Assembly (NCBI RefSeq): GCF_028330985.1
Contig: NZ_JAQMUE010000098.1
Coordinates: 1-64,000, forward strand
Reading direction: 5' to 3'
Length of the DNA stretch: 64,000 nucleotides
DNA from: Roseofilum reptotaenium CS-1145
GTDB taxonomy: Bacteria; Cyanobacteriota; Cyanobacteriia; Cyanobacteriales; Desertifilaceae
Made by a program: the position numbers and the translations under genes. This document shows, one piece after another, positions 1 to 64,000 of this stretch (the stretch's first letter is position 1; every line of letters begins with the position of its first letter). Below the pieces are notes generated by a model. It did not search any database and was not told the DNA's origin. It saw only the letters and a list, made by a program, of their open reading frames with translations.

Positions 1-189
1 CCCGAGGTGGTTAGTCCTTCACCCGAGGTGGTTAGTCCTACACCCGAGGTGGTTAGTCCTGCACCCGAGGTGGTCATTCCTGCACCCGAGGTGGTCATTC
101 CTGCACCCGAGGTGGTTAGTCCTGCACCCGAGGTGGTTAGTCCTGCACCCGAGGTGGTCAGTCCTACACCCGAGGTGGTCATTCCTGCA
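1..189. repeat. 21-bp tandem repeat, nine units, inside the DUF4912 gene
   Basis: Units begin CCCGAGGTGGT and recur every 21 bp from 1 to 169, with small variants (GTTAGTCCT or GTCATTCCT). The period is a multiple of three, so it encodes one heptad per unit on the minus strand. The array continues past the left edge, so the copy number is unknown. Confidence 0.95.
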
Positions 190-1061
190 CCGGACTCTGT
201 TTGAACAGATGCAGCCGGAGCTGCCCATTTGCCAACTCCAGAGGGGAAGACATAGGAGCTAATGGCTTGGGCAGTTTCAGAACCGAAGACGGAACCCGCT
301 AGGCGTTTGGCTTCTGCTTCGCGTGCAAGCTGGTAAAGTGCGTCGGCTTCGGTGGTTTTACGGCCTGGGGGATCGAGGGTGAGTAACCGATCGCCACTGC
401 CTAGAGTTTTATCCCAGCTGACGGTCATAAACCGTTCTTCTACCCAGTCAGAGGGATAGATGGGAGGAATGGTGACGGGGGCAGAGCGTGCGAGAATTAA
501 CCAGCGGCCATCAGCACAGCGATAACCAATATCAACCACATAGATGCGATCGCTAATGGGAATGGGAATATACCATTCTCTAGCTAATTCATCGCAGGGA
601 TATTCCTGCATACTGTGGGGACTTTCATAATTGATGTTGATATCTGTAACATCATAGATTCTCAGTGCTAGTTGTTGTCCACCCTGGGTGCGTAATTGTT
701 CTTTTTGATCATTGCTAATATCCCAGTAAGCATAAGCCCATTGAGGGTCACGAGGCATCAGGACAATGCAAGGTTGACCATAACCACTCGGTAAATCTGT
801 TAACTCATCATCTACGGAGGCCAGAACTTCTGGGTCAAAGGAGTTTCCCACTTCAAACTTGGCCGCTTCTATAGCTTCTTGAGCGTCCATTGGTTCAGTG
901 TGTATATGTTTAGCTGGGCTACTAGAGTTTTGAGCTTCCATAATCGCTTGTAGGAGTTCAGACTTACGCATCCGGCTATAGCGGGAAATTTGGTACTCGC
1001 TGGCGACCTTACGCAACTGTCGTAAGGTCATCTCAGATAAGGGAGGACGATTATTTGTCAT
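1..1061 (-). CDS. DUF4912 domain protein with Rho-N-like N-terminus (C-terminus beyond window)
   Basis: Read from ATG at 1061-1059 on the minus strand; the frame stays open to the left edge (353 codons visible). The first ~45 residues resemble a Rho-N helix-turn-helix (TLRQLRKVASEY, MRKSELLQAIMEA). Residues ~90-230 match a DUF4912 domain, recognisable by PRDPQWAYAYWDIS and the later WLILARSAPV. From about residue 290 the protein becomes a low-complexity tail of heptads of the form G-x-G-[L/M]-T-T-S, still repeating at the edge. DUF4912 proteins are of unknown function; a nucleic-acid role for the Rho-N part is only an inference. No signal peptide or membrane segment is visible, so it is probably cytoplasmic. 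Confidence 0.8.
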   Translation of the reverse strand, partial: MTNNRPPLSEMTLRQLRKVASEYQISRYSRMRKSELLQAIMEAQNSSSPAKHIHTEPMDAQEAIEAAKFEVGNSFDPEVLASVDDELTDLPSGYGQPCIVLMPRDPQWAYAYWDISNDQKEQLRTQGGQQLALRIYDVTDININYESPHSMQEYPCDELAREWYIPIPISDRIYVVDIGYRCADGRWLILARSAPVTIPPIYPSDWVEERFMTVSWDKTLGSGDRLLTLDPPGRKTTEADALYQLAREAEAKRLAGSVFGSETAQAISSYVFPSGVGKWAAPAASVQTESGAGMTTSGVGLTTSGAGLTTSGAGLTTSGAGMTTSGAGMTTSGAGLTTSGVGLTTSGEGLTTS

Positions 1062-1649
1062 ATACAGGCTCTCCTAATGTCTTAATCGTTTGCTCAAGGC
1101 TTGAGCTTGGGGATCAATTTCTTAATATATTGCAAAAAAAAAGAGGAGAGCGCAAGGCTTGGGTCTGCCAACTTTAGGTATTTTGACGCGATCTTAGCTC
1201 CTCTATCTGTTTTTTGTGATGAAATCATGACTTTTAGTTGAGACTGGGATCGTAAAAGTTATGAAATTATGACAAAATTGAGGGGTCGCTCTACAAGAAT
1301 AAGCAGATAGGTATGGGATTTGCCTCAAGGGATGACAAGGCAGCTCAAAGGTCGCTATAGCGACCTTTTTCGGTCGTATTTTGTTGAAAAGATCAACTGA
1401 AAGCTGGTGATCGCATAACCATAACCTCAAGTTAGAGGGCTAATTGCCCAAAAAATTGCTGGTCTTTTTTCGCTATCTTAAATACTCAAAGCCAAGCGTA
1501 GCCTTAGATTCAAGTCTGTTGTCACCCCCTGAGGGGATTTGCACATAAGATTAAACTGTCCCTTGTTTCCTAGCTTCCATTACCGATACCCATTACAAAC
1601 GTCGATCGCGGTACAATAACAACCACAAATCGATCTACATTCTCTCACT
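1062..1649. other. Intergenic region between divergent DUF4912 gene and ribBA
   Basis: No convincing gene. It contains a perfect palindrome at 1347-1368 and a TACAAT box at 1612-1617, about 33 bp before the ribBA start, which could be a -10 element; no good -35 is seen at the right spacing. I looked for an FMN riboswitch ahead of ribBA and did not recognise its conserved core. Confidence 0.6.
1347..1370 (+). terminator. Perfect 22-bp palindrome followed by T residues
   Basis: AAAGGTCG and CGACCTTT arms flank CTATAG, and the right arm runs into TTTTT. On the plus strand this looks like an intrinsic terminator, but no plus-strand gene ends upstream in the window, so it could instead end a small RNA or be a protein-binding palindrome. 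Confidence 0.4.
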
Positions 1650-3326
1650 GTGACTTCCTCTCCTTCCTTTCAGTTTGACTCTATAGAAAGCGCGATCGCC
1701 GAACTTAAACTTGGTTGTATGGTGGTCGTTGTCGATGATGAAAATCGGGAAAATGAAGGCGATCTTGTTGGCGCTGCACAGTTCGCGACTCCCGATATGA
1801 TTAACTTTATGGCCGTTTATGCACGGGGTTTAATCTGTTTAGCCATGATCGGAGATCGCCTCGATCAGCTTGACCTCCCCCTTATGGTCACCCACAATAC
1901 GGATAAAAACCAAACCGCTTTTACCGTCAGTATCGATGCTGCCCCGGAACTAGGCGTAAGCACGGGGATTTCTGCCGAAGACCGGGCCCGTACTATTCAA
2001 GTCGCTATTAACCCCCAAACTCAGCCCCACGACTTACGCAGACCGGGGCATATTTTTCCCCTGCGATCGCGGGAAGGGGGAGTTTTGAAACGTGCCGGCC
2101 ATACGGAAGCCAGTGTTGATTTAGCCCATTTAGCCGGTCTATATCCAGCCGGAATTATCTGTGAAATTCAAAACCCCGATGGTTCCATGGCGCGACTGCC
2201 ACAACTGATTCGCTATGCCCAATATCATGAACTGAAAATTATTAGTATTGCCGATTTAATTGCCTATCGTTTGCAACACGAACGGTTCGTAAAACGAGAA
2301 GCTCTAGCGAGTCTTCCTACTCAATTTGGAGAGTTTAAAATCTACGCCTATCGCAATACCTTAGATGGTTCCGAACATATTGCCATGGTTAAAGGCGATC
2401 CGAGTGAATTTTCCGAGCAAGTGGTTACCGTGCGGATGCATTCGGAATGTTTAACGGGAGATGCATTAGGCTCCCTGCGGTGTGATTGTCGAATGCAATT
2501 ACAAACGGCCCTGAAAATGATTAACCATTCGGGAGCCGGTGTAGTCGTCTATTTACGTCAGGAAGGGCGAGGGATTGGCTTAGTGAATAAACTCAAAGCC
2601 TATATGTTGCAAGACCAAGGATTAGATACGGTAGAAGCCAATGAAAAACTAGGCTTTCCGGCTGATTTGCGCAACTATGGAGTTGGGGCGCAAATTCTCA
2701 ATGATTTGGGCGTGAAAAAATTTCGCTTAATTACCAATAATCCGCGTAAAATTGCTGGATTAAAAGGCTATGGTTTGGAAATGGTCGATCGCGTTCCCCT
2801 GTTAATTGAAGCTACGGATCATAATGCTGCCTATTTAGCCACAAAAGCCCAAAAACTGGGTCATTGGCTACTGCAAACCTATTTAGTCACCGTTGCTCTA
2901 GAGTGGAAAGACCCCAATCCTTCAGTGACTCAACGCTATGAATGGTTGGAGAAATTGCGCTATTGGTCAGCTCAGAACAACCTACTCCTACAGGAAGAAA
3001 CTCGTCCAGTAGCGATCGCTCTGTTTACCCATCCCTCTTTAATTGTTCATTTAGGATTCGATCAACCCTATAGCGCTCCCATGGAATGGTATCACGATGT
3101 CGAACATCCCTATTCCCAGGCGATCGCCTCCTGGCTAGATTTGCTAGTGGGTTGGTCTCCCGTCGTACGCCTCGAATTTCTGGTCAGCGATGGCTCGGAC
3201 CCCCTGGATGGCTTGCAGTTGAAGTTGCAAAGGGAACCCTGCGATCTCCAAACCTCTCTTCCTTCTGCTCTGTTCAAGAGTCTGGAAACGCAGAAAATTT
3301 ATAGCTTTAGCAATAGCAGGGAATGA
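1650..3326 (+). CDS. ribBA: Bifunctional riboflavin biosynthesis protein RibBA
   Basis: Fusion of 3,4-dihydroxy-2-butanone-4-phosphate synthase (RibB, residues ~8-210) and GTP cyclohydrolase II (RibA, ~220-410), which make the two precursors of riboflavin from ribulose-5-phosphate and GTP. RibB is shown by DDENRENEGDLV and HTEASVDLAHLAGLYPAG. RibA is shown by the zinc-cysteine motif SECLTGDALGSLRCDC and by RQEGRGIGL. At 558 aa it has a C-terminal extension of ~140 residues beyond RibA, which I recall as usual for cyanobacterial RibBA and whose role I do not know. GTG is the start because no upstream start in frame is plausible. The gene stands alone; a dispersed repeat begins just after its stop. 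Confidence 0.95.
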   Translation: MTSSPSFQFDSIESAIAELKLGCMVVVVDDENRENEGDLVGAAQFATPDMINFMAVYARGLICLAMIGDRLDQLDLPLMVTHNTDKNQTAFTVSIDAAPELGVSTGISAEDRARTIQVAINPQTQPHDLRRPGHIFPLRSREGGVLKRAGHTEASVDLAHLAGLYPAGIICEIQNPDGSMARLPQLIRYAQYHELKIISIADLIAYRLQHERFVKREALASLPTQFGEFKIYAYRNTLDGSEHIAMVKGDPSEFSEQVVTVRMHSECLTGDALGSLRCDCRMQLQTALKMINHSGAGVVVYLRQEGRGIGLVNKLKAYMLQDQGLDTVEANEKLGFPADLRNYGVGAQILNDLGVKKFRLITNNPRKIAGLKGYGLEMVDRVPLLIEATDHNAAYLATKAQKLGHWLLQTYLVTVALEWKDPNPSVTQRYEWLEKLRYWSAQNNLLLQEETRPVAIALFTHPSLIVHLGFDQPYSAPMEWYHDVEHPYSQAIASWLDLLVGWSPVVRLEFLVSDGSDPLDGLQLKLQREPCDLQTSLPSALFKSLETQKIYSFSNSRE

Positions 3327-3328
3327 GT

Positions 3329-3428
3329 TATAGCGCTTTGCGCTGGGGAATAGGGAATAGGAGATAGCTTGTATTGCTTAGGGTCTAAGGTTTAAAGCTG
3401 TACTCCTCTAGAAGAGAGAAGCGCTATA
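3329..3428 (+). repeat. TATAGCG-ended dispersed repeat, copy 1
   Basis: A 100-bp element with inverted ends TATAGCGC and GCGCTATA. It starts with the imperfect palindrome AGCGCTTTGCGCT, followed by GGGAATAGGGAATAGG, and ends with CTAGAAGAGAGAAGCGCTATA-like sequence. It aligns end to end with the copy at 7923-8014 (reverse orientation), including the internal segment AGCTTGTA...GCTTAG...TCTAAGG...AAGCTGTAC. It lies 3 bp after the ribBA stop codon. Confidence 0.8.
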
Positions 3429-3440
3429 GTTAGGACAGAC

Positions 3441-3459
3441 AAGGGGCTGGAGACCCCTT
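3441..3459. terminator. Short hairpin between convergent ribBA and small membrane-protein gene
   Basis: AAGGGG pairs with CCCCTT around a 7-nt loop, followed by ATTG. It lies between two convergent genes and could end either transcript. Weak, since there is no long T run. Confidence 0.35.
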
Positions 3460-3492
3460 ATTGTAGGCTGATGGCACAGTTTTCTAGGAGTC

Positions 3493-3735
3493 CTAAGGCT
3501 GGGGAGCTTTACCACCGCTTTCTTCTGTCTCAATAGCTTCCTCTGTTCGCCCATAGGGGTTAGTTTTCCGCTCCCATCGGGGAATTAAGCCCACAAAAAA
3601 ATTGTTCAATGTTACACGAGTTTGGGCGCTTGCAGGGCCTAAAGGTTCCGGAAGAACGCGATCGCCGAGGAATACAAAGGCTAAAAATAGAACACTTGAC
3701 ACAATTAACCAGGGTTTTAAATAGGAAAAATTCAT
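3493..3735 (-). CDS. Small conserved single-pass membrane protein
   Basis: 80 residues. Residues ~9-25 (WLIVSSVLFLAFVFLG) form one hydrophobic segment close to the N-terminus, so it is either a membrane anchor or an uncleaved signal. The remainder is hydrophilic and proline- and glutamate-rich at the end. I recognise the type as a small protein found in cyanobacteria but know no function. ATG start with AGGAAAC upstream. It is transcribed in the same direction as, and downstream of, dtd with a 177-bp gap, so co-transcription is possible but unproven. Confidence 0.65.
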   Translation of the reverse strand: MNFSYLKPWLIVSSVLFLAFVFLGDRVLPEPLGPASAQTRVTLNNFFVGLIPRWERKTNPYGRTEEAIETEESGGKAPQP

Positions 3736-3912
3736 CTTAGTTTCCTCATGATTACTACTAATACTATTTCTCTATGATGATGTGCTTAACAAGGAGCTTA
3801 GAGCTAATTGCCGTACTTTATTGATGGTACGTTCAAAGCGAGAAATGGTCTAACCCTATTATTCCCTAGCCTTCAGTTATTTGTTTCATGGATGGTTAAT
3901 CAAACTCAAGTA

Positions 3913-4356
3913 TTACTCTAAAAGCAAGGTGACTGGACCATCATTATCAATTTTAACCTCCATCATTGCTCCAAATTCTCCCGTTTCTACCGTTAAACCA
4001 CTCTCCTTCAAGAGATTCACAAACCGATCGTAGAGCGCTTTCGCCGGTTCTGGAGGTGCAGAGCGATCGAAAGAGGGACGACGACCTTTACGACAATTTC
4101 CATACAGGGTAAATTGACTAATCACCAATAGTTCACCCTGGATCTCTTGTACGGATTTTTGCCAGCGCCGCCCCATGTTTTCTGGGTCGGGAAACAACCG
4201 CAATTCAAGACATTTTTTCGCCATCCATTGAACATCATTCGGCGTATCTGTATCTGTAATTCCCACGAGCAAGTTTAATCCTCGGCCAATTTTACCGATA
4301 ATCTGGCCATTCACGGAAACGGAAGATGCGGTAACTCGTTGAATTAGGACGCGCAT
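3913..4356 (-). CDS. dtd: D-aminoacyl-tRNA deacylase Dtd
   Basis: Hydrolyses D-amino acids (and mischarged glycine) from tRNA, a proofreading step in the cytoplasm. The 147-residue length is standard for the family. It begins with the typical [15 protein letters not shown], has the [17 protein letters not shown] active-site segment, and ends with NDGPVT, which carries the Gly-cisPro motif that reads chirality. ATG start. The upstream region is a repeat-rich 600-bp gap shared with isiA. Confidence 0.95.
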
Positions 4357-4892
4357 AGAGATATCAAAAATGCTTCAAGGGGGCGATCGCGCTAATGTCG
4401 AGCATTCTTGCGATTATTCCACCCATTCAATAATAACTCAAAGCTAGATTGAGTCTGTTATATCAAATCCTAAAAATCACACTACACATCCATCCCCGTG
4501 TCCCCGTTTCTCCGTGTCCCCGGGTCAACTATCTGTAGCACATACAGCGCTTTGCGCTGCTATGAGGGACAGTATTGAATCCTTAAAGCCATATACCACA
4601 ACCCTATTCCCTATTCCCTATTACCTATTCCCTAGCGCAAAGCGCTATATCTAAGGATTTGATATTATTCACGCCCTCACTCCCTCATTACAGCGATTTG
4701 CACTGTATCTAGCCCTTCCACTTCCACCGTTATCCCTACTTATTAGTAGATATTTCAAATAGTTATTGCAATTAGGGTTCCATAGAGAGAGCAGAGCCTA
4801 AGCCTTTAGCTCTAAAACCCAGTCAAAACAAGGGTTTTACCAATTCACAATCGCTCAAATCACCATCTTTACAAAACTTTATGTTTTTGCAA
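4357..4892. other. Repeat-rich intergenic region upstream of isiA
   Basis: No gene seen. It contains CCGTGTCCCCG-type short repeats near 4490-4525, a copy of the TATAGCG-ended element at 4543-4649, and a small hairpin (AAAACCC at 4814-4820 with GGGTTTT at 4832-4838). The rest is A+T-rich sequence leading into the isiA promoter. Confidence 0.6.
4543..4649 (-). repeat. TATAGCG-ended dispersed repeat, copy 2
   Basis: On the minus strand it reads TATAGCGCTTTGCGCTAGGG, then several GGGAATAGG/GGTAATAGG units, a more divergent middle, and ends in GCGCAAAGCGCTGTA. The two ends and the GGAATAGG block match copies 1 and 3; the middle has diverged further. 107 bp. Confidence 0.65.
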
Positions 4893-4921
4893 TTGACAAT
4901 TATTCTGAATTAGATTTTAAT
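4893..4921 (+). promoter_or_regulatory. Predicted isiA promoter overlapped by a Fur-box-like operator
   Basis: TTGACA at 4893-4898 and TTTAAT at 4916-4921 are spaced by 17 bp, a good sigma-70 arrangement. The sequence TGACAATTATTCTGA at 4894-4908 matches 11 of 14 defined positions of the Fur 7-1-7 consensus (TGATAAT-N-ATTATCA), centred on 4901. Repression of isiAB by FurA in iron-replete cells is established in cyanobacteria; that this site does it here is inferred. Confidence 0.6.
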
Positions 4922-4922
4922 A

Positions 4923-4955
4923 GTTAACTGTTGAAAGTAATTCTCAACAGTTAAC
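4923..4955 (+). promoter_or_regulatory. Perfect 12-bp inverted repeat ahead of isiA
   Basis: GTTAACTGTTGA (4923-4934) is exactly complementary to TCAACAGTTAAC (4944-4955) with a 9-nt spacer. With the promoter called here the transcript would start near 4928, inside the left arm, which favours a DNA operator for a dimeric regulator. If transcription starts further upstream, it would instead form a leader hairpin. A third CAGTTAAC lies at 4968-4975. Confidence 0.6.
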
Positions 4956-4980
4956 ACGCTCTGACTCAGTTAACGATCCT

Positions 4981-6009
4981 ATGCAAACCTACGACAACCC
5001 AAAAGTCACCTATGACTGGTGGGCAGGCAATGCACGATTTGCCAACCTTTCCGGGCTATTTATTTCAGCCCATGCGGGGCAAGCAGCCCTGATCACATTC
5101 TGGGCAGGAGCCTTCACCCTGTTTGAAATTTCTGGATTCGATCCAAGTCAATCCATGGGCGAACAAGGACTGATCCTGCTTCCCCACTTAGCCACCCTAG
5201 GATGGGGAGTTGGCGAAGGGGGTCAAGTCACCGATACTTATCCTTACTTCGTCATTGGAGTCATTCACCTGATTTCTTCGGCTGTGTTAGGAGCTGGAGC
5301 CTTATTCCACACTTTCAAAGCACCAGAAGACCTCACAACTGCTAAAGGTTTTGCCAAAAATTTTCATTTTGATTGGGAGAACCCCAAGCAATTGGGCATC
5401 ATCTTAGGGCATCACCTCTTATTCTTGGGTATAGGAGCCTTATTGCTCGTCGGCAAAGCCATGTACTGGGGTGGACTATACGACAGTACAACGGAAACAG
5501 TCCGCATTATTAGCAACCCTACCCTCGATCCGTTGACCATCTATGGATATCAAACTCATTTCGCCAGCATTACTAGCTTAGAAGATTTAGTCGGTGGTCA
5601 TGTGTTTGTTGGTATTCTGCTCATTGGTGGTGGAATTTGGCACATTGTTGTCCCCCCCATGAACTGGGCGAAGAAAGTCTTAACCTTTTCCGGTGAAGCC
5701 ATTCTCTCCTATTCCCTCGGTGGTATTGCCCTAGCCGGTTTTGTAGCCGCTTACTTCTGTGCCGTAAATACCCTAGCTTATCCAGTTGAGTTTTATGGCC
5801 CTGTTTTAGAAGTGAAATTGGGAATTGTGCCTTATTTTGCCGATACCGTTGATTTACCTGGAGGTGCTCATACTTCACGGTGTTGGTTAGCAAATGCCCA
5901 CTTTTTCCTCGCCTTCTTTTTCCTGCAAGGCCATCTGTGGCACGCTCTACGAGCAATGGGATTTGATTTTCGCCGCGTAGAAAAAGCCCTCAATGCTGTA
6001 GAAGGCTAG
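4981..6009 (+). CDS. isiA: Iron-stress chlorophyll-binding protein IsiA (CP43')
   Basis: A thylakoid chlorophyll a antenna that forms rings around photosystem I and dissipates energy under iron limitation. 342 residues, the standard IsiA length. Six hydrophobic helices carry the conserved histidines of the CP43/Pcb family ([67 protein letters not shown], and a last helix with [22 protein letters not shown]). It lacks the large lumenal loop that distinguishes PsbC. First gene of the isiA-isiB-hydrolase series; an inverted repeat and Fur-box-like promoter precede it, and a terminator-like hairpin follows. Confidence 0.97.
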
Positions 6010-6058
6010 TAGGACTTCTCCGGGTCAGCAAGTTGTTTTGATTCTCTCCTCTTTTTGT

Positions 6059-6101
6059 GAGGGGTTTCTGAAGAACTATCAAGATTGGAACCCCTCTTTT
6101 T
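6059..6101 (+). terminator. Terminator-like hairpin between isiA and isiB
   Basis: GAGGGGTTTC (6059-6068) pairs with GGAACCCCTC (6087-6096), one mismatch, followed by TTTTT. In other cyanobacteria isiA mRNA is far more abundant than isiAB mRNA; a partial terminator here would give that ratio. Only the hairpin is seen directly. Confidence 0.65.
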
Positions 6102-6133
6102 GTATTAACTGATTCTGAATGGATAAAGTAAAA

Positions 6134-6649
6134 ATGGCAAACATTGGACTATTTTTTGCAACTCAAACCGGCAAGACTGAAGAGGCAGCCGAAGCAATTA
6201 AAAAGGAATTTGGCGGTGATTCTGTTGTTGCCTTACATGATATGGCTGATGCTAGTGCAGATGATTTCGGCGGTTATCAATATTTGATTATTGCTTGTCC
6301 CACTTGGAATATCGGCGAACTCGCTAGTGACTGGGAAGGGTTTTATGAAGATGGACTCGATAGTGTTGATTTTAACGGAAAAAAAGTTGCGTATTTTGGC
6401 ACAGGAGATCAAATCGGGTACGGCGATAACTTTCAAGATGCTATTGGCATTTTAGAAGAAAAAATTGCTGGTTTAGGGGGAGAAACGGTTGGCTATTGGC
6501 CCACTGATGGATATGATTTTAATGAGTCTAAAGCAATACGGAATGGAAAATTTGTTGGTTTGGCTCTTGATGAAGATAATCAACCCGAATTGAGTGAAGG
6601 ACGAATTAAGACTTGGGTAGAGCAAGTCAAAAAAGAATTTGGTTTATAA
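6134..6649 (+). CDS. isiB: Flavodoxin IsiB
   Basis: An FMN electron carrier that replaces ferredoxin when iron is short. 171 residues from the ATG giving MANIGLFFATQTGKTE. An ATG 15 bp upstream (6119) would add five residues, but MANIG fits the family start better. The phosphate loop TQTGKTE, the PTWNIGEL loop with the stacking tryptophan, and GTGDQIGY with the stacking tyrosine are all present, and the sequence is strongly like Anabaena flavodoxin. It is a long-chain flavodoxin. It lies 124 bp after isiA and so depends on read-through or its own promoter. Confidence 0.97.
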   Translation: MANIGLFFATQTGKTEEAAEAIKKEFGGDSVVALHDMADASADDFGGYQYLIIACPTWNIGELASDWEGFYEDGLDSVDFNGKKVAYFGTGDQIGYGDNFQDAIGILEEKIAGLGGETVGYWPTDGYDFNESKAIRNGKFVGLALDEDNQPELSEGRIKTWVEQVKKEFGL

Positions 6650-6708
6650 GATAAACAACGCTTGAAATTCGCTTCATTTCTTTGAGCAGCTCAGTTTTTG
6701 TTTGAGCA

Positions 6709-6753
6709 GGTAAGTTTAAATCCCTAACCATGGTTAAACTTACCTTTATTTTT
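6709..6753 (+). terminator. Intrinsic terminator after isiB
   Basis: GGTAAGTTTAA (6709-6719) and TTAAACTTACC (6734-6744) form a perfect 11-bp stem with a 14-nt loop, followed by TTTATTTTT. It sits between isiB and the hydrolase gene, whose ATG is 36 bp further on. Confidence 0.75.
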
Positions 6754-6779
6754 CGTCCTTCTTCTTCTTGGAATTATTC

Positions 6780-7511
6780 ATGACTCAATTACCAGATGTC
6801 TTGTGGATTAATGTCAGTCCCAGTTTTCGCCGCTTCCATCGTCCCCTGCTGAGGCTATTATCTGCCCATGTACCGCTTGCAGAATGGCAATATGAGCAAA
6901 CAGAAGATGAAGGAAGTTGTTTAAATCAAGCGTTAGGATTACTCCATCATCATATCAAAAAGCACGATCGCCCCTTACATCTACTCGGTCATGGAACAGG
7001 AGGCTTGTTAGCTCTATTATATGGTCGTCGCTATCCGCAAAATGTGCGATCGCTGGCGTTGCTCTCTGTGGGGGTATATCCAGCGATCGATTGGCAAGCC
7101 CATTACTATGTACAATTAGGCTTACTGCCCTGTTCGCGCGATCGCATCTTAACCCAAACCGCCTATAATCTCTTTGGCCCTCATTCCCCACCCGTCGTTG
7201 AAGAATTAGTTAGAATCCTAGAGAAAGATTTAAGAACGTCCCTCTCTCCCCATTCGCTTTATCGACGCACTCAAATTCTTCCGAGTGAACTCGATCCTCC
7301 CCTATTCATCAGTCGGGGACAACAGGATTTAGTCATCGATCCGAGCTTGTGTGAAGGATGGAAACCTTGGTTAAAAGAGAGCGATCGCCTTTGGGAATGT
7401 CCCCATGGACGCTACTTTTTCCATCATACTCATGCCCAATTGGTGAAAAGACAGATTCTCAAGTTTTGGCAATCCTTAACTCCACTTCAGTCTACCCTCA
7501 AAAGTGCTTAA
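6780..7511 (+). CDS. Alpha/beta-hydrolase-fold protein of the isi locus, nucleophile serine missing
   Basis: 243 residues from ATG at 6780 (a TTG 12 bp upstream is also open). The fold is recognisable from the nucleophile elbow LLGHGTGGLLALLYGRRYP, the later strand-loop LFISRGQQDLVIDP that would supply the acid, and the C-terminal PHGRYFFHHTH that would supply histidine. At the elbow the usual G-H-S-x-G reads G70-H71-G72-T73-G74, so the serine nucleophile is a glycine. An alpha/beta hydrolase downstream of isiB is, as I recall, named isiC in some cyanobacteria; the position here fits. It may be non-catalytic or use another residue. Its expression must cross the isiB terminator or use its own promoter. 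Confidence 0.75.
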   Translation: MTQLPDVLWINVSPSFRRFHRPLLRLLSAHVPLAEWQYEQTEDEGSCLNQALGLLHHHIKKHDRPLHLLGHGTGGLLALLYGRRYPQNVRSLALLSVGVYPAIDWQAHYYVQLGLLPCSRDRILTQTAYNLFGPHSPPVVEELVRILEKDLRTSLSPHSLYRRTQILPSELDPPLFISRGQQDLVIDPSLCEGWKPWLKESDRLWECPHGRYFFHHTHAQLVKRQILKFWQSLTPLQSTLKSA

Positions 7512-7599
7512 CGGGACTCATATTGGGACTACTTGATTGATGCCTTATTAAGCGCATCATCATAGAGAAATGGTATAAGACTATTACTGAGGGACAAGA

Positions 7600-7824
7600 C
7601 TAATGCCCAGCCAGTTCATAGAGAGCCGGCTGGTATTGTGTTATTGGGATGGGTTTTCCGTGTGAGCGTGCAGTTTCCAACCATAATGCCTTGGCTTGAA
7701 GCACCTCTACTAGGGCTTCTTGGGGAGTGTCCCCCAGAGCTGAACAATATTTGAGATCCGGAATGTCAGCGATGTAGGTTTCATCTGCTTCACTGTAGAA
7801 AATATTGATGTGATAATCTTTCAT
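7600..7824 (-). CDS. hicB: HicB-family antitoxin
   Basis: 74 residues with the HicB fold: MKDYHINIFYSEADETYIADIPDL is the usual partially degraded RNase-H-like start, followed by ALGDTPQEALVEVLQAKALWL. It is the short type without a C-terminal DNA-binding domain. It starts 2 bp after the ancestral stop of the upstream hicA, the normal hicAB arrangement, but hicA is broken. The antitoxin is therefore an orphan in this locus unless another HicA exists elsewhere. Confidence 0.85.
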   Translation of the reverse strand: MKDYHINIFYSEADETYIADIPDLKYCSALGDTPQEALVEVLQAKALWLETARSHGKPIPITQYQPALYELAGH

Positions 7825-7826
7825 GG

Positions 7827-8179
7827 CTAGTCTCTTAAAGTCAGGTTGTATTGTTCCACCAGTTGCAAGAATTGTTTGATTTGATAAATTTTGGCTTGTC
7901 CTTTGTAGTTTTAGATGTTAACTATAGCGTTTCTCTCTTCTATGAGGTACAGCTTGAAGCCTTAGAAACTAAGCTCTACAAGCTATTGCCTATTGCCTAG
8001 CGCGAAGCGCTATAGATCGTAACTAGATCCGGAATATCTGGATGAATAAATATATGATGACTCCCATTTGTACGATCTAATAAAAAACCAAATTCCTCAA
8101 CTAAAGAAATAAATTCACTAAACGAAATATTTTTTGATCCACCGAGAACCTTTTCTAGAGTTTTCTGCTTTTTACTCAT
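7827..8179 (-). pseudogene. hicA: hicA toxin gene interrupted by a dispersed repeat
   Basis: The first 55 codons (8179-8015) encode a HicA/YcfA N-terminus with the catalytic-histidine segment NGSHHIFIHPD. Reading then runs into a repeat element and stops. The missing C-terminus, NYKGQAKIYQIKQFLQLVEQ and the following YNLTLRD, is found intact at 7910-7830, ending in TAG two bases before hicB. The repeat is flanked by near-identical 13-bp sequences, and removing one of these plus the element (101 bp) gives an 83-codon frame, the size expected of HicA, with a single TAA at the junction. The gene as it stands should not make a functional toxin. Confidence 0.9.
7923..8014 (-). repeat. TATAGCG-ended dispersed repeat, copy 3, inserted in hicA
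   Basis: A 92-bp segment bounded by TATAGCG (7923-7929) and CGCTATA (8008-8014). On the minus strand it aligns along its length with copy 1 at 3329-3428. Direct repeats TAGATGTTAACTA (7912-7924) and TAGATCGTAACTA (8013-8025), identical at 11 of 13 positions, flank it and overlap its terminal TA on each side. Confidence 0.85.
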
Positions 8180-8337
8180 ACAGGAAATGTTCTGTTCATT
8201 CGTAAAGTAAAAGTGACTAACGAGTAGTGCATTATCGATGGATGTAGGGTATGGGTAATTTCTTCCCCATCCTCACCCTTCTTCCCCCTCTCCCCCATCT
8301 TTTTCTAAAGCATCATTTTAGAGCGGTCAAGGCAGTA

Positions 8338-8358
8338 GGGTGCGTTAAGAACGCACCC
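8338..8358. repeat. Hairpin downstream of the COG0523 GTPase gene
   Basis: GGGTGCGTT and AACGCACCC form a perfect 9-bp stem around AAG. It ends 11 bp before the stop codon of the minus-strand GTPase gene, so it may act as its terminator, although no T run follows. It resembles a palindrome widely scattered in cyanobacterial genomes (from memory, not checked). Confidence 0.5.
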
Positions 8359-8369
8359 TCAAGAACTCC

Positions 8370-9506
8370 TTACCCCCCAAAGCCTTTACCGCGATGGTTT
8401 GAGGTTAGAGTTAAACAATTATTCAACTGGGAAAGCAGTGTTTCTTTGTCCAAATCTTGACCAATTAACACAAGCTGGTTTTTCGGTTCCCCTTTCCATT
8501 CTTTATCGTCGAGCGTAAACCGTTTACCACTCAGGTGGAAGATATGGCACATGGGGCTTTCTTCAAACCAGAGAATCCCCTTAGCGCGAAAAATATTTGC
8601 GGGTAACTGGTGATCGAGAAACTTTTGAAACTTCTTAATCGAAAAGGGGCGATCGCTCTGAAATGAAATCGACATAAATCCATCATTTTCCAAATGGTGA
8701 GAATGATGGTGATCATGATCGTGATGCTGGTGATGTTCATGATCGCGATCGTGATGCTGGTGATGCTCATGATCATGCTCGTGATTGTGATGATCGTGAT
8801 GGTCATGATCATGATCGTGGTCATGACCATGATCGGCTTCTTCTTCAAAATATTTATCGGACTCAAATAAACCCACACTCAAAACCAATGGTAAAGACAC
8901 CTCACTTTTCACTGTCTTTAAAATCCGAGCATCGGGCTTAATATCACGGATTTTCACCTCTACAAGATCCACATCCGCTTCATCCACCAGATCCGTCTTA
9001 TTCAACAGAATAATATCCCCATAGGCGATCTGACTATAGGCTGCTTCCGAATTAAACAAATCCAAGCTAAAATTCTCCGAATCCACCAGTGTGACAATCG
9101 AATCTAGACGGGTTAGATCTCGTAATTCCGTACCCAAAAATGTGAGGGCTACTGGAAGCGGATCGGCGACTCCTGTTGTTTCTACCACCAAATAATCTAA
9201 GTTTTGTTGGCGTTCTAGGACACGATAAACGGCATCAGCTAACTCATTATTAATGGTGCAGCAAATACAACCATTACTCAATTCCACCATATCTTCACCA
9301 GTGGAAACAATTAGCTCATTATCAATGCCTATTTCGCCAAACTCATTGACAAGAACAGCCGTTTTTACGCCCTGTTGGTTACTGAGAATATGATTAAGCA
9401 GGGTTGTTTTCCCACTTCCGAGGAACCCCGTGATGATGGTTACGGGTAAAGGAGGTAAAGCGGTGTCTTGCTGTTGAGATGGGTTGGAGGTTACTGCTGA
9501 GGTCAT
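8370..9506 (-). CDS. COG0523 (CobW/ZNG-type) metallochaperone GTPase with histidine-rich insert
   Basis: 378 residues from ATG at 9506; an upstream start at 9581 is open but adds an unlikely 25 residues. It has Walker A GFLGSGKTT (27-35), the metal-binding CxCC motif in NGCICCTINNEL, NKTD for guanine, and a C-terminal CobW_C domain. Residues ~223-271 are an almost pure His/Asp/Glu stretch, a likely zinc, nickel or cobalt store. Family members deliver metal to target enzymes at the cost of GTP; which metal and target cannot be told from sequence. No cobalamin gene is nearby, so cobW itself is not favoured. No clear Zur site was seen upstream. Confidence 0.9.
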   Translation of the reverse strand: MTSAVTSNPSQQQDTALPPLPVTIITGFLGSGKTTLLNHILSNQQGVKTAVLVNEFGEIGIDNELIVSTGEDMVELSNGCICCTINNELADAVYRVLERQQNLDYLVVETTGVADPLPVALTFLGTELRDLTRLDSIVTLVDSENFSLDLFNSEAAYSQIAYGDIILLNKTDLVDEADVDLVEVKIRDIKPDARILKTVKSEVSLPLVLSVGLFESDKYFEEEADHGHDHDHDHDHHDHHNHEHDHEHHQHHDRDHEHHQHHDHDHHHSHHLENDGFMSISFQSDRPFSIKKFQKFLDHQLPANIFRAKGILWFEESPMCHIFHLSGKRFTLDDKEWKGEPKNQLVLIGQDLDKETLLSQLNNCLTLTSNHRGKGFGG

Positions 9507-9759
9507 AATGGTACTGTGCAAACGAGTCTCAATTTGTCTATTATCACCCATAAATAGGGAATTGGGCGATCGCCCGACCAATCCAGTCGATCTGAGTTAT
9601 CAGTCAAGGGGACAATAAGATATAATTAATACCCATAAGATGGACAGACTAGCTAGGTACGGATACGGTGGAGAAGCAAAGTAAACCGCGATCGCCACTC
9701 AAGCAGACAGAATGATTACAGATTAAGCGATCGCCGTTGAGTCATTGGAGGCGATTAAG

Positions 9760-10197
9760 ATGTCTAAAAAAGCGGTTTATTCCATTACAGAAAAAATTAA
9801 GTTTTCCGGTCTAGTGTTTTTGAGTTGGATGATATTCGGTTTTGTACTAGCCATTATCTTGGAGATTTTATTCGGTATAATTTCAGGATTTTGGATGCTG
9901 ATACTAGACATATTTTGGATATTGCCTATCCTTTTCTGTGTACTAGGTTTAGTTGGCTTAGGCACGGATATTCTGCAAGGCAAAACATCTGAATATAATC
10001 TTGGATATTGGTTCTTTTTACCGTTTTTAACTTTGGCTAGAATGACGGGGTTAAATGAAAAATTTTATATATCCAAGCAATTAAGAAGAGTTGTTTGTTC
10101 CCCCTATCTCCCCATCCCCCCATCACAGCGCAAAGCGCTATATGTTGGGGGAAACTCAGAGAATTACGATTGCTATTTCACAGAAATTGTTGAATGA
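9760..10197 (+). CDS. Small membrane protein with a repeat-derived C-terminus
   Basis: 145 residues from ATG 9760, chosen because GGAGG lies 8 bp upstream; a TTG at 9745 is also open. Residues ~16-45 and ~48-68 are strongly hydrophobic (VFLSWMIFGFVLAIILEILF, MLILDIFWILPILFCVLGLV), and a third weak segment follows. I do not recognise the family. The last ~35 residues are read from a partial dispersed repeat and then from an out-of-frame stretch of a PIN toxin relic, so the native C-terminus has probably been replaced. It may be a damaged gene. Confidence 0.55.
   Translation: MSKKAVYSITEKIKFSGLVFLSWMIFGFVLAIILEILFGIISGFWMLILDIFWILPILFCVLGLVGLGTDILQGKTSEYNLGYWFFLPFLTLARMTGLNEKFYISKQLRRVVCSPYLPIPPSQRKALYVGGNSENYDCYFTEIVE
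10102..10143 (-). repeat. Partial copy of the TATAGCG-ended repeat
   Basis: The palindrome AGCGCAAAGCGCT at 10127-10139 followed by ATA, with CCCCATCCCCCCATC-like sequence on its left, matches one end of the repeat seen at 4543-4649. Only this end is recognisable. It lies exactly at the junction of the membrane-protein frame and the PIN relic. Confidence 0.5.
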
Positions 10198-10435
10198 ATT
10201 AGAAAGCACATTGAATAAAAGCAAACTTGAACGCAAGTTACAAGCATTAGATTGGATGGTATCACCTGTGATTAATTTGATTGCAGAATCAGTAGTTTTA
10301 TATTCTATTGATGAAATAACTGTACCTAATCTCAGAGATCCAGACGATAATATCTTACTCGTTTTAGAAGCATATCAGGGAATTAGTATGATGACGGCTA
10401 AAGATTTTTGGCAAAGATATTTTGAAAGTAATTAA
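10142..10435 (+). pseudogene. Vestigial PIN-family toxin
   Basis: The 97-residue frame from ATG 10142 contains pieces of a COG1569-type PIN toxin: SQKLLNELESTLNKSKLERK in the middle and NLRDPDDNILLVLEAYQG, with the conserved DPDDN. Two parts expected of the family are absent: the N-terminal LDTNVLVSA-type strand with the first catalytic Asp, and the YLVTGDKDLL-type segment before the final MTAKDFWQRY. Both deletions remove active-site residues. A repeat fragment sits where the N-terminus should be. Very unlikely to be functional. Confidence 0.6.
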
Positions 10436-10752
10436 GGGTGACAACCGTATGAGAGCTTCTAGAGGTAAAGCTTTTGAAGATCGCCCCACCATAGCGAGTC
10501 AACTGGATTGAGGACAGTTTAGCTAAAAAAAATTTCCCACTCTTCCGGATTCAGAAGAGCCAGCTAGGGATAGTGGTATGGTAGATGCACCCTGATGATT
10601 CCCCTTGGCTCCCCCGCTAAGGGGTTTTTTTTTGAGATGGAGGGGGGAATGGAGGATAGGGAGACGCGGAGATTCCTCATTACCAATTACCAATTACCAA
10701 TTATCGATTACCCATTACAGTGGCATCATGTTAGAGTGATGGCATAAAATCA
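10436..10752. other. Intergenic region with a possible small RNA
   Basis: No protein gene. It holds a small hairpin (CTCTTC...GAAGAG near 10550), a strong terminator at 10601-10633 with no obvious gene ending upstream other than the PIN relic 165 bp away, and a simple ATTACCA-type repeat at about 10678-10715. The terminator could end a short RNA starting near 10575-10590. Confidence 0.4.
10601..10633 (+). terminator. Strong intrinsic terminator
   Basis: CCCCTT at 10601-10606 pairs with AAGGGG at 10619-10624, extended by GC pairs inside the loop, and is followed by nine T residues. Confidence 0.75.
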
Positions 10753-10794
10753 GTGCAACCCATTGAGCCAAAAAGATTAAACGAACCCTCTGCT

Positions 10795-11946
10795 ATGGAT
10801 CGGGATTTTGATAAACGCGATAACGAGTCTGACTTGAATACAGATTCTATCCCTATGGCTTCTTGGTCAATGGAACAAGAGGTCAATGGGTTGATGGATG
10901 ATTTGTTTGAAGATATTGACCGCGTGTTAGATCGCGGCGGCACTCTGCCGAAGAAACCGGTGCAACCGCAATCTGTTTCCCTCAAACCCTTGGATATTCC
11001 TTCGATGAAGTTGCCCCAGGCGATCGCCGAAAATCTGGCTCAGATCTCCCCAGAATTAGCCAGTTTAACCCGTATCCCTCAGATCGGGAATCAGACGAAT
11101 ACATTGACAACGGTAGAGGAGAGCCAAATGAGTTCCCCTACTGAGGAAAACCCAGAGATAGAATGGGCAAACTGGGCACAGGATTTAGAACCAACGGTAT
11201 TACAAGAGGAAGAGGCGCGTCCAGTAGCTCCCCCTGCACCAACGGTTCAACCTTGGTGGGATCGTTGGCTATTGGTTGGGTTGGGGACGGCGATCGCCCT
11301 TCCCCTAGGTTGGTGGATATCCAGCAGCCAGGGAGGACAAGGGATACGCCAACAGTTTGCCCAGTTCTTACCCTCTAGTCAACCCAGTCCAGAACCCATG
11401 GCTCCGGTTGATTTGTCCTCCACAGCTTTAGCGGATGAAGAGTTTGCCCATTATATGCAACGTGCTTTGAAGTTAAAGGATCAGTTAGAGCAAAATCAGG
11501 AGGAGCCACAACTGAGTGACTCTGAAGGTGAAGCGTCTGAAACCCCTCCATCTGCTCCCAGTAAAATTTTGGAGCGCGTGTATATTCCCGTTTATCAACC
11601 GACTCCAGCACCTGCACCTTCTCCAGAGGTGGCGGCTGCACCGTTACCGAGTCCTACTGATGATAGCGCGGATAGCGCGTCCCCTTCCCCCGTGCCGTCA
11701 CCTGTTGTTCCCCAGGCGAGCAGTAGTCCACCAGAGAGTCCGCCAGAGAATATGATGTTGACGGGAATTCTGGAATTGGGCGATCGCTCGGCTGCCTTAT
11801 TTGAAATTGAGGGCATGTCTCGGCGGTTTCAAGTCGGAGAAATGATTGGTTCGAGTGGATGGATGTTGGTGGATATTGTCAATCAAGAAGCCGTCATTCG
11901 TCGTAATGGTGAAGTGCGATCGGTGTTTGTCGGTCAAAAGTTTTGA
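10795..11946 (+). CDS. Single-pass protein with PilP/GspC-like C-terminal domain
   Basis: 383 residues from ATG 10795; a GTG at 10753 is also possible. Layout: acidic N-terminal region, one membrane helix (WWDRWLLVGLGTAIALPLGWW, residues ~161-181), a long Pro/Ser/Glu-rich linker with PSPVPSP-like runs, then a compact C-terminal domain (MMLTGILELGDRSAALFEIE ... RFQVGEMIGSSGWMLVDI ... RNGEVRSVFVGQKF) whose pattern is that of PilP/GspC pilus and secretion proteins. That resemblance is by eye. A bitopic protein with an extracytoplasmic C-terminus is likely. The TIGR04376-like gene follows after 111 bp. Confidence 0.65.
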   Translation: MDRDFDKRDNESDLNTDSIPMASWSMEQEVNGLMDDLFEDIDRVLDRGGTLPKKPVQPQSVSLKPLDIPSMKLPQAIAENLAQISPELASLTRIPQIGNQTNTLTTVEESQMSSPTEENPEIEWANWAQDLEPTVLQEEEARPVAPPAPTVQPWWDRWLLVGLGTAIALPLGWWISSSQGGQGIRQQFAQFLPSSQPSPEPMAPVDLSSTALADEEFAHYMQRALKLKDQLEQNQEEPQLSDSEGEASETPPSAPSKILERVYIPVYQPTPAPAPSPEVAAAPLPSPTDDSADSASPSPVPSPVVPQASSSPPESPPENMMLTGILELGDRSAALFEIEGMSRRFQVGEMIGSSGWMLVDIVNQEAVIRRNGEVRSVFVGQKF

Positions 11947-12057
11947 GAGTTACTGTAGGGGCAGGTTGACTAAATTCTCTGGTTTTCTAATCCAAGTGTT
12001 AGCGAACCTCCCCTTACAACGGGTTTACGATTCTGTCAGTGGAAGGAGGAGAAAATA

Positions 12058-12636
12058 GTGGGTATTTTTGATGATATTAATCGCTTTTTAGAAGATCGTT
12101 TGGATGAATTTCTACGCAAGCATCCCCAGTTGGAGCTGTCGATTTTAGAAGATCAGCTCCATGAACAACAGGAAGATACCCTGCGCCTGATTGTCGATTT
12201 ACAGCGTCAGGAAAAACAAGCCCAAGAAGAAATTATAGCAACGGCTCAGGAAATTCAGCGTTGGCATACTTGGGTGCAAAAGGCAACTGCAAAAGGGCGG
12301 ATGGATTTAGCACAAGCAGCACAAGAGAGAGAAAATGCCCTGTTGCATAAAGGGAATCAGTTATGGGGAAAAATGCAAGGCTGTAAACAGAGAATTGCTA
12401 AAGCCAAAGAACTATATCAGGAAATTAAAAAGCGCAAGGAAGAGGTTCATGCTAGGGTTTTACAAATGGAAGCTGAAGCCAGTGCCAGTGACCAACAAAA
12501 AACAACCCATTCTCCTCCTGGTTGGAATCAGGGTTACACTCCCATTGGCAGTAGTCCCGATCAGTTAGAAGAAGAATTTCGCCGTTGGGAAGCCGATCAA
12601 GAATTGCAAGATTTGAAAGACCAGATGAAGAATTGA
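12058..12636 (+). CDS. TIGR04376-like coiled-coil protein
   Basis: 192 residues starting at GTG 12058, with AGGAGG about 10 bp upstream. It begins MGIFDDINRFLEDRLDEFL and is dominated by heptad-rich helices (ILEDQLHEQQEDTLRLIVDL, KGRMDLAQAAQERENALLHK), followed by a disordered Ser/Pro stretch and a final helix. I recognise it as a family confined to cyanobacteria (TIGR04376) of unknown function. No signal peptide is seen. It may be co-transcribed with the PilP/GspC-like gene upstream. Confidence 0.75.
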   Translation: MGIFDDINRFLEDRLDEFLRKHPQLELSILEDQLHEQQEDTLRLIVDLQRQEKQAQEEIIATAQEIQRWHTWVQKATAKGRMDLAQAAQERENALLHKGNQLWGKMQGCKQRIAKAKELYQEIKKRKEEVHARVLQMEAEASASDQQKTTHSPPGWNQGYTPIGSSPDQLEEEFRRWEADQELQDLKDQMKN

Positions 12637-12655
12637 TTATGAATAATAGACTTCG

Positions 12656-12680
12656 GTAGGGTGGGAACTGCCAGCCCTAC
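12656..12680. terminator. Imperfect hairpin between convergent genes
   Basis: GTAGGG (12656-12661) and CCCTAC (12675-12680) flank a loop with a further GG/CC pairing. It lies between the coiled-coil gene and the FAD monooxygenase gene, which converge here; it could serve either. No T run. Confidence 0.4.
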
Positions 12681-12691
12681 TGGACTTAATA

Positions 12692-13975
12692 TTAGGCTTT
12701 GCCCATCGATAATTTGACTCGGTTAATCCAATTTTTGTGCCGATTCAAAATCTGAGAATAGGGTAAATCAGTTTCAAAGATTTCGGTGAGAATAAAGGGT
12801 TGAAAGATCTGGGGAAACCATTGGGTTAGTTTTTTCCCTAACATCACATGGAAGAGAAATTCTAGAAACATGGGTTTACTACGGGGAAAGGTATAGTCAG
12901 CCAATTCTCTGAGGGCATGAACTTCAGGAAGTCTTTGGCAGGAAAATTCAGGCAGTGCTTTGGCCCAATCATCCTGATATTGGTCTAATAAACCTGTACA
13001 AAACAAAACATCTTGTAGGGCGCAGTTACAGCCTTGACCAATGGAAGCAGAAACGGCATGAACGGCATCACCAATTAATAAGATCCGGTCTTGATCGTGG
13101 AGGCGATCGCATTTGACGGTTAAGATTCTGGAAGGCTGGCGTTGTTTTAAGGCATTGGCTTCTTCTAAAGGCATTAATTCCCCTAAAGGATGACAATGTT
13201 CTTGCAAGAATTGTAACACTTGTTCCCCGGTTTGGAGACCTTCTAAAGGGTTGCAATCTGGAGGGAAAACAAGGGTTCCATGAAGCCAATCTTCAGCCTG
13301 GGGAACCATGAGTAAGCGCATACCCTCTCCTAAATTCCAGCTATGAATGCGATCTCCAGCCAGTTCAATGTTTTTGTCCTGGTTGATACGGGGAGAGAAC
13401 GCGGAAATATAGGCATCGGGAACATACTCTTGTTCACACTGAAAATCAGTGGTTTTTACCAATACTTCCCGGACTCGCGATCGCACGCCATCTGCACCGA
13501 CAAGGCGATCAAAGCCTACACTAAAGGGTTTGCCGTCTCTAGGTTGGAGGGTAATGGTGTTTTGCTGGCGATCGAGATCTATACAAGTACAGTCAAACTT
13601 TACGGTTAAATGGTCATTTCCATAACGATTTAACAAATGCTCTAGGAGAACGACAGTTAATTGATTGCGATCGGTCATCCAAATGGGAGTTTTGCGATCA
13701 ATCTGACGCGGTTTTCCTTTGGAGCGATGCAAGAGGGTTCCTTGAGAGAGGATAGCATGGGAGGAGATCGCGTCTTTTAAGCCTTCAATAGATTCCAGAG
13801 CTTGCAGTCCTCGTAACTGAAGCGTGAGGGGAAATGTGCGCTGATTCGAGGGTTCTATGAGACGGGGATCGCTACGACGCTCGTAGAGTTCAACCTTATA
13901 TTTCCCTCGCAAGAGCAAGGAATGGGCCATTAATAAACCCGCAGGACCTGCACCGATAATGATTATTTTTTCCAT
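12692..13975 (-). CDS. FAD-dependent monooxygenase (group A flavoprotein)
   Basis: 427 residues. The FAD Rossmann motif is at the start (IIIIGAGPAGLLMAHSLL), the DG motif is FDRLVGADGVRSRVRE, and the second FAD motif is RILLIGDAVHAVSASIGQG. This is the p-hydroxybenzoate hydroxylase/kynurenine 3-monooxygenase group, which uses NAD(P)H and O2 to hydroxylate an aromatic or related substrate. The C-terminal part, including FPRSKPMFLEFLFHVMLG, resembles kynurenine-3-monooxygenase-like proteins, but no kynurenine-pathway gene is nearby, so the substrate is unknown. ATG start. The next gene upstream ends 27 bp away on the same strand. Confidence 0.85.
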   Translation of the reverse strand: MEKIIIIGAGPAGLLMAHSLLLRGKYKVELYERRSDPRLIEPSNQRTFPLTLQLRGLQALESIEGLKDAISSHAILSQGTLLHRSKGKPRQIDRKTPIWMTDRNQLTVVLLEHLLNRYGNDHLTVKFDCTCIDLDRQQNTITLQPRDGKPFSVGFDRLVGADGVRSRVREVLVKTTDFQCEQEYVPDAYISAFSPRINQDKNIELAGDRIHSWNLGEGMRLLMVPQAEDWLHGTLVFPPDCNPLEGLQTGEQVLQFLQEHCHPLGELMPLEEANALKQRQPSRILTVKCDRLHDQDRILLIGDAVHAVSASIGQGCNCALQDVLFCTGLLDQYQDDWAKALPEFSCQRLPEVHALRELADYTFPRSKPMFLEFLFHVMLGKKLTQWFPQIFQPFILTEIFETDLPYSQILNRHKNWINRVKLSMGKA

Positions 13976-14002
13976 GATGATTGGATTTTGATTTTCCTTT
14001 TC

Positions 14003-16333
14003 CTAATTATGACTGAAAATTCCTAAGCCATTATGAACTCTAGCCGCAGTCGAAGGGGGACGGTTAATCATTTGTCCGCCGAGGATCAAACTGGTGGAAC
14101 TACCGCCATCTAAGTTTAAGGCGTGAATAGCTCCAAGTTTTTGCATGAGTTCGGCAGTTTCGGTTAAGCTAGCTCCTAATCCACCGATGCGGTTATGGAT
14201 GGTGACGAGTATCAGTTCACCAGAGTTAGTAATTCCGAAAACACTGCGAATGGCAGATTGTTGGGCAAAGGCACGGCTAAATCCTTCCGCTTGAGCATCA
14301 ACAACAATTTGTTGATTTTTGATTAGTAAGGGACCGCCGCCGATAATATGGGGAAAGGAATTAAAGTTAGAGGGATTAGTGGTACTTTCTAAGGTTACGG
14401 TTGTGCCAGGCATCAGGCTGGCTTTGGCGCTAGAGAGCGATCGCAAAACCAATAAGTATCCCGTATCGGGAATATCCGTCACTTCCGCATTTTCTACATG
14501 CCGAGTAACTCGGTTATTCTCAACAACGATAATCACTTCTCCGGCGGTTAAGGGCGTATAACTCTTACCCCATTGAGGTGTAAAGCGAGAAATTCCTCCT
14601 TTAACATAGCCACTGTTGAGAACAACTAAGGTAAATTGTCCGCCAGTTGATGTAGTAATTACTTCTTCTAGGGCGAGGCGGTCAATGGCAGTGCTGCCCT
14701 GATTATCCCAGGCGATCGCCCCCCGATTCAAGATGGGCCCAGAATACCAGGTTCCGTGCCAACGAATTGCCCCCAAAGGTAATCGGTTATTGCGGTTAAA
14801 AAATCCAGCATTAATGGCAGCTAGAGTTTTACAAAATTCTCCCATTTTTAATAACGGGGTTGTACCTTCCATGGTGTGAGCGTAAGTCCAAATCGGTTCT
14901 AAATTCAGTTTCGGCGTTTGATTTGGAGACAGCGTTAAGGACGTAACCGGAAAACGATCGGAACCTAAGGATACATATTCTTCTTTCCAGCGCAGTCCCG
15001 GCAACCAAATAATATTTCGGTTGCGGGGAATATCGGGGCGAATCTCCAGAATTAAGGTATAGGGATTGGTTTGAGTAATGGCTTTTACGGGGAGTCCAGG
15101 AGGAAGATTCCCTTGAATTAAAAGATGCTGGGGATCGGCCGTTATTGTCGGGCGTAACGGTTGGGACGTATCGGCAATGACTTCTCCTTCATTCACTTCT
15201 TCGGAGGAAGGTCGAGGACTTTCAGGGGTAACGATTGAGGGGTTTTGATAGTCGTCTAAAATACTTTGCTTAATTGCTGTATCCAGGGTAACTTGCCAAT
15301 CAAACGTATCTTGTCGGAGTTGATAGGGGGTGGGTTCGGTGAGGTTAATTTTCAGACGAAAACCGATCGCGCGATCGCCCTCAAACAGATTTTCCGTTTG
15401 TATCCCAGTAACATTTGTCATCGGCTTCGTGAGCACTAACGTATCGCCGTTAACCGCCATCATTAACGACTGCTGTTTTCGCCAGTTCGTAATCTCCAGA
15501 TGACGATAATGGTTATGACGTTGCGCTGGCAGGGGAATGGGGAGAGAAAACCATTGAACCGGTTGTTGACTTGGGTTTTCCGTATTCAGCAAGTCAATTC
15601 CCATACCCTGAATCAGTCCAGCATCGGCGATCGCCGTTCGCGCGAATAAACCATTACTCCATTGATTCCAAGTTGCCGCACGGGTTTTTCCATTAATGGA
15701 AATCCGGGTTCCTTCCCGAATCGGGCCAGCCGGAAACACTTCTAAAATATAGTCTGAGGGAATCGGTTCCACTTTACCCAACAGCAGTAAAGATTGATAG
15801 AAAAACGCCGCCACTTCTGCACGAGTTGCATCCCGGTTGGGGTGGAAAACCCTTAGATCTGGATAGTTCACCACCAGGTTAGCGCGGGTTGCTAAATGCA
15901 GCGCATCCCGACCATATTGGGGCACACTGGAGGCATCTTCATAAATGTCTTCTAGGGGAGCAAGAGGTTGACTGCGATCGACCAGGGTATGAACCCGCAA
16001 CCCACTGACTAAAGAGACAATAATCTGAATCCGGGTAACATTGGCTTGGGGTCGAAATCGACGACCTGGAAAGCCTGATATAAAATTGGTCTCGTAAGCC
16101 CAAATGATGGCTTGAGTCGCCCAAAAATTCGCTCCAACATCGATAAACGGCGTGTAGGGTCTTTTTTGGGGTTGTTGTAGGGCAGCTTGGAGTATAACGG
16201 CATATTCAGCGCGAGTCATGGGGCGATCGGGCCGAAATGTCCCGTCAGGGAATCCATTGACAATGCGGCGATCGCGCAATGCTTGGATAAAGGGGAATGC
16301 CCAATGATTGAGAGTATCGGGAAAGGAAGACAT
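14003..16333 (-). CDS. SLH-domain protein with phosphodiester glycosidase (NAGPA-like) domain
   Basis: 776 residues. Three S-layer-homology repeats occupy residues ~1-190 (HWAFPFIQALRDRRIVNGFP, then FWATQAIIWAYETNFISGFP, then YGRDALHLATRANLVVNYPD), which in cyanobacteria anchor proteins to peptidoglycan-linked polymers. A middle region of ~250 residues resembles an AMIN-like beta domain (LILEIRPDIPRNRNIIWLPG). The C-terminal ~280 residues are a DUF2233/NAGPA-type domain, shown by INAGFFNRNNRLPLGAIRW and ALNLDGGSSTSLILGGQMIN. NAGPA enzymes cleave N-acetylglucosamine phosphodiesters. No signal peptide is visible at the called start, odd for an SLH protein; the true start may lie elsewhere, but no better in-frame ATG was found. 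Confidence 0.8.
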   Translation of the reverse strand: MSSFPDTLNHWAFPFIQALRDRRIVNGFPDGTFRPDRPMTRAEYAVILQAALQQPQKRPYTPFIDVGANFWATQAIIWAYETNFISGFPGRRFRPQANVTRIQIIVSLVSGLRVHTLVDRSQPLAPLEDIYEDASSVPQYGRDALHLATRANLVVNYPDLRVFHPNRDATRAEVAAFFYQSLLLLGKVEPIPSDYILEVFPAGPIREGTRISINGKTRAATWNQWSNGLFARTAIADAGLIQGMGIDLLNTENPSQQPVQWFSLPIPLPAQRHNHYRHLEITNWRKQQSLMMAVNGDTLVLTKPMTNVTGIQTENLFEGDRAIGFRLKINLTEPTPYQLRQDTFDWQVTLDTAIKQSILDDYQNPSIVTPESPRPSSEEVNEGEVIADTSQPLRPTITADPQHLLIQGNLPPGLPVKAITQTNPYTLILEIRPDIPRNRNIIWLPGLRWKEEYVSLGSDRFPVTSLTLSPNQTPKLNLEPIWTYAHTMEGTTPLLKMGEFCKTLAAINAGFFNRNNRLPLGAIRWHGTWYSGPILNRGAIAWDNQGSTAIDRLALEEVITTSTGGQFTLVVLNSGYVKGGISRFTPQWGKSYTPLTAGEVIIVVENNRVTRHVENAEVTDIPDTGYLLVLRSLSSAKASLMPGTTVTLESTTNPSNFNSFPHIIGGGPLLIKNQQIVVDAQAEGFSRAFAQQSAIRSVFGITNSGELILVTIHNRIGGLGASLTETAELMQKLGAIHALNLDGGSSTSLILGGQMINRPPSTAARVHNGLGIFSHN

Positions 16334-16382
16334 CGTTCAATTAAAAATTAAAAATGATTATAACGGACTAGCCGAACAGGAT

Positions 16383-16730
16383 ATGATTGCCAATCTAATT
16401 TTATCAATGTTGATCACCGTGGGTTTGGCCATACTGGGCATTTGGTTTGCAGGACTCCCCGGTTATTTTATTGTCTGGCTCTCCCAACCTTTTATCCGGT
16501 TTTGTTTTGGTCAAAGGGCCCTATCTAATTTGAATGCTCAACAAAGTTTTGCCGCAGTTTTTCTGGTATCTTTGTTTTGGGGATTTAATGTTCTTCCTGG
16601 GTATTTGGTGGCGTTTGTTTGGCTAAAAGAATATACCTTGATCAGTCAAATTCCAATTTTTGTCGGCGTGGTGTATGTAGGCAGTATGATCGTTGCTCTG
16701 CTAACCTATGGCTGGGTTTTGGGAAAATAG
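16383..16730 (+). CDS. Small multi-pass membrane protein
   Basis: 115 residues from ATG 16383 (with CAGGA just upstream); a longer frame from 16308 would overlap the divergent SLH gene. Three hydrophobic segments: LILSMLITVGLAILGIWFAG, AVFLVSLFWGFNVLPGYLVA and the final FVGVVYVGSMIVALLTYGWV. I do not recognise a named family. It is divergent from the SLH gene with a 49-bp gap. Confidence 0.6.
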   Translation: MIANLILSMLITVGLAILGIWFAGLPGYFIVWLSQPFIRFCFGQRALSNLNAQQSFAAVFLVSLFWGFNVLPGYLVAFVWLKEYTLISQIPIFVGVVYVGSMIVALLTYGWVLGK

Positions 16731-16888
16731 AAAGCTAATTGCTCCTTGAGAGGCAAGTAGTTCTCAGCTTGTTGTTAAGCGCATTTTCGCATAAAAATGG
16801 TCTCAGGAGTAAGGTGTATTGATGACAGTGAAGAGGGTTTGTTAAAATCAGATCAACGTTCACGTTCTATGTAGACAGAGGTTGTTAC

Positions 16889-17164
16889 ATGACGATTATT
16901 CTTGATAATCTTGAGCCAGAAATATTAGAAAAGCTCAAAAACACAGCCATTTCTCATGGTCGAACCGTGACAGAAGAAATTAAGGTTATTTTAACCGAAA
17001 AGTTAGATCAACCCCAAAAAATGAAAAATCCTGAAGAATTAGGGTGGAGTGAAGGATTCTTTGAGAAAACAGCAGGGGCTTGTGCGGATGATCCGATTCG
17101 GATTGACAGTGGAGGAATTGACTCCAACTTAGATCATTCTTTTGCCAATGTATTGAATGATTAA
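16889..17164 (+). CDS. FitA-like ribbon-helix-helix antitoxin
   Basis: 91 residues. The first ~40 form a ribbon-helix-helix DNA-binding domain (MTIILDNLEPEILEKLKNTA, SHGRTVTEEIKVILTEKL), the family that binds its own promoter and neutralises a PIN toxin through its C-terminal tail. ATG start preceded by CAGAGGTTG. Its stop overlaps the ATG of the next frame, the arrangement of vapBC/fitAB operons. Confidence 0.8.
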   Translation: MTIILDNLEPEILEKLKNTAISHGRTVTEEIKVILTEKLDQPQKMKNPEELGWSEGFFEKTAGACADDPIRIDSGGIDSNLDHSFANVLND

Positions 17165-17168
17165 TTCC

Positions 17169-17570
17169 ATGATATATTTGTTGGATACCAATGTAATTGT
17201 TACATACTTAAATAATCGTTCTACCGCTATTAGAGAACGCTTGCAGCAAATACCGATTCAGGATATTTGTGTTTGTTCTATTGTTAAAGCTGAATTGTTT
17301 TATGGCGCAAACAAAAGCAATAATCCGGTCAAGACATTATTCAGGAAAAAAGATTTTTTGTCTGAATTCATCTCTCTTCCATTTGACGATCATTCAGCCG
17401 AAGTCTATGGAAGTATTCGAGCAGACTTAGAGCGAAAAGGAACGCCGATTGGTGCGTATGATTTGCAAATTGCAGCGATCGCGATCGCCTATAACTTAAC
17501 CCTGGCAACCCATAATACCAGGGAATTTGCACGAATTGATCGGCTATCCTACGAAGATTGGAATGCTTAG
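17169..17570 (+). CDS. PIN-domain ribonuclease toxin (VapC/FitB family)
   Basis: 133 residues from the ATG giving MIYLLDTNVIV; an ATG at 17157 overlaps the antitoxin stop and adds four residues. The PIN acidic residues are present: D in LLDTN, E in KAELFYG, D in GAYDLQIAAIA, and the final THNTREF segment. These toxins cleave tRNA or rRNA when the antitoxin is degraded. Unlike the other toxin genes in the window this pair looks intact. Confidence 0.88.
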   Translation: MIYLLDTNVIVTYLNNRSTAIRERLQQIPIQDICVCSIVKAELFYGANKSNNPVKTLFRKKDFLSEFISLPFDDHSAEVYGSIRADLERKGTPIGAYDLQIAAIAIAYNLTLATHNTREFARIDRLSYEDWNA

Positions 17571-17658
17571 AGAATAGAATAGAAGAGACACAGGAAATCA
17601 CTATACACCCGTTCCAACTATAGATCGATAACCTTAAAGTTTTTGAAGTTGAAAAATC

Positions 17659-19053
17659 ATGAAAATTTTGCGATCAAAGAAATTAATGGGTTTATGTTGC
17701 TCAGTTTTACTTCTAGCAAGTTGTGGCGCTTCAGTAGACACACCCTCCACACAGAGCGGCCAAAAGCCATCCCCATCCGATGGAACCATCACCATCTGGT
17801 GGACTAGAAGTTTCTACATTCAAGAAGATGAAGCCCTTGAAGCCGCGATCGCGCAATGGGAAAAGGAAACTGGGCACACAGCAGAACTGTTTTTTTTCGA
17901 TGAAGACGATCTTCCCGGCAAAATTGCCAATGCCCTCAAAAGGAACGCTCCCCCCGAAATTGTTTTTTCGCCCCGTATTGCTTTTACCAGTGTCCCGCTG
18001 TGGGCTTGGGAAGGCAAACTCGCTGATGTATCCTCTGTCGTGGAACCCCTCAAAGAACAATATAGTTCTTCTGCCATCGAAGCCGTTTCCCTTTATAACC
18101 AGAAGTCCCAAAAGCGCTCTATCTATGCGACTCCTATTGGACAACGAACGATACACATTCATTATTGGCGAGACTTACTGGCAGAAGCGGGTTTAAACGA
18201 AGCTGATATTCCTCAAGAATGGGAGGCTTTTTGGAATTTTTGGAAACAGGCACAAGATAACTTACGAGCGAAAGGCTATACAGACATTTATTGCTGCGGT
18301 TTTCCCATGTCAGCCGAGGCCACGGATACACATTTTATATTTGAGCAGATTTTAGAGGCTTACGATATTCCCATTGTGGATGAAGAGGGCAATCTGATCG
18401 ACAATCAGGAAATTCGCCAGCAGGTTGCTAGAGCCATGGAATTTTTCGCCAGTTTTTATCGCGAGGGCTATGTGTCTCCAGATGCAGACAATTGGACGAA
18501 TGGGAGTAACAATAAAGCATTCCTTAACCAAAATGTCTTAATGACGATTAATCCTACGTTATCTATCCCAAACGCTCAAAAAGAAGATGAAGAAATTTAT
18601 CAAGAGCGCATTGTAACGATTGGATTTCCCCAAGAACCCGATGGGGAAATCCCGCGCTATGTCGTTACACTCAAGCAGGTGGCCCTATTTGAATCTTCTC
18701 CCAATCCAGAAATTGCCAAAGATTTTCTCTCTTACTTCATCGAGCCAGAACATCTCGAGCCGTATCTGGAAAACTCGTTGGGTCGTTACTTTCCAGTTAT
18801 GCCAGAACTCGCCGCCAAGTCATTTTGGAACAATCCAGCCGATCCTCATGTTTTTGCAGCCACCCAACAGTTCCAAAGAGGAGAAACGATTCCCTCTGCC
18901 CAATCTCTCAACCCAGCTTATAGTACCTTACAGTCTGAAAATATTTGGGGCCTGGCGATCGAGGGAATGGTTGCAGAGGGGAAATCTGGGGAGGAAGCCA
19001 CCGAAGAGGCATTTTCCAGAATTCGCGAAATTTTTAGAGCATGGGAAAGATAG
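17659..19053 (+). CDS. Solute-binding lipoprotein (ABC sugar-type, family 1) without permease genes
   Basis: 464 residues. Lipoprotein signal with cysteine at 22 (LLLASC). The mature part has the SBP_bac_1 fold start (ITIWWTRSFYIQEDEALEAA ... AQWEKETGHTAELFFFDEDD) and is most like carbohydrate-binding MalE-type proteins. No ABC permease or ATPase gene lies next to it. Instead its stop codon is followed at once by a sensor histidine kinase in the same direction (the first possible start codon abuts the TAG; the likelier ATG is 18 bp on). This suggests that it senses ligand for that kinase rather than, or besides, transport. The ligand is unknown. Confidence 0.85.
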   Translation: MKILRSKKLMGLCCSVLLLASCGASVDTPSTQSGQKPSPSDGTITIWWTRSFYIQEDEALEAAIAQWEKETGHTAELFFFDEDDLPGKIANALKRNAPPEIVFSPRIAFTSVPLWAWEGKLADVSSVVEPLKEQYSSSAIEAVSLYNQKSQKRSIYATPIGQRTIHIHYWRDLLAEAGLNEADIPQEWEAFWNFWKQAQDNLRAKGYTDIYCCGFPMSAEATDTHFIFEQILEAYDIPIVDEEGNLIDNQEIRQQVARAMEFFASFYREGYVSPDADNWTNGSNNKAFLNQNVLMTINPTLSIPNAQKEDEEIYQERIVTIGFPQEPDGEIPRYVVTLKQVALFESSPNPEIAKDFLSYFIEPEHLEPYLENSLGRYFPVMPELAAKSFWNNPADPHVFAATQQFQRGETIPSAQSLNPAYSTLQSENIWGLAIEGMVAEGKSGEEATEEAFSRIREIFRAWER

Positions 19054-19071
19054 TTGAGACAATTACCCGTG

Positions 19072-21150
19072 ATGAAGATGCTCAAAGTCTGGAAAAAAAG
19101 CCTCCTCGTCCAAATTGTCGGTTCTTTCTCGACTCTCTCGTTTGCGATCGTTGCTTTAACCAGCTATTTGGCTTTCGTGCAAGCAAGAAAATCTCTGAAG
19201 GAATCAATTTTCGATCGCCTGACAGCGGTGGCTTCTCTCAAAGAAGGAGAATTAAATCATTGGTTGCTCGATCGCCGCAATAAACTCCTCGCCTTGAATC
19301 AATTGCCAGAAGTCGGGATGCAGGCTCGAATATTACTGTCCGCGCAGCGATCGACCCCAGAATATCAAGCAGCTTTGGTTCAGTTGCAGACCGCTCTAAG
19401 TGGGTTTATTCGCGATCGCTCCGATTTTCACGAAATATTTCTACTCACTCGGGGCGGACGAGTTCTCGTTTCCACTGAACCGGAGAAAATTGGCGACTAC
19501 GAACCCCTCCCCCGAAGCAGCGAGGCGATCGAAGGAAGGGAGAACAGTTTTACCGTCAACTTTTATCGTCTTCAAGATAGCGATCGCCCTGCTTTGACCA
19601 TCACGACCCCTATATTAGACGGAACGGGCAAACGGATGGGACTGCTTGCCGTGCATCTCAACCTCGAGCGTCTCGATCAGATTGTGCGAGATAATCGTGG
19701 TTTGGGTAAGACAGGGGAAACCTATACAATCGTTGATTTTGGCAACGGTTTTGTCCATCACTATGCCTTTATTTCCTCTGAAGGCTTCGGTTCAAACGAG
19801 TTTCCTGATGGGATAGAGAGTGAGGGAATCGTGGCAGCAATGGAGGGCAACGACAATCGCGGTCTCTATCGCAACTATCGCAATATTCCTGTCATCGGTG
19901 CTTATCGTTGGTTGGAGCGGCATGACGCGGGTTTACTCGTGGAAATGGAGCAATCAGAAGCCTTCGCCCCTGCTCGTCGCCTTGCTTATCAGATTATTTT
20001 TGCCGGTTTGAGTCTATCTGGAATTTTAGCGATCGCAATGGTGTTGGTCGGTCGCCAGATCGTCAAGCCGATTTTAGCGATCGCCCAAGCCGCAAGATCC
20101 CTGGAGAGCCAGGTTAAAATCGGAGAGTTTAGCAATCTGCAACCTGCACCCATTTTAACCGAAAATGAAATTGGGTTTCTGGCAAAAACCTTCAACAAAA
20201 TGAGTTTTCAATTGCAATATTCTTACGAGAAATTGCAAGAATACAGCCACAATTTAGAGTCTAAAGTTTCGTCAAGAACTCAAGAATTGAATTATAAAAA
20301 CAAGCATTTACAAGAGACTTTAAATCAACTCGAACGCACTCAAATTCAACTCATTCAAAACGAAAAAATGGCGAGCTTGGGTCAAATGGTGGCAGGAATT
20401 GCTCACGAAATCAATAATCCAGTTAGTTTTATTGCCGGCAATCTCCAGCATTTGCAAGAATACGCAACCTCTTTACTTCATTTGATCGATCTCTATGAAA
20501 CCGAATATCCTGAAGATACGGCGGCGATCGCTGATGAAAAAGAAGAAATCGATCTCGATTTTGTCCAAAAAGACTTACCCAAAATGTTGAATTCCATGAA
20601 ACTGGGTACGACTCGCATTCGGGAGATTGTCATCAGCTTGCGTAATTTTTCTCGCTTGGATGAAGCGGATTGTAAAGCAGTGGATCTCCATGAAGGACTT
20701 GATAGTACGCTCTTAATTTTACAGAATCGTATCAAAGTCGCACCCAATCGCCCAGAAATTAAAATAGTTAAAGAATATGCCTCTCTCCCCCTGATTGAAT
20801 GTTACCCCAGTCAACTCAATCAAGTTTTTCTAAACCTTATCAGTAATGCAATTGATGTTTTAGAACCGGGCGCGATCGCTGGGGAAATCGAAGAGCCAAC
20901 CATTCGCATCCGCACCCGGTTAGAGGAACAAAACGCGATGATCGCGATCGCCGATAACGGCCCCGGAATTCCTGAAGAAATCCGTCATAAAATATTCGAT
21001 CCATTTTTCACGACAAAGCAAATTGGCAAAGGAACGGGATTAGGGTTATCGATTAGTTATTCCATTGTCGTTGAGCGCCATGGTGGCGATCTAACTTGTA
21101 GATCTTTTCCCGGTCAAGGTACTGAATTTATCACCTCTATTCCCATTTAA
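19072..21150 (+). CDS. Sensor histidine kinase with periplasmic Cache-like domain
   Basis: 692 residues from ATG 19072; TTG 19054 would abut the upstream stop. Layout: TM helix ~13-35, a periplasmic dCache-like domain to ~285 (including LTITTPILDGTGKRMGLLAV), TM ~297-317, HAMP, a coiled coil, HisKA with phospho-acceptor His445 in [10 protein letters not shown]-box NLISNAIDVL, and G boxes DNGPGIPEE and GKGTGLGLS. All catalytic motifs are intact. No response regulator is adjacent, so its output partner is elsewhere. It is preceded directly by a solute-binding lipoprotein. The catalytic half is closely similar to the kinase at 59734-61950. Confidence 0.92.
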   Translation: MKMLKVWKKSLLVQIVGSFSTLSFAIVALTSYLAFVQARKSLKESIFDRLTAVASLKEGELNHWLLDRRNKLLALNQLPEVGMQARILLSAQRSTPEYQAALVQLQTALSGFIRDRSDFHEIFLLTRGGRVLVSTEPEKIGDYEPLPRSSEAIEGRENSFTVNFYRLQDSDRPALTITTPILDGTGKRMGLLAVHLNLERLDQIVRDNRGLGKTGETYTIVDFGNGFVHHYAFISSEGFGSNEFPDGIESEGIVAAMEGNDNRGLYRNYRNIPVIGAYRWLERHDAGLLVEMEQSEAFAPARRLAYQIIFAGLSLSGILAIAMVLVGRQIVKPILAIAQAARSLESQVKIGEFSNLQPAPILTENEIGFLAKTFNKMSFQLQYSYEKLQEYSHNLESKVSSRTQELNYKNKHLQETLNQLERTQIQLIQNEKMASLGQMVAGIAHEINNPVSFIAGNLQHLQEYATSLLHLIDLYETEYPEDTAAIADEKEEIDLDFVQKDLPKMLNSMKLGTTRIREIVISLRNFSRLDEADCKAVDLHEGLDSTLLILQNRIKVAPNRPEIKIVKEYASLPLIECYPSQLNQVFLNLISNAIDVLEPGAIAGEIEEPTIRIRTRLEEQNAMIAIADNGPGIPEEIRHKIFDPFFTTKQIGKGTGLGLSISYSIVVERHGGDLTCRSFPGQGTEFITSIPI

Positions 21151-21196
21151 CCCATATTCCGCACGATACATTACATCAAATCCCCAAAATGCTGTA

Positions 21197-22129
21197 TTAA
21201 TATTGAAATAATGGAGTACTCAAGTAGCGATCGCCTCCACTCGGTTGAATCACCACAATCATCTGGCCTTGATGTTCTGGACGTTGGGCGACTTGCAGCG
21301 CCCCATAAACCGCCGCTCCCGTGGAAATACCGCTCAGAATTCCCTCTTCTTTGGCTAAACGGCGACCCATCTCATAGGCTTGCTCCTCAGAGATGCCTAT
21401 GACCTCATCAATCAGATCTACTCGCAGCACATCAGGAATAAAGCCCGCGCCAATGCCTTGGAGATTATGGATATTGGCTTTTTCTCCACTTAAAACCGCA
21501 CTGGTTTTCGGCTCGATCGCCACAATTTTAAGCCCTGGTTTCTTTTTTTTCAAATATAGACCTGCTCCTGTCAGGGTTCCCCCTGTGCCCACTCCCACCA
21601 CCAAGACATCCAGCTTACCTTCAGTATCTGACCACAGTTCCGGCCCTGTCGTTTGGTAGTGGATTTTCGGATTTGCAGGATTACTAAACTGTTGAGGAGA
21701 AAAAGAATTAGGCGTACTCGCCAGTAATTCATTCGCCCGTTGAATGGCTCCAGCCATGTCCAAATGATCCGGAGTCAAGACCACCTCTGCACCATAAGCC
21801 TTGACCATCTGTTGACGCTCCCGGCTCATATGGTCTGGCATTGTCAAAACTAAGCGATAGTTTTTCGCTGCGCAAACCATCGCTAACCCAATCCCCGTAT
21901 TGCCAGAGGTCGCCTCAATAATAGTAGACACGCCAGGGGTAATTAATCCCGCTTGCTCGGCTTCGGCGATCATACTCAAGGCAATTCGGTCTTTCACCGA
22001 TTTAGCCGGATTCATCCCCTCTAGTTTCAGCACAATCTCGGCGTGACCATGTAATTGTTTGGGGAGATGCTGTAATTGGACAAGAGAAGTTGTGCCAATG
22101 AGTTCGGTAATGTTTTGATAAATCTGCAT
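21197..22129 (-). CDS. cysK: Cysteine synthase (O-acetylserine sulfhydrylase)
   Basis: 310 residues, the normal length. It makes cysteine from O-acetylserine and sulfide using pyridoxal phosphate. PLP-binding Lys46 lies in NPAKSVKDR, the substrate loop is EATSGNTGIGLA, and the glycine-rich phosphate loop is VVGVGTGGTLTGAG. The C-terminus shows LSGISTGAAVYGAL as in CysK. ATG start. It follows the CRP/AAA/polyferredoxin gene by 42 bp on the same strand, so the two may share a transcript, which hints at a link to sulfur or redox metabolism. Confidence 0.95.
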   Translation of the reverse strand: MQIYQNITELIGTTSLVQLQHLPKQLHGHAEIVLKLEGMNPAKSVKDRIALSMIAEAEQAGLITPGVSTIIEATSGNTGIGLAMVCAAKNYRLVLTMPDHMSRERQQMVKAYGAEVVLTPDHLDMAGAIQRANELLASTPNSFSPQQFSNPANPKIHYQTTGPELWSDTEGKLDVLVVGVGTGGTLTGAGLYLKKKKPGLKIVAIEPKTSAVLSGEKANIHNLQGIGAGFIPDVLRVDLIDEVIGISEEQAYEMGRRLAKEEGILSGISTGAAVYGALQVAQRPEHQGQMIVVIQPSGGDRYLSTPLFQY

Positions 22130-22171
22130 GTGAGAGAATAGGGAAATAAGAGAAGAAATGACTGTCAGCGT

Positions 22172-24799
22172 TTATAAAAGAAGTTGGAAAAAGATGGCAA
22201 CGAAGCCTGCCATTAACAACAGATGGGGTAGGTTGCTCCAGAACGGACGTTGAGTAATTTTTAACAGGGGATAGAGACTAAAGGCGATCGCCCCCAACAG
22301 GGCCAGTCCTTGCAAAAAGACCGCCACATCCGAACTCCAGGTCAGCACCGGCCAACCCTCACCAGAAAAGCCAAACGTACGAGCTGTTACCGGTAACAGT
22401 TTGCCCGCTTCCGTCATCGCGGCTGGAATATAATAGGCTAAATTCACCCCCAACGTCATCGGCAAATAGGCATAAATTGTGACCAAATAGGGAGGCATTT
22501 CCCGGTCAAAGAGCCGGGCGATCGCATGAACCCCATAGGTTAAACCCCAAGGAATACTCAACAACAGTGCCACCACAGGCAAGGCCATAAACCAAGGTTG
22601 CCCCGTAATTAAAGTGCTATCCAGGCCAAAAAAGCTCAACACTTTGTCGGCAGAATGCATAAACACCCCACCAAACAAGAGCAGTAGTAGTGCCACTTCT
22701 GCCCAAAAGGGTTGGTGATTTTCCAATAAATCCGTCGCCACGAACCGCAGATTTAACTGTACCGAGCGGTTGGGGCAAGCCTTTAAGCAGCTCATGCACA
22801 ACACGCAATCCCGGTTATCCCGCAGTTGGGCAGGATGGGAATAGAGGGGACAGCCTTCTGTTGCTTGTCCCTCATTCGGTAGGGAATCCGCAAAGGTAAC
22901 CGGAGTGGCATCACTGCCTTTATAACAGCCAAACGTACTACATTGACTTCCACAAATTTGCTGAGTCGATCGCAACTCAATCAAGGCCAGTTTAGCAAAC
23001 ATCCCATTCATGCCACCAATGGGACAGAGATACCGACACCACAAACGCCGCTCATAAATCAGGCTACAAATCACTGCACCAGCAGTAATGATCAGCAATA
23101 AATCAGAGGACAGATAGGGCGTATGGGGCAGATCTGCAAGTTTCTCCCAGAGATAAATAGCCACAAAACCGCCCCAGAGCAACCATGCTCCCCAACGATT
23201 CATCCATTTTGTGGGCCAAGGGAGCAGTTTACGGGGCCAAATCCATAGGGAGAGGGTTCTGATCCATTCTCCGGTCACCATAAATGGACAAACGGCACAC
23301 CACAACCGACCAATAAAAGGGAAGAGAAACAGATAAAAGGGCCACCACCAAGCCCAAAAGAGATTCAGAGTCATGTTAGAGTCACGAGTTTGGGGGCCTA
23401 GATAGCCCATGAGGGTGACGGGGATAAACAGGAGCATGACGACAACCCAGAATCGTTTAGGCCACCAATCACTTAGCAGAAATCGACGCAACCAGGGCAG
23501 TTGATTGAGTAAATCGACGCGAAAGGCATTTTTTTGGGATTGAACTGACCAGAGGACTTGTTCGGGAATGATCGTTTGTCCGGGGGGAGTCATCAGCACC
23601 GCCCGTTTAAGGATGCTTTGCAGTTCGGCCACGTTGGCGGGATAGTCGTAGCTGATTAGACGGCGCAAATCTGCTTGATTGAGGCTTAAGGGCGATCGCT
23701 GAGTTTCTTGGCAGTATTTATGTAGAAAATACCGGGCAAATCCAGGAATATCTAGTTTACGCTGTTTCAGGGAGGGAAGTTTGAGGGTGTGACAGGGGAA
23801 ATTACCCAACGAGATCGAGGAAGGACTGCTGAGGATCAGACGCACCCAGGACTGGATCGGGGGGCCCTCTGGGTTGGGAGTGAGGAGGTTAGTGTGCAGA
23901 TAGCCCAACAGGCGATCGCGGTCTTTTTGGCTTAGAAGCTGACAATTTTCAATTAATAAGGTTCCTCGCTCTAGGAGTTCAATCACTCCCAGTTGTTGAC
24001 CCGCGTGACCAAAAAGGTCATCCGTATTCAGGGCCCCATTCTCCTCACGGGGAAGTAAGGCACAGTCGAGTTCAGCCCAGGGATGATCTTTAATTCCTGA
24101 ATAGTGATGAATATAACCAGCCAGAAAGGTTTTTCCCGCTCCAGGAGGGGATTGGAGTTGGATGGGTTTCAGGTCTAGGGTTGCTTGTTCAATCTGTGAA
24201 GCGAGTTTTTGGCCGATTTTGCTTTTGCCAATAATCAACTGATCCGTAGGAATTGGTCGGATAAAGGCTTGTAGTCCTTGGATGCGGATTTGTTCGGTCA
24301 CGATGCGATCGGCAAAATGCTCTAAGTCTTGCGCTAGAAAGGTATTAAAGGCTTTTTCAATTTGTGGATATTGGGTGGTGAGCTGCTCAAAGTCTGTTTG
24401 GCTCAGAAACCAGAATTCGCTTTTGGCGATCACCACGGCATTGGTGCGATAGGTCGCCATCGGTTGGTGGAGGGCTAAGGGAGTATAACCAAACAGTTCT
24501 CCAGCGCTGTAATAGCGAATGTGGGTTTTGCCCACCAGGGAAGAGCGATAAATCTCCACCGAACCCCATTTGATTAGGTATAACCCAATCGGTTCTATGC
24601 CTTGGTGATAAATGTCTTGGTTGGGTTCCACTTTCAGCAAACGTAGAGATTGAGCGATCGCCTCAATTACGTTGTCGCTTAATTGCCCCCATACTCGATG
24701 AAAGCTTAACCAGTCGATACCGTCTGTAATCTCGGTTTCTTCCAGGGATATGTCTTGCTCTTGATGGGGCCGTAACGGAAGGAGTGAACTAGGAATCAT
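22172..24799 (-). CDS. CRP-like / AAA+ / NapH-type polyferredoxin membrane fusion protein
   Basis: 875 residues. (1) ~30-165: cyclic-nucleotide-binding-type sensor domain (IYHQGIEPIGLYLIKWGSVE, AGELFGYTPLAL). (2) ~180-420: NtrC-like AAA+ ATPase with Walker A PPGAGKTFLAGYIHH, but at the Walker B position it reads LLIENCQLL rather than DE, and the GAFTGA sigma-54 loop is absent between DDLFGHAG and GVIELLERG. (3) ~430-875: NosR/NapH-like membrane part with about ten helices and cysteine motifs CAVCP, CRYLCP and ferredoxin-like CVLCMSCLKACP. This points to a membrane electron carrier controlled by, or fused to, a sensor module. It is not a sigma-54 activator. The partner and electron donor are unknown. 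Confidence 0.8.
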   Translation of the reverse strand: MIPSSLLPLRPHQEQDISLEETEITDGIDWLSFHRVWGQLSDNVIEAIAQSLRLLKVEPNQDIYHQGIEPIGLYLIKWGSVEIYRSSLVGKTHIRYYSAGELFGYTPLALHQPMATYRTNAVVIAKSEFWFLSQTDFEQLTTQYPQIEKAFNTFLAQDLEHFADRIVTEQIRIQGLQAFIRPIPTDQLIIGKSKIGQKLASQIEQATLDLKPIQLQSPPGAGKTFLAGYIHHYSGIKDHPWAELDCALLPREENGALNTDDLFGHAGQQLGVIELLERGTLLIENCQLLSQKDRDRLLGYLHTNLLTPNPEGPPIQSWVRLILSSPSSISLGNFPCHTLKLPSLKQRKLDIPGFARYFLHKYCQETQRSPLSLNQADLRRLISYDYPANVAELQSILKRAVLMTPPGQTIIPEQVLWSVQSQKNAFRVDLLNQLPWLRRFLLSDWWPKRFWVVVMLLFIPVTLMGYLGPQTRDSNMTLNLFWAWWWPFYLFLFPFIGRLWCAVCPFMVTGEWIRTLSLWIWPRKLLPWPTKWMNRWGAWLLWGGFVAIYLWEKLADLPHTPYLSSDLLLIITAGAVICSLIYERRLWCRYLCPIGGMNGMFAKLALIELRSTQQICGSQCSTFGCYKGSDATPVTFADSLPNEGQATEGCPLYSHPAQLRDNRDCVLCMSCLKACPNRSVQLNLRFVATDLLENHQPFWAEVALLLLLFGGVFMHSADKVLSFFGLDSTLITGQPWFMALPVVALLLSIPWGLTYGVHAIARLFDREMPPYLVTIYAYLPMTLGVNLAYYIPAAMTEAGKLLPVTARTFGFSGEGWPVLTWSSDVAVFLQGLALLGAIAFSLYPLLKITQRPFWSNLPHLLLMAGFVAIFFQLLL

Positions 24800-24869
24800 G
24801 CTATCTGTGCCCGATGTAGCTCATCTATTATTTTAATATAGTTATGCAGTTATTGAAATTTTGTCTCCC

Positions 24870-24908
24870 CGTCAAAGTACTGAATTTATCATTTCGATTC
24901 CCATTTAA
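24870..24908 (+). pseudogene. Remnant of a histidine-kinase C-terminus
   Basis: In frame it encodes RQSTEFIISIPI followed by a stop, matching the last residues GQGTEFITSIPI of the kinase ending at 21150, also at the DNA level (ACTGAATTTATCA and ATTCCCATTTAA shared). No upstream kinase coding sequence is recognisable. It is the tail of a duplicated or deleted kinase gene. Confidence 0.5.
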
Positions 24909-24925
24909 TTGTTAATTGATATAAC

Positions 24926-25376
24926 ATGAACAGCGATCCCTACAAACTGAAACGTTTTCTAGGCGCACAAGCGACGATTTATGAGAAAGTCTTGGCTGAA
25001 CTCAGAGCAGGTCAGAAGAAATCCCATTGGATGTGATATATTTTCCTCCAGTATCAAGGCTTAGGCTTTAGTATGATGTCGCAAAAGTATGCAATCCAAA
25101 GTCTAGACGAAGCTAGAGCTTATTTAGAGCATCCGGTTTTAGGCGATTGCTTGCTCGAATGTACGACAACGGTTTTAGGCATCACTGGGCGATCGGCACA
25201 TGACATTTTTGGCTCCCCTGATGACCTCAAATTGCGATCATGTGTCACCTTATTTTCAGTTGTTTCACCCCCTGATTCTGTTTTTGTACAATTGATTGTT
25301 AGAGCAGTTTTACAACGGACAAAGAGAGACTAAGACGTTGGAGTTGTTGGATTCGAGCATTGAAAACAGGAGGTAG
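24926..25376 (+). pseudogene. DUF1810 family gene with a nonsense codon and a frameshift
   Basis: From ATG 24926 the frame reads MNSDPYKLKRFLGAQ ... KKSHWM, then TGA at 25034-25036 where the family has tryptophan (HWMWY). The same frame goes on with YIFLQYQGLGFS ... SLDEARAYLEHPVLGDCLL ... RSAHDIFGSPDDLKLRS, up to PPDSVFVQ. There a shift to another frame is needed to recover the C-terminus, LLEQFYNGQRETKTLELLDS. The ancestral stop is TAG at 25374-25376. Two independent lesions argue for a decayed gene. DUF1810 function is unknown. Confidence 0.85.
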
Positions 25377-25435
25377 GGTGGGCAAGCTGATCGGGGTAGA
25401 GCGTCAATTCTCTATCTGTACCTTGCCCACCCTAC
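25373..25435. repeat. Palindromic dispersed repeat (GTAGGGTGGGCAAG type)
   Basis: GTAGGGTGGGCAAG (25373-25386) and CTTGCCCACCCTAC (25422-25435) form perfect 14-bp inverted arms around 35 bp. It overlaps the ancestral stop of the DUF1810 relic. Confidence 0.85.
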
Positions 25436-25483
25436 AACACCTACTGTGAGATACGCTGTTACCCAAGCATCTATAACAGTTTC

Positions 25484-25786
25484 ATGAAATTTGAAATTCC
25501 TACGCCGCTTGGATTTACAGTTAGAACCTCTGAAGAATACTGGCAACGGTTAATCATCAAGCACCCTGATATTGAGGAGTTGGAGAATCTCATCCAATTC
25601 GCTCTTTCAGCACCGGACGAGGTTCGACGCAGTAGCCGGGATGCAGAAGTATTATTGTTTTATCGGGTACGGCGAGAAGAACGTTGGGTTGTTGCAGTTG
25701 CGCGACGCTTAAATGGAGATGGATTTTTGATCACAGCCTACCAAACGGATGCGATTAAGGAAGGGGAAACAGTATGGCTCAAATAA
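25484..25786 (+). CDS. Small DUF4258-like protein, toxin-like partner of DUF2283
   Basis: 100 residues: starts MKFEIPTPLGFTVRTSEEYW, contains KHPDIEELENLIQFALSAPDEVRRS and the RYRV-like core LLFYRVRREERWVVAVARRL with FLITAYQTDAIKEG. The pattern of an Asp/Glu-Arg region, a basic strand and a T-A-Y-x-T strand is that of DUF4258/RelE-like proteins commonly paired with DUF2283. It overlaps the next gene by 13 nt. A toxin role is inferred from the pairing only. Confidence 0.6.
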   Translation: MKFEIPTPLGFTVRTSEEYWQRLIIKHPDIEELENLIQFALSAPDEVRRSSRDAEVLLFYRVRREERWVVAVARRLNGDGFLITAYQTDAIKEGETVWLK

Positions 25787-26010
25787 AGGTGTTTTATGAA
25801 CCAGAAACGGAGCTATTGAGCGTGTTCTGGCAAGTTCCACGAATGAATCAAATTGCTACTGAGCTTGGAGATGGGGTGATTTTGATCAAGGATGGGATCA
25901 GTGGTGAGCCAATTGGCATAGAAGTGCTGTCCTACCGTCCTGGTGACGACCGCTTTGATGCCGTAAGTGTTGAATTAGGGAAAATGAGTTCGATGCAGCT
26001 AACCGGGTAA
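25774..26010 (+). CDS. DUF2283 protein, likely antitoxin-like partner
   Basis: 78 residues. Typical DUF2283 pattern: IKVFYEPETELLSVFW, then an ATELGDGVILIKDGISGEPIG block and a final IEVLSYRPGD. DUF2283 proteins are often encoded directly after a small DUF4258-type gene in cyanobacteria and are regarded as antitoxin-like. The 13-nt overlap with the upstream gene supports translational coupling. Confidence 0.7.
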   Translation: MAQIKVFYEPETELLSVFWQVPRMNQIATELGDGVILIKDGISGEPIGIEVLSYRPGDDRFDAVSVELGKMSSMQLTG

Positions 26011-26031
26011 CTAGACCGTTATACAACCGGG

Positions 26032-26061
26032 AGTAGGGGCGAAAAATTTTTTGCCCCTACT
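26032..26061. repeat. Palindromic hairpin after the DUF2283 gene
   Basis: AGTAGGGGC and GCCCCTACT flank an A-run/T-run, so almost all 30 bases pair. The T-run lies inside the right arm, so on either strand it could act as a terminator for the toxin-antitoxin pair. It resembles the GTAGGGGC-type repeats elsewhere in the window. Confidence 0.7.
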
Positions 26062-26135
26062 TATGATTTGGTCTTCAGGAGATCCTGTAGTAGTATTTGC
26101 TAATTGTTCCCCGATCGCGAAAGGACAGACCTAGG

Positions 26136-27860
26136 GTGAAACCTCGCTCAAGCTATTACGATTTAATTCCCTATCTTCGCCAAGAGTGGCAAACGATCGC
26201 CCAAGCCCTGGTGTGTACTCTTCTATTTACGGGCTTTTGGCCGATTTTAGCCCAACTGGCTGGGGAGATTGCCGAGTTGATAGGTCAAGGTTTGGTGGTG
26301 GAAATTGCCCAACTCGCGGCGATCGCGGCTGGGGTTTTTCTCTTGCGAGGCTTGGCACAATATGGACAAGATGCCTTAATGGCCAAAGCGGCTTTTCTCA
26401 TTGCCCGCGATTTACGCCAAGAAGTCTATAGCCATTTGCATCGCTTGAGTTTAGATTACTTTGAAACGGCCAAAACTGGCGATTTATCCTATCGTCTCAC
26501 TGAAGATGTGGACCGCATTGGGGAAGCCATTAACAAGATTTTTCACCAATTTCTCCCCAGTATTCTCCAGTTAATTGTAGTCATTGGTTATATGGTCTAC
26601 ATTAACTGGCAACTGACCCTAGCTGTAGCGATTGTTGCCCCCTTAATGGCCCTTTTGGTGGGATGGTTTGGGGAAAAATTGCTTCAGTATTCTCGCCGCA
26701 GTCAAAATCGAGTCTCAGATTTAGCGTCTTTGATTTCCGAAGTTTTGGGAGGTATTCGCTTAGTAAAAGCCTTTGGTGCAGGAGATTATGAGGTCGATCG
26801 CTTTAGTGTCCAAGCCGAACGCAATCGCCGCGCCAAGTATAACGCCGAACGATTAAAGGCCATTCAGTTTCCCGTGGTCGGCTTTCTAGAAGCCATGAGC
26901 ATTATCTTCCTCTTATTCCTGGGAGGATGGCAAATTCAACAAGGAAATTTGACCGGCAATGGATTTTTACGCTATGTAGTCGCCACAGCCATGCTTATCG
27001 ATCCCATTTCCTTTGCCACGAGTAATTTTAACGAATTTAAGCAAGCTGAAGCTTCTGTAGACCGGGTATTTGAGTTAATGAAAATTGCGCCCCAGGTCGT
27101 CGAGAGTGCAGAGGCGATCGCCTTACCCAGAGTTGAAGGAACGGTAGACTATAATCACGTTTATTTTGCTTATGACAGCCAGAAACCCGTCTTACAAGGC
27201 TTAAGTTTTCAGGTTAACCCCGGCCAAGTCATTGCCTTAGTGGGGCCTTCAGGAGCAGGGAAAACGACACTGGTTAATCTGCTTTTACGGTTTTATGATG
27301 TGCAGAGCGGTGCAATTCTCATTGATGGAGTGGATATCCGCAAAGTTACCTTAAACTCCCTACGGCAACAAATTGGCATCGTGCCCCAAGAAACTATCCT
27401 ATTTTCTGGCACAGTCGCCCAAAATATTGCCTTTGGTCAAAAAGAATTCAATCTTCACCAAGTCGAAGCAGCGGCTAAAATTGCCAATGCTCACCCATTT
27501 ATCGAGCAACTGCCTGAAGGATATCAAACTTGGATGGGAGAGCGAGGAATGACCTTATCCGGAGGACAACGACAGCGAGTGGCGATCGCCCGTGCAGTCT
27601 ATCTTAATCCTCGAATCTTAATTCTCGATGAAGCCACATCTGCCCTAGACTCAGAATCAGAAAGTTTAGTACAAGAAGCCCTAGAGCGAGTGATGCACAA
27701 TCGCACCGTCTTTATTATTGCCCACCGTTTAGCCACAGTGCGCCGAGCTGATCGCATCCTAGTCGTTGAACAAGGTCAAATTGTGGAGTCAGGAACCCAT
27801 CAGGAACTCTTGGATAAAGGCGATCGGTATGCTCTGTTTCACGCTCGCCAATTCAATTAA
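26136..27860 (+). CDS. ABC transporter, fused permease and ATPase (exporter type)
   Basis: 574 residues from GTG 26136, which has AAGGA 10 bp upstream; a TTG at 26097 is also open. The N-terminal half is an ABC type-1 exporter membrane domain with about six helices and the typical LDYFETAKTGDLSYRLTEDVDRI segment. The ATPase has Walker A GPSGAGKTT, signature LSGGQRQR, Walker B LILDEATSALD and switch IAHRL. Half-transporters of this class act as dimers and export lipids, peptides or polysaccharide precursors (HepA/MsbA group); the substrate is unknown here. It converges with the NTase gene 20 bp downstream. Confidence 0.92.
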   Translation: MKPRSSYYDLIPYLRQEWQTIAQALVCTLLFTGFWPILAQLAGEIAELIGQGLVVEIAQLAAIAAGVFLLRGLAQYGQDALMAKAAFLIARDLRQEVYSHLHRLSLDYFETAKTGDLSYRLTEDVDRIGEAINKIFHQFLPSILQLIVVIGYMVYINWQLTLAVAIVAPLMALLVGWFGEKLLQYSRRSQNRVSDLASLISEVLGGIRLVKAFGAGDYEVDRFSVQAERNRRAKYNAERLKAIQFPVVGFLEAMSIIFLLFLGGWQIQQGNLTGNGFLRYVVATAMLIDPISFATSNFNEFKQAEASVDRVFELMKIAPQVVESAEAIALPRVEGTVDYNHVYFAYDSQKPVLQGLSFQVNPGQVIALVGPSGAGKTTLVNLLLRFYDVQSGAILIDGVDIRKVTLNSLRQQIGIVPQETILFSGTVAQNIAFGQKEFNLHQVEAAAKIANAHPFIEQLPEGYQTWMGERGMTLSGGQRQRVAIARAVYLNPRILILDEATSALDSESESLVQEALERVMHNRTVFIIAHRLATVRRADRILVVEQGQIVESGTHQELLDKGDRYALFHARQFN

Positions 27861-27880
27861 TGTAGGTAATGGGTAATGGT

Positions 27881-28324
27881 TTATTCAAGGCTTAGATTTT
27901 CAAGATCTGCTAGATCTTGGGTTCGCCCAGAGGCCCGTTTATTTTTCTTCAGATTTTCTAGGTCGATAAATTTGACAGTTATACTATCAATCTCAAGCTC
28001 CAACCGCTCTTGATAACAGGTTTTGAAATCAATACCGTCAGGGGTTGTCAGGAGATCAATGCGATTTGGCGGATCACCCAACTCGATGATGTGGTCTGGT
28101 TCCAGAAAATCTTCTGGTTTTAGACCGAGTGACCCAAAACCGAAATCGCTTAAGGATTGAATAAGCTTCTGGGCGTTTTCCAGTTCCATTTCAATCCAAA
28201 TATCAATATCTTTGGTGTAGCGAGGATAACCGTGAGCAGCAACAGCATAGCCTCCAACGATAAGATATCGCACATCATTACTGTTTAATGATTCGATAAA
28301 CTCTCTGAAGTCGGGGTTGAGCAT
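27881..28324 (-). CDS. Nucleotidyltransferase (DUF6036/AbiEii-like), toxin-antitoxin-like
   Basis: 147 residues. The active-site region RYLIVGGYAVAAHGYPRYTKDIDIW carries the GG and DxD motifs of the pol-beta NTase fold, and a third acidic position is likely in NRIDLL. Proteins of this kind transfer nucleotides to tRNA or protein and occur in defence and toxin-antitoxin pairs. The upstream small gene overlaps its start by 47 nt. Which partner is the toxin cannot be told from the sequence. Confidence 0.75.
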   Translation of the reverse strand: MLNPDFREFIESLNSNDVRYLIVGGYAVAAHGYPRYTKDIDIWIEMELENAQKLIQSLSDFGFGSLGLKPEDFLEPDHIIELGDPPNRIDLLTTPDGIDFKTCYQERLELEIDSITVKFIDLENLKKNKRASGRTQDLADLENLSLE

Positions 28325-28481
28325 TGTATTTCCATTGATTATATTCTTGACGGATTTGTTCGAGGGTCGCCAGGCACTCAGTAGGATGGCGTGTTTGCCA
28401 GTAGGTCAAGTCTTTGGGTTGCTGCTTTTGGTTGACTTTGGTATAAGTCATGGAAATGGTGCGTTTTGCTGGTGGGGTCAT
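28278..28481 (-). CDS. Small protein paired with the nucleotidyltransferase
   Basis: 67 residues from ATG 28481; a TTG at 28544 would add 21 residues. The C-terminal part is conserved-looking and basic (ECLATLEQIRQEYNQWKY, QPRLQRVYRIIKQ). I recall similar proteins ahead of NTases of this family but know no name. Its 3' end overlaps the NTase gene, which suggests coupled translation. Confidence 0.5.
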   Translation of the reverse strand: MTPPAKRTISMTYTKVNQKQQPKDLTYWQTRHPTECLATLEQIRQEYNQWKYNAQPRLQRVYRIIKQ

Positions 28482-28588
28482 GGGGATAATTAACAATGAG
28501 TGCTGAGGGACTAATTGTAACGTAGTTCGACGGACTTGATTCAAATCATTCCAGTCGCACCATTGCCTTTTGCCTCTTGCCTTACCTA

Positions 28589-28987
28589 CTACAGAGACTC
28601 TAAGTAACTCAACAAATCTGCCATTACTTCCGGACTCGGCTGAAACTGGGGCATTGGTGGAGTTCTACCCGTGATGACTTGTTCGATTAAACGGCGCTTA
28701 GACCGATGTTCCGATACTCCTTTCAAACTCGGTCCCACTCGGCCATTGGCTTCCAAACCATGGCATCCAGCGCAATTCATTTGGAAAATCGCATGGCCCT
28801 GAACCCGATCTCCTTCCAAAGCCAATACTTCCCTCAAGTAGGGGTCGGGCCGATCTAAGTACTGGAGAGCGAAGCCCAGAAGCCCCAGCACCACGACAAC
28901 CAAGACAACGATGCTCCACCAGCGTTTACTCAAGAGGGAGTCAGAGCTAGGATGATCTAATGTTTTATCACTAAACTGCTTAACCAA
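28589..28987 (-). CDS. cytM: Cytochrome cM
   Basis: 132 residues. One N-terminal membrane anchor (SIVVLVVVVLGLLGFALQYL, ~25-44) followed by a class I cytochrome c domain with heme motif CAGCH (C72-C75-H76) and probable axial Met112 in PPMPQFQ. Length, anchor and the GPSLKGVS...PPMPQFQPSPEVMADLLSYLE pattern match cyanobacterial CytM, a c-type cytochrome linked to respiration and to stress or dark metabolism. ATG start. No oxidase genes are adjacent. Confidence 0.85.
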   Translation of the reverse strand: MVKQFSDKTLDHPSSDSLLSKRWWSIVVLVVVVLGLLGFALQYLDRPDPYLREVLALEGDRVQGHAIFQMNCAGCHGLEANGRVGPSLKGVSEHRSKRRLIEQVITGRTPPMPQFQPSPEVMADLLSYLESL

Positions 28988-29380
28988 TGGGTTTAAATAA
29001 AGAAGACGGTTTTTGGAGAAATATGAAAATTTAATAACTTACTAATAACATAACTTAAAATTTCGCAACTTCCAAACAGGTCGGGCTTACTCCATTCTGG
29101 GTCTTCCCCTGAAAATATTGGAGAAACCTGCCCAGGGAACCGATCTGGTCAAAGTGAAGAGAACACGCTAGGTTATATCTGTCTCTGACGCGATCCGAAA
29201 GCACAATTGCCTCCAGGATGACCTCTAAGCCGTGATGATTTCCCAACAAGAGTTTGTATCCAACCCGATCAAAGTCTACGTCCCTAGGGGGTCTTGCTCT
29301 ATTGATTAAGAGTGGGTTCCGCCAGCGGGCTATTAATGTTTAAGATGAACATATAACGCTGAACCAGCGCAATTTCGCTT
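28988..29380. other. Intergenic region between cytM and the antiporter gene
   Basis: Divergent promoters for cytM and the antiporter are expected here. The minus strand has an open frame (29055 to about 29340) that begins without a good start codon; its TTG at 29249 gives 64 residues (GLEVILEAIVLSDRVRDRYN inside). Its composition is protein-like, but I do not recognise it. It may be a gene relic. Confidence 0.35.
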
Positions 29381-31351
29381 ATGGAAGGATCATTTCAAAT
29401 CACTCTCTTAATTATCCTCACGGTTATGGCCGGGATTAGTGCCCAAGTGCTGGCAGATTTTCTGCGCGTACCGGCGATCGTTTTCCTATTGCCCTTTGGT
29501 ATTTTGTTAGGGCCAGATGGATTGGGATTGATCGATCCTCAACTACTCGGCATTGGGATTGAAGTGATTGTAGCGCTCTCGGTTGCTCTGATTTTATTTG
29601 AAGGAGGACTGAATCTAGAGCTTCGAGATTTGGGAAAAGTGTCCGGAAGTTTGCGAAATTTAGTGACGATTGGCACATTAATTACTTTGGTGGGCGGGGG
29701 GATCTGTGCCCATTATTTGGGCGAGTTTCCTTGGGGAATTGCCTTTCTATATGCCTCGTTAGTGGTCGTGACGGGGCCGACTGTGATTTCTCCTTTACTC
29801 AAGCATGTGAAAGTCCAGCGACCTGTCGCTACACTCCTAGAAGGAGAAGGGGTCTTAATCGATCCGGTGGGGGCGATTTTGGCGGTGGTGGTTTTGGATA
29901 TTATCCTCAATGGAGATGCCGATCCAATCTCCATTATCAGCGGATTGTTACTGCGCCTAGGTATTGGTGGGGCGATCGGTGCTTTGGGGGGCTGGGGACT
30001 GGGTTGGTTTCTCAAGCGCAGTAAGTTTTTATCGGAAGACTTAAAAAATTTAGTCGTTTTGGCAGGGTTGTTAGGCTTGTTTGGTATTGCCCAAACCATC
30101 CGCTCAGAGGCTGGATTAATGGCTACCGTTGTCTCTGGGATTGTGCTGCGGGGGTCTTCGCTACCGGAGGAGCGCTTATTACGACGCTTTAAGGGCCAAC
30201 TGACGATGTTGGCGGTTTCGGTCTTATTTATTTTATTAGCCGCAGATTTATCGATCGCCAGTATTTTCGCCTTGGGTTGGGGCAGTGTCTGGACTGTCTT
30301 GATGTTAATGTTCGTCATCCGTCCCCTGAATATTTGGGTCTGTACCTGGACAAGCGATCTGAATTGGCGACAAAAGTTATTTTTAGGTTGGATCGGCCCC
30401 AGAGGGATTGTTTCTGCCTCTGTTGCGTCCTTATTTTCGATTTTATTAACTCAACGGGGTATTAACGGGGGAGATTCCATTAAAGCCTTGGTGTTTTTAA
30501 CCATTATTATGACCGTGTTATGTCAAGGTCTAACGGCAGGATGGTTCGCTAACTGGCTACACATCACCTCCACAAAAGCCACAGGAGCAGTCATTGTGGG
30601 GATTAGCCCCTTGAGTCGATTAATGGCTCGCTTGTTTGAGGAACAAGGAGAATCCGTAGTTCTGATCGATACAAACAAGGAAGCGTGCCGTCAAGCGGAA
30701 GCGGAAGGACTGCGGGTATTTGTGAGTAGTGCTTTAAATACCGCCGTTTTGGAAGAAGCGGGATTGGCTTCGATGGGGACATTTTTGGCCATGACGAATA
30801 ATGGTGAGGTCAATTTTGTCTTAGCGCAACGGGCAGTAGAAGAGTTCGATCCACCCAGGGTATATGCCGTTTTTCCCCGTGATTCCCAAGGACAACAACA
30901 TTCTGCTAGTCCCCAGAAGATTGCCCAGGCGTTTAGCCCAGATTTACCAATTAAGGTTTGGAATCAGTATGTGGACGAGGGTAAGGTAAAGTTGGGGGTA
31001 ACCACGCTGAAGTCGGAAGGACTAGGGTTTCAACAGGCCCATTTGCAAGCCCTAATTCGCGCTGGAGAGTTGGTTCCTATTTTACTCTCTAGGGATAGCC
31101 GCCTAGAAGTGATGCCGGCTTCGGAAGAATGGCGCAGTGGCGATCGGATTATTTATTTGCTCCACGATCCAAGACCTGTTCTGTTAAAGCGTTTGTCAGG
31201 TGCTTCTCAGGCAACTCGATTATCCGTAGAGCGCTTACCGGAAGTAGAAGAAATCCCACTGACGAAAGGACAACCAGGAAAGATATTAGATGTAGTCCCC
31301 ACTGAATCGAAACCAGATAAGGTATCGGATAAACAGGCGAAGGTCGGATAG
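29381..31351 (+). CDS. Na+/H+ antiporter (CPA1/NhaP type) with regulatory TrkA-like domain
   Basis: 656 residues. About twelve membrane helices fill residues ~1-395, starting LLIILTVMAGISAQVLADFL and containing GEGVLIDPVGAILAVVVLDI, where the Asp of the ion-binding site lies, and later GWIGPRGIVSASVASL. From ~405 a TrkA-N-like nucleotide-binding domain follows (GAVIVGISPLSRLMARLFEE), then a TrkA-C-like end. Such antiporters exchange Na+ or K+ for H+ and help salt and pH tolerance. ATG start with AAGGA-like sequence absent; the promoter is presumably in the gap upstream. Single-gene unit. Confidence 0.9.
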   Translation: MEGSFQITLLIILTVMAGISAQVLADFLRVPAIVFLLPFGILLGPDGLGLIDPQLLGIGIEVIVALSVALILFEGGLNLELRDLGKVSGSLRNLVTIGTLITLVGGGICAHYLGEFPWGIAFLYASLVVVTGPTVISPLLKHVKVQRPVATLLEGEGVLIDPVGAILAVVVLDIILNGDADPISIISGLLLRLGIGGAIGALGGWGLGWFLKRSKFLSEDLKNLVVLAGLLGLFGIAQTIRSEAGLMATVVSGIVLRGSSLPEERLLRRFKGQLTMLAVSVLFILLAADLSIASIFALGWGSVWTVLMLMFVIRPLNIWVCTWTSDLNWRQKLFLGWIGPRGIVSASVASLFSILLTQRGINGGDSIKALVFLTIIMTVLCQGLTAGWFANWLHITSTKATGAVIVGISPLSRLMARLFEEQGESVVLIDTNKEACRQAEAEGLRVFVSSALNTAVLEEAGLASMGTFLAMTNNGEVNFVLAQRAVEEFDPPRVYAVFPRDSQGQQHSASPQKIAQAFSPDLPIKVWNQYVDEGKVKLGVTTLKSEGLGFQQAHLQALIRAGELVPILLSRDSRLEVMPASEEWRSGDRIIYLLHDPRPVLLKRLSGASQATRLSVERLPEVEEIPLTKGQPGKILDVVPTESKPDKVSDKQAKVG

Positions 31352-31558
31352 GAAGATGGGGAATGGGGATAAAGGACCAATTCCCTATTCCGTCGCAAGG
31401 GGCGGTATCAATGTCAAGAATCGTGACGGTTTTATCGATGAATTATTAAATATTTTTTCAGGAATACACCGCCTCTAAGAAGGTTGGGGTTCAATGGAAG
31501 AAGTAAGGAATTTACACGAACAAAGGATTGGGCCCATTGCACGTAAGGACTTAAGGCT

Positions 31559-31843
31559 ATGAAACGACCTTCACAACTCACGCGGTTGATTTGGGATTTT
31601 TATCGGGAAAATCAAGGAGAATTAAGGTCTTTGCTACCTTTGTCTCGATGTCAGGTGTTTAGACGGTGGGGGGTGTTACATATTCGCTGTTTGAATCGAG
31701 AGATGGCAGAGGCGATCGCTAAGGTCTATGCTTTGATTCGTGAACCGGTCATCCAATTGAGGTTAGCCCACACGATTAAAATTCAAGTGGATCAGCGATC
31801 GATCGCGGTAGTTGATGTCCCATCTGGAGAATTAATGGCTTGA
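31559..31843 (+). CDS. Small conserved hypothetical protein
   Basis: 94 residues beginning MKRPSQLTRLIWDFYRENQG, with an alternating pattern in LSRCQVFRRWGVLHIRCLNR and a short beta-rich end (HTIKIQVDQRSIAVVDVPSG). No signal peptide or membrane segment. I know no function. A strong terminator follows, which supports that it is transcribed. A 22-codon open frame (31494-31562) ends in an ATGA overlap with its start and might be a leader peptide. Confidence 0.6.
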   Translation: MKRPSQLTRLIWDFYRENQGELRSLLPLSRCQVFRRWGVLHIRCLNREMAEAIAKVYALIREPVIQLRLAHTIKIQVDQRSIAVVDVPSGELMA

Positions 31844-31886
31844 TCTCTCCTGTGGTCTGCCTCAACCTGAAGATGCCTGAATAGAT

Positions 31887-31935
31887 AAAGATGAGAATTT
31901 TTCTTGGCGATCGCTAAAACTAATTCTCATCTTTT
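31887..31935 (+). terminator. Intrinsic terminator after the small hypothetical gene
   Basis: AAAGATGAGAATT (31887-31899) and AATTCTCATCTTT (31922-31934) form a perfect 13-bp stem around a 22-nt loop that contains a HIP1 site; TTTT ends it. Confidence 0.8.
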
Positions 31936-32014
31936 GAGTATTGACAAAAATTACTGCATCTCATTACGTTAGATTAAACTCTGCTCATCACTCCCCTTTA
32001 CCGAACTTCACGGT

Positions 32015-33511
32015 ATGTTATTCACTAGCTTTACCTTCCTCGTTTTTGTTCTGATTACCTTTATCCTTTATTACTTACCCATATTCAAGGGGATACAGGT
32101 TCCAATTCTCGTTATTGCTAGTTTTATCTTTTATGCCTGGAGCTTCCCGGCTCTCCTGTTGTTACTGATCGTCTCCATTGGCATTAATGTTTTAACCAGC
32201 TTCAAAATTTGCCATACAGAAAATCGACAAGTTAGAATTCTCTGGGCAATCTTAGGTGTAGCAGCGAATTTAGCTGTGTTGGGATTATTTAAGTATGGTG
32301 CTTTACTCACCAACCTATTTACTAACCTTCTCAATATTAATCCCACTCCAGAAGATGCTCTCATACAAACCCTTTTACATCTGCCTCTCCCCATTGGCAT
32401 CTCCTTTTACACTTTTCAAGGTATTAGTTTAGTTATCGATGTCCTGCGTCAGCAAGATAGTGAATGGGAAGTGAGAAAATATGAAGAGAAATTTTTTGTC
32501 CATCTCACCCCCATCCGTTATTTACTCAATACGTCTTTTTTTCTGTCCTTCTTCCCTCAACTGGTTGCCGGGCCAATTGTGAGAGCCAATGATTTTTATC
32601 CGCAAATTGCGAGAAAATATTTTCAGGATATCCCTTGGGAATTGGTTTTTCGTTCCCTGGTGTCTGGATATTTCCTAAAAATGGTAATTGCAGACAACTT
32701 AAAGGACTATACATTCTGGATTACCTATCCCTATTATCAAAGCCAAGGAACTCTCACTAACTTGGTTTTACTTTTTGGCTACTCCATGCAAATTTTCGCG
32801 GATTTTGCCGGATATTCCTTAATTGCCATCGGTTTAGCTGCATCTTTTGGATATACGCTGCCACAGAATTTTAATTTTCCCTACATTTCCCGTTCGATTG
32901 CTGAATTTTGGAGACGGTGGCATATCTCTTTATCAACCTGGTTAAAATATTATTTGTATATTCCTCTAGGAGGAAATCGCAAGGGCAATATCAGAACATA
33001 TATTAACTTGATGATTGTCATGACTTTGGGCGGATTATGGCATGGAGCAGCTTGGAGCTATGCTGTATGGGGGATGTTTCATGGCATGGGGTTAGCGGTA
33101 GAACGCTTTTTCAGCTCCAATCACCTGTTTCCCTCTCCAGAGAATGAACGTCCACAATGGCAACAGGTTTTACTTGATAGTATTCGCATATTGGGGGTCT
33201 TTATCTTTGTTACCCTGGGTTGGCTACTTTTTAAACTTCCTGAGTTTAGCCAAGCAGTAAATTTTATCACTACTCTGGTCAATAATATCTCAGTAAAACC
33301 AGTGCTGATTCGGATTATTCCTGTTGTGATTTTCTCCACTCCAATCATCCTGTACCATCTACCTCACTTTCCAGCATTTAGCCATAGATGGGAGGAATCA
33401 ATCAGTTCTCGCACAGGTAAAATGACAGAATTACTGAGTTTTACTCTAATGCTGGTTATGATTATTCTCAATAAAGGAAGCTCTAATGCGTTTATCTACT
33501 TTCAATTCTAA
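32015..33511 (+). CDS. MBOAT-family O-acyltransferase (AlgI/DltB-like)
   Basis: 498 residues with about ten to twelve hydrophobic helices. The conserved catalytic histidine is His343 in GGLWHGAAWSYAVWGMFHG, and FWRRWHISLSTWLKYYLYIP is the hallmark of the AlgI/DltB/PatA group. These enzymes pass acetyl groups across the membrane to exopolysaccharide or other surface polymers. The next gene is an SGNH-type partner, which fits the usual two-protein acylation machine. A strong terminator upstream and a single start make this the first gene of a new transcript. Confidence 0.9.
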   Translation: MLFTSFTFLVFVLITFILYYLPIFKGIQVPILVIASFIFYAWSFPALLLLLIVSIGINVLTSFKICHTENRQVRILWAILGVAANLAVLGLFKYGALLTNLFTNLLNINPTPEDALIQTLLHLPLPIGISFYTFQGISLVIDVLRQQDSEWEVRKYEEKFFVHLTPIRYLLNTSFFLSFFPQLVAGPIVRANDFYPQIARKYFQDIPWELVFRSLVSGYFLKMVIADNLKDYTFWITYPYYQSQGTLTNLVLLFGYSMQIFADFAGYSLIAIGLAASFGYTLPQNFNFPYISRSIAEFWRRWHISLSTWLKYYLYIPLGGNRKGNIRTYINLMIVMTLGGLWHGAAWSYAVWGMFHGMGLAVERFFSSNHLFPSPENERPQWQQVLLDSIRILGVFIFVTLGWLLFKLPEFSQAVNFITTLVNNISVKPVLIRIIPVVIFSTPIILYHLPHFPAFSHRWEESISSRTGKMTELLSFTLMLVMIILNKGSSNAFIYFQF

Positions 33512-33530
33512 GGTAATAAAGATAATAAAA

Positions 33531-34397
33531 ATGAACTTTGTTGTGCAGTCATTAGTTTTGTGCTGCACACTGATAATTGGATATCAAGCCTTGATTTTTG
33601 CTGGTTTAATTCCTCCGAGTAAAGGAATTCATCAAGCACAAGCCAATATGATCAATGCTGAAAAATATGTCTATAAACAGTCTGTAAATACTCAAATGGT
33701 AATGGTAGGCAGTTCTCTGACAGCTACCCTGAAGGAAGAGCTTATGGGTTCTAATGTTCTGAATTTGGCGATGCGGGGAGGGTGTACTCAAACGGGTTTA
33801 GAAATTGTTAATAAAAAGTCATCACCGCCCAAAATATTACTGGTAGAAATGAATGAAACAATTCAAAGAGAAATGGATCGAGAATTAATTGATTCTCTAT
33901 ATAATCCTTTTCTCTATTTTCTGCGTATGAATTTCCCGATGTTTCGACAAGAATACCGACCAGTGAGTGCTTTTGTATACGCTTTAAAACAGTGGTCACA
34001 AGGAAATAGGCAATCAGGACAATCAACAGATTCACCTTTAAGAGAAGCACAAATACAACGAGTTAAGGCTCAATGGGCAATGCCGTTATCTGATGAAACA
34101 AAAGAGTTGATTGTTGAACAGGCAAAAGTGATTCAACATCAGTTGTCAGATGTTAGCTCTAATGGTTCCCGGATTATCTTGTTCAATATGCCTGGAGAAC
34201 CTGGATTAGATAATACCGTTCAGAAGCAACAAGTTCGAGAGCTAATGAAAGAGTTGTTTCCAAGCGAGCGCTTTGAATGGTTATCCAATCCTCAGAGAAG
34301 TTGGAAAACGAGCGATGGAGTACATTTAACGACTGACGATGCCCAAGAGTATGCACTTTTTTTGAAACAACAATTACTCGATCCGATCTCAGGTTAA
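33531..34397 (+). CDS. SGNH-hydrolase-like acylation partner of the MBOAT protein
   Basis: 288 residues from ATG 33531; a start at 33486 would overlap the MBOAT gene by 26 bp and add 15 residues. An N-terminal hydrophobic helix (VQSLVLCCTLIIGYQALIF) anchors it outside the cytoplasm. The SGNH serine is in VMVGSSLTA and the catalytic Asp-x-x-His is in DGVHLT near the C-terminus. AlgX/AlgJ/DltD-type partners receive acetyl groups from the MBOAT and attach them to the polymer. The two genes are almost certainly co-transcribed with the GH2-like gene 33 bp downstream. Confidence 0.75.
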   Translation: MNFVVQSLVLCCTLIIGYQALIFAGLIPPSKGIHQAQANMINAEKYVYKQSVNTQMVMVGSSLTATLKEELMGSNVLNLAMRGGCTQTGLEIVNKKSSPPKILLVEMNETIQREMDRELIDSLYNPFLYFLRMNFPMFRQEYRPVSAFVYALKQWSQGNRQSGQSTDSPLREAQIQRVKAQWAMPLSDETKELIVEQAKVIQHQLSDVSSNGSRIILFNMPGEPGLDNTVQKQQVRELMKELFPSERFEWLSNPQRSWKTSDGVHLTTDDAQEYALFLKQQLLDPISG

Positions 34398-34430
34398 ACC
34401 GCGAACTCAAGATAATCGTTTTTGTGGGTT

Positions 34431-37400
34431 ATGAATAAAAAGTTAGTGCGATTTTTAGGCTTATTCTGCATGGCTTGTATTGCCTGGAGCTGTATGAGTC
34501 ATTGGGGTTATTCTTCCCAAGGAGACTACTCTTCAGCTTGTAGGACACTCCAGGTTACCCGTTATCCAGCGCTGACTCCAGTTCCTGAAAATGGCGATGA
34601 GCATTATCGCGATCAAGTCTACCTGAATGGGGTATGGGATTTTCAACCGGCGATCGCTACCTCTACCACTCCCCCCCAAAGTCATTGGGGCAAAATTCGC
34701 GTTCCCGGTGACTGGAGACGGGAAAATGCCAAATCATACCCAGGTGTCCTTTCCCGTGGTACTGGCGACCCTTGGAAGGGGTTTAACGGAGAAACTTTAG
34801 CCCAAGCTTGGTATCAAAAACAGGTCAGTATTCCTCCTGAGTGGGAAGGGCGCAGAATCCTACTCAGTTTGGAACGGGTTAGCACGGATGCCAATTTATA
34901 TATTAATAACCAAGTTTGTGGTGAAGTCAATTGGCCCTATGGGGCTGTAGATATTACTTCAGTAGTTCATCCTGGACAAGAGAATAATCTGAGTTTTTTA
35001 ATTCGTTCCATTCCCGATCGCGAGGATAAAGCTGTAATTATGGGGCCGAATGAGATTTATACTACTGAAGCCAAATTAGCCTCTCGCGGTTTGATTGGGG
35101 AGGTGCGATTATTAAGTATTCCCCAAGGTGCATGGATTAGTGATGTCTTTGTACAACCTTCAACCCGAAAACAACAAATAAAAGTTGATGTTGAACTCAC
35201 GGATATTACCCAAACAAGTTCGGTGGAAATAACAGCCAAAATGCTCGATGAACAGGGTAAAGTTGAACAGGAATTTACAGCGATAAAACCAGTTCAAGCA
35301 CAAGCGCTCCAAACTCTAAATTTAGTCTGGGATTGGCAAAATCCTCGATTATGGGATGTGGATCGGCCAAATTTATATACTCTCCGGTTACAAGTGAAGG
35401 GAAAAGGAATTGAAGATACTTATGACCAATCATTTGGCTTTCGAGAATTCTGGATTGAAGGGAAAAATTTCTACTTAAACGGAACAGAAATACGGCTGCG
35501 CCCCGTGTACCATGAAGATATGTGGAAACCTTGGACAATCGGTATCCCTGAAGTTATGGATCGTATGATTGAAGAGTATCAGTGGGCAGGATATAATATA
35601 ACCGAACTCTGGCCCTGGAATCATGATGAACGGGGACGATGGCATTTTCGAGAGTTGTTTGCTGAACGGGCTGATTTAAAGGGATTTCCAATTATGGCTC
35701 CTGTGCTTTCCATCAGTCAATTATCAAGATCGGGAGATTGGAATAAAGCGCATATTAGGCAAGTTTGGGAAACACGAATGGTGAATGAATTACGTCGTTA
35801 TCGTAATCATCCATCAATTATGATGTGGGTAACAAATCCTAACTATTTCGGCCACAATGACGACCAAAATCCTCGAAGAATTGGTTTTAAATTAGTCGGA
35901 GAAAAGCTCAGTAAATTGTCAAATAAGCGTTTCCAACGATTATCGCCAGTCGGTGAAGAAGTGGCAAAAATAATTAAAAAATATGACCCTATTCACTCGG
36001 TGGTATTTCATCAAGGTGCATCTGTTGGAGAAGTCTATACCCTCAATTCTTATTTAGGGATGATTCCACTACAAGAGAGAGAACAATGGCTTTCTAGTTG
36101 GTCAGAACAAGGCGATATGCCTTACATGGTTGTTGAATTGGGTACCCCTTTACACACAACCATGATGAGAGGGAGAGATGGGTTTGGAAATGCTGTCCGT
36201 AGCGAACCTTTGATGACTGAATTTAGTGCTATTTATTTGGGAAAAGAAGCATACAAATTAGAGTCATCTGAGTATCGTTCTCAAATCCCAACTTTGTTCT
36301 TGAAAGACCAAGAGTATGAAAATTGGCATTTTAATCATGAGTTGGATTTTGCACCAGCTTTCCAGAAGCTACAAAATTTATTTACTACGAATACTTGGCG
36401 GAGTTGGCGCACATTTGGCATCACAGGAGGAATGATTCCTTGGCATCATGGTCATGGTTGGGAAATCTTAAATCAGGGCCGAGAAGGGATCGAGGTTGAG
36501 CTATCAGGAAAACACGGCCCTTATTTAGAGGAAGTACCGAGATATTTGTGGCACTATTGGAAACCAGATAGTTATAGGGTTCATCCGGGTGGAGATGCTC
36601 TTCTAAAAAATAATGCTTCAACACTGGCTTGGATTGCCGGTATGCCGGAATTTACAACCAAAGATCATAGCTTTAAAGGAGAGGATAAGTTAGAAAAACA
36701 AGTGGTATTAATTAATGATACTAGAGCTGAACAAGAGTTTTCTTTTAATTGGGAAGTTAAGGTTAATGGAGATACAGTTGGAAGAGGTGAAGATAGCGGA
36801 AAGATTATGGCAGCTCATACTCTATTTTTTCCGATTACAGCCACTCTGCCAAAGGTTTTAGGGGATCAAGCTTGGGATGGAGAAATTTTACTCAAGTCTA
36901 GCATTGGTAGCGATCGCCATGATGATATGTTCCATTTTCGAGTGTTTCCTGACCGGCAATTAAAAACCAGTACGGTTACTATATTTGACCCTGTAGGCAA
37001 GACCACTCAAATGTTCGAGCAGTTAGGCTACTCGTTGATGCCATGGGATGGAAATCAAGTCGCTAATGTTTTAGTCATTGGTCGTGAAGTTTTGTCACAA
37101 GGACATAAACTGCCAGGGGATTTGGAAAATTTTGTCCTCAATGGAGGTCGAGTGATGGTATGCACTCAAAATCCGCAATGGATACAACAGGCACTCAACT
37201 TACGAGTTGCTCCTCATTTAAGTCGCCGTGCTTTTCCAGTTGATGAGAGTGATGAAATTTTTCACGGATTGAATCTACAGGATCTCAGAGATTGGAGAGG
37301 TTCAAGTACCTTACTTGAAGCCTATCCTGATACAACAGATGGAGATACAGTCAAGAGTCCAGCCGGTTCCCCATGGTATGGTTGGCACTGGGGAAATGAG

Positions 37401-38291
37401 GGTGCAATCAGTAGTGCTTCAATTGAAAAGCCCCACTTGAGTTCTTGGAGACCGATTCTAGAATCTGAATTTGATCTAGCTTATACACCACTGATGGAAC
37501 TCGACTATGGTCAAGGGAAATTAATTTGGAGTACATTAGATTTGGAAGATCGTGTTCCTCTTGATGCTGGAGCAACACAATTATTAGAACAAATTATTCA
37601 GTATACTGCCACATCAGATCTCTCCAGTAAAGTGGATAATGTCGTGCTTATAGGCAGCGATAAAGATGCTAATCAGTTGAATGAACTCGGTTTAATTTAT
37701 CAAAGAGAAGATTCTTTCGTTCCTGATGCGAATTTAATCATTATTGGAGAACAAATTGTCCTTAATGATCGAGATATGCGTGAGTATTTAGGCAAGGGAG
37801 GAAAGCTATTTTTCTTACCCAGGCGAAATAACTCTGTTTTAGGGATAACTGTAGGTAAAACTGAAAATTTTAGCGGTTCGTTAAATGTTCCTTCATGGTT
37901 AGAAACTCGTGGTTTAAGTGCTTCTGATCTGCGATCGCGCACAGACTATGATGCTTGGTTAATTGAATCCGGTGGAGAGATAGGAGCAGATGGATTATTG
38001 AGCCGAGTAGAAGTGGGTGATGGGGTGGCAATTTTTTGCCAGATTAACCCAGAGTCCTTAAATGCTGATACTCAGACGTACTTACGCTATACTCGCTGGC
38101 GACAGACACGAGCGATCGCCCAGATTTTGGCGAATTTAGGAGCAAAGTTTAAAGCCGATGAGACTATCTTTGAGGGAATAAAACCTCACCAGAGATTTAA
38201 GTTTCTTGGTGAAAAAGCTTCATTTTATCATCCTGATTACCGGACTGATTTTGAGTTAGGTGATGATCCCTATCGCTATTATCGCTGGTGA
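34431..38291 (+). CDS. Large secreted glycoside hydrolase family 2-like lipoprotein, acid/base residue not seen
   Basis: 1287 residues from ATG 34431; a TTG at 34422 is also open. The lipoprotein-like signal ends at Cys21 (CIAWSC). Layout: GH2 sugar-binding jelly roll ~60-230, Ig-like domain ~240-350, TIM-barrel core from FREFWIEGKNFYLNG to ~690, then ~600 residues including a GATase-like part (VLVIGREVLSQGHKL, FVLNGGRVMVCTQN). In GH2 enzymes the acid/base Glu is in W-x-x-x-N-E; here that place reads SIMMWVTNPNYFGHN, near residue 458. A Glu at ~567 (MVVELGTP) could be the nucleophile. It sits with acylation genes and may act on, or only bind, the exopolysaccharide. Confidence 0.75.
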   Translation: MNKKLVRFLGLFCMACIAWSCMSHWGYSSQGDYSSACRTLQVTRYPALTPVPENGDEHYRDQVYLNGVWDFQPAIATSTTPPQSHWGKIRVPGDWRRENAKSYPGVLSRGTGDPWKGFNGETLAQAWYQKQVSIPPEWEGRRILLSLERVSTDANLYINNQVCGEVNWPYGAVDITSVVHPGQENNLSFLIRSIPDREDKAVIMGPNEIYTTEAKLASRGLIGEVRLLSIPQGAWISDVFVQPSTRKQQIKVDVELTDITQTSSVEITAKMLDEQGKVEQEFTAIKPVQAQALQTLNLVWDWQNPRLWDVDRPNLYTLRLQVKGKGIEDTYDQSFGFREFWIEGKNFYLNGTEIRLRPVYHEDMWKPWTIGIPEVMDRMIEEYQWAGYNITELWPWNHDERGRWHFRELFAERADLKGFPIMAPVLSISQLSRSGDWNKAHIRQVWETRMVNELRRYRNHPSIMMWVTNPNYFGHNDDQNPRRIGFKLVGEKLSKLSNKRFQRLSPVGEEVAKIIKKYDPIHSVVFHQGASVGEVYTLNSYLGMIPLQEREQWLSSWSEQGDMPYMVVELGTPLHTTMMRGRDGFGNAVRSEPLMTEFSAIYLGKEAYKLESSEYRSQIPTLFLKDQEYENWHFNHELDFAPAFQKLQNLFTTNTWRSWRTFGITGGMIPWHHGHGWEILNQGREGIEVELSGKHGPYLEEVPRYLWHYWKPDSYRVHPGGDALLKNNASTLAWIAGMPEFTTKDHSFKGEDKLEKQVVLINDTRAEQEFSFNWEVKVNGDTVGRGEDSGKIMAAHTLFFPITATLPKVLGDQAWDGEILLKSSIGSDRHDDMFHFRVFPDRQLKTSTVTIFDPVGKTTQMFEQLGYSLMPWDGNQVANVLVIGREVLSQGHKLPGDLENFVLNGGRVMVCTQNPQWIQQALNLRVAPHLSRRAFPVDESDEIFHGLNLQDLRDWRGSSTLLEAYPDTTDGDTVKSPAGSPWYGWHWGNEGAISSASIEKPHLSSWRPILESEFDLAYTPLMELDYGQGKLIWSTLDLEDRVPLDAGATQLLEQIIQYTATSDLSSKVDNVVLIGSDKDANQLNELGLIYQREDSFVPDANLIIIGEQIVLNDRDMREYLGKGGKLFFLPRRNNSVLGITVGKTENFSGSLNVPSWLETRGLSASDLRSRTDYDAWLIESGGEIGADGLLSRVEVGDGVAIFCQINPESLNADTQTYLRYTRWRQTRAIAQILANLGAKFKADETIFEGIKPHQRFKFLGEKASFYHPDYRTDFELGDDPYRYYRW

Positions 38292-38337
38292 ATTTTTCTC
38301 TAGGACAATCAATTTCAACCTTTAAGGGCTTTAGAGC

Positions 38338-39273
38338 TTAGGGAGAGGATTGCTGTTTTAGTAGCGCTCGTAATCGGCTTCTAATCCTTACTTTCCGTTT
38401 GAAACGAGTCCAAGAGTTCTCGTTATTGGCTTTGGCAATACCCTGGTAGACTAAGGCTTTTTCAGGAGTAACTTGAATATTTTTGGGATAAGTGAGAACT
38501 TGGAAATTATCGGGAGGCTTGGCAACGGGAATGGCTTGATTTCCACAATGAGTTCCGCTCCCATCCCGACCAATATTATCGACGAGAGAGTATCTGGGAA
38601 ATAAGGTTAGTCCTTCCTGCATAAATACACTCAGATACCACATAATACCCCAGGCATCTATTTTTCCTGCGATTAAGTCTTCAAGCAGTTCAAAGTAAAA
38701 ATAGGAGTTATTTAGATCAAATTGATATCGAAGTTTGCGATTTTTTTTCAGGAGATCGTAACCAGTCAGCTTAGGATCGAGATGTTGCCATGCTCGCTGC
38801 CATGTTCCCCAGCCCCATGTGGTGATGGAAGGCAAGAAAAAGCTATCGGTATCACAAGAAAAATCCGCCGGAAACATATGACCAGAAATTTGCATCACCC
38901 GTTCTTCATTTTGGTAGCGCTCTAAGGCGTGATTCATGTATTCCAAAAATTGGGGATGTAGCAGTAAATCATCTTCTAAAACGATGACTTTGCCGTACTG
39001 ATTGCTCAGTTCAGTTACTCCAGTAATAATAGATTTCGCTAGACCAATATTTTTTTCTCTTTCAAGAATTTCAACTTCGCCGCACCACTGTTGACTTTTG
39101 ACCACTGTTCTGGCTTCCATCACCCGATCGCGATCGCTAGGAGATTTAATTCCATCACAGAATATATACAGCTTGCTCTCTTGAGCTAAATGGCATTGAG
39201 CTAGGGATGAGAGCGCTCTGAGGGTATGTTCCGGACGTTTATAGACAAAAAAGGCGATCGGTGCTAAATCCAT
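38338..39273 (-). CDS. Glycosyltransferase, GT-A fold (family 2-like)
   Basis: 311 residues. GT-A start APIAFFVYKRPEHTLRALSS, with the donor-metal motif in KVIVLEDDLLLHPQFLEYMN and the acceptor-region SITTWGWGTWQRAW. No membrane helix, so it acts at the cytoplasmic face. It uses a nucleotide sugar to extend a lipid-linked sugar or glycan; the sugar is unknown. Its ATG is followed upstream (at higher coordinates) by flippase and polymerase genes on the same strand, separated by 97 and 54 bp, a probable operon. Confidence 0.82.
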   Translation of the reverse strand: MDLAPIAFFVYKRPEHTLRALSSLAQCHLAQESKLYIFCDGIKSPSDRDRVMEARTVVKSQQWCGEVEILEREKNIGLAKSIITGVTELSNQYGKVIVLEDDLLLHPQFLEYMNHALERYQNEERVMQISGHMFPADFSCDTDSFFLPSITTWGWGTWQRAWQHLDPKLTGYDLLKKNRKLRYQFDLNNSYFYFELLEDLIAGKIDAWGIMWYLSVFMQEGLTLFPRYSLVDNIGRDGSGTHCGNQAIPVAKPPDNFQVLTYPKNIQVTPEKALVYQGIAKANNENSWTRFKRKVRIRSRLRALLKQQSSP

Positions 39274-39370
39274 ATCAACAAGTCCTCAATATTCTGGAGC
39301 AAGAGACCATTAAGTACAGCCACATTATAATCATTCCCAACATCGATCGCACTTAGTGATTCGATGAAAC

Positions 39371-40690
39371 TCATCGTTTCCATAAATTTTCTAAGATTAA
39401 TGCTTTAGTCATCAACCGACCAATTTGTTGGAATCTGGGATAAGTAATGTACACTAAATAATCAGCACATCCATAGGAAATCACAGTAGCAATTGCCGCA
39501 CCAACTTCTTGATATCTTGGAATGAGAACTAGATTAAGTAATATGTTAATCACAGCACCACAGGACGTGCTAACTAATGCAAGGTGAGTCAGACCTTCTG
39601 TGACAATCCAAACTGATTTAGCAACACCTAACGATACAAAAACCGTAGCCCATATATGAATAGCTAATACCGAGCCAGAAGCGGCGTAATTGGGCCCGTA
39701 CATGAGGGTAATCATTGGCTTTGCTAAGAATACCATAGGAATAGCGATCGCATAGGAAATACCTGTCATCATTGTCAACAGCTTTTGCCACCTCTGCTCA
39801 TACAATGATATAGAGATACCTTTAGCTTCAATAAGGGCTGGTGATGCCGAGGAAACCAGAGCTGTGGGAATAAAATACCACAGCTCAGAAATCTTGGTGG
39901 CAACAGAATAAATTCCCACACTCTCATCTCCAAAGATTTGCCCCAACATAATCGCATCAATCCGTAAATAGATGATAACAGCGATACCAGAAAACATTAA
40001 TGGTAGACCATTTTTCAGTAATCTCTTACCCCAAGATAGACTCATACGCCAAGCAGCGATCGCATTTCCTTTGAACTGATAGAGAATTAATAGTCCAATT
40101 GCTCCTAAAACGATCTCTCCTAAAGAGTTCCACGCAAAAAAAACTACTGGTGCTTGTAAAGATACGAGTAAAACTTTTACCCCATTAGCACATAAATAGG
40201 CAGAATTTTTACTCCAAACTGTATATTTAGATTCAACTTGTGATTGGAACCACAGATCTATAGTGTAAAATACTTGGAAACACATTCTCAAGCCGACAAT
40301 TACAACTAGAGCATGAGTTAACTTGTCGTCAGGGCGTATCCAGGAAATAATCATAATTTCTAACAAATACGCAAGGATACTACTCACTAACCTAATAGCA
40401 AAAGCAGTACCGAGAATCTGATGCTTCTCAGATGGATGTTGTACCAAATCTCGGACAACCACTTTATCCAAGCCTAGAGTAGCTAGGGGAGCAAACAGAC
40501 TTGTAAAAGCTAGTGCATAACTCAATAGTCCGAACTTCTGCGGCCCTAAATAACGAGCTACCCAAACGCCAATTAACAAACCTAAACCCATTTGCAACAA
40601 TTTTTCTGAAGCTAACCAACTAGCATTACCAATCATTTGCCGTAATTTCGGACTTAAATTTTGAGCTAATTGACTAATTTTGTTGAACAT
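39371..40690 (-). CDS. Polysaccharide flippase, Wzx/MATE-like
   Basis: 439 residues with about twelve membrane helices and the N-terminal pattern of the PST/oligosaccharide flippase family (SWLASEKLLQMGLGLLIGVW, then RYLGPQKFGLLSYALAFTSL). These proteins flip undecaprenyl-linked repeat units of a surface polysaccharide to the periplasmic face. It precedes, in transcription order, the GT at 38338 and follows the ligase/polymerase gene, as in Wzx/Wzy-type clusters. Confidence 0.88.
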   Translation of the reverse strand: MFNKISQLAQNLSPKLRQMIGNASWLASEKLLQMGLGLLIGVWVARYLGPQKFGLLSYALAFTSLFAPLATLGLDKVVVRDLVQHPSEKHQILGTAFAIRLVSSILAYLLEIMIISWIRPDDKLTHALVVIVGLRMCFQVFYTIDLWFQSQVESKYTVWSKNSAYLCANGVKVLLVSLQAPVVFFAWNSLGEIVLGAIGLLILYQFKGNAIAAWRMSLSWGKRLLKNGLPLMFSGIAVIIYLRIDAIMLGQIFGDESVGIYSVATKISELWYFIPTALVSSASPALIEAKGISISLYEQRWQKLLTMMTGISYAIAIPMVFLAKPMITLMYGPNYAASGSVLAIHIWATVFVSLGVAKSVWIVTEGLTHLALVSTSCGAVINILLNLVLIPRYQEVGAAIATVISYGCADYLVYITYPRFQQIGRLMTKALILENLWKR

Positions 40691-40744
40691 TTATTTGTAA
40701 ATATTTCTCTTCAGATACTGCAACAATATTTAGCTTAAACAAGG

Positions 40745-42133
40745 CTAATAACTATTATTCTTTTTCTGGATATTTTTCGTCATGTCTAAACTCAACCGAG
40801 TTGTTGTAACCACAAACCAAAACCAAGTAGGATTAACTCCCAATAAACCTGTTTCTGTCAAGTTAGTCAGCAAAGTAAAAGTCAAGACAATTATTGGGAT
40901 TCCTGCTTCCGGCATTTTATCTTTACTTAAATAGCTTACAGCTTTAGCCAAAGTATTGACAAAAGCAAAGATGTATAATGTCATTCCCAACCATCCTAAA
41001 TCCGTTGCAATATCCAGAAAACCATTGTGCGAATGAGGAGGAATCCAACCATTGGGATTAATGACATTTCCTGCTGGGTTTTCCGCTGTACTTTTCCAAC
41101 TTTGCCAATATCCCCCCACTCCATGGCCTAATATAGGTTTTTCGTTAATTGCCTCGATCACTAGTGGCCAAAACAAGGTTCTTCCAGTAAGTGTCAAATC
41201 TTTATTGAGAGTATCAACGACAATAAATTCTAAATTCTCTACCACAACAATCATTATGCTTGTACTGACGATCAAAAAGAGTACAATTGAAGTAAATGCC
41301 CATTTTGAAGATAACTTTTTTACAAAATTCAAATATAGTGTCAAAAACATCATGCATACGAATAAGACTTTACTCGCACCACTTTCGCCTCCGTCCATTG
41401 CATACAAAGATAGGAGTGCAATCACAAATGATTGCTTTCGATATTTGGGATTATAAATACCATAAATTAGCCACATTACCATGGTAAATGACATAGCAAA
41501 AGCGAATATATTTTTATGTTTCATAATTCCTTGCCATGCTCCAGTTTTGGAATTAATCCCTACTGAAGGAACAACATTGGCATAATAGATACTAGGCAAC
41601 AAAACTGCAAGGTTTACCCAACGCATGAAACTATATAGTTCGGCCCAAGAGTATTGCTTACCGATATAAACTGCTGCGATCGCTGTTTCTAAATAAACCA
41701 GACTGTTTTTCAAGGTATGAACAAAATCATTTGACCAAAATGCAGAAAACCCAATCATTAGACAAAGAAGAGATAAAAAAGGAGCTTTAACTAAAAAAAC
41801 TGCAAATACATCTCCAATATTTCTTAAGGTTGATCGAAATCGAGACCAGGATACAAATAAAACAACTCCATAGATTGCTAACTGGAGGAATACGGTCATC
41901 ATTCCCACTTTTCTATCAGCTAATATTTTAGGAGTTAATTTATTAAAGGGTAAGATAGATACATCAGTCAGTGCAAATATAAAACCACCCACTACCAATT
42001 TTTCAAACCACTCTGAATTTGTTTTACTCTTGTTGATATAATGAAAAAAAACGGCCACATAGATCAGCCCCGTGGCTAATACCATGAGTGCAATTAATGG
42101 ATTAGCGAGTAGTGATTTGATAACTTCTTTCAT
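40745..42133 (-). CDS. O-antigen ligase/polymerase family protein (Wzy/WaaL-like)
   Basis: 462 residues with about ten to twelve membrane helices. The family's large periplasmic loop lies near GRTLFWPLVIEAINEKPILG ... HGVGGYWQSW ... PHSHNGFLDIATDLG, where HNGFLD carries the conserved His-Asn. It would polymerise flipped repeat units (Wzy) or ligate them to an acceptor (WaaL). In this context, next to flippase and a divergent Wza/Wzc pair, polymerase is the likelier role. Confidence 0.85.
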   Translation of the reverse strand: MKEVIKSLLANPLIALMVLATGLIYVAVFFHYINKSKTNSEWFEKLVVGGFIFALTDVSILPFNKLTPKILADRKVGMMTVFLQLAIYGVVLFVSWSRFRSTLRNIGDVFAVFLVKAPFLSLLCLMIGFSAFWSNDFVHTLKNSLVYLETAIAAVYIGKQYSWAELYSFMRWVNLAVLLPSIYYANVVPSVGINSKTGAWQGIMKHKNIFAFAMSFTMVMWLIYGIYNPKYRKQSFVIALLSLYAMDGGESGASKVLFVCMMFLTLYLNFVKKLSSKWAFTSIVLFLIVSTSIMIVVVENLEFIVVDTLNKDLTLTGRTLFWPLVIEAINEKPILGHGVGGYWQSWKSTAENPAGNVINPNGWIPPHSHNGFLDIATDLGWLGMTLYIFAFVNTLAKAVSYLSKDKMPEAGIPIIVLTFTLLTNLTETGLLGVNPTWFWFVVTTTRLSLDMTKNIQKKNNSY

Positions 42134-42275
42134 TTTTCAATATTGGAACCGAAATATGGCAAGTCACTCATAGCGAATATTTGATATTATTTACATGGAA
42201 AATATTAGGACTAGAATATAGTAGAGATTATATAGGCTATTATTGAGATCAATTATAAACTGAGGGAGACCGACT
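42134..42275. promoter_or_regulatory. Divergent promoter region of the export operons
   Basis: 142 bp between the divergent polymerase/flippase operon and the wza-wzc-like pair. A+T-rich with several TATA-like blocks (for example TATATAGG and TATAAAC near 42228-42258) and GAGGGAGAC just before the Wza-like ATG as a ribosome-binding site. No specific regulator site identified. Confidence 0.4.
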
Positions 42276-43808
42276 ATGGGTACTTATACAAAAAACTTTC
42301 AGTTTTGTCGCCCCCTGTTCGCTTTGGGGGTCGGATGTGGGTTAATAATTCCTCTCATCTTACCAGCAGTTGCTCAACACACTGGTACAGAACCGAACTG
42401 GCCGATCCAGGAATCTTCTGAGGAAAGAAATAGTCCTATATCAACAGAAAATTCATCGATCGCCACCGATAATGCTTATGTTCTAGTTGGGGGCGATCGC
42501 ATCCAAATCGATATCTTAGAACTCCCCGAATATAGCGGCAACTACCAAATCCCAGTTGATGGCCTCATCGAACTTCCTCTGATTGGTTCAATACGCCTTG
42601 GACGCTTAACCTTAGCTCAAGCTAGGGAAGCCCTAGTTCAAGCCTACAGTGATGTGCTGAGATATCCAGTGATCACGATTCGATTGGTTTCTCCTAGTCC
42701 ATTGAACGTGGTCGTTGCTGGAGAAGTTACCAATCCTGGTGCTTTCACAGTGAGTCTGATTGGTGGAGAAGGGGGTAATCCAGGAATCCAATACCCTACC
42801 GTAATCGAGGTTCTTAAAGAAGCAGGTGGAATAACTCTAGCAGCAGATATCAGTCAAATTAAGATTACCCGAACCATTTGGCAAGATAACCAGCAGAAGG
42901 AAATAACCCTCGACGTTGATCTGCAACAGTTGATTCAGGGCAATCCCTCCAGCACAGATATAACTATACGCAGTGGAGATAAAATCTTCGTACCCACTCA
43001 ATTTGAAGTCAACTTGAAACAACTATGGCAACTGGCTAGAGTTGATTTCTCAGCCGATCGCAATCAGAGACAGTCTATTGTTGTTGCCGGTGAAGTTCAT
43101 AACCCGGGTTCCTACCATATTACCTTAGCCATACCGGGTAGCCCAGTGATCAGCTTGCCTACTGTTTCCTCAGCTATTCAGGAAGCCGGAGGAATCAAAC
43201 CCTTGGCAGATCTTCGTAACATGAAGCTACGTCGCCAGACTCAAACGGGTTCTGAGCTGATTATTCCACTCGATTTTTGGGAGTTGTTGCATAATGGAGA
43301 TATTACTCAAGATACCATTGTTCAAAGTGGAGACTCAATTATCATTCCTAGAGTAGCGGAAATTTCTAATGCAGAAGTGTCTGAATTAGCGGCAGTCAAC
43401 TTTGCCCGGCAGTCAATTACAGTGAGTGTGATTGGAGAAGTGCGATCACCTGGCTCCCTTGAGGTGCCACCGAGTACTTCTCTCAATCAAATATTACTGC
43501 GTGCCGGTGGTTTTAATGGCAGCCGAGCCAAAACTAGCCGAGTACAACTCCTACGGTTAAACTCCAATGGGAAAGTCATCAGTCGCCAAATTGGGATTGA
43601 TTTCAATCAAGATATCAATGAACAAACGAATCCATTCCTACAAGACAATGACATCATTGTTGTCAGTCGTTCTGGGATAGCGCGCTTTTCTGATACCCTT
43701 CAACTCGCTCTCAATCCTGCTAACCGTCTTTTTTCATTATGGAGTATCCCACTACGCACTCTTGAGGTACTCGCTAGAATTGGCGTTATTCAATCCGAAG
43801 AAAATTAA
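42276..43808 (+). CDS. Wza-like polysaccharide export protein with SLBB domains
   Basis: 510 residues. A signal-like N-terminus (PLFALGVGCGLIIPLILPAV) is followed by a Poly_export domain (VGGDRIQIDILELPEYSGNY) and three SLBB-type ligand-binding domains, each started by a phrase like NVVVAGEVTNPGAFTV, SIVVAGEVHNPGSYHI and SVIGEVRSPGSLEV. The C-terminal region is hydrophilic. It likely forms the outer-membrane channel or periplasmic connector through which the polymer leaves. The tyrosine-kinase gene follows after 32 bp. Confidence 0.92.
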   Translation: MGTYTKNFQFCRPLFALGVGCGLIIPLILPAVAQHTGTEPNWPIQESSEERNSPISTENSSIATDNAYVLVGGDRIQIDILELPEYSGNYQIPVDGLIELPLIGSIRLGRLTLAQAREALVQAYSDVLRYPVITIRLVSPSPLNVVVAGEVTNPGAFTVSLIGGEGGNPGIQYPTVIEVLKEAGGITLAADISQIKITRTIWQDNQQKEITLDVDLQQLIQGNPSSTDITIRSGDKIFVPTQFEVNLKQLWQLARVDFSADRNQRQSIVVAGEVHNPGSYHITLAIPGSPVISLPTVSSAIQEAGGIKPLADLRNMKLRRQTQTGSELIIPLDFWELLHNGDITQDTIVQSGDSIIIPRVAEISNAEVSELAAVNFARQSITVSVIGEVRSPGSLEVPPSTSLNQILLRAGGFNGSRAKTSRVQLLRLNSNGKVISRQIGIDFNQDINEQTNPFLQDNDIIVVSRSGIARFSDTLQLALNPANRLFSLWSIPLRTLEVLARIGVIQSEEN

Positions 43809-43840
43809 CCTAGCCATAATGAATCAGCAATTTATCGATT

Positions 43841-46156
43841 ATGACGAACTCAAAAAAAATACCTACATCCTATTCAGAAAATGGTCGCCCAGAAATAGCA
43901 AGCCTTAATGGTATGGCAACCTTTAGGGCTGAGGAGTTTCCAGAAGAACAAACAATCGATCTTACCTGGTTGTTATCTGTATTGCGTCGTCGGGTATGGA
44001 TTATGGCGGCGGCAACTTTTGTATTGAGCGTATTATCTGGAGGAAGCCTTGTCTGGATGGCTCGTCAAACTGTACCCTCCTATGAAGGTTGGCTACAATT
44101 GTTGCTCGAACCAGTAACCGCAGAAGGTCGTTCCGCTCGACTGTTATTACTAGGTGAATCAGGTGGAGATACCGACTTAGCTGATATTACAGGTAAACTT
44201 CGCATTGAAAGCACTGATTTGGTTGATTATGAAACAATGATTAGGGTACTCAAAAGCCCGAAAGTGATGGAGCCTTTAATTGAGGAATTGCAGCAGGAAT
44301 ACCCTGAAATTAATTACAATAATTTGCAGTCGAAACTCGTTCTTAGTCGCAGAAGTTATGAAAAAGATGGGAAGCAAGAAGGAACTAAAATCATGTTGGT
44401 TCGATATGAAGATAGTGATACTGATAAAATTTTATTTGTCTTAGATAAGGTTAGCGAAGCATTTTTACAATATTCTTTAGATGAACGAATAGACGCTCTA
44501 CAAAAGGGAGTTGATTTTATTGATGAACAGTTGCCTGAACTGAGAGAAAGAGTTGAATATTATCAGTTGCAACTGCAAAATATTCGGCAAAAAAATGGTA
44601 TAAACTTTCCTGATATAGAAGCTAGTGGTTTATCAGAGCAATCACTTTTAATTAAAAAAAGGAAACTGGAATATCAAGCGGAGTTAGAGGGTAAAAGACG
44701 TTTTTATGAAACATTCAAAAGACAAATTGAGAGTGGTAATCCAATTAGTGTTTTGACCTTTAAAGATCAAGCTTATAAATCGATATTAGAAGATTATCAG
44801 CAAATCGAAGTGCAACTTTCACTGAAACTCAGTCAGTTTAGGGAAGATAGTATTCCTATAAAAATCTTACAAGAGAAACAGGAAAGAGTAATGAACACTG
44901 TACAGGATATTGCTCAAGTAGAATTGGAGACAGCAAGTAGTGAAATTGAAGTTTTAGAATCCCGAATTAAATCTTTAGAAGCATCGCAGAAAGAAGTGGA
45001 TCGCAAAATACAAATTTTTCCAGATATTCTCCGACAGTATTCGGAAATTGAAGCCTCTCTAGAGGTTAAAAAAAATACACTTAAAGAATTTTTGGAAAAG
45101 CGAGAGACGCTTAGATTAAACGCTTCTCAAAGAGATTTTCCTTGGTCAATTATTTCTCCCCCTAAACTGTTGAGATACTCGAATGGACAATTAAAACCTA
45201 CATCTCAGGTCAGTACTAGGAAGCAACTGGCCCTAGCTTTAATCTTGAGTATGCTACTGGGAGTTGCAATTGGATTAGTTATAGAAATTTTAGATCCAGT
45301 ATTCCATAGTCCTGACGAGATAAAAATTGATACAAAGACAAAGCTTCTTGGAGTGATTCCTACTGATCGGCAGATGAAAGAAAGTCAGAAAAAACGACGG
45401 CAATTTTATAAATTATTTGTCAACTCTAAGTATGGCGATCGCACGTGGTATCAACCCGAATATAGTGCTCTATTCGTAGAGTCTTTTCGTTCTTTGTATA
45501 CCAATATTAACTTACTGGGATCTAAAAATCACGCCATTCGATCACTTGTCGTCAGTTCCGCTAGTCCTGAAGATGGCAAATCTACCGTTGCTCTCAATCT
45601 CGCTCAAACCGCTGCTGCCATTGGTAAGCGAGTTTTGCTCGTTGATGCCAACCTACGTTCTCCTCAACTCCATCTATCCCTCGGTCTAGAGAATAAACAG
45701 GGTCTCAGTGATACTGTGGTGAACTACCTGAGCCTCAATGAGGTCATCCAAGCCTCCCCTATCGAAGAAAACCTATTGTTCCTCAGCGCCGGTCAAATTT
45801 CTCCCGATCCGATTAAACTTCTCTCCTCCCAGAAAATGCAATACCTGATGGGACAATTGCAGGGATTCTTCGATCTCGTCATCTACGATACCCCTGCATT
45901 AGTGGGATTAGCCGATCCCTACATCCTCGCCGATTATACTGATGGTATGATACTTGTCGTTCGAGTTGGAAAAACTGAGCGTTCTGCGATTGCACAAGCT
46001 CTAGAAGAACGAAGAACGTCTAAAACTAACATCCTCGGCATTGTAGCTAATGATGTGCAAGATAGTATCTCAAAAACATCCAGAGTTCATCATCAACACT
46101 ACTATTCCTCTCCTTCCTCTACAACACGGTTAGATGAAGGTATAACGAGGTTGTAA
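43841..46156 (+). CDS. Wzc-like polysaccharide co-polymerase / tyrosine autokinase
   Basis: 771 residues. Wzz-like N-terminus with a helix at ~50-75 (VWIMAAATFVLSVLSGGSL), a long periplasmic coiled-coil region, a second helix near 465-490, then the BY-kinase: Walker A SASPEDGKST (~573), Walker A' VLLVDANLRSP and a Walker B-like VIYDTPALVG. The tail YY in HHQHYYSSPSS is a small tyrosine cluster where autophosphorylation may occur. It would control chain length and export together with the Wza-like protein. A hairpin follows the stop. Confidence 0.92.
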   Translation: MTNSKKIPTSYSENGRPEIASLNGMATFRAEEFPEEQTIDLTWLLSVLRRRVWIMAAATFVLSVLSGGSLVWMARQTVPSYEGWLQLLLEPVTAEGRSARLLLLGESGGDTDLADITGKLRIESTDLVDYETMIRVLKSPKVMEPLIEELQQEYPEINYNNLQSKLVLSRRSYEKDGKQEGTKIMLVRYEDSDTDKILFVLDKVSEAFLQYSLDERIDALQKGVDFIDEQLPELRERVEYYQLQLQNIRQKNGINFPDIEASGLSEQSLLIKKRKLEYQAELEGKRRFYETFKRQIESGNPISVLTFKDQAYKSILEDYQQIEVQLSLKLSQFREDSIPIKILQEKQERVMNTVQDIAQVELETASSEIEVLESRIKSLEASQKEVDRKIQIFPDILRQYSEIEASLEVKKNTLKEFLEKRETLRLNASQRDFPWSIISPPKLLRYSNGQLKPTSQVSTRKQLALALILSMLLGVAIGLVIEILDPVFHSPDEIKIDTKTKLLGVIPTDRQMKESQKKRRQFYKLFVNSKYGDRTWYQPEYSALFVESFRSLYTNINLLGSKNHAIRSLVVSSASPEDGKSTVALNLAQTAAAIGKRVLLVDANLRSPQLHLSLGLENKQGLSDTVVNYLSLNEVIQASPIEENLLFLSAGQISPDPIKLLSSQKMQYLMGQLQGFFDLVIYDTPALVGLADPYILADYTDGMILVVRVGKTERSAIAQALEERRTSKTNILGIVANDVQDSISKTSRVHHQHYYSSPSSTTRLDEGITRL

Positions 46157-46179
46157 TCACCTTTGAGCAGACAACACAA

Positions 46180-46216
46180 AAGGCTCAATGGTATAACAAA
46201 TTAACCATTAAGCCTT
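46180..46216 (+). terminator. Hairpin after the Wzc-like gene
   Basis: AAGGCTCAATGGT (46180-46192) and ACCATTAAGCCTT (46204-46216) pair with one mismatch around a 11-nt loop. No T run, so termination is plausible rather than certain; it may also serve the convergent PEP-CTERM gene. Confidence 0.5.
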
Positions 46217-46260
46217 ATAATGAAGTTCAGATTAGCGTTGACTTGAAAGGAGCTAATCGA

Positions 46261-47046
46261 CTAGCTACGACGCTTGCGAAGTCCTAAAGCGCTTGCCGCA
46301 GCTAAGAATCCTAAACCAAGGACAGTAGAAGGTTCCGGTACATCCTTAGTAATAATCTCGTCAAATCCTTGGAAGCGGAAGGCTACTCCGTCACCGGTGA
46401 GGCCTGCATAATCGGCTCCTAAAGAGAGAGTAATGGAGCTAACATCTGTGAAGGTCAAGCTCAACAAGTTACTATCATAAAAGGCTTCATCCCCTAGCTC
46501 ATTGCGATGGAAGAGTGAATTAACCTCCTGACCATTCACGTGAGTTACGCCAGTTGTCCCCCACCCGTTTTCAACATCGAAGAAATCAATTGTCAGCTCA
46601 TCAATGGTTTCAGTAAAGTTGAACTCGAAGTCACCAACTTCGAGTTGTCCTTGTTCTTCATTGGGAGCAACAGCACGGAACCAGTATCCTGTGGTGTTAG
46701 TTCCCAGGTCACTCTCACCGAAGTTAACTGTTTCCGTGTTATTGGTGTACTCGTTAGCGGTTCCCAACCCATCTAAGAACAGGCGGCTGCGCTGAGGAGT
46801 TCCTGGATTTTCCGCATCATCCCAGGCCAGACTCTCTACACTTTGAATATATCCAAGTGGCATGTCCAGGCACTCTTCAATACATCCAAAACCAGTATCA
46901 AACTCACCTTCAAAACCAGTAAAAGGATTACCAGGGTTAGCGGAGGCGGAGGGAGCTAACATCCCTGCAACTAGAGTGGAAGCTACTGCTCCAGCTGCTA
47001 CTGTACTAACTCTTTTGGTAATTTCAGATAAAGATTGAGAGGTCAT
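46261..47046 (-). CDS. PEP-CTERM sorting-domain secreted protein
   Basis: 261 residues from ATG 47046, chosen for GGAG 8 bp upstream and because it puts a signal peptide first (ITKRVSTVAAGAVASTLVAG, cleavage near SASA-NP). A longer frame from 47139 is not needed. The C-terminus VPEPSTVLGLGFLAAASALG plus LRKRRS is a textbook PEP-CTERM signal: PEP, helix, basic end, processed by an exosortase. The middle is a beta-rich, low-cysteine domain of unknown function. PEP-CTERM proteins are typically exported with exopolysaccharide, and this gene lies beside the Wza/Wzc operon. No exosortase gene is in the window. Confidence 0.88.
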   Translation of the reverse strand: MTSQSLSEITKRVSTVAAGAVASTLVAGMLAPSASANPGNPFTGFEGEFDTGFGCIEECLDMPLGYIQSVESLAWDDAENPGTPQRSRLFLDGLGTANEYTNNTETVNFGESDLGTNTTGYWFRAVAPNEEQGQLEVGDFEFNFTETIDELTIDFFDVENGWGTTGVTHVNGQEVNSLFHRNELGDEAFYDSNLLSLTFTDVSSITLSLGADYAGLTGDGVAFRFQGFDEIITKDVPEPSTVLGLGFLAAASALGLRKRRS

Positions 47047-47379
47047 GATTGTGTCTCCTAGAACTGTGTGAGTTGATAAGTTTGTATACTCTTTTCTTTG
47101 CTTTCCTCTACGATAGTTCTCTGGGACTGGTCTTCGCATCAGAGAGATTGGGGATTTTTGATTTGAAGTTCCGATGTAGAAGTCTGGTGGCTTATGAGTG
47201 TACTTAAGTAGTTATTCGGGAAAAATACTGATCTGAGGCCTAGATAGCCCCATATCGTTGGCAATGATCCGTATAAGTGAGGAGAGAAAAATAGATTCCA
47301 GACGAAAACGCCCCATTGATGGGCATGAGGAGCCTGGGAAGATACAGAGATTTATGGGGTCAGTCCTAAAAGATGATGG
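47047..47379. other. Intergenic region upstream of the PEP-CTERM gene
   Basis: No gene. The promoter of the PEP-CTERM gene should lie here. A short inverted repeat CCCAT..ATGGG occurs near 47312-47323 and the rest shows nothing I can name. Confidence 0.4.
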
Positions 47380-48366
47380 TTACTGGTGAATAACGGATCG
47401 CACTCTATAGATGGGTCGATTTTGAGATTCATGGTAGGTTCGCATGAGGAGTTCTCCGAGCAAACCAAAGCAAAATAGCTGTATGCCAGTCAAGAGAAGG
47501 ACTACGACTAAAATGAGTAGGGGACGGCCGCCTATTTCTTCGCCAAAACCGAACTTGAGGATGGTGAGGTAGATCCCCAACAGAAATCCCACAAACATCG
47601 AGAGTAGGCCCATGGAGCCAAAGATGTGCATGGGCCGGGTGAGAAATGTCTTCATAAACCAAACGGTTAGGAGATCCATTAAGACTCGGAAGGTGCGTCC
47701 TAGACCATATTTGCTTTTGCCGTACTGCCGAGCATGGTGGCGTACTGGAATTTCGGTGATTCTGGCTCCTTCGATAAAGGCTAAGGCGGGTAAGAAGCGG
47801 TGGAGTTCTCCATAGAGGTTCATATCGGCGACAACTTCGGCGCGATAGGCTTTGAGGGAGCATCCGTAGTCATGGAGTTGGACTCCTGTAACTTTGCCGA
47901 TGATCCAGTTGGCGATTTTAGAGGGTAGGAGCCTAGTGACTGCATCATCTTGGCGTTGTTTGCGCCAACCACTGACGAGATCGTAGCCTTGTTCGATGGT
48001 TTCTAGGAGTAGGGGAATGTCGGCGGGGTCGTTTTGAAGATCGGCATCAAGGGTAATGAAAATATTTCCTTGGGCATATTCAAATCCAGCAGCCATGGCT
48101 GGGGTTTGACCATAATTTCTCCGTAGAATAACGGCTTTGAGATGGGGGGTTTTGTGGGCGAGTTCGGTTAAGAGTTCTGTGGAGCCGTCGCTGGAGCCAT
48201 CATCGACGCAGATGAGTTCGTAGGTGCGTTGGGTTTGGGGGAGTATTTTGGAGATCGCCTCTACCAATAGCGGCAGGCTTTCTACTTCGTTGTAAATGGG
48301 AGCAATCACGGAAATTTCGGGCTTAGGAGTGGTTTCAACGGTAGGCAGAGTTGGGGAAGCATTCAT
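47380..48366 (-). CDS. Polyprenyl-phosphate glycosyltransferase (GtrB/DPM1-like)
   Basis: 328 residues. GT2 domain with ISVIAPIYNEVESLPLLVEA, DDGSSDGSTELL and LDADLQNDPADIP, followed by two C-terminal membrane helices (~235-260 and ~275-300), the arrangement of GtrB/DPM-type enzymes that charge polyprenyl phosphate with a sugar. Its ATG is 4 bp from the end of the next gene upstream, and all three genes of this group run together on the minus strand. Confidence 0.88.
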   Translation of the reverse strand: MNASPTLPTVETTPKPEISVIAPIYNEVESLPLLVEAISKILPQTQRTYELICVDDGSSDGSTELLTELAHKTPHLKAVILRRNYGQTPAMAAGFEYAQGNIFITLDADLQNDPADIPLLLETIEQGYDLVSGWRKQRQDDAVTRLLPSKIANWIIGKVTGVQLHDYGCSLKAYRAEVVADMNLYGELHRFLPALAFIEGARITEIPVRHHARQYGKSKYGLGRTFRVLMDLLTVWFMKTFLTRPMHIFGSMGLLSMFVGFLLGIYLTILKFGFGEEIGGRPLLILVVVLLLTGIQLFCFGLLGELLMRTYHESQNRPIYRVRSVIHQ

Positions 48367-48370
48367 AGGA

Positions 48371-49303
48371 TTAGGGGTTCTTGAGACTAAACTGTTTATA
48401 AAGCCAGGCGAGTAGAGCGCCGATCGCCTCTGCTAATACACTAATGACCCGATATAAGGCGACTCCACTGAGGATGATAGCAGGTGGATAGACTCCATCC
48501 AAGAGGGCGATCGCTGTGGCTTCAAAGACTCCCAATCCTCCGGGTGCGCCGGGAATGACTAAGCCGAGTAACCAGGCAAAGCTAAAGGCACTTAAGAGTT
48601 GGGGAACTTGCGCCATTTCTATGGTCGATAGGGCTGCCAGGGCAAATAAAAATCCTAGTCCTCGAATCAAGAGAAATCCCATTTCACCGAGTAAGGGTTT
48701 TAAGGGATAGCGCTTTAATTCGGCTGAGGGTTGCTCCTGGGCTGCTAGGTCTCCTTTTGCTTTCTTTTTCGAGAGAAAAGTGAGGATAGGATTCAATATC
48801 CGAGGATGAACGCCTATCAAGACGATGACTAAAGTTACTCCTTGCAGCAGTCCTCGGCTTTGAGGACTCGCACCTGCGGCTAGGATCAGGGCTGAAGCTG
48901 CCATGAGTAGGGGTTCCATTAGGGTGCTGAGGATGGCGATCGCTCCTGGAACACCCACACTTTGAGCGGCTCGAATGCGACCATAGAAGTGCCAGACATT
49001 ACCGGGCAAATATTTGCCAATATTGGTGATCAGATAGGTTTGAATGCTCCAAATGGCTTTAACTCGTTGGTTGAACTCGGCTAAAATCCAGCCCCAGATC
49101 CAGCCTGACCAAATATGAGCGGCGATCGTAATCAGAAGGGCGATCGCCAAACTCATCCATCCCCACCCACTGATGCGGATTGCCAGTACCTCCTGCCAAT
49201 GATCTTTGAAGGCTTTGGCCAGAAAAAACAACGCCAGCCCCACAATAAACCATCGTAGGTAAGGTTTCAGAGTTGAGACTAAGCGTTCAAGAAAACGTTT
49301 CAT
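48371..49303 (-). CDS. Membrane protein of the YbhN/LPG-synthase (UPF0104) family
   Basis: 310 residues with about eight membrane helices. The family is recognised by the VWHFYGRIRAAQSVGVPGA segment, LLGLVIPGAPGGLGVFEATA and the final ALYRVISVLAEAIGALLAW. Some members are the membrane domain of lysyl-phosphatidylglycerol synthase; others are suggested lipid translocators. Sandwiched between a polyprenyl-phosphate-sugar synthase and a GT39 enzyme, a lipid-linked-sugar flippase role is attractive but unproven. Gaps to neighbours are 4 and 11 bp. Confidence 0.8.
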   Translation of the reverse strand: MKRFLERLVSTLKPYLRWFIVGLALFFLAKAFKDHWQEVLAIRISGWGWMSLAIALLITIAAHIWSGWIWGWILAEFNQRVKAIWSIQTYLITNIGKYLPGNVWHFYGRIRAAQSVGVPGAIAILSTLMEPLLMAASALILAAGASPQSRGLLQGVTLVIVLIGVHPRILNPILTFLSKKKAKGDLAAQEQPSAELKRYPLKPLLGEMGFLLIRGLGFLFALAALSTIEMAQVPQLLSAFSFAWLLGLVIPGAPGGLGVFEATAIALLDGVYPPAIILSGVALYRVISVLAEAIGALLAWLYKQFSLKNP

Positions 49304-49314
49304 AATTATCTAAC

Positions 49315-50961
49315 TTAAACCAGATTTAAACGCCATAACCAATTGAGATCAGTCCGACGATTTTTGCTTTTACTGACTGGCTCTAAATTTAATTCATAAA
49401 CTGACTGAATTTGTTGAATCATTTCTTTAGAAGGATCGTAGAGCAAGAGTTCTTCATATCCTTTGGGGATTTTGATCGAACTCTCGTCTATTAACCATAC
49501 TTTTATGTTCGGATCTAGTCTATAGCTAAGAGACCCTAAATGCATGGCTGTATAACTTCTAGTCATCAGCAGAGCATTCGGACTACTATTGACCATAGCC
49601 GTCACTTCTAAACTATGAGAATCGGGGCGTTTATTCCACCAATCTTGAGATTGAGAACTTAAACCACAAGATACAATACCCAGTATAAAGCATACGAGAG
49701 TAATCAATTTCCATGGGTTAACTGGATATCGCTTTCGGGAAGTCATCTGAACTGAGAAAAGATAGGCGACTGCTATTTGCATTCCTAGAGATGAGGGAAT
49801 AAGATAGCGTTGAAGATTCGATCTCGTAGATCCAAAAATTAAATCGGAGATTGCCAGAATCAACCAAGGAATAAACACAATCGTAATTACAAATAAAAAT
49901 GTTTTTCTATCTGTAGTTTTCTGAGTAAAGTACAAAGCATAAATAACTAGAACAACGATACTGAGTAGAAGGGGAAGAGATAATTTCATAGTCAGAGATG
50001 ACGTAGCTGAACTCCAGCCAAAGTCAACAAACTGCCTAGCGGTATTGACCAACCAACTTTGTAGATACACACTTAGGGGTGGTTTCCCAGATTGAGATTG
50101 CAAAATGTTCGCTTGCAAAATATCTGTATTTTGAATAGTTTCAATTGTATTTAACCTTTTTTGTAAAACACTAATTAACTTCTGAATAATCACCACAATC
50201 CAGGGAATAAAAGCAACCCAGCCCATGATGTTGGCTATAATATAGCGCTTGACTATTTTAGTCCATCGCCATCGCTCTAACCACAAGCAATAAATTCCAT
50301 GGGAAAATAATACTAACGCAAACAAAAGATGACTATACAATCCCAAGACAATACTCACTGCATAAATGTCCCAACTGTACCCATTCTGTTTTATTGAGGT
50401 AGGGGATTGATTTTGTAAGCGTATGGCTCTTAACAGAGCAGCACTAGAGAGTAAGGTCACCACTGCAAATAAGCTATATTGTCTGGCTTCTTGTGCATAT
50501 AAGACTTGAAAGGGAGAAATGGCGAGTAAACCCATTGCCATCAATCCAGTTTTGGAAGATGGAAATAACTCCAGACTCAACCAATAAACACAAGGGAATA
50601 CCAACAAGCTGATCAGTGCTGATAAGCTACGGGTTACTGCAACTGAACTCCCAAACCATTCACGCCAAAAGCGAAGCATGACAAAATATAAGGGGGGATG
50701 TTCAGCATTATTAGCTAAGGCTTGTGCAACATCTGAAAATGGGCGATCGGGACTAGGGTGATAATATCTTTGAATATCTTGTATGGTGAGAATTTGATTT
50801 TTCGGGATAACTTCCACTAATTGCGGTGCTGAATAGCCCGAAACTCTTAGAGCAGTGAAGGTCTCGTCCAGCCAATATATTTTGTAGTCGAGATGATAAA
50901 ATCGGAAAAACACTCCTAGTATTAGAAGGATTATAATTCCTAATTTAATCTTGTTTTTCAT
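49315..50961 (-). CDS. GT39-type membrane glycosyltransferase (ArnT/PMT-like)
   Basis: 548 residues with about eleven membrane helices. The first periplasmic loop carries the Asp-Glu pair of this GT-C class in IYWLDETFTALR, and EHPPLYFVMLRFW is the second conserved piece. These enzymes take a sugar from polyprenyl phosphate and attach it to lipid, glycan or protein outside the membrane. It is the first gene of the three-gene unit with YbhN-like and GtrB-like partners. ATG start. Confidence 0.85.
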   Translation of the reverse strand: MKNKIKLGIIILLILGVFFRFYHLDYKIYWLDETFTALRVSGYSAPQLVEVIPKNQILTIQDIQRYYHPSPDRPFSDVAQALANNAEHPPLYFVMLRFWREWFGSSVAVTRSLSALISLLVFPCVYWLSLELFPSSKTGLMAMGLLAISPFQVLYAQEARQYSLFAVVTLLSSAALLRAIRLQNQSPTSIKQNGYSWDIYAVSIVLGLYSHLLFALVLFSHGIYCLWLERWRWTKIVKRYIIANIMGWVAFIPWIVVIIQKLISVLQKRLNTIETIQNTDILQANILQSQSGKPPLSVYLQSWLVNTARQFVDFGWSSATSSLTMKLSLPLLLSIVVLVIYALYFTQKTTDRKTFLFVITIVFIPWLILAISDLIFGSTRSNLQRYLIPSSLGMQIAVAYLFSVQMTSRKRYPVNPWKLITLVCFILGIVSCGLSSQSQDWWNKRPDSHSLEVTAMVNSSPNALLMTRSYTAMHLGSLSYRLDPNIKVWLIDESSIKIPKGYEELLLYDPSKEMIQQIQSVYELNLEPVSKSKNRRTDLNWLWRLNLV

Positions 50962-51044
50962 AAGTCATTAATTTACAATATTACTAGAATAGTCTTATAA
51001 TAGTGGTCATATCCCTAACCTGGCAAGCTACTGCTCCAAATGTT

Positions 51045-51932
51045 ATGAATTGTAAAACAATTGCTGTCTTGCTGACTTGCCACAATCGGAAAGACAAAAC
51101 TTTAGAGAGCTTAGGTTCACTATGTTCTCAAGATTTGTCCTCTGATTTGTCTCTAGTGGTCTATTTAATCGATGATGGAAGTACGGATGGCACTTCAGAG
51201 GCGATCGCTGCTACTTATCCGCAAGTGAAGATCTTTAGGGGAAATGGTAGCTTATTTTGGAATGGAGGGATGCGACTGGCTTTTACCCAAGCCATGAAAG
51301 ATAACCCTGATTATTATTTGTGGCTCAATGACGATACCGTATTATATCCCTCCGCGCTGCAAACCCTATTAATCACTCATGAAAAATTAACAGCCCAACA
51401 GCAAGAAAAGGCAATTATTACGGGTTCTACTCAAGACCCCGACAGCCAGGAATGGACTTATGGCGGTTATCGACAACTGGGCTGGTTTTATCCTCCCTTC
51501 AAATGCAAAAAAGTCCTTCCTGAATCAGAGCCACAACCATGCGATTTAATGTGTGGTAACTTTGTCCTTATTCCCAAAAGTGTGGTTGAGGTTGTCGGTA
51601 ATCTTGACCCTGACTTAACCCATTATGCAGGAGACTGGGATTATGGGTTACGGGCCAAACAAAAGGGCTGTAGTGTCTGGGTGGCCCCCGGATACCAAGG
51701 AACTTGCGCTCGCAACCCCAAACCTGCTCCTGGAAGCACTCCCACTTTACAAAAAGGATTAAAAAATATTAATTGCCCCAAAGGATTGGCTCTAGAAAGT
51801 GTTACACTACAGCCTTGGGAAGAATGGAAACTGTTAATGAAACGCCATGGAGGAATGCTGTGGCCGATTTACTCAGTTCTACCCTATCGCAAATTCTTAT
51901 TATCTTCTGTTTTTAAATCGAACAAAAAATAA
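51045..51932 (+). CDS. Glycosyltransferase family 2 (rhamnosyltransferase-like)
   Basis: 295 residues from ATG 51045; a GTG at 51003 would add 14 residues. IAVLLTCHNRKDKTLESLGS opens a GT-A domain; DDGSTDGTSEAI binds the nucleotide and YLWLNDDTVLYPSALQ has the metal motif. DYGLRAKQKGCSVWVAPGY is typical of the rhamnosyltransferase-like subgroup. Soluble. It heads a plus-strand run of glycan genes and is divergent from the GT39 gene. Confidence 0.85.
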   Translation: MNCKTIAVLLTCHNRKDKTLESLGSLCSQDLSSDLSLVVYLIDDGSTDGTSEAIAATYPQVKIFRGNGSLFWNGGMRLAFTQAMKDNPDYYLWLNDDTVLYPSALQTLLITHEKLTAQQQEKAIITGSTQDPDSQEWTYGGYRQLGWFYPPFKCKKVLPESEPQPCDLMCGNFVLIPKSVVEVVGNLDPDLTHYAGDWDYGLRAKQKGCSVWVAPGYQGTCARNPKPAPGSTPTLQKGLKNINCPKGLALESVTLQPWEEWKLLMKRHGGMLWPIYSVLPYRKFLLSSVFKSNKK

Positions 51933-51994
51933 TGGATTAAGACTGCTCTGAGCAATGAAAGCGATCGTGTAAATGCTTGATAATTAGGGCTATT

Positions 51995-53128
51995 ATGAGT
52001 CAAAGAGTTGCTTTTCTTACCCACTTTATCGCGCCCTACCGGCTGCCCCTGTATCAGTCTCTTGCCACCCAGTTACAGGACTTAAAAATTTTGGTTTCTA
52101 CTCCCATGGAACCCAATCGTCCTTGGCAGTCAAACTGGGGGGATCTAAATGTTCAAGTGCAACGAAAATTTACGTTGATTCGCACTTGGAATCACCCCCA
52201 AGGGTTCGCAGAAACGTTATATGTTCATGTCCCCTATGATACGTTTTGGGTACTGGGAAGCTATCAGCCAAATATTGTTATTTCCCACGAGCTGGGAATG
52301 CGAACGTTGCAAGCGGCTCTGTATTGCAAATGGAGGAAAAAAACTAAGTTTATTATCTGGGCTAAATGTTCAGAGTCTACTGAACAAGGCCGGGGTAAAC
52401 TGCGGGAAATGTTGCGCCGTTGGCTGATCCCTCAAGCAGATGGTATTGTAGTCAATGGAGATAGTGGCGCCAGATATATCCGCCGATTTGGGATTCCTTC
52501 AGAAAAAATTTTTCGAGCCTTTCAATCTACAGATACCTCTAATTTTTCGGGTGTTCGACTGGAAAAAAGCCAGGAAGAAGCCTATCGACTTTTATTTGTG
52601 GGTCAGTTAATTGAACGTAAAAATATGCAACGGTTTCTGGGAGAATTGGTAAAATGGGCAGAAAATTATCCAGAGCGATCGCTGGAATTTTGGTTAGTCG
52701 GAGATGGCAGTGAGCGATCGCCTCTAGAAACCCAACCTGTACCCGAAAACCTACATCTCAAATTCTTCGGTAACATAGCTTATGACCAACTTCCAGAGCT
52801 TTATGCCCAAGCCGGTATGTTTGTTTTTCCGACCTTAGCTGATGAATGGGGGCAAGTGGTGAATGAAGCCATGGCCTCCGGACTCCCTATTCTAGGAAGT
52901 TTGGGATCTCAAGCCGTAGAAGAATTATGTACAGAAGGAAAAACCGGTTGGGTATTTCAACCGGATCGCCCCTCAGAAATATATCAGGCCATCGACCGAG
53001 CACTCTCTACTTCCCCAGAAACTTTAGAGCAGATGCGAATACAATCTCGAAAAAGAATTGAGAGTATGACTCCAGAATTTGTGGCCTCAAAATTTGTAGA
53101 AGCCATAAACTCAGTCATGGCCAGATAA
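51995..53128 (+). CDS. Glycosyltransferase family 4
   Basis: 377 residues from ATG 51995; a TTG at 51977 is also open. The GT-B fold is shown by VAFLTHFIAPYRLPLYQSLA at the start and by the donor-site segment FVFPTLADEWGQVVNEAMAS with the E-x7-E pair. It would transfer a hexose from a nucleotide sugar to a lipid-linked acceptor. The GGxxxER-like region LLFVGQLIERKNMQRFL is present. Confidence 0.88.
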   Translation: MSQRVAFLTHFIAPYRLPLYQSLATQLQDLKILVSTPMEPNRPWQSNWGDLNVQVQRKFTLIRTWNHPQGFAETLYVHVPYDTFWVLGSYQPNIVISHELGMRTLQAALYCKWRKKTKFIIWAKCSESTEQGRGKLREMLRRWLIPQADGIVVNGDSGARYIRRFGIPSEKIFRAFQSTDTSNFSGVRLEKSQEEAYRLLFVGQLIERKNMQRFLGELVKWAENYPERSLEFWLVGDGSERSPLETQPVPENLHLKFFGNIAYDQLPELYAQAGMFVFPTLADEWGQVVNEAMASGLPILGSLGSQAVEELCTEGKTGWVFQPDRPSEIYQAIDRALSTSPETLEQMRIQSRKRIESMTPEFVASKFVEAINSVMAR

Positions 53129-53161
53129 GCCCATTACATAGATTACCTCTAGGAGTAACTT

Positions 53162-54238
53162 ATGAGTATCGCGATTATCACAGGTTCTGCCGGTTTAATC
53201 GGCTCCGAAGCCTCTAAATTCTTTGCCGAGAAAGGCTTGGAAATCGTCGGTATTGACAATGATATGCGACGGGTGTTCTTTGGAGATGATGCCTCGACCA
53301 CTTGGAACCGCCAAAGATTAGAGAGTTCTTTAGGGAAGCAATACAAACATTTAGATTTAGATATTCGCGACCAAGAGGCGATCACCAAACTCTTCCAAGA
53401 CTACAGTAAAGATATTGCCCTCATTGTCCATACCGCCGCCCAACCCTCCCACGACTGGGCCGCTCGCGATCCCCACATGGACTTTACCGTAAACGCTAAC
53501 GGAACTCTAAATTTACTCCAAGCTACCCGTGACTTTGCCCCGAAAGCACCCTTTATCTTCACTTCTACCAACAAGGTTTATGGAGATACTCCCAACCGTC
53601 TGCCCCTCCTTGAACAAGAAACTCGATGGGAAATTGACCCCGAACATACCTATCACACCGGTATTCGGGAAGATATGTCCATTGACCAAACAACCCATAG
53701 TTTATTTGGTGCGTCTAAAGTCGCTGCTGATGTGTTGGTGCAAGAATACGGTCGCTATTTCCAGATTCCTACCGCCTGTTTTCGCGGTGGATGCCTCACT
53801 GGGCCTAACCATTCCGGAACCCAACTGCACGGGTTTCTGGCATATTTGATGAAATGTACGGTTACTGGCAAACCCTATACCGTCTTTGGCTACAAGGGTA
53901 AGCAAGTTCGGGATAATATCCATAGTGCAGACTTAATTAACGCCTTTGATGCCTTCTTCCAAGCGCCACGGGTTGCCGAAGTTTACAATACCGGCGGCGG
54001 GCGCTATAGCAATTGCTCCATGCTCGAAGCGATTAAAATTTGTCAGGAAATTACGGGTAAAGCATTAAATTGGACGTATTCTGAAACCAATCGCATTGGC
54101 GATCATATTTGGTGGATTAGTGATAATGCTAAATTTGCCAACCACTATCCCAACTGGAAACACCAGTATGATGTCCCTCAAATCTTGCGGGAAATTTATG
54201 AGTTTAATCAAGAGCGCTGGGAAAAGGAGACTGTCTAA
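53162..54238 (+). CDS. NAD-dependent epimerase/dehydratase (extended SDR), catalytic Tyr replaced by Phe
   Basis: 358 residues. NAD-binding GSAGLIGS (8-15), then [20 protein letters not shown] and a STNKVYGD segment resemble CDP-tyvelose-2-epimerase-like SDRs. The SDR Y-x-x-x-K motif reads F182-G-A-S-K186, with lysine kept but tyrosine replaced by phenylalanine. The later [19 protein letters not shown] is a family feature. It would modify a nucleotide sugar for the polysaccharide. An unusual active site or binding-only role is possible. ATG preceded by AGGAG. Confidence 0.82.
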
Positions 54239-55045
54239 ATGATTGATACCGGAAAGCGGAATATTTTGGGCGTTCTCGTCAATAGTATTGATTATGAGGG
54301 AGCCGTTACCCAAATTATTCAAGCCGCAAAAGAAAAACAAGGACTATCGGTTTCTGCCCTAGCTGTTCACGGGGTGATGACGGGAGTTCTCGATAACACC
54401 CACCGCTTCCGACTCAATCATATGGATTTAATTTGTCCCGATGGGCAACCCGTGCGTTGGGCGTTGAATTTTATTCACAAAGCGGGATTATCTGACCGGG
54501 TATACGGCCCCAATTTAACCCTGAGGGTATGCGAGCGAGCAGCTCAGGAGGGGCTACCCATTTATCTGTACGGGTCGCGGCAAGAAGTTTTAGATGCTTT
54601 TTCTCGAAATTTAGGCGATCGCTATCCTCAGCTCAAAATCGCTGGCTCTCAGCCCTCTCGCTTCCGGCAAACGACTACAGAAGAAAAACAGGCAATTGCC
54701 CAAACCATAAAAGATAGTGGAGCTGCCATTACCTTAGTCGGTTTAGGATGCCCCCGCCAAGAAGTTTGGGCTTATGAATACCGTGATAGTCTTTGCATGC
54801 CTCTTTTAGCTGTAGGTGCAGCATTTGATTTCCATGCGGGACTCTTACCTCAAGCTCCACCCTCCTTGCAAGCCGTAGGTTTAGAATGGCTCTATCGCCT
54901 TATTCAAGAACCCAAACGACTCTGGAAACGCTATGTTTTCCTCAATCCCTATTATGTTTGGCTGTTAAGTTTACAAATTTTGGGCTGGCGTAAATTCGAT
55001 CCAGAGAGTACAACACCCCCACAACAAGAATTACGGTATGGTTAA
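54239..55045 (+). CDS. WecG/TagA/CpsF-family glycosyltransferase
   Basis: 268 residues. MDLICPDGQPVRWALN holds the catalytic Asp, and LVGLGCPRQEVWAYEY is the typical second motif of TagA-type enzymes. These transfer ManNAc or a related sugar to a lipid-linked primer as the second step of surface-polymer synthesis. The start ATG follows the epimerase stop with no gap, so translation is probably coupled. The stop codon abuts the stop codon of the convergent sugar-transferase gene. Confidence 0.9.
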   Translation: MIDTGKRNILGVLVNSIDYEGAVTQIIQAAKEKQGLSVSALAVHGVMTGVLDNTHRFRLNHMDLICPDGQPVRWALNFIHKAGLSDRVYGPNLTLRVCERAAQEGLPIYLYGSRQEVLDAFSRNLGDRYPQLKIAGSQPSRFRQTTTEEKQAIAQTIKDSGAAITLVGLGCPRQEVWAYEYRDSLCMPLLAVGAAFDFHAGLLPQAPPSLQAVGLEWLYRLIQEPKRLWKRYVFLNPYYVWLLSLQILGWRKFDPESTTPPQQELRYG

Positions 55046-56539
55046 TTAATATGCTCCCCTGCGCCCTAAAACAACTTGTACCGTTTTCAATAAAATTTCA
55101 AAATCAAGAGCTAATGACCAATTATTGATATAAGACATATCCAACTTAAAGGCATCTTCAAAGTTTGTGATATCTGACCGCCCTGAAACTTGCCAAAGTC
55201 CAGTGATGCCAGGTAGAACATTGTGGCGCATAAAGTGGTGTTCTGCAAATCCTTCAATATCACGCAGCGGGAGAGGACGGGGGCCGACCAAACTCATTTC
55301 TCCAATTAAAACATTAACAATTTGTGGTAGTTCATCTAAGCTATAGCGCCGTAAAAATTTACCTACTCTGGTGATTCGGGGGTCATCTTTCATTTTGAAT
55401 AAAACACCACCTTTAATTTCATTTTTAGCTTCCAGTTCCTTCATCAAATCATCGGCATTAACCACCATGGTGCGGTATTTCCAGACCTTAAAATGTCTGC
55501 CTTTGAGACCCATGCGAGTTTGCTTAAAGAAGATTGGGCCAGGGGAGTCTAGTTTAATAGCGATCGCCAAAGTAATAAACAGAGGACTACCTAAGAGCAA
55601 AATCAGCGAAGATATGACTAAATCAAATGCCCGCTTTAACCAAAAATCACTACCCAATAAACCTGGAGGCTGAAATTGAATACTCGGCATTCCTCCAATC
55701 ATTTCAATTTGCGGATTGTGATGGGGCACTTCTAGACCAATCGGCACAATCCTTAGCGCAATACCCGCATTTTTCAAACTCCAGTAAAGGGGCATAATAT
55801 TGCCCACTACATTCCATGAACAGAAAAATACTTCTCCGACATCAAGAGATTGAATTTCTTCGAGAATATGAGACCACTGATTCGTCGTTTTCTGTAGAGA
55901 TAAATCTAGTTGCCCAGCGATGGCAAACTCTCTGTTACTATCTAATTTCAAGGCAATTTTGGCAATCAGGGTATCTTTGGGATTTCCAATCAGGAAAATT
56001 CGTCGAGGAACTCGACCATGGCGACGAAGATTGGTAATGGTAGCTTCAGCAACTAACCGTCCTATACCGACATATAAAATTACGAATAACCAGGATAGAA
56101 AAAACATTGACCGGGAAATAATCAGACCTGGTTGATAGATAAAAGCAATAACAATTAAAACGCCTTGAGCGAAGGTAATACTTCTAAGTAAAGTGCTAAA
56201 TTGACGACGACTGCGGCGATCGCCATATAATCCTCCCGTTGCGATCATCCCTAGGGTAATCCATAAAATCGGAAACAAAAATCCAGGTTGCTCTGGAGTA
56301 TAAGCTAATAAGTGAAAAGAGGGAACATGCTTTAACCAATCAACCCGTTCAACAATAACCTTAGCACTCTTCCAAGCCAAGGCAATCATCACTGTATCTA
56401 AGCACAGAAAGGCTAGAATTCTCAGCCAAGCAACGATCAGTCCTCGTCGCAGACCTACAATGGTGGGAACCCGCAAATCAACATGATTATGGGGTGATTT
56501 ATGGGTTTTGTAAGGGGTTTGGGGCAGATTATCTGACAT
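55046..56539 (-). CDS. Initiating sugar-phosphate transferase (WcaJ/WbaP-like polyprenyl glycosylphosphotransferase)
   Basis: 497 residues. Four to five N-terminal helices, a middle cytoplasmic Rossmann-like domain, one more helix (KRAFDLVISSLILLLGSPLF), and the C-terminal bacterial sugar-transferase domain (GRHFKVWKYRTMV, then RRYSLDELPQIVNVLIGEMS, LVGPRPLP, PGITGLWQVSGRSD). It puts the first sugar phosphate onto undecaprenyl phosphate and so starts the repeat unit. ATG start with TTAAATT-type upstream sequence only. It converges on the WecG-type gene. Confidence 0.93.
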   Translation of the reverse strand: MSDNLPQTPYKTHKSPHNHVDLRVPTIVGLRRGLIVAWLRILAFLCLDTVMIALAWKSAKVIVERVDWLKHVPSFHLLAYTPEQPGFLFPILWITLGMIATGGLYGDRRSRRQFSTLLRSITFAQGVLIVIAFIYQPGLIISRSMFFLSWLFVILYVGIGRLVAEATITNLRRHGRVPRRIFLIGNPKDTLIAKIALKLDSNREFAIAGQLDLSLQKTTNQWSHILEEIQSLDVGEVFFCSWNVVGNIMPLYWSLKNAGIALRIVPIGLEVPHHNPQIEMIGGMPSIQFQPPGLLGSDFWLKRAFDLVISSLILLLGSPLFITLAIAIKLDSPGPIFFKQTRMGLKGRHFKVWKYRTMVVNADDLMKELEAKNEIKGGVLFKMKDDPRITRVGKFLRRYSLDELPQIVNVLIGEMSLVGPRPLPLRDIEGFAEHHFMRHNVLPGITGLWQVSGRSDITNFEDAFKLDMSYINNWSLALDFEILLKTVQVVLGRRGAY

Positions 56540-56864
56540 AATTTAACCTTTGCTGCCTCGATCGCAGGTGGAATCTTGAATTTCAACCCTGATCAGATCT
56601 CTTCCCAGGCTAGAAACAGGGTTACAGTCGATTGGCACTACACCTTGATACTCTCTGAGACTTCAGATGGTCTTCCAGCCTGAAATTCTACTTACTTCTG
56701 ATGATATCCAGAAGTGGGTTAATTTTAGCATTCTCCCCATGGGTTGTCCAAAGGTTAACTATCCCCTGCCTATAATTTGGGTTTTATGTCTATTTTTTAT
56801 TTACCTCGAAGATAATCTCTGGAAGGCGATCTGTATCCGGAGAGCGATCGCCTGTTTTATTCTC
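56540..56864. other. Intergenic region upstream of the initiating transferase gene
   Basis: Nothing I can support as a gene. The promoter for the transferase must lie in the first ~150 bp. A short plus-strand open frame (56667-56882) overlaps the end of the neighbouring gene and shows no protein-like pattern. Confidence 0.4.
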
Positions 56865-57374
56865 TTAACGGCAGATCTGTAATTCTGAATATCGGTTATT
56901 TTGACACAATTGTTGAAACGACTGAGTAATTTGAGGATACTGCTGGGGATTTTGACCATACATCACCCTCATTTTATGAAACTCTTCTGGGGATAAATTA
57001 TGCTGTTGTAAAACAGTTTGTGACTGGCTACAAAAACTTTGTAAATGACTAATAATATCTTGGGAGATTCCAGTTGTATTACTTACGGTTCCTGCCTCTA
57101 GATTACAATCAAAAACGGGTTTATTTCCTATGGGAACCAATCCTTGAGTATTTTGCAGAGTCGTTTCCCGAGCCAATTCAATTTCCAAAACCGATTGCAC
57201 AAAATTGGCCATTTGTACGGGAGAATTAAATTGAGCTTGTGCAGTGCTTGCTCCCGCTAACGATCCACATAAAGATAATACACTCGCAATTAACGTCCGG
57301 CCGATCCATTGGCAATCCAAACAGAATCCACCAGAAGAGCGAAGTTGAACTTGAAAATTAAATGAATGATTCAT
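56865..57374 (-). CDS. DUF4168-like secreted protein
   Basis: 169 residues with a long signal region: a hydrophobic stretch around residues 27-45 (GRTLIASVLSLCGSLAGAST) and a probable cleavage after AQA near 47. The mature part has VQMANFVQSVLEIELARETT and NLSPEEFHKMRVMYGQNPQQ, the pattern of cyanobacterial DUF4168 proteins, although it is an outlying member. Four cysteines in the mature part may form disulfides. Function unknown; probably periplasmic. Confidence 0.6.
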   Translation of the reverse strand: MNHSFNFQVQLRSSGGFCLDCQWIGRTLIASVLSLCGSLAGASTAQAQFNSPVQMANFVQSVLEIELARETTLQNTQGLVPIGNKPVFDCNLEAGTVSNTTGISQDIISHLQSFCSQSQTVLQQHNLSPEEFHKMRVMYGQNPQQYPQITQSFQQLCQNNRYSELQICR

Positions 57375-57526
57375 AATGGCACATTAAAGACACAAGACGA
57401 TCAACTCTTTTGAATTCTTTTAGGAAGATGAAGTTCCATATCTATCTCAGATTGTCAGCTCTACTCGCTTGGCAGTGGTTCCTGGTAAGAGCTAATCAGT
57501 AATGGGAGATAATCTCCAATTGTACG

Positions 57527-58510
57527 TCAAGATTTCCGATATAGCTGACAGATTTGGATAATGTGAGTCTGGAGAATTTCCCGTTCAGCTCTTCCTTGCT
57601 TGAGTCCCCACTCTAGGGAAAGCAAGAGAGGTAGAGTGCGCTGTAATGAGGCAAAAGGGAGCGATCGCACCTGTTGTTTGAGAAAATACACCCGTTTAGG
57701 ATTAGCAACCTCAGCAGCTTGGGCAATTTGGCGATCATCACGTTCTCCGCTCTCAACCATCAATTTAACCCATAACCACGTGCGAAACTGACCCACTAAG
57801 GTAGCAACAATCCTTAAAGCGGGTTCATTTCTGTGTAATAAACCCTCAATCAAAGTTAAACTCCGATCTACCTGGCCTTTAGCGATCGCCTGCGCCAATT
57901 CTAAACTCGTTTGCGTATTGGAGACCACCAACTGCTCCACATCCTGGTCATTCAAAACCTCACCATCTGGATGATATAACACCAACTTCTGCAACTCATT
58001 TACCAACCGACGAGTATCATTACCTACAGACTGACTCAAAACTTCCGCTCCTCGTTTGGTTAATTTCACCCCCTGTTGACTCGCCACTTCCTCAACCCGT
58101 TGCAAGAGTAAATCAGTCTTCCAAGGTGGAATTAAAGAAAATTCCCGGAATTCAGCATACTTTTGCATCAGCTTCGTCACTTTCAATCGTTGATCGAGTT
58201 TTCCGGCTACCGTTAGTAATAGCACTGATGAGGTTAACAGAACCGGTAAAGTCCGCTCTAACTCAGCCAATAGACTACCAGATGCCTGCTGAAATAGACC
58301 TGTATTCACCAACCAAACCAACCGATTTCCAGAACCAAATGGAGGAGTCATCGCTTCGTTTAAAGCTTCCATAACACTCCCCGGCTGATCCGGTAAGACC
58401 TCAGTATAATTAAACGAAATCCAATTGGGATCGAGGAGGCGATCGCGTAACTGCTTAACCCCCTGCTGCATAGCAAACTCATCATCTCCCCAATACACAT
58501 AAATTGGCAT
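57527..58510 (-). CDS. holA: DNA polymerase III subunit delta
   Basis: 327 residues. Begins MPIYVYWGDDEFAMQQGVKQ and contains the family pattern LTKRGAEVLSQSVGNDTRRLVNELQKL and SLTLIEGLLHRNEPALRIVATL. HolA is the clamp-loader subunit that opens the sliding clamp; it has an AAA-like fold without a working ATP site, and no Walker A is seen. ATG start. Divergent from the DctP-like gene with 11 bp between the start codons. Confidence 0.92.
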   Translation of the reverse strand: MPIYVYWGDDEFAMQQGVKQLRDRLLDPNWISFNYTEVLPDQPGSVMEALNEAMTPPFGSGNRLVWLVNTGLFQQASGSLLAELERTLPVLLTSSVLLLTVAGKLDQRLKVTKLMQKYAEFREFSLIPPWKTDLLLQRVEEVASQQGVKLTKRGAEVLSQSVGNDTRRLVNELQKLVLYHPDGEVLNDQDVEQLVVSNTQTSLELAQAIAKGQVDRSLTLIEGLLHRNEPALRIVATLVGQFRTWLWVKLMVESGERDDRQIAQAAEVANPKRVYFLKQQVRSLPFASLQRTLPLLLSLEWGLKQGRAEREILQTHIIQICQLYRKS

Positions 58511-58521
58511 TAACCTAAACC

Positions 58522-59643
58522 ATGAAACGTCGAAACCTACTCCATAAAATCGCCTTAGGCGCAGCCAGCACCTATAGTATCACCGCCTGTCAATCCCCGA
58601 ACCCTCCTCAACCTAACCCCGAACCCACTCCCAGCCAACCCCTCATTCGCTGGCGCATGGCCACCAGTTGGCCCAAATCCCTAGATATCATCTTTGGAGC
58701 CGCAGAAATCCTTTGTCGGCGCGTCGAACAAATGACTGAAGGTCGCTTCACGATTACCCCCTATCCTGCCAATGAAATTATTTCTCCCCTACAAATTCTC
58801 GATGGTGTAATTGCAGGAACCGTAGAATGTGGCCATAGCAATCTTCTCTTTTCCTTTGAGCGAAATCCGGCTCTGGGACTCCTTTCGGGTGTCCCTTTTG
58901 GCATGAACACTCAACAGCATAATGCCTGGTTTTATTATGGGGGAGGACTAGAGGCCATGGAAAAAATTTATCAAGATTTTGGCGTGAATGTGTTTCCCGC
59001 TGGTAACACTGGACTACAAATGGGCGGATGGTTTAGTCGCCAGATTAATAGCATCAATGACCTCAAAGGCCTAAAAATGCGAATTCCTGGACTGGGCGGT
59101 AAGATACTGGAACGACTCGGCTGTGAAGTCCAAGTTTTGCCTGGGGATCAAATTTTTCCAGCATTGGAACAAGGTACAATAGATGCTGCTGAGTGGATTG
59201 GGCCCTATGATGATGAAAAGCTTGGACTCAACCGCATTGCTCCTTATTATTACTATCCGGGTTGGTGGGAACCTTCATCTGTACTGATTGCCTTAGTTAA
59301 TCGAAGGCAATGGGATCAGCTTCCCAAAACATACCAAGAAATTTTTCGTTCTGCTGCTCTTGAAGCTTATTTTTTAACCATCAGTCGATATGATGCCGCT
59401 AATGGAGAAGCCTTAGAGCGAATGATGTTAAGTGGTACCGAGTTACGTCCCTACAGCCAAGACATTTTACAAAATGCCTACCAAGTGGCCTTAGAACTCT
59501 ATGAAGAGTATGCCTCAGAAAGTGATGACTTTGCTAGAATCTATCAACAAGGGAAACAGTTTCAATCTCGTATTTATAAATGGTATCCAATTAATGACCT
59601 AACTTATTCTGATTTTATCTCTGGAATTTCCCCAATCAATTAA
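58522..59643 (+). CDS. TRAP-type solute-binding lipoprotein (DctP/TakP-like) without permease genes
   Basis: 373 residues. A signal with Arg-Arg at 3-4 and a lipobox ending in Cys23 (SITAC). The mature domain opens WRMATSWPKSLDIIFGAAE and continues GRFTITPYPANEIISPLQIL, with the carboxylate-binding Arg likely in KMRIPGLGG, typical of TRAP proteins for 2-oxo acids or related carboxylates. DctQ/DctM transmembrane genes are absent from the window. A histidine-kinase gene follows 90 bp downstream in the same direction, so this is a second solute-binding-protein/kinase neighbour pair. Confidence 0.88.
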   Translation: MKRRNLLHKIALGAASTYSITACQSPNPPQPNPEPTPSQPLIRWRMATSWPKSLDIIFGAAEILCRRVEQMTEGRFTITPYPANEIISPLQILDGVIAGTVECGHSNLLFSFERNPALGLLSGVPFGMNTQQHNAWFYYGGGLEAMEKIYQDFGVNVFPAGNTGLQMGGWFSRQINSINDLKGLKMRIPGLGGKILERLGCEVQVLPGDQIFPALEQGTIDAAEWIGPYDDEKLGLNRIAPYYYYPGWWEPSSVLIALVNRRQWDQLPKTYQEIFRSAALEAYFLTISRYDAANGEALERMMLSGTELRPYSQDILQNAYQVALELYEEYASESDDFARIYQQGKQFQSRIYKWYPINDLTYSDFISGISPIN

Positions 59644-59733
59644 CTATCTATACCTTCTTATTTTTAGGAAAATTCTGAATGAGCAGTATAAAATAGATAC
59701 AATCAGGTACATTGCCATCCCCTTCAATCGATC

Positions 59734-61950
59734 ATGTTTAATCCAATTGTCCGATCTATCAATTTATCAATATCCAATATCCTGAAGATTACAAAAAACA
59801 GGAAAATTACCATCAAAAACAAGCTGAACTTAGCTTTTGGTAGTTTGATTGGAGTTACCTTTTTAATTATGGGAGTTAATTATTGGAGTAGTGTCCAAGC
59901 CACTTTGAATATTAATCGGACTGAAGAATTGCGAATGCCGATCGCTCTATCGTCTTCAGAAGCACAAAGCAATTTGCTAAAAATGCTCTCTAATGTACGC
60001 GGTTATTTGGTAACGGGAGATGCTGTATTTCGACAACAATATCAGGAATCTCGACATGCTTTTGAAGAAAATCTTCATGAAATGGAGCAGCTATTTCAAC
60101 AATGGAACGTGCCGATACAACTAGAACAGTTGAAAAACTTGCGCCGATTTTATGAAATTTGGTCAGAGTTGCCTCCCTACCTCTTTGACTTAAAAGATGA
60201 TCGCCTGAAGAGTGAGCCAGGATTTCGTCTTTGGGAACAAGAAGGAGAACTATTAGCGATTCATATTTTAGCCAATATTGATAAAATAAGCCAAGAGCAA
60301 AATCCGAGATTGTTATCAGATCTTGAGTTATTCCAAGAGACGATTAATCTTAAAAGTTTATTTTCCTTATTGGTAGCTGATATGAGGAATTACATTAGTA
60401 CACGAGAGGATAAATATCGCTTCGATTATACAGCACATTATCGGAAGAGTAAAGCTAGCTTAGAAAATATTCAATCTAGGTTGTATTCCTTGACCCAAAG
60501 TCAGCAAGAAGCTTTGAATGATATTATTGAAGATTTTGCTGAAATAGAAATTATTATAGAAAATACTGTTGAAATTATCGAGAGCGATCGCTATCGAGAA
60601 GATCTGCATATATATCAAAGCAAAGCTGAACCGATTGCCAAAGAAATGCTGATTATATTAAATTATATTGTCGAGACGCAAAAACAACAATTTAGATCCG
60701 AATTAACATCCGGTGTCTCCAGATTGAATTCGGCTCAACTACAAACCTTAATAGGTTCCCTATTGATCCTAATTTTAGGGTGTATTATGACTCTAGTATT
60801 GCAACGTAAAATCTCCGATCCGATCCAAAGATTAACAGAAGTGACAAATTCAGTAATATCGGGAAATCTTGAAGTCAAATCTTCAGTGGAGTCTGGGGAC
60901 GAAATTGGGATTTTAGCCCAGACATTTAATGAGATGACGGATTCTCTTAAGCTTTCTCTAGACACATTAGAAATGTATAACAAAAACCTGGAATCACTGG
61001 TAGCAGAAAGAACTGAAGAACTCCACGTAAAAAACAAAGAGCTGCAATTAACTTTGCATAACTTGAAACAAACTCAGTCCCATCTCATTCAAGCAGAAAA
61101 AATGTCAAGCCTGGGACAAATGGTGGCTGGAATTGCCCATGAAATTAATAATCCCATTAGTTTTATTCAATGCAACCTTTCTCCCTTGACTACCTATTGT
61201 CAAGATTTACTCGATTTAGTGCAATCTTATCAAGAATTGTATCCAGATGATATGAATATGGCTAAAAAGATAGAGGAGATTGATTTAGAATACATTGAGG
61301 AAGATTTGCCGAAGCTAGTTGAATCTATGGATATGGGGGCTAATCGGATTTATAACATTGTCTTATCTTTGAAGAATTTTTCGAGAAGCGATCAAGCAAA
61401 CTTAAAAGAAGCGGATATTCATGAAGGTGTTGAAAGCACATTGTTGATTTTACAACATCGCTTAAAATCAGCTAGCAATCAAGGAAGAACAATTCAGATC
61501 AACAAAGAATATGGTGATTTACCTTTGGTGGAATGTTACCCAGGGGAACTCAATCAAGTCTTTATGAATATTTTAGCTAATGGCATAGATATTTTAGAGT
61601 CTATGGTGGAAGGAGACAATAGGAATGCAGACTTGGAGGATGGAGTCTTAACAATTCATACTGAATATCAGGCAGAAACGGACAGGATATCCATTCAAAT
61701 TCAGGATAATGGCCCAGGTATAGATGCCGAAATTACAAATAAAATTTTCGATCCTTTTTTCACAACTAAACCTGTGGGTGAAGGAACTGGTTTGGGACTA
61801 TCGATTAGTTATAAAATCATTACAGAGCATCATCAGGGGATGTTAAAATGTTATTCAAAACCGGGTGAAGGCGCTAGGTTTGAAATTGAAATTCCAGCTC
61901 ATCAAAGCTGGACATCATTACCCCATGAAGATCAGAGATTGAGTGCATGA
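59734..61950 (+). CDS. Sensor histidine kinase with CHASE3-like periplasmic domain
   Basis: 738 residues. TM helix ~34-52 ([19 protein letters not shown]), a four-helix-bundle periplasmic domain resembling CHASE3 ([19 protein letters not shown] ... [15 protein letters not shown]), TM ~337-357, HAMP, coiled coil, HisKA with His469 ([12 protein letters not shown]), an N-box that reads [10 protein letters not shown], and G boxes DNGPGIDAE and GEGTGLGLS. It is a full kinase without receiver domain; the response regulator is elsewhere. A TATAAA box at 59687-59692 may give it its own promoter. Its kinase half is closely like that of the kinase at 19072. Confidence 0.92.
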
Positions 61951-61999
61951 AGCCTAGCTGAAAAGGGTTATAGAGAATAGAGGATTAAGATTTAAGTTT

Positions 62000-64000
62000 A
62001 TGGTTACTTTTCTCTCAAGAACAACTCCTGAACAGCCGGTTTCCGATCGCTTGCAAACCGGATTAAACTCGATCCGCAACCAGTTACGAGACGGGCAAAG
62101 ACAGATGGCGGACTGGGAAGGGGGAGAGTTGGCGGTTTCGGCTGTGCCGGGATCGGGGAAGTCTACGGGGATGGCAGGTGCAGCGGCGATCGCCATTGCC
62201 CAAAATCGTCTCCATATCCATCATCAACTGGTGGTGGTGACGTTTACTCGTTCGGCTGCGGCGAGTCTGAAGGGCAAAATTCGCCGCCATCTGCAAACCC
62301 TGGGTTTACCGTCCACGGGTTTTGTGGTGCATACGCTCCATGGGTTGGCTCTACAAATTGCAACGCGCCATCCAGAGTTGTCCACCTTGAGTTTAGATGC
62401 ACTCACACTGATTTCTCCCAACCGATCGCACCAACTGCTGCGCCAAAGTGTCGAACACTGGGCTAATAGCCACCCCAGACTGTACAAAAGACTCTTGGAG
62501 GGCAACCAGTCGGACGGAGAAGAAACGGAACGGTTGCGCCGTCAAGGCGTGCTGCGTACTGAAGTTTTACCCCACTTAGGTTATACGGCGATCCACGAAG
62601 CTAAAAGCTCTGGTTTATTGCCCTCCGATCTCTTTGAACTAGCACAAATTCAAGAGAGTCAAACGTCTGGAGAGCATTACCCGATTTTACGCATTGCGGC
62701 GGGACTCTACGAAACCTATCAACAGCAACTGCGATCGCGCTCTTTGATCGACTATGATGACATGATCCTCGGAGCCTTGCGGGTTCTGGAGGATGTGGGC
62801 GCAAGACGGTTATGGCAAAATCAAGTCTTTGCCGTCTTTGAAGATGAAGCCCAGGACTCGAGTCCCCTACAGGCGAAATTGCTAGAAATTTTAGCCCAAA
62901 AGGAGCAGGATTCTGTAGGGGCGGGTTTACCCAGCTCTGGGCTGATAGACAAAAATTTCGATAAACCCGCCCCTAACTCTGACAAAAATGCCAATAAATC
63001 CACCATCAACCTGATCCGAGTGGGAGATCCCAACCAAGCCATTAACTCCACCTTTACCCCAGCCGACCCCATTTATTTTCGTCAATTTTGCGATCGCCTG
63101 CGAACCCAAAACCAACTGATCTCCCTTGACTGTGCCGGGCGCTCTAGTCCCATTATTCTCCAAGCAGCTAATTTCATGCTGCAATGGGTAAACCGGCATA
63201 TTCAACAGCAAAATCAACCCGCCCCCTTACCCTTCAGCGTGCAACGGATTAAACCTGTACCTTCGGAAGACCCGCAACCGGACGCAAATCCAGCCCCAGA
63301 AGGTAACGGTTTAGAACTCTATGCTCCCCGTGATGTCTTCCAAAGTGTAGACTTAATTGGCGATCGCATTAAAACCCTATTTACCCAAGACCCCTATCGC
63401 AGTGCCGCTGTCCTAGTACGCACGAACGATCAAGGGCGATTTGTTGCCCATCAACTGCGGGAGAAATACGGAACCGAAATTAACCTATTTGAAGTCGCAG
63501 AAAGCGATCGCCACTCCCACGTTCCCGCCGAAATTCTCAACCTGCTCAACTTCCTCGAACGTCCCCATTCTCCTGACGCTCTCAAAGCAGCCCTCACCGT
63601 TCTCGCCAACCGCCGCCTCATTCCTCCCCAAGACCTCAACGCCCTTGCCAGCTTACCCGAAGTTTTCCTCTATCCCGGGCCTCTGGACTCTCCTGGAAGC
63701 CAAACCAGCAAAAGCGCCCAGCGTTACTGTCGCGCCCTCCTGCGGGCTAGATTAGATCTACCCCCTTACCAACTCATTCCCTTTCTCGGTCTTGCCCTAC
63801 GCTATACGCAAAACGAACTCGCTACGGCTGATAAATTAGCAGAACGAGTCACCCAGCAAACCCTAGGCGACTCGTCCCTGTCGGCTCTGTTGAGAGTTCT
63901 AACTGAAATTGTACAATCAGAACGATTTGAGCCAGTTCAAGTAGATACTGCCGATGATTCCCCTTATATGCGGCTCAATCAGCTTACCATTATTACCATG
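62000..64000 (+). CDS. UvrD/Rep-like ATP-dependent DNA helicase, N-terminal part (cut by window edge)
   Basis: 667 codons from ATG 62000, open at the right edge. Helicase superfamily 1 motifs in order: motif I SAVPGSGKSTGMA, Ia VVTFTRSAAASL, II FEDEAQDSSPLQ, III IRVGDPNQAINSTF, IV LDCAGRSS. The last residues QLTIITM are the start of motif V, as expected, so the missing part holds V and VI. It unwinds DNA during repair or replication restart. A palindromic repeat lies in frame between motifs II and III (residues ~305-327). The protein is somewhat unlike classic UvrD; a cyanobacterial UvrD-like branch is most likely. Confidence 0.88.
   Translation, partial: MVTFLSRTTPEQPVSDRLQTGLNSIRNQLRDGQRQMADWEGGELAVSAVPGSGKSTGMAGAAAIAIAQNRLHIHHQLVVVTFTRSAAASLKGKIRRHLQTLGLPSTGFVVHTLHGLALQIATRHPELSTLSLDALTLISPNRSHQLLRQSVEHWANSHPRLYKRLLEGNQSDGEETERLRRQGVLRTEVLPHLGYTAIHEAKSSGLLPSDLFELAQIQESQTSGEHYPILRIAAGLYETYQQQLRSRSLIDYDDMILGALRVLEDVGARRLWQNQVFAVFEDEAQDSSPLQAKLLEILAQKEQDSVGAGLPSSGLIDKNFDKPAPNSDKNANKSTINLIRVGDPNQAINSTFTPADPIYFRQFCDRLRTQNQLISLDCAGRSSPIILQAANFMLQWVNRHIQQQNQPAPLPFSVQRIKPVPSEDPQPDANPAPEGNGLELYAPRDVFQSVDLIGDRIKTLFTQDPYRSAAVLVRTNDQGRFVAHQLREKYGTEINLFEVAESDRHSHVPAEILNLLNFLERPHSPDALKAALTVLANRRLIPPQDLNALASLPEVFLYPGPLDSPGSQTSKSAQRYCRALLRARLDLPPYQLIPFLGLALRYTQNELATADKLAERVTQQTLGDSSLSALLRVLTEIVQSERFEPVQVDTADDSPYMRLNQLTIITM
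62916..62975. repeat. Palindromic repeat inside the helicase coding sequence
   Basis: TAGGGGCGGGTTTA (62916-62929) and TAAACCCGCCCCTA (62962-62975) form perfect 14-bp arms around 32 bp. The reading frame stays open across it, adding about VGAGLPSSGLIDKNFDKPAP to the protein. The sequence has the look of dispersed intergenic repeats of cyanobacteria rather than of helicase coding sequence. Confidence 0.9.

Follow-up and report, generated by a model that had tools for sequence, protein, structure and literature searches.

In the 64,000-nucleotide stretch of cyanobacterial DNA analysed here (the window), a gene coding for a TakP/DctP-type solute-binding protein (SBP) directly precedes the gene of a two-transmembrane (TM) histidine kinase, and as judged from comparative sequence analysis the two products probably act together as one two-part receptor. 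DctP/TakP-kind binding proteins normally feed a transporter. A co-receptor role is suggested here because the DctP gene stands directly before the kinase gene at the loci examined and because the pair persists where the transporter was not found. According to the mechanism that we propose, a Tat-exported, lipid-anchored TakP-like SBP would bind a cation and a small 2-oxo acid in the periplasm. In either or both of its states the SBP would dock on the kinase, at the all-helical periplasmic domain, and this docking would alter kinase autophosphorylation. Docking, ligand, direction of the signal and output are in this scheme what we infer.

Organisation of the gene pair and its surroundings

The genes and domains of this pair, and of a second SBP/kinase pair in the window, are as follows.

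58522..59643, + strand: TakP/DctP-type solute-binding lipoprotein, 373 aa, presumed co-receptor (Pfam PF03480, E 2.4e-54)
58522..58590, + strand: putative twin-arginine signal with lipobox (MKRR...ITAC, aa 1-23; sequence and motif scan)
59644..59733, + strand: 90-bp intergenic gap
59734..61950, + strand: two-TM histidine kinase, 738 aa (Pfam HAMP, HisKA, HATPase_c, partial CHASE3)
59881..60744, + strand: periplasmic sensor, about aa 50-337, predicted all-helical (TM estimate, AlphaFold2, genome searches)
60799..60951, + strand: HAMP domain, aa 356-406 (Pfam PF00672)
61111..61194, + strand: HisKA segment with AHEINNP, aa 460-487 (Pfam PF00512)
61546..61902, + strand: HATPase_c, aa 605-723 (Pfam PF02518)
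17659..19053, + strand: SBP_bac_8 lipoprotein of the other window pair (PF13416, E 5e-26)
19054..21150, + strand: dCache histidine kinase of the other window pair (PF02743, HAMP, HisKA, HATPase_c)

With profile positions 3-284 of 286 covered at E 2.4e-54, the SBP encoded at 58522 (hereafter the window SBP) is a near full-length match to family PF03480. The CHASE3 match (PF05227) of the kinase encoded at 59734 (hereafter the window kinase) is partial, comprising aa 69-145 (E 2e-10; 41 bits at a cut-off of 28) and only positions 10-84 of the 138 in the profile. No terminator-like site was found on the + strand in 59644..59733, the 90-bp gap across which SBP and kinase may be co-transcribed. Upstream of the SBP gene lies holA on the opposite strand, and a UvrD-type helicase gene follows 49 bp downstream of the kinase on the same strand; a response-regulator gene does not adjoin the kinase. 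As a promoter scan yielded 14 sites with 10.9 expected, no inference was drawn from promoter sites.

The genome to which the window belongs (G000, 113 contigs) holds three DctPs according to a Pfam family search and one strong DctM match, which is located on contig C105 and adjoined by a DctQ-sized gene. There is neither DctQM near the window SBP nor a DctP beside the DctM on C105. The earlier description of the locus as a DctP/TakP-like lipoprotein without DctQM, followed by a kinase, is thus confirmed by the open reading frames, the Pfam matches and the contig on which DctM resides.

In the second pair, the kinase start at 19054 abuts the stop of the SBP_bac_8 gene. The catalytic motifs that the earlier note had reported as common to both kinases (giving the start of the second as 19072) are present in both translations, and the close likeness that it had claimed is real in that the two catalytic halves are 55% identical. 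However, this likeness is not special: among the catalytic-half matches of the window kinase, with their 52 full-length members, the kinase at 19054 is the eighth row, self included, and since 55% identity is usual among these 52 members a special relation between the two kinases was rejected.

Linkage of the sensor half to DctP

A search profile restricted to the periplasmic half of the window kinase (A1) gave at least five matches at E <= 1e-20, in at least four of 386 phylum genomes, and at least 19 matches in at least 17 of 388 order genomes, both counts being lower bounds with up to five candidates scored per genome. In 59 relatives there were ten strong matches, the next best having an E value of 2e-11, and a named genome collection contributed seven loci. 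The union amounts to 21 cyanobacterial loci found, from eight coded families and one record without a code, and as one of them (G515) starts at a contig end, 20 of the 21 have upstream DNA. Each of the 20 testable loci has a DctP immediately upstream in the same orientation, be it intact or damaged (truncated in G250, broken in G623), and the loss of the SBP with retention of the sensor was not seen in any of them. This near-exclusive linkage contrasts with the distribution of DctP as such, which at E <= 1e-30 is found in 84 of the 386 phylum genomes.

A search of the 59 relatives with the window SBP itself resulted in 46 hits in 36 genomes; 43 DctP loci were read among the relatives, leaving out G009 C2 and the partial G002 C95. 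All six genomes of the genus that were searched contain the window pair, in the same genomic context. In more distant forms the sensor half is 43% identical in G006, where two tandem DctPs come before the kinase, 38% identical in G013, a member of another family with one DctP, and 38-39% identical in the 908-aa kinase that follows a second DctP in G000 (C74) and G001 (C163). For the 33 DctPs outside such pairs, BLASTP, which here covers window-type kinases only, gave no match to the sensor or the catalytic half of the window kinase up to three genes away. A chance adjacency of SBP and kinase is rejected by these linkage counts.

Three further observations were made at these loci. In G527 (C48, L207) both tandem DctPs are intact and the adjoining sensor-kinase gene is decayed. 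Proteins of about 600-650 aa with a response-regulator-like start directly follow DctP-linked kinases at five loci (L201, L202, L203, L204 and L205) and are a possible output. The cyanobacterial cassette also occurs in a record titled Candidatus Gracilibacteria (L167 / L206), a title that is probably wrong.

Origin of the linked DctP and its tandem copies

In a tree of 50 DctPs, a single branch with support 100/99 splits 15 kinase-linked from 33 unlinked proteins. A second tree with Azospirillum and Allomeiothermus as outgroups places 24 linked rows, tandem copies included, against 8, with a clade support of 100/99. In the proposed reading the kinase-linked DctP arose once from a TRAP-type DctP. 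Another DctP of G000, on contig C100, groups with the unlinked type.

Two tandem DctPs occur at 10 of the 20 testable loci, and at some of these they are incompletely kept, one copy being a fragment in G250 and at a Zarconia contig edge and broken in Phormidesmis and G623. In seven tandem loci the copies nearer to the kinase cluster together (100/100), as do, with weak support, the far copies (82/76), and as near and far copies thus group separately the duplication seems to be old. The window SBP groups with the far-type copies, with a support of 86/85 that is not firm. A motif scan for a lipobox in the far copies found none in G006, G426, G568, G580 and G574, and a lipobox is present in the far copies of G527 and Phormidesmis.

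Ligand site

Among solved structures the best relative of the window SBP is 7ug8, a 'Ketoacid-binding protein' (E 1.7e-112), and the fourth is TakP/SmoM (2hzk, E 3.8e-98). In TakP, Arg177 and Tyr100 contact the carboxylate of pyruvate, and the cation is contacted by Gln156, Glu214, Glu240 and the carbonyl of Trp215, as described for that structure (PMC1839085). By alignment, the equivalent residues of the window SBP are R187, F110 (for TakP Tyr100), Q166, E224, E250 and W225, such that five of the six contact residues are kept and Tyr100, which provides a carboxylate hydrogen bond, is exchanged for Phe. TakP positions Q156, R177, E214 and E240 are kept in 15/15 linked as well as 33/33 unlinked DctPs. 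Position 109, corresponding to Tyr99 in the pocket wall of TakP, is Tyr in all 33 unlinked DctPs and L, A or T in the subclade of the window SBP, the far copy of G006 and the copy of G623. Although only 5 of the 15 linked SBPs compared first keep this Tyr, its loss was rejected as a mark of all kinase-linked SBPs, since in a larger sequence set it is confined to that subclade and the two related copies. TakP of Rhodobacter sphaeroides therefore resembles the window SBP in its cation and carboxylate residues but differs in belonging to a TRAP transporter and in having Y99/Y100 in place of L109/F110. Given the conserved TakP contact residues, our best guess for the ligand is a small 2-oxo acid, presumably bound in a changed pocket.

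Sensing versus transport

DctM was sought at E <= 1e-20 in 72 genomes, the newer pair-bearing order genomes being left out, and was found in 45 of them. It is present in seven of the nine pair-bearing genomes covered, so that the SBP could also serve this transporter. A rival explanation consequently holds that the window SBP mainly serves the unlinked DctQM on C105, that the kinase only controls uptake genes, and that the adjacency reflects co-regulation and involves no complex. In line with this, the ligand-site residues are common to linked and unlinked DctPs, and cyanobacterial DctP and DctQM genes are often apart, with a DctM within four genes of only 5 of the 33 unlinked DctPs in the stretches read. 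However, G000 keeps another DctP of the unlinked type (C100), and the DctP linkage is to one sensor domain combined with two kinds of catalytic half. Moreover, DctM was not detected in the pair-bearing draft genomes G003 (98% complete) and G250 (99%). In G003 the sole DctP hit is the kinase-linked one, and in G250 there is one listed DctP hit, likewise kinase-linked, in addition to the fragment of a tandem copy. The pair can thus persist without detected TRAP membrane subunits. The same searches also revealed an unlinked DctP without a detected DctM in G007, G026 and G038. Taken together, we consider a role mainly in transport, with the kinase controlling only uptake genes, to be unlikely.

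Structure of the sensor half

The AlphaFold2 model of the sensor is all-helical (mean pLDDT 80.9, pTM 0.62). Foldseek retrieved McpS with malate or succinate as the best match (E 2.5e-4 to 5e-4), followed among others by PilJ (E 6e-3) and TorS (E 9e-3). In terms of VIA Z scores, the model reaches 16.8 against 3va9, a short histidine-kinase sensor, and 16.2 against McpS, and TorS scores 13.1-14.0 with and without TorT. As unrelated human TTYH chains reach 13.3-15.7 and thus match these latter values, the likeness to TorS is weak evidence. McpS binds its ligand itself, and TorS binds the SBP TorT. An all-helical fold hence suits direct ligand binding as well as SBP docking, and the mechanism is not settled by the fold.

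Accordingly, the helical domain of the kinase might bind a ligand directly in the manner of McpS, with the SBP being a separate partner in the same pathway, and the rank of McpS as best Foldseek match with a Z score of 16.2 is in favour of this. We nevertheless regard such a mechanism as quite improbable, since it leaves unexplained the upstream DctP in 20/20 testable loci and the occurrence of tandem DctPs.

Exchange of catalytic halves between SBP-sensor modules

From the two pairs in the window the earlier note had derived a modular design in which kinases of one subfamily recruit different SBPs, and had proposed a genome-wide count of SBP genes upstream of such kinases. A search of G000 with the catalytic half gave 60 hits at E <= 1e-10, 52 of which are full length, and 7 of these 52 have an SBP directly upstream, a strong enrichment by binomial figures that are rough in that they assume about 5000 genes. 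Among the 18 members of the subfamily with a roughly assigned two-TM periplasmic segment, the same proportion is 7/18. The SBPs upstream of the seven kinases belong to DctP, SBP_bac_8, NMT1_2, Phosphonate-bd (twice), SBP_bac_3 and PBP_like_2. In turn, 12 of the 24 members over cut-off of four Pfam SBP families in G000 (a count leaving out NMT1_2 and PBP_like_2) lie directly upstream of a membrane receptor, namely a histidine kinase in 11 cases and a SpoIIE-type phosphatase receptor in one; the remaining 12 do not precede a receptor, and at least three of them are located by ABC transporter genes (C44, C105, C106). The modular design is therefore supported in so far as there is a strong enrichment of SBP genes in front of receptors, but the other 45 of the 52 kinases lack an SBP at this position.

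Recruitment by a single kinase subfamily is not what the data suggest. At least five SBP-linked kinases of G000 (C74, C79, C99, C101, C41; also C103) fall outside the catalytic subfamily, their identity over some 150 aa not exceeding 32%, as compared to 46-56% for members. For the sensor halves, a pairwise comparison was made of 13 receptors paired with DctP, SBP_bac_8, Phosphonate-bd, SBP_bac_3 or NMT1_2, taken from a run of 18 proteins from which the two C44 kinases flanking one SBP and three kinases without an SBP were left out of the count. At E < 1e-10, 5 of the 78 pairs match, each of them joining two members of the same SBP class (5/17 within, 0/61 between); between classes, matches are weak and reach 4e-4. 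The sensors were delimited by a crude TM rule which cut C41 and C19 short, so that these may be missed relatives. The SBPs of sensor-matched pairs are near relatives as well (C98, C99 and C101; C79 and C81; C98 and C74), with the DctP of C98 being closer to the unpaired C100 than to C74. Each of three SBP classes includes one receptor with a window-type catalytic half (46-56%) and another with a different half, which carries a receiver domain where scanned. A tree of 20 DctP-linked sensors implies two to three switches of catalytic type over the bootstrap range, although the starred branches force only one. As SBP class and sensor half remain constant and the catalytic half varies, SBP and sensor move as a unit while catalytic halves are swapped; SBP-sensor modules are thus joined to different catalytic halves.

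That the cassette is just a laterally moved block of hitch-hiking genes devoid of functional coupling would fit its patchy spread (at least 4/386 phylum and at least 17/388 order genomes), but is hardly credible in view of the like SBP-sensor match in two SBP classes besides DctP and of tandem copies kept as two subclades in seven loci.

Because TakP is a helix-swapped dimer, a hetero-pair of SBPs may also be envisaged. Two tandem TakP-like SBPs of ancient divergence, of which one is often a lipoprotein and the other often lacks a lipobox, might sit together on one helical sensor and weigh two keto acids, or two ligand levels, against each other. Single-copy forms like that of the window would be later reductions, and SBP-sensor units would serve as plug-in inputs swapped between catalytic halves across cyanobacteria. 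This scenario is tentative, and on balance we doubt it.

Several other arrangements in G000 were noted in passing. Several tandem proteins of some 1800 aa resemble Ser/Thr kinases at their start and carry the same histidine-kinase catalytic half at their end (C71, C12, C25, C107; L060, L067, L070, L050, L049). At C103:78000-93000 (L079), genes for SBP_bac_1/8, SBP_bac_3 and hybrid sensors form an array that is interspersed with kinase fragments and transposase-like ORFs. A PBP_like_2 lipoprotein on C44 (L056 5679-10779) is flanked by two sensor kinases with 58% identical sensor halves. On C68 (L188 3137-5665), a Phosphonate-bd SBP precedes a Tll0287-like, SpoIIE-phosphatase receptor by 3 bp, an SBP coupling without a kinase.

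Comparison with known systems

In the open-licence literature we recognised no earlier account of a cyanobacterial TakP-type SBP paired with this sensor. The predicted two-part receptor of the window differs from the sensor unit of Bacillus subtilis, in which the DctP-type protein DctB is combined with the PAS/CitA-type kinase DctS and with DctA, by its predicted all-helical sensor and its unlinked transporter. The stacked helical-bundle sensor of TorS, the partner of TorT, which is not known to be DctP-type, gives a VIA Z of 13.1-14.0 at a sequence identity of 6-9% with the window sensor, and unrelated helical chains score equally. The Phosphonate-bd pairs of G000 presumably resemble AioX.

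SBP-coupled kinases as such are already known, with SBPs of at least 13 families being reported to bind receptors (PMC9602780). DctB, as a co-receptor, forms a C4-dicarboxylate sensor unit with DctS and DctA (PMC6978683), the periplasmic SBP TorT controls TorS through its sensor (PMC8534201), and for AioX, among the arsenic-sensing periplasmic binding proteins, the SBP is described as the first part of a signalling system (PMC5908839). In Bordetella, signalling requires BctC, which is a secondary-transporter SBP and contacts the sensor kinase (PMC5812351). The BctC/BctDE system (TTT) is similar to the window pair in that a secondary-transporter-type SBP is coupled to a kinase, as predicted for the window; however, BctC is TctC-type and encoded in a transporter operon, whereas the window SBP is DctP/TakP-type and has no adjoining transporter.

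Implications

As 12 of the 24 SBPs counted in G000 look like receptor parts, their annotation as transport genes would mislead. Few cyanobacterial sensor kinases have a known ligand, and if SBP and sensor half travel together, the SBP, being soluble and easily screened, would offer a handle on the signal of the kinase.
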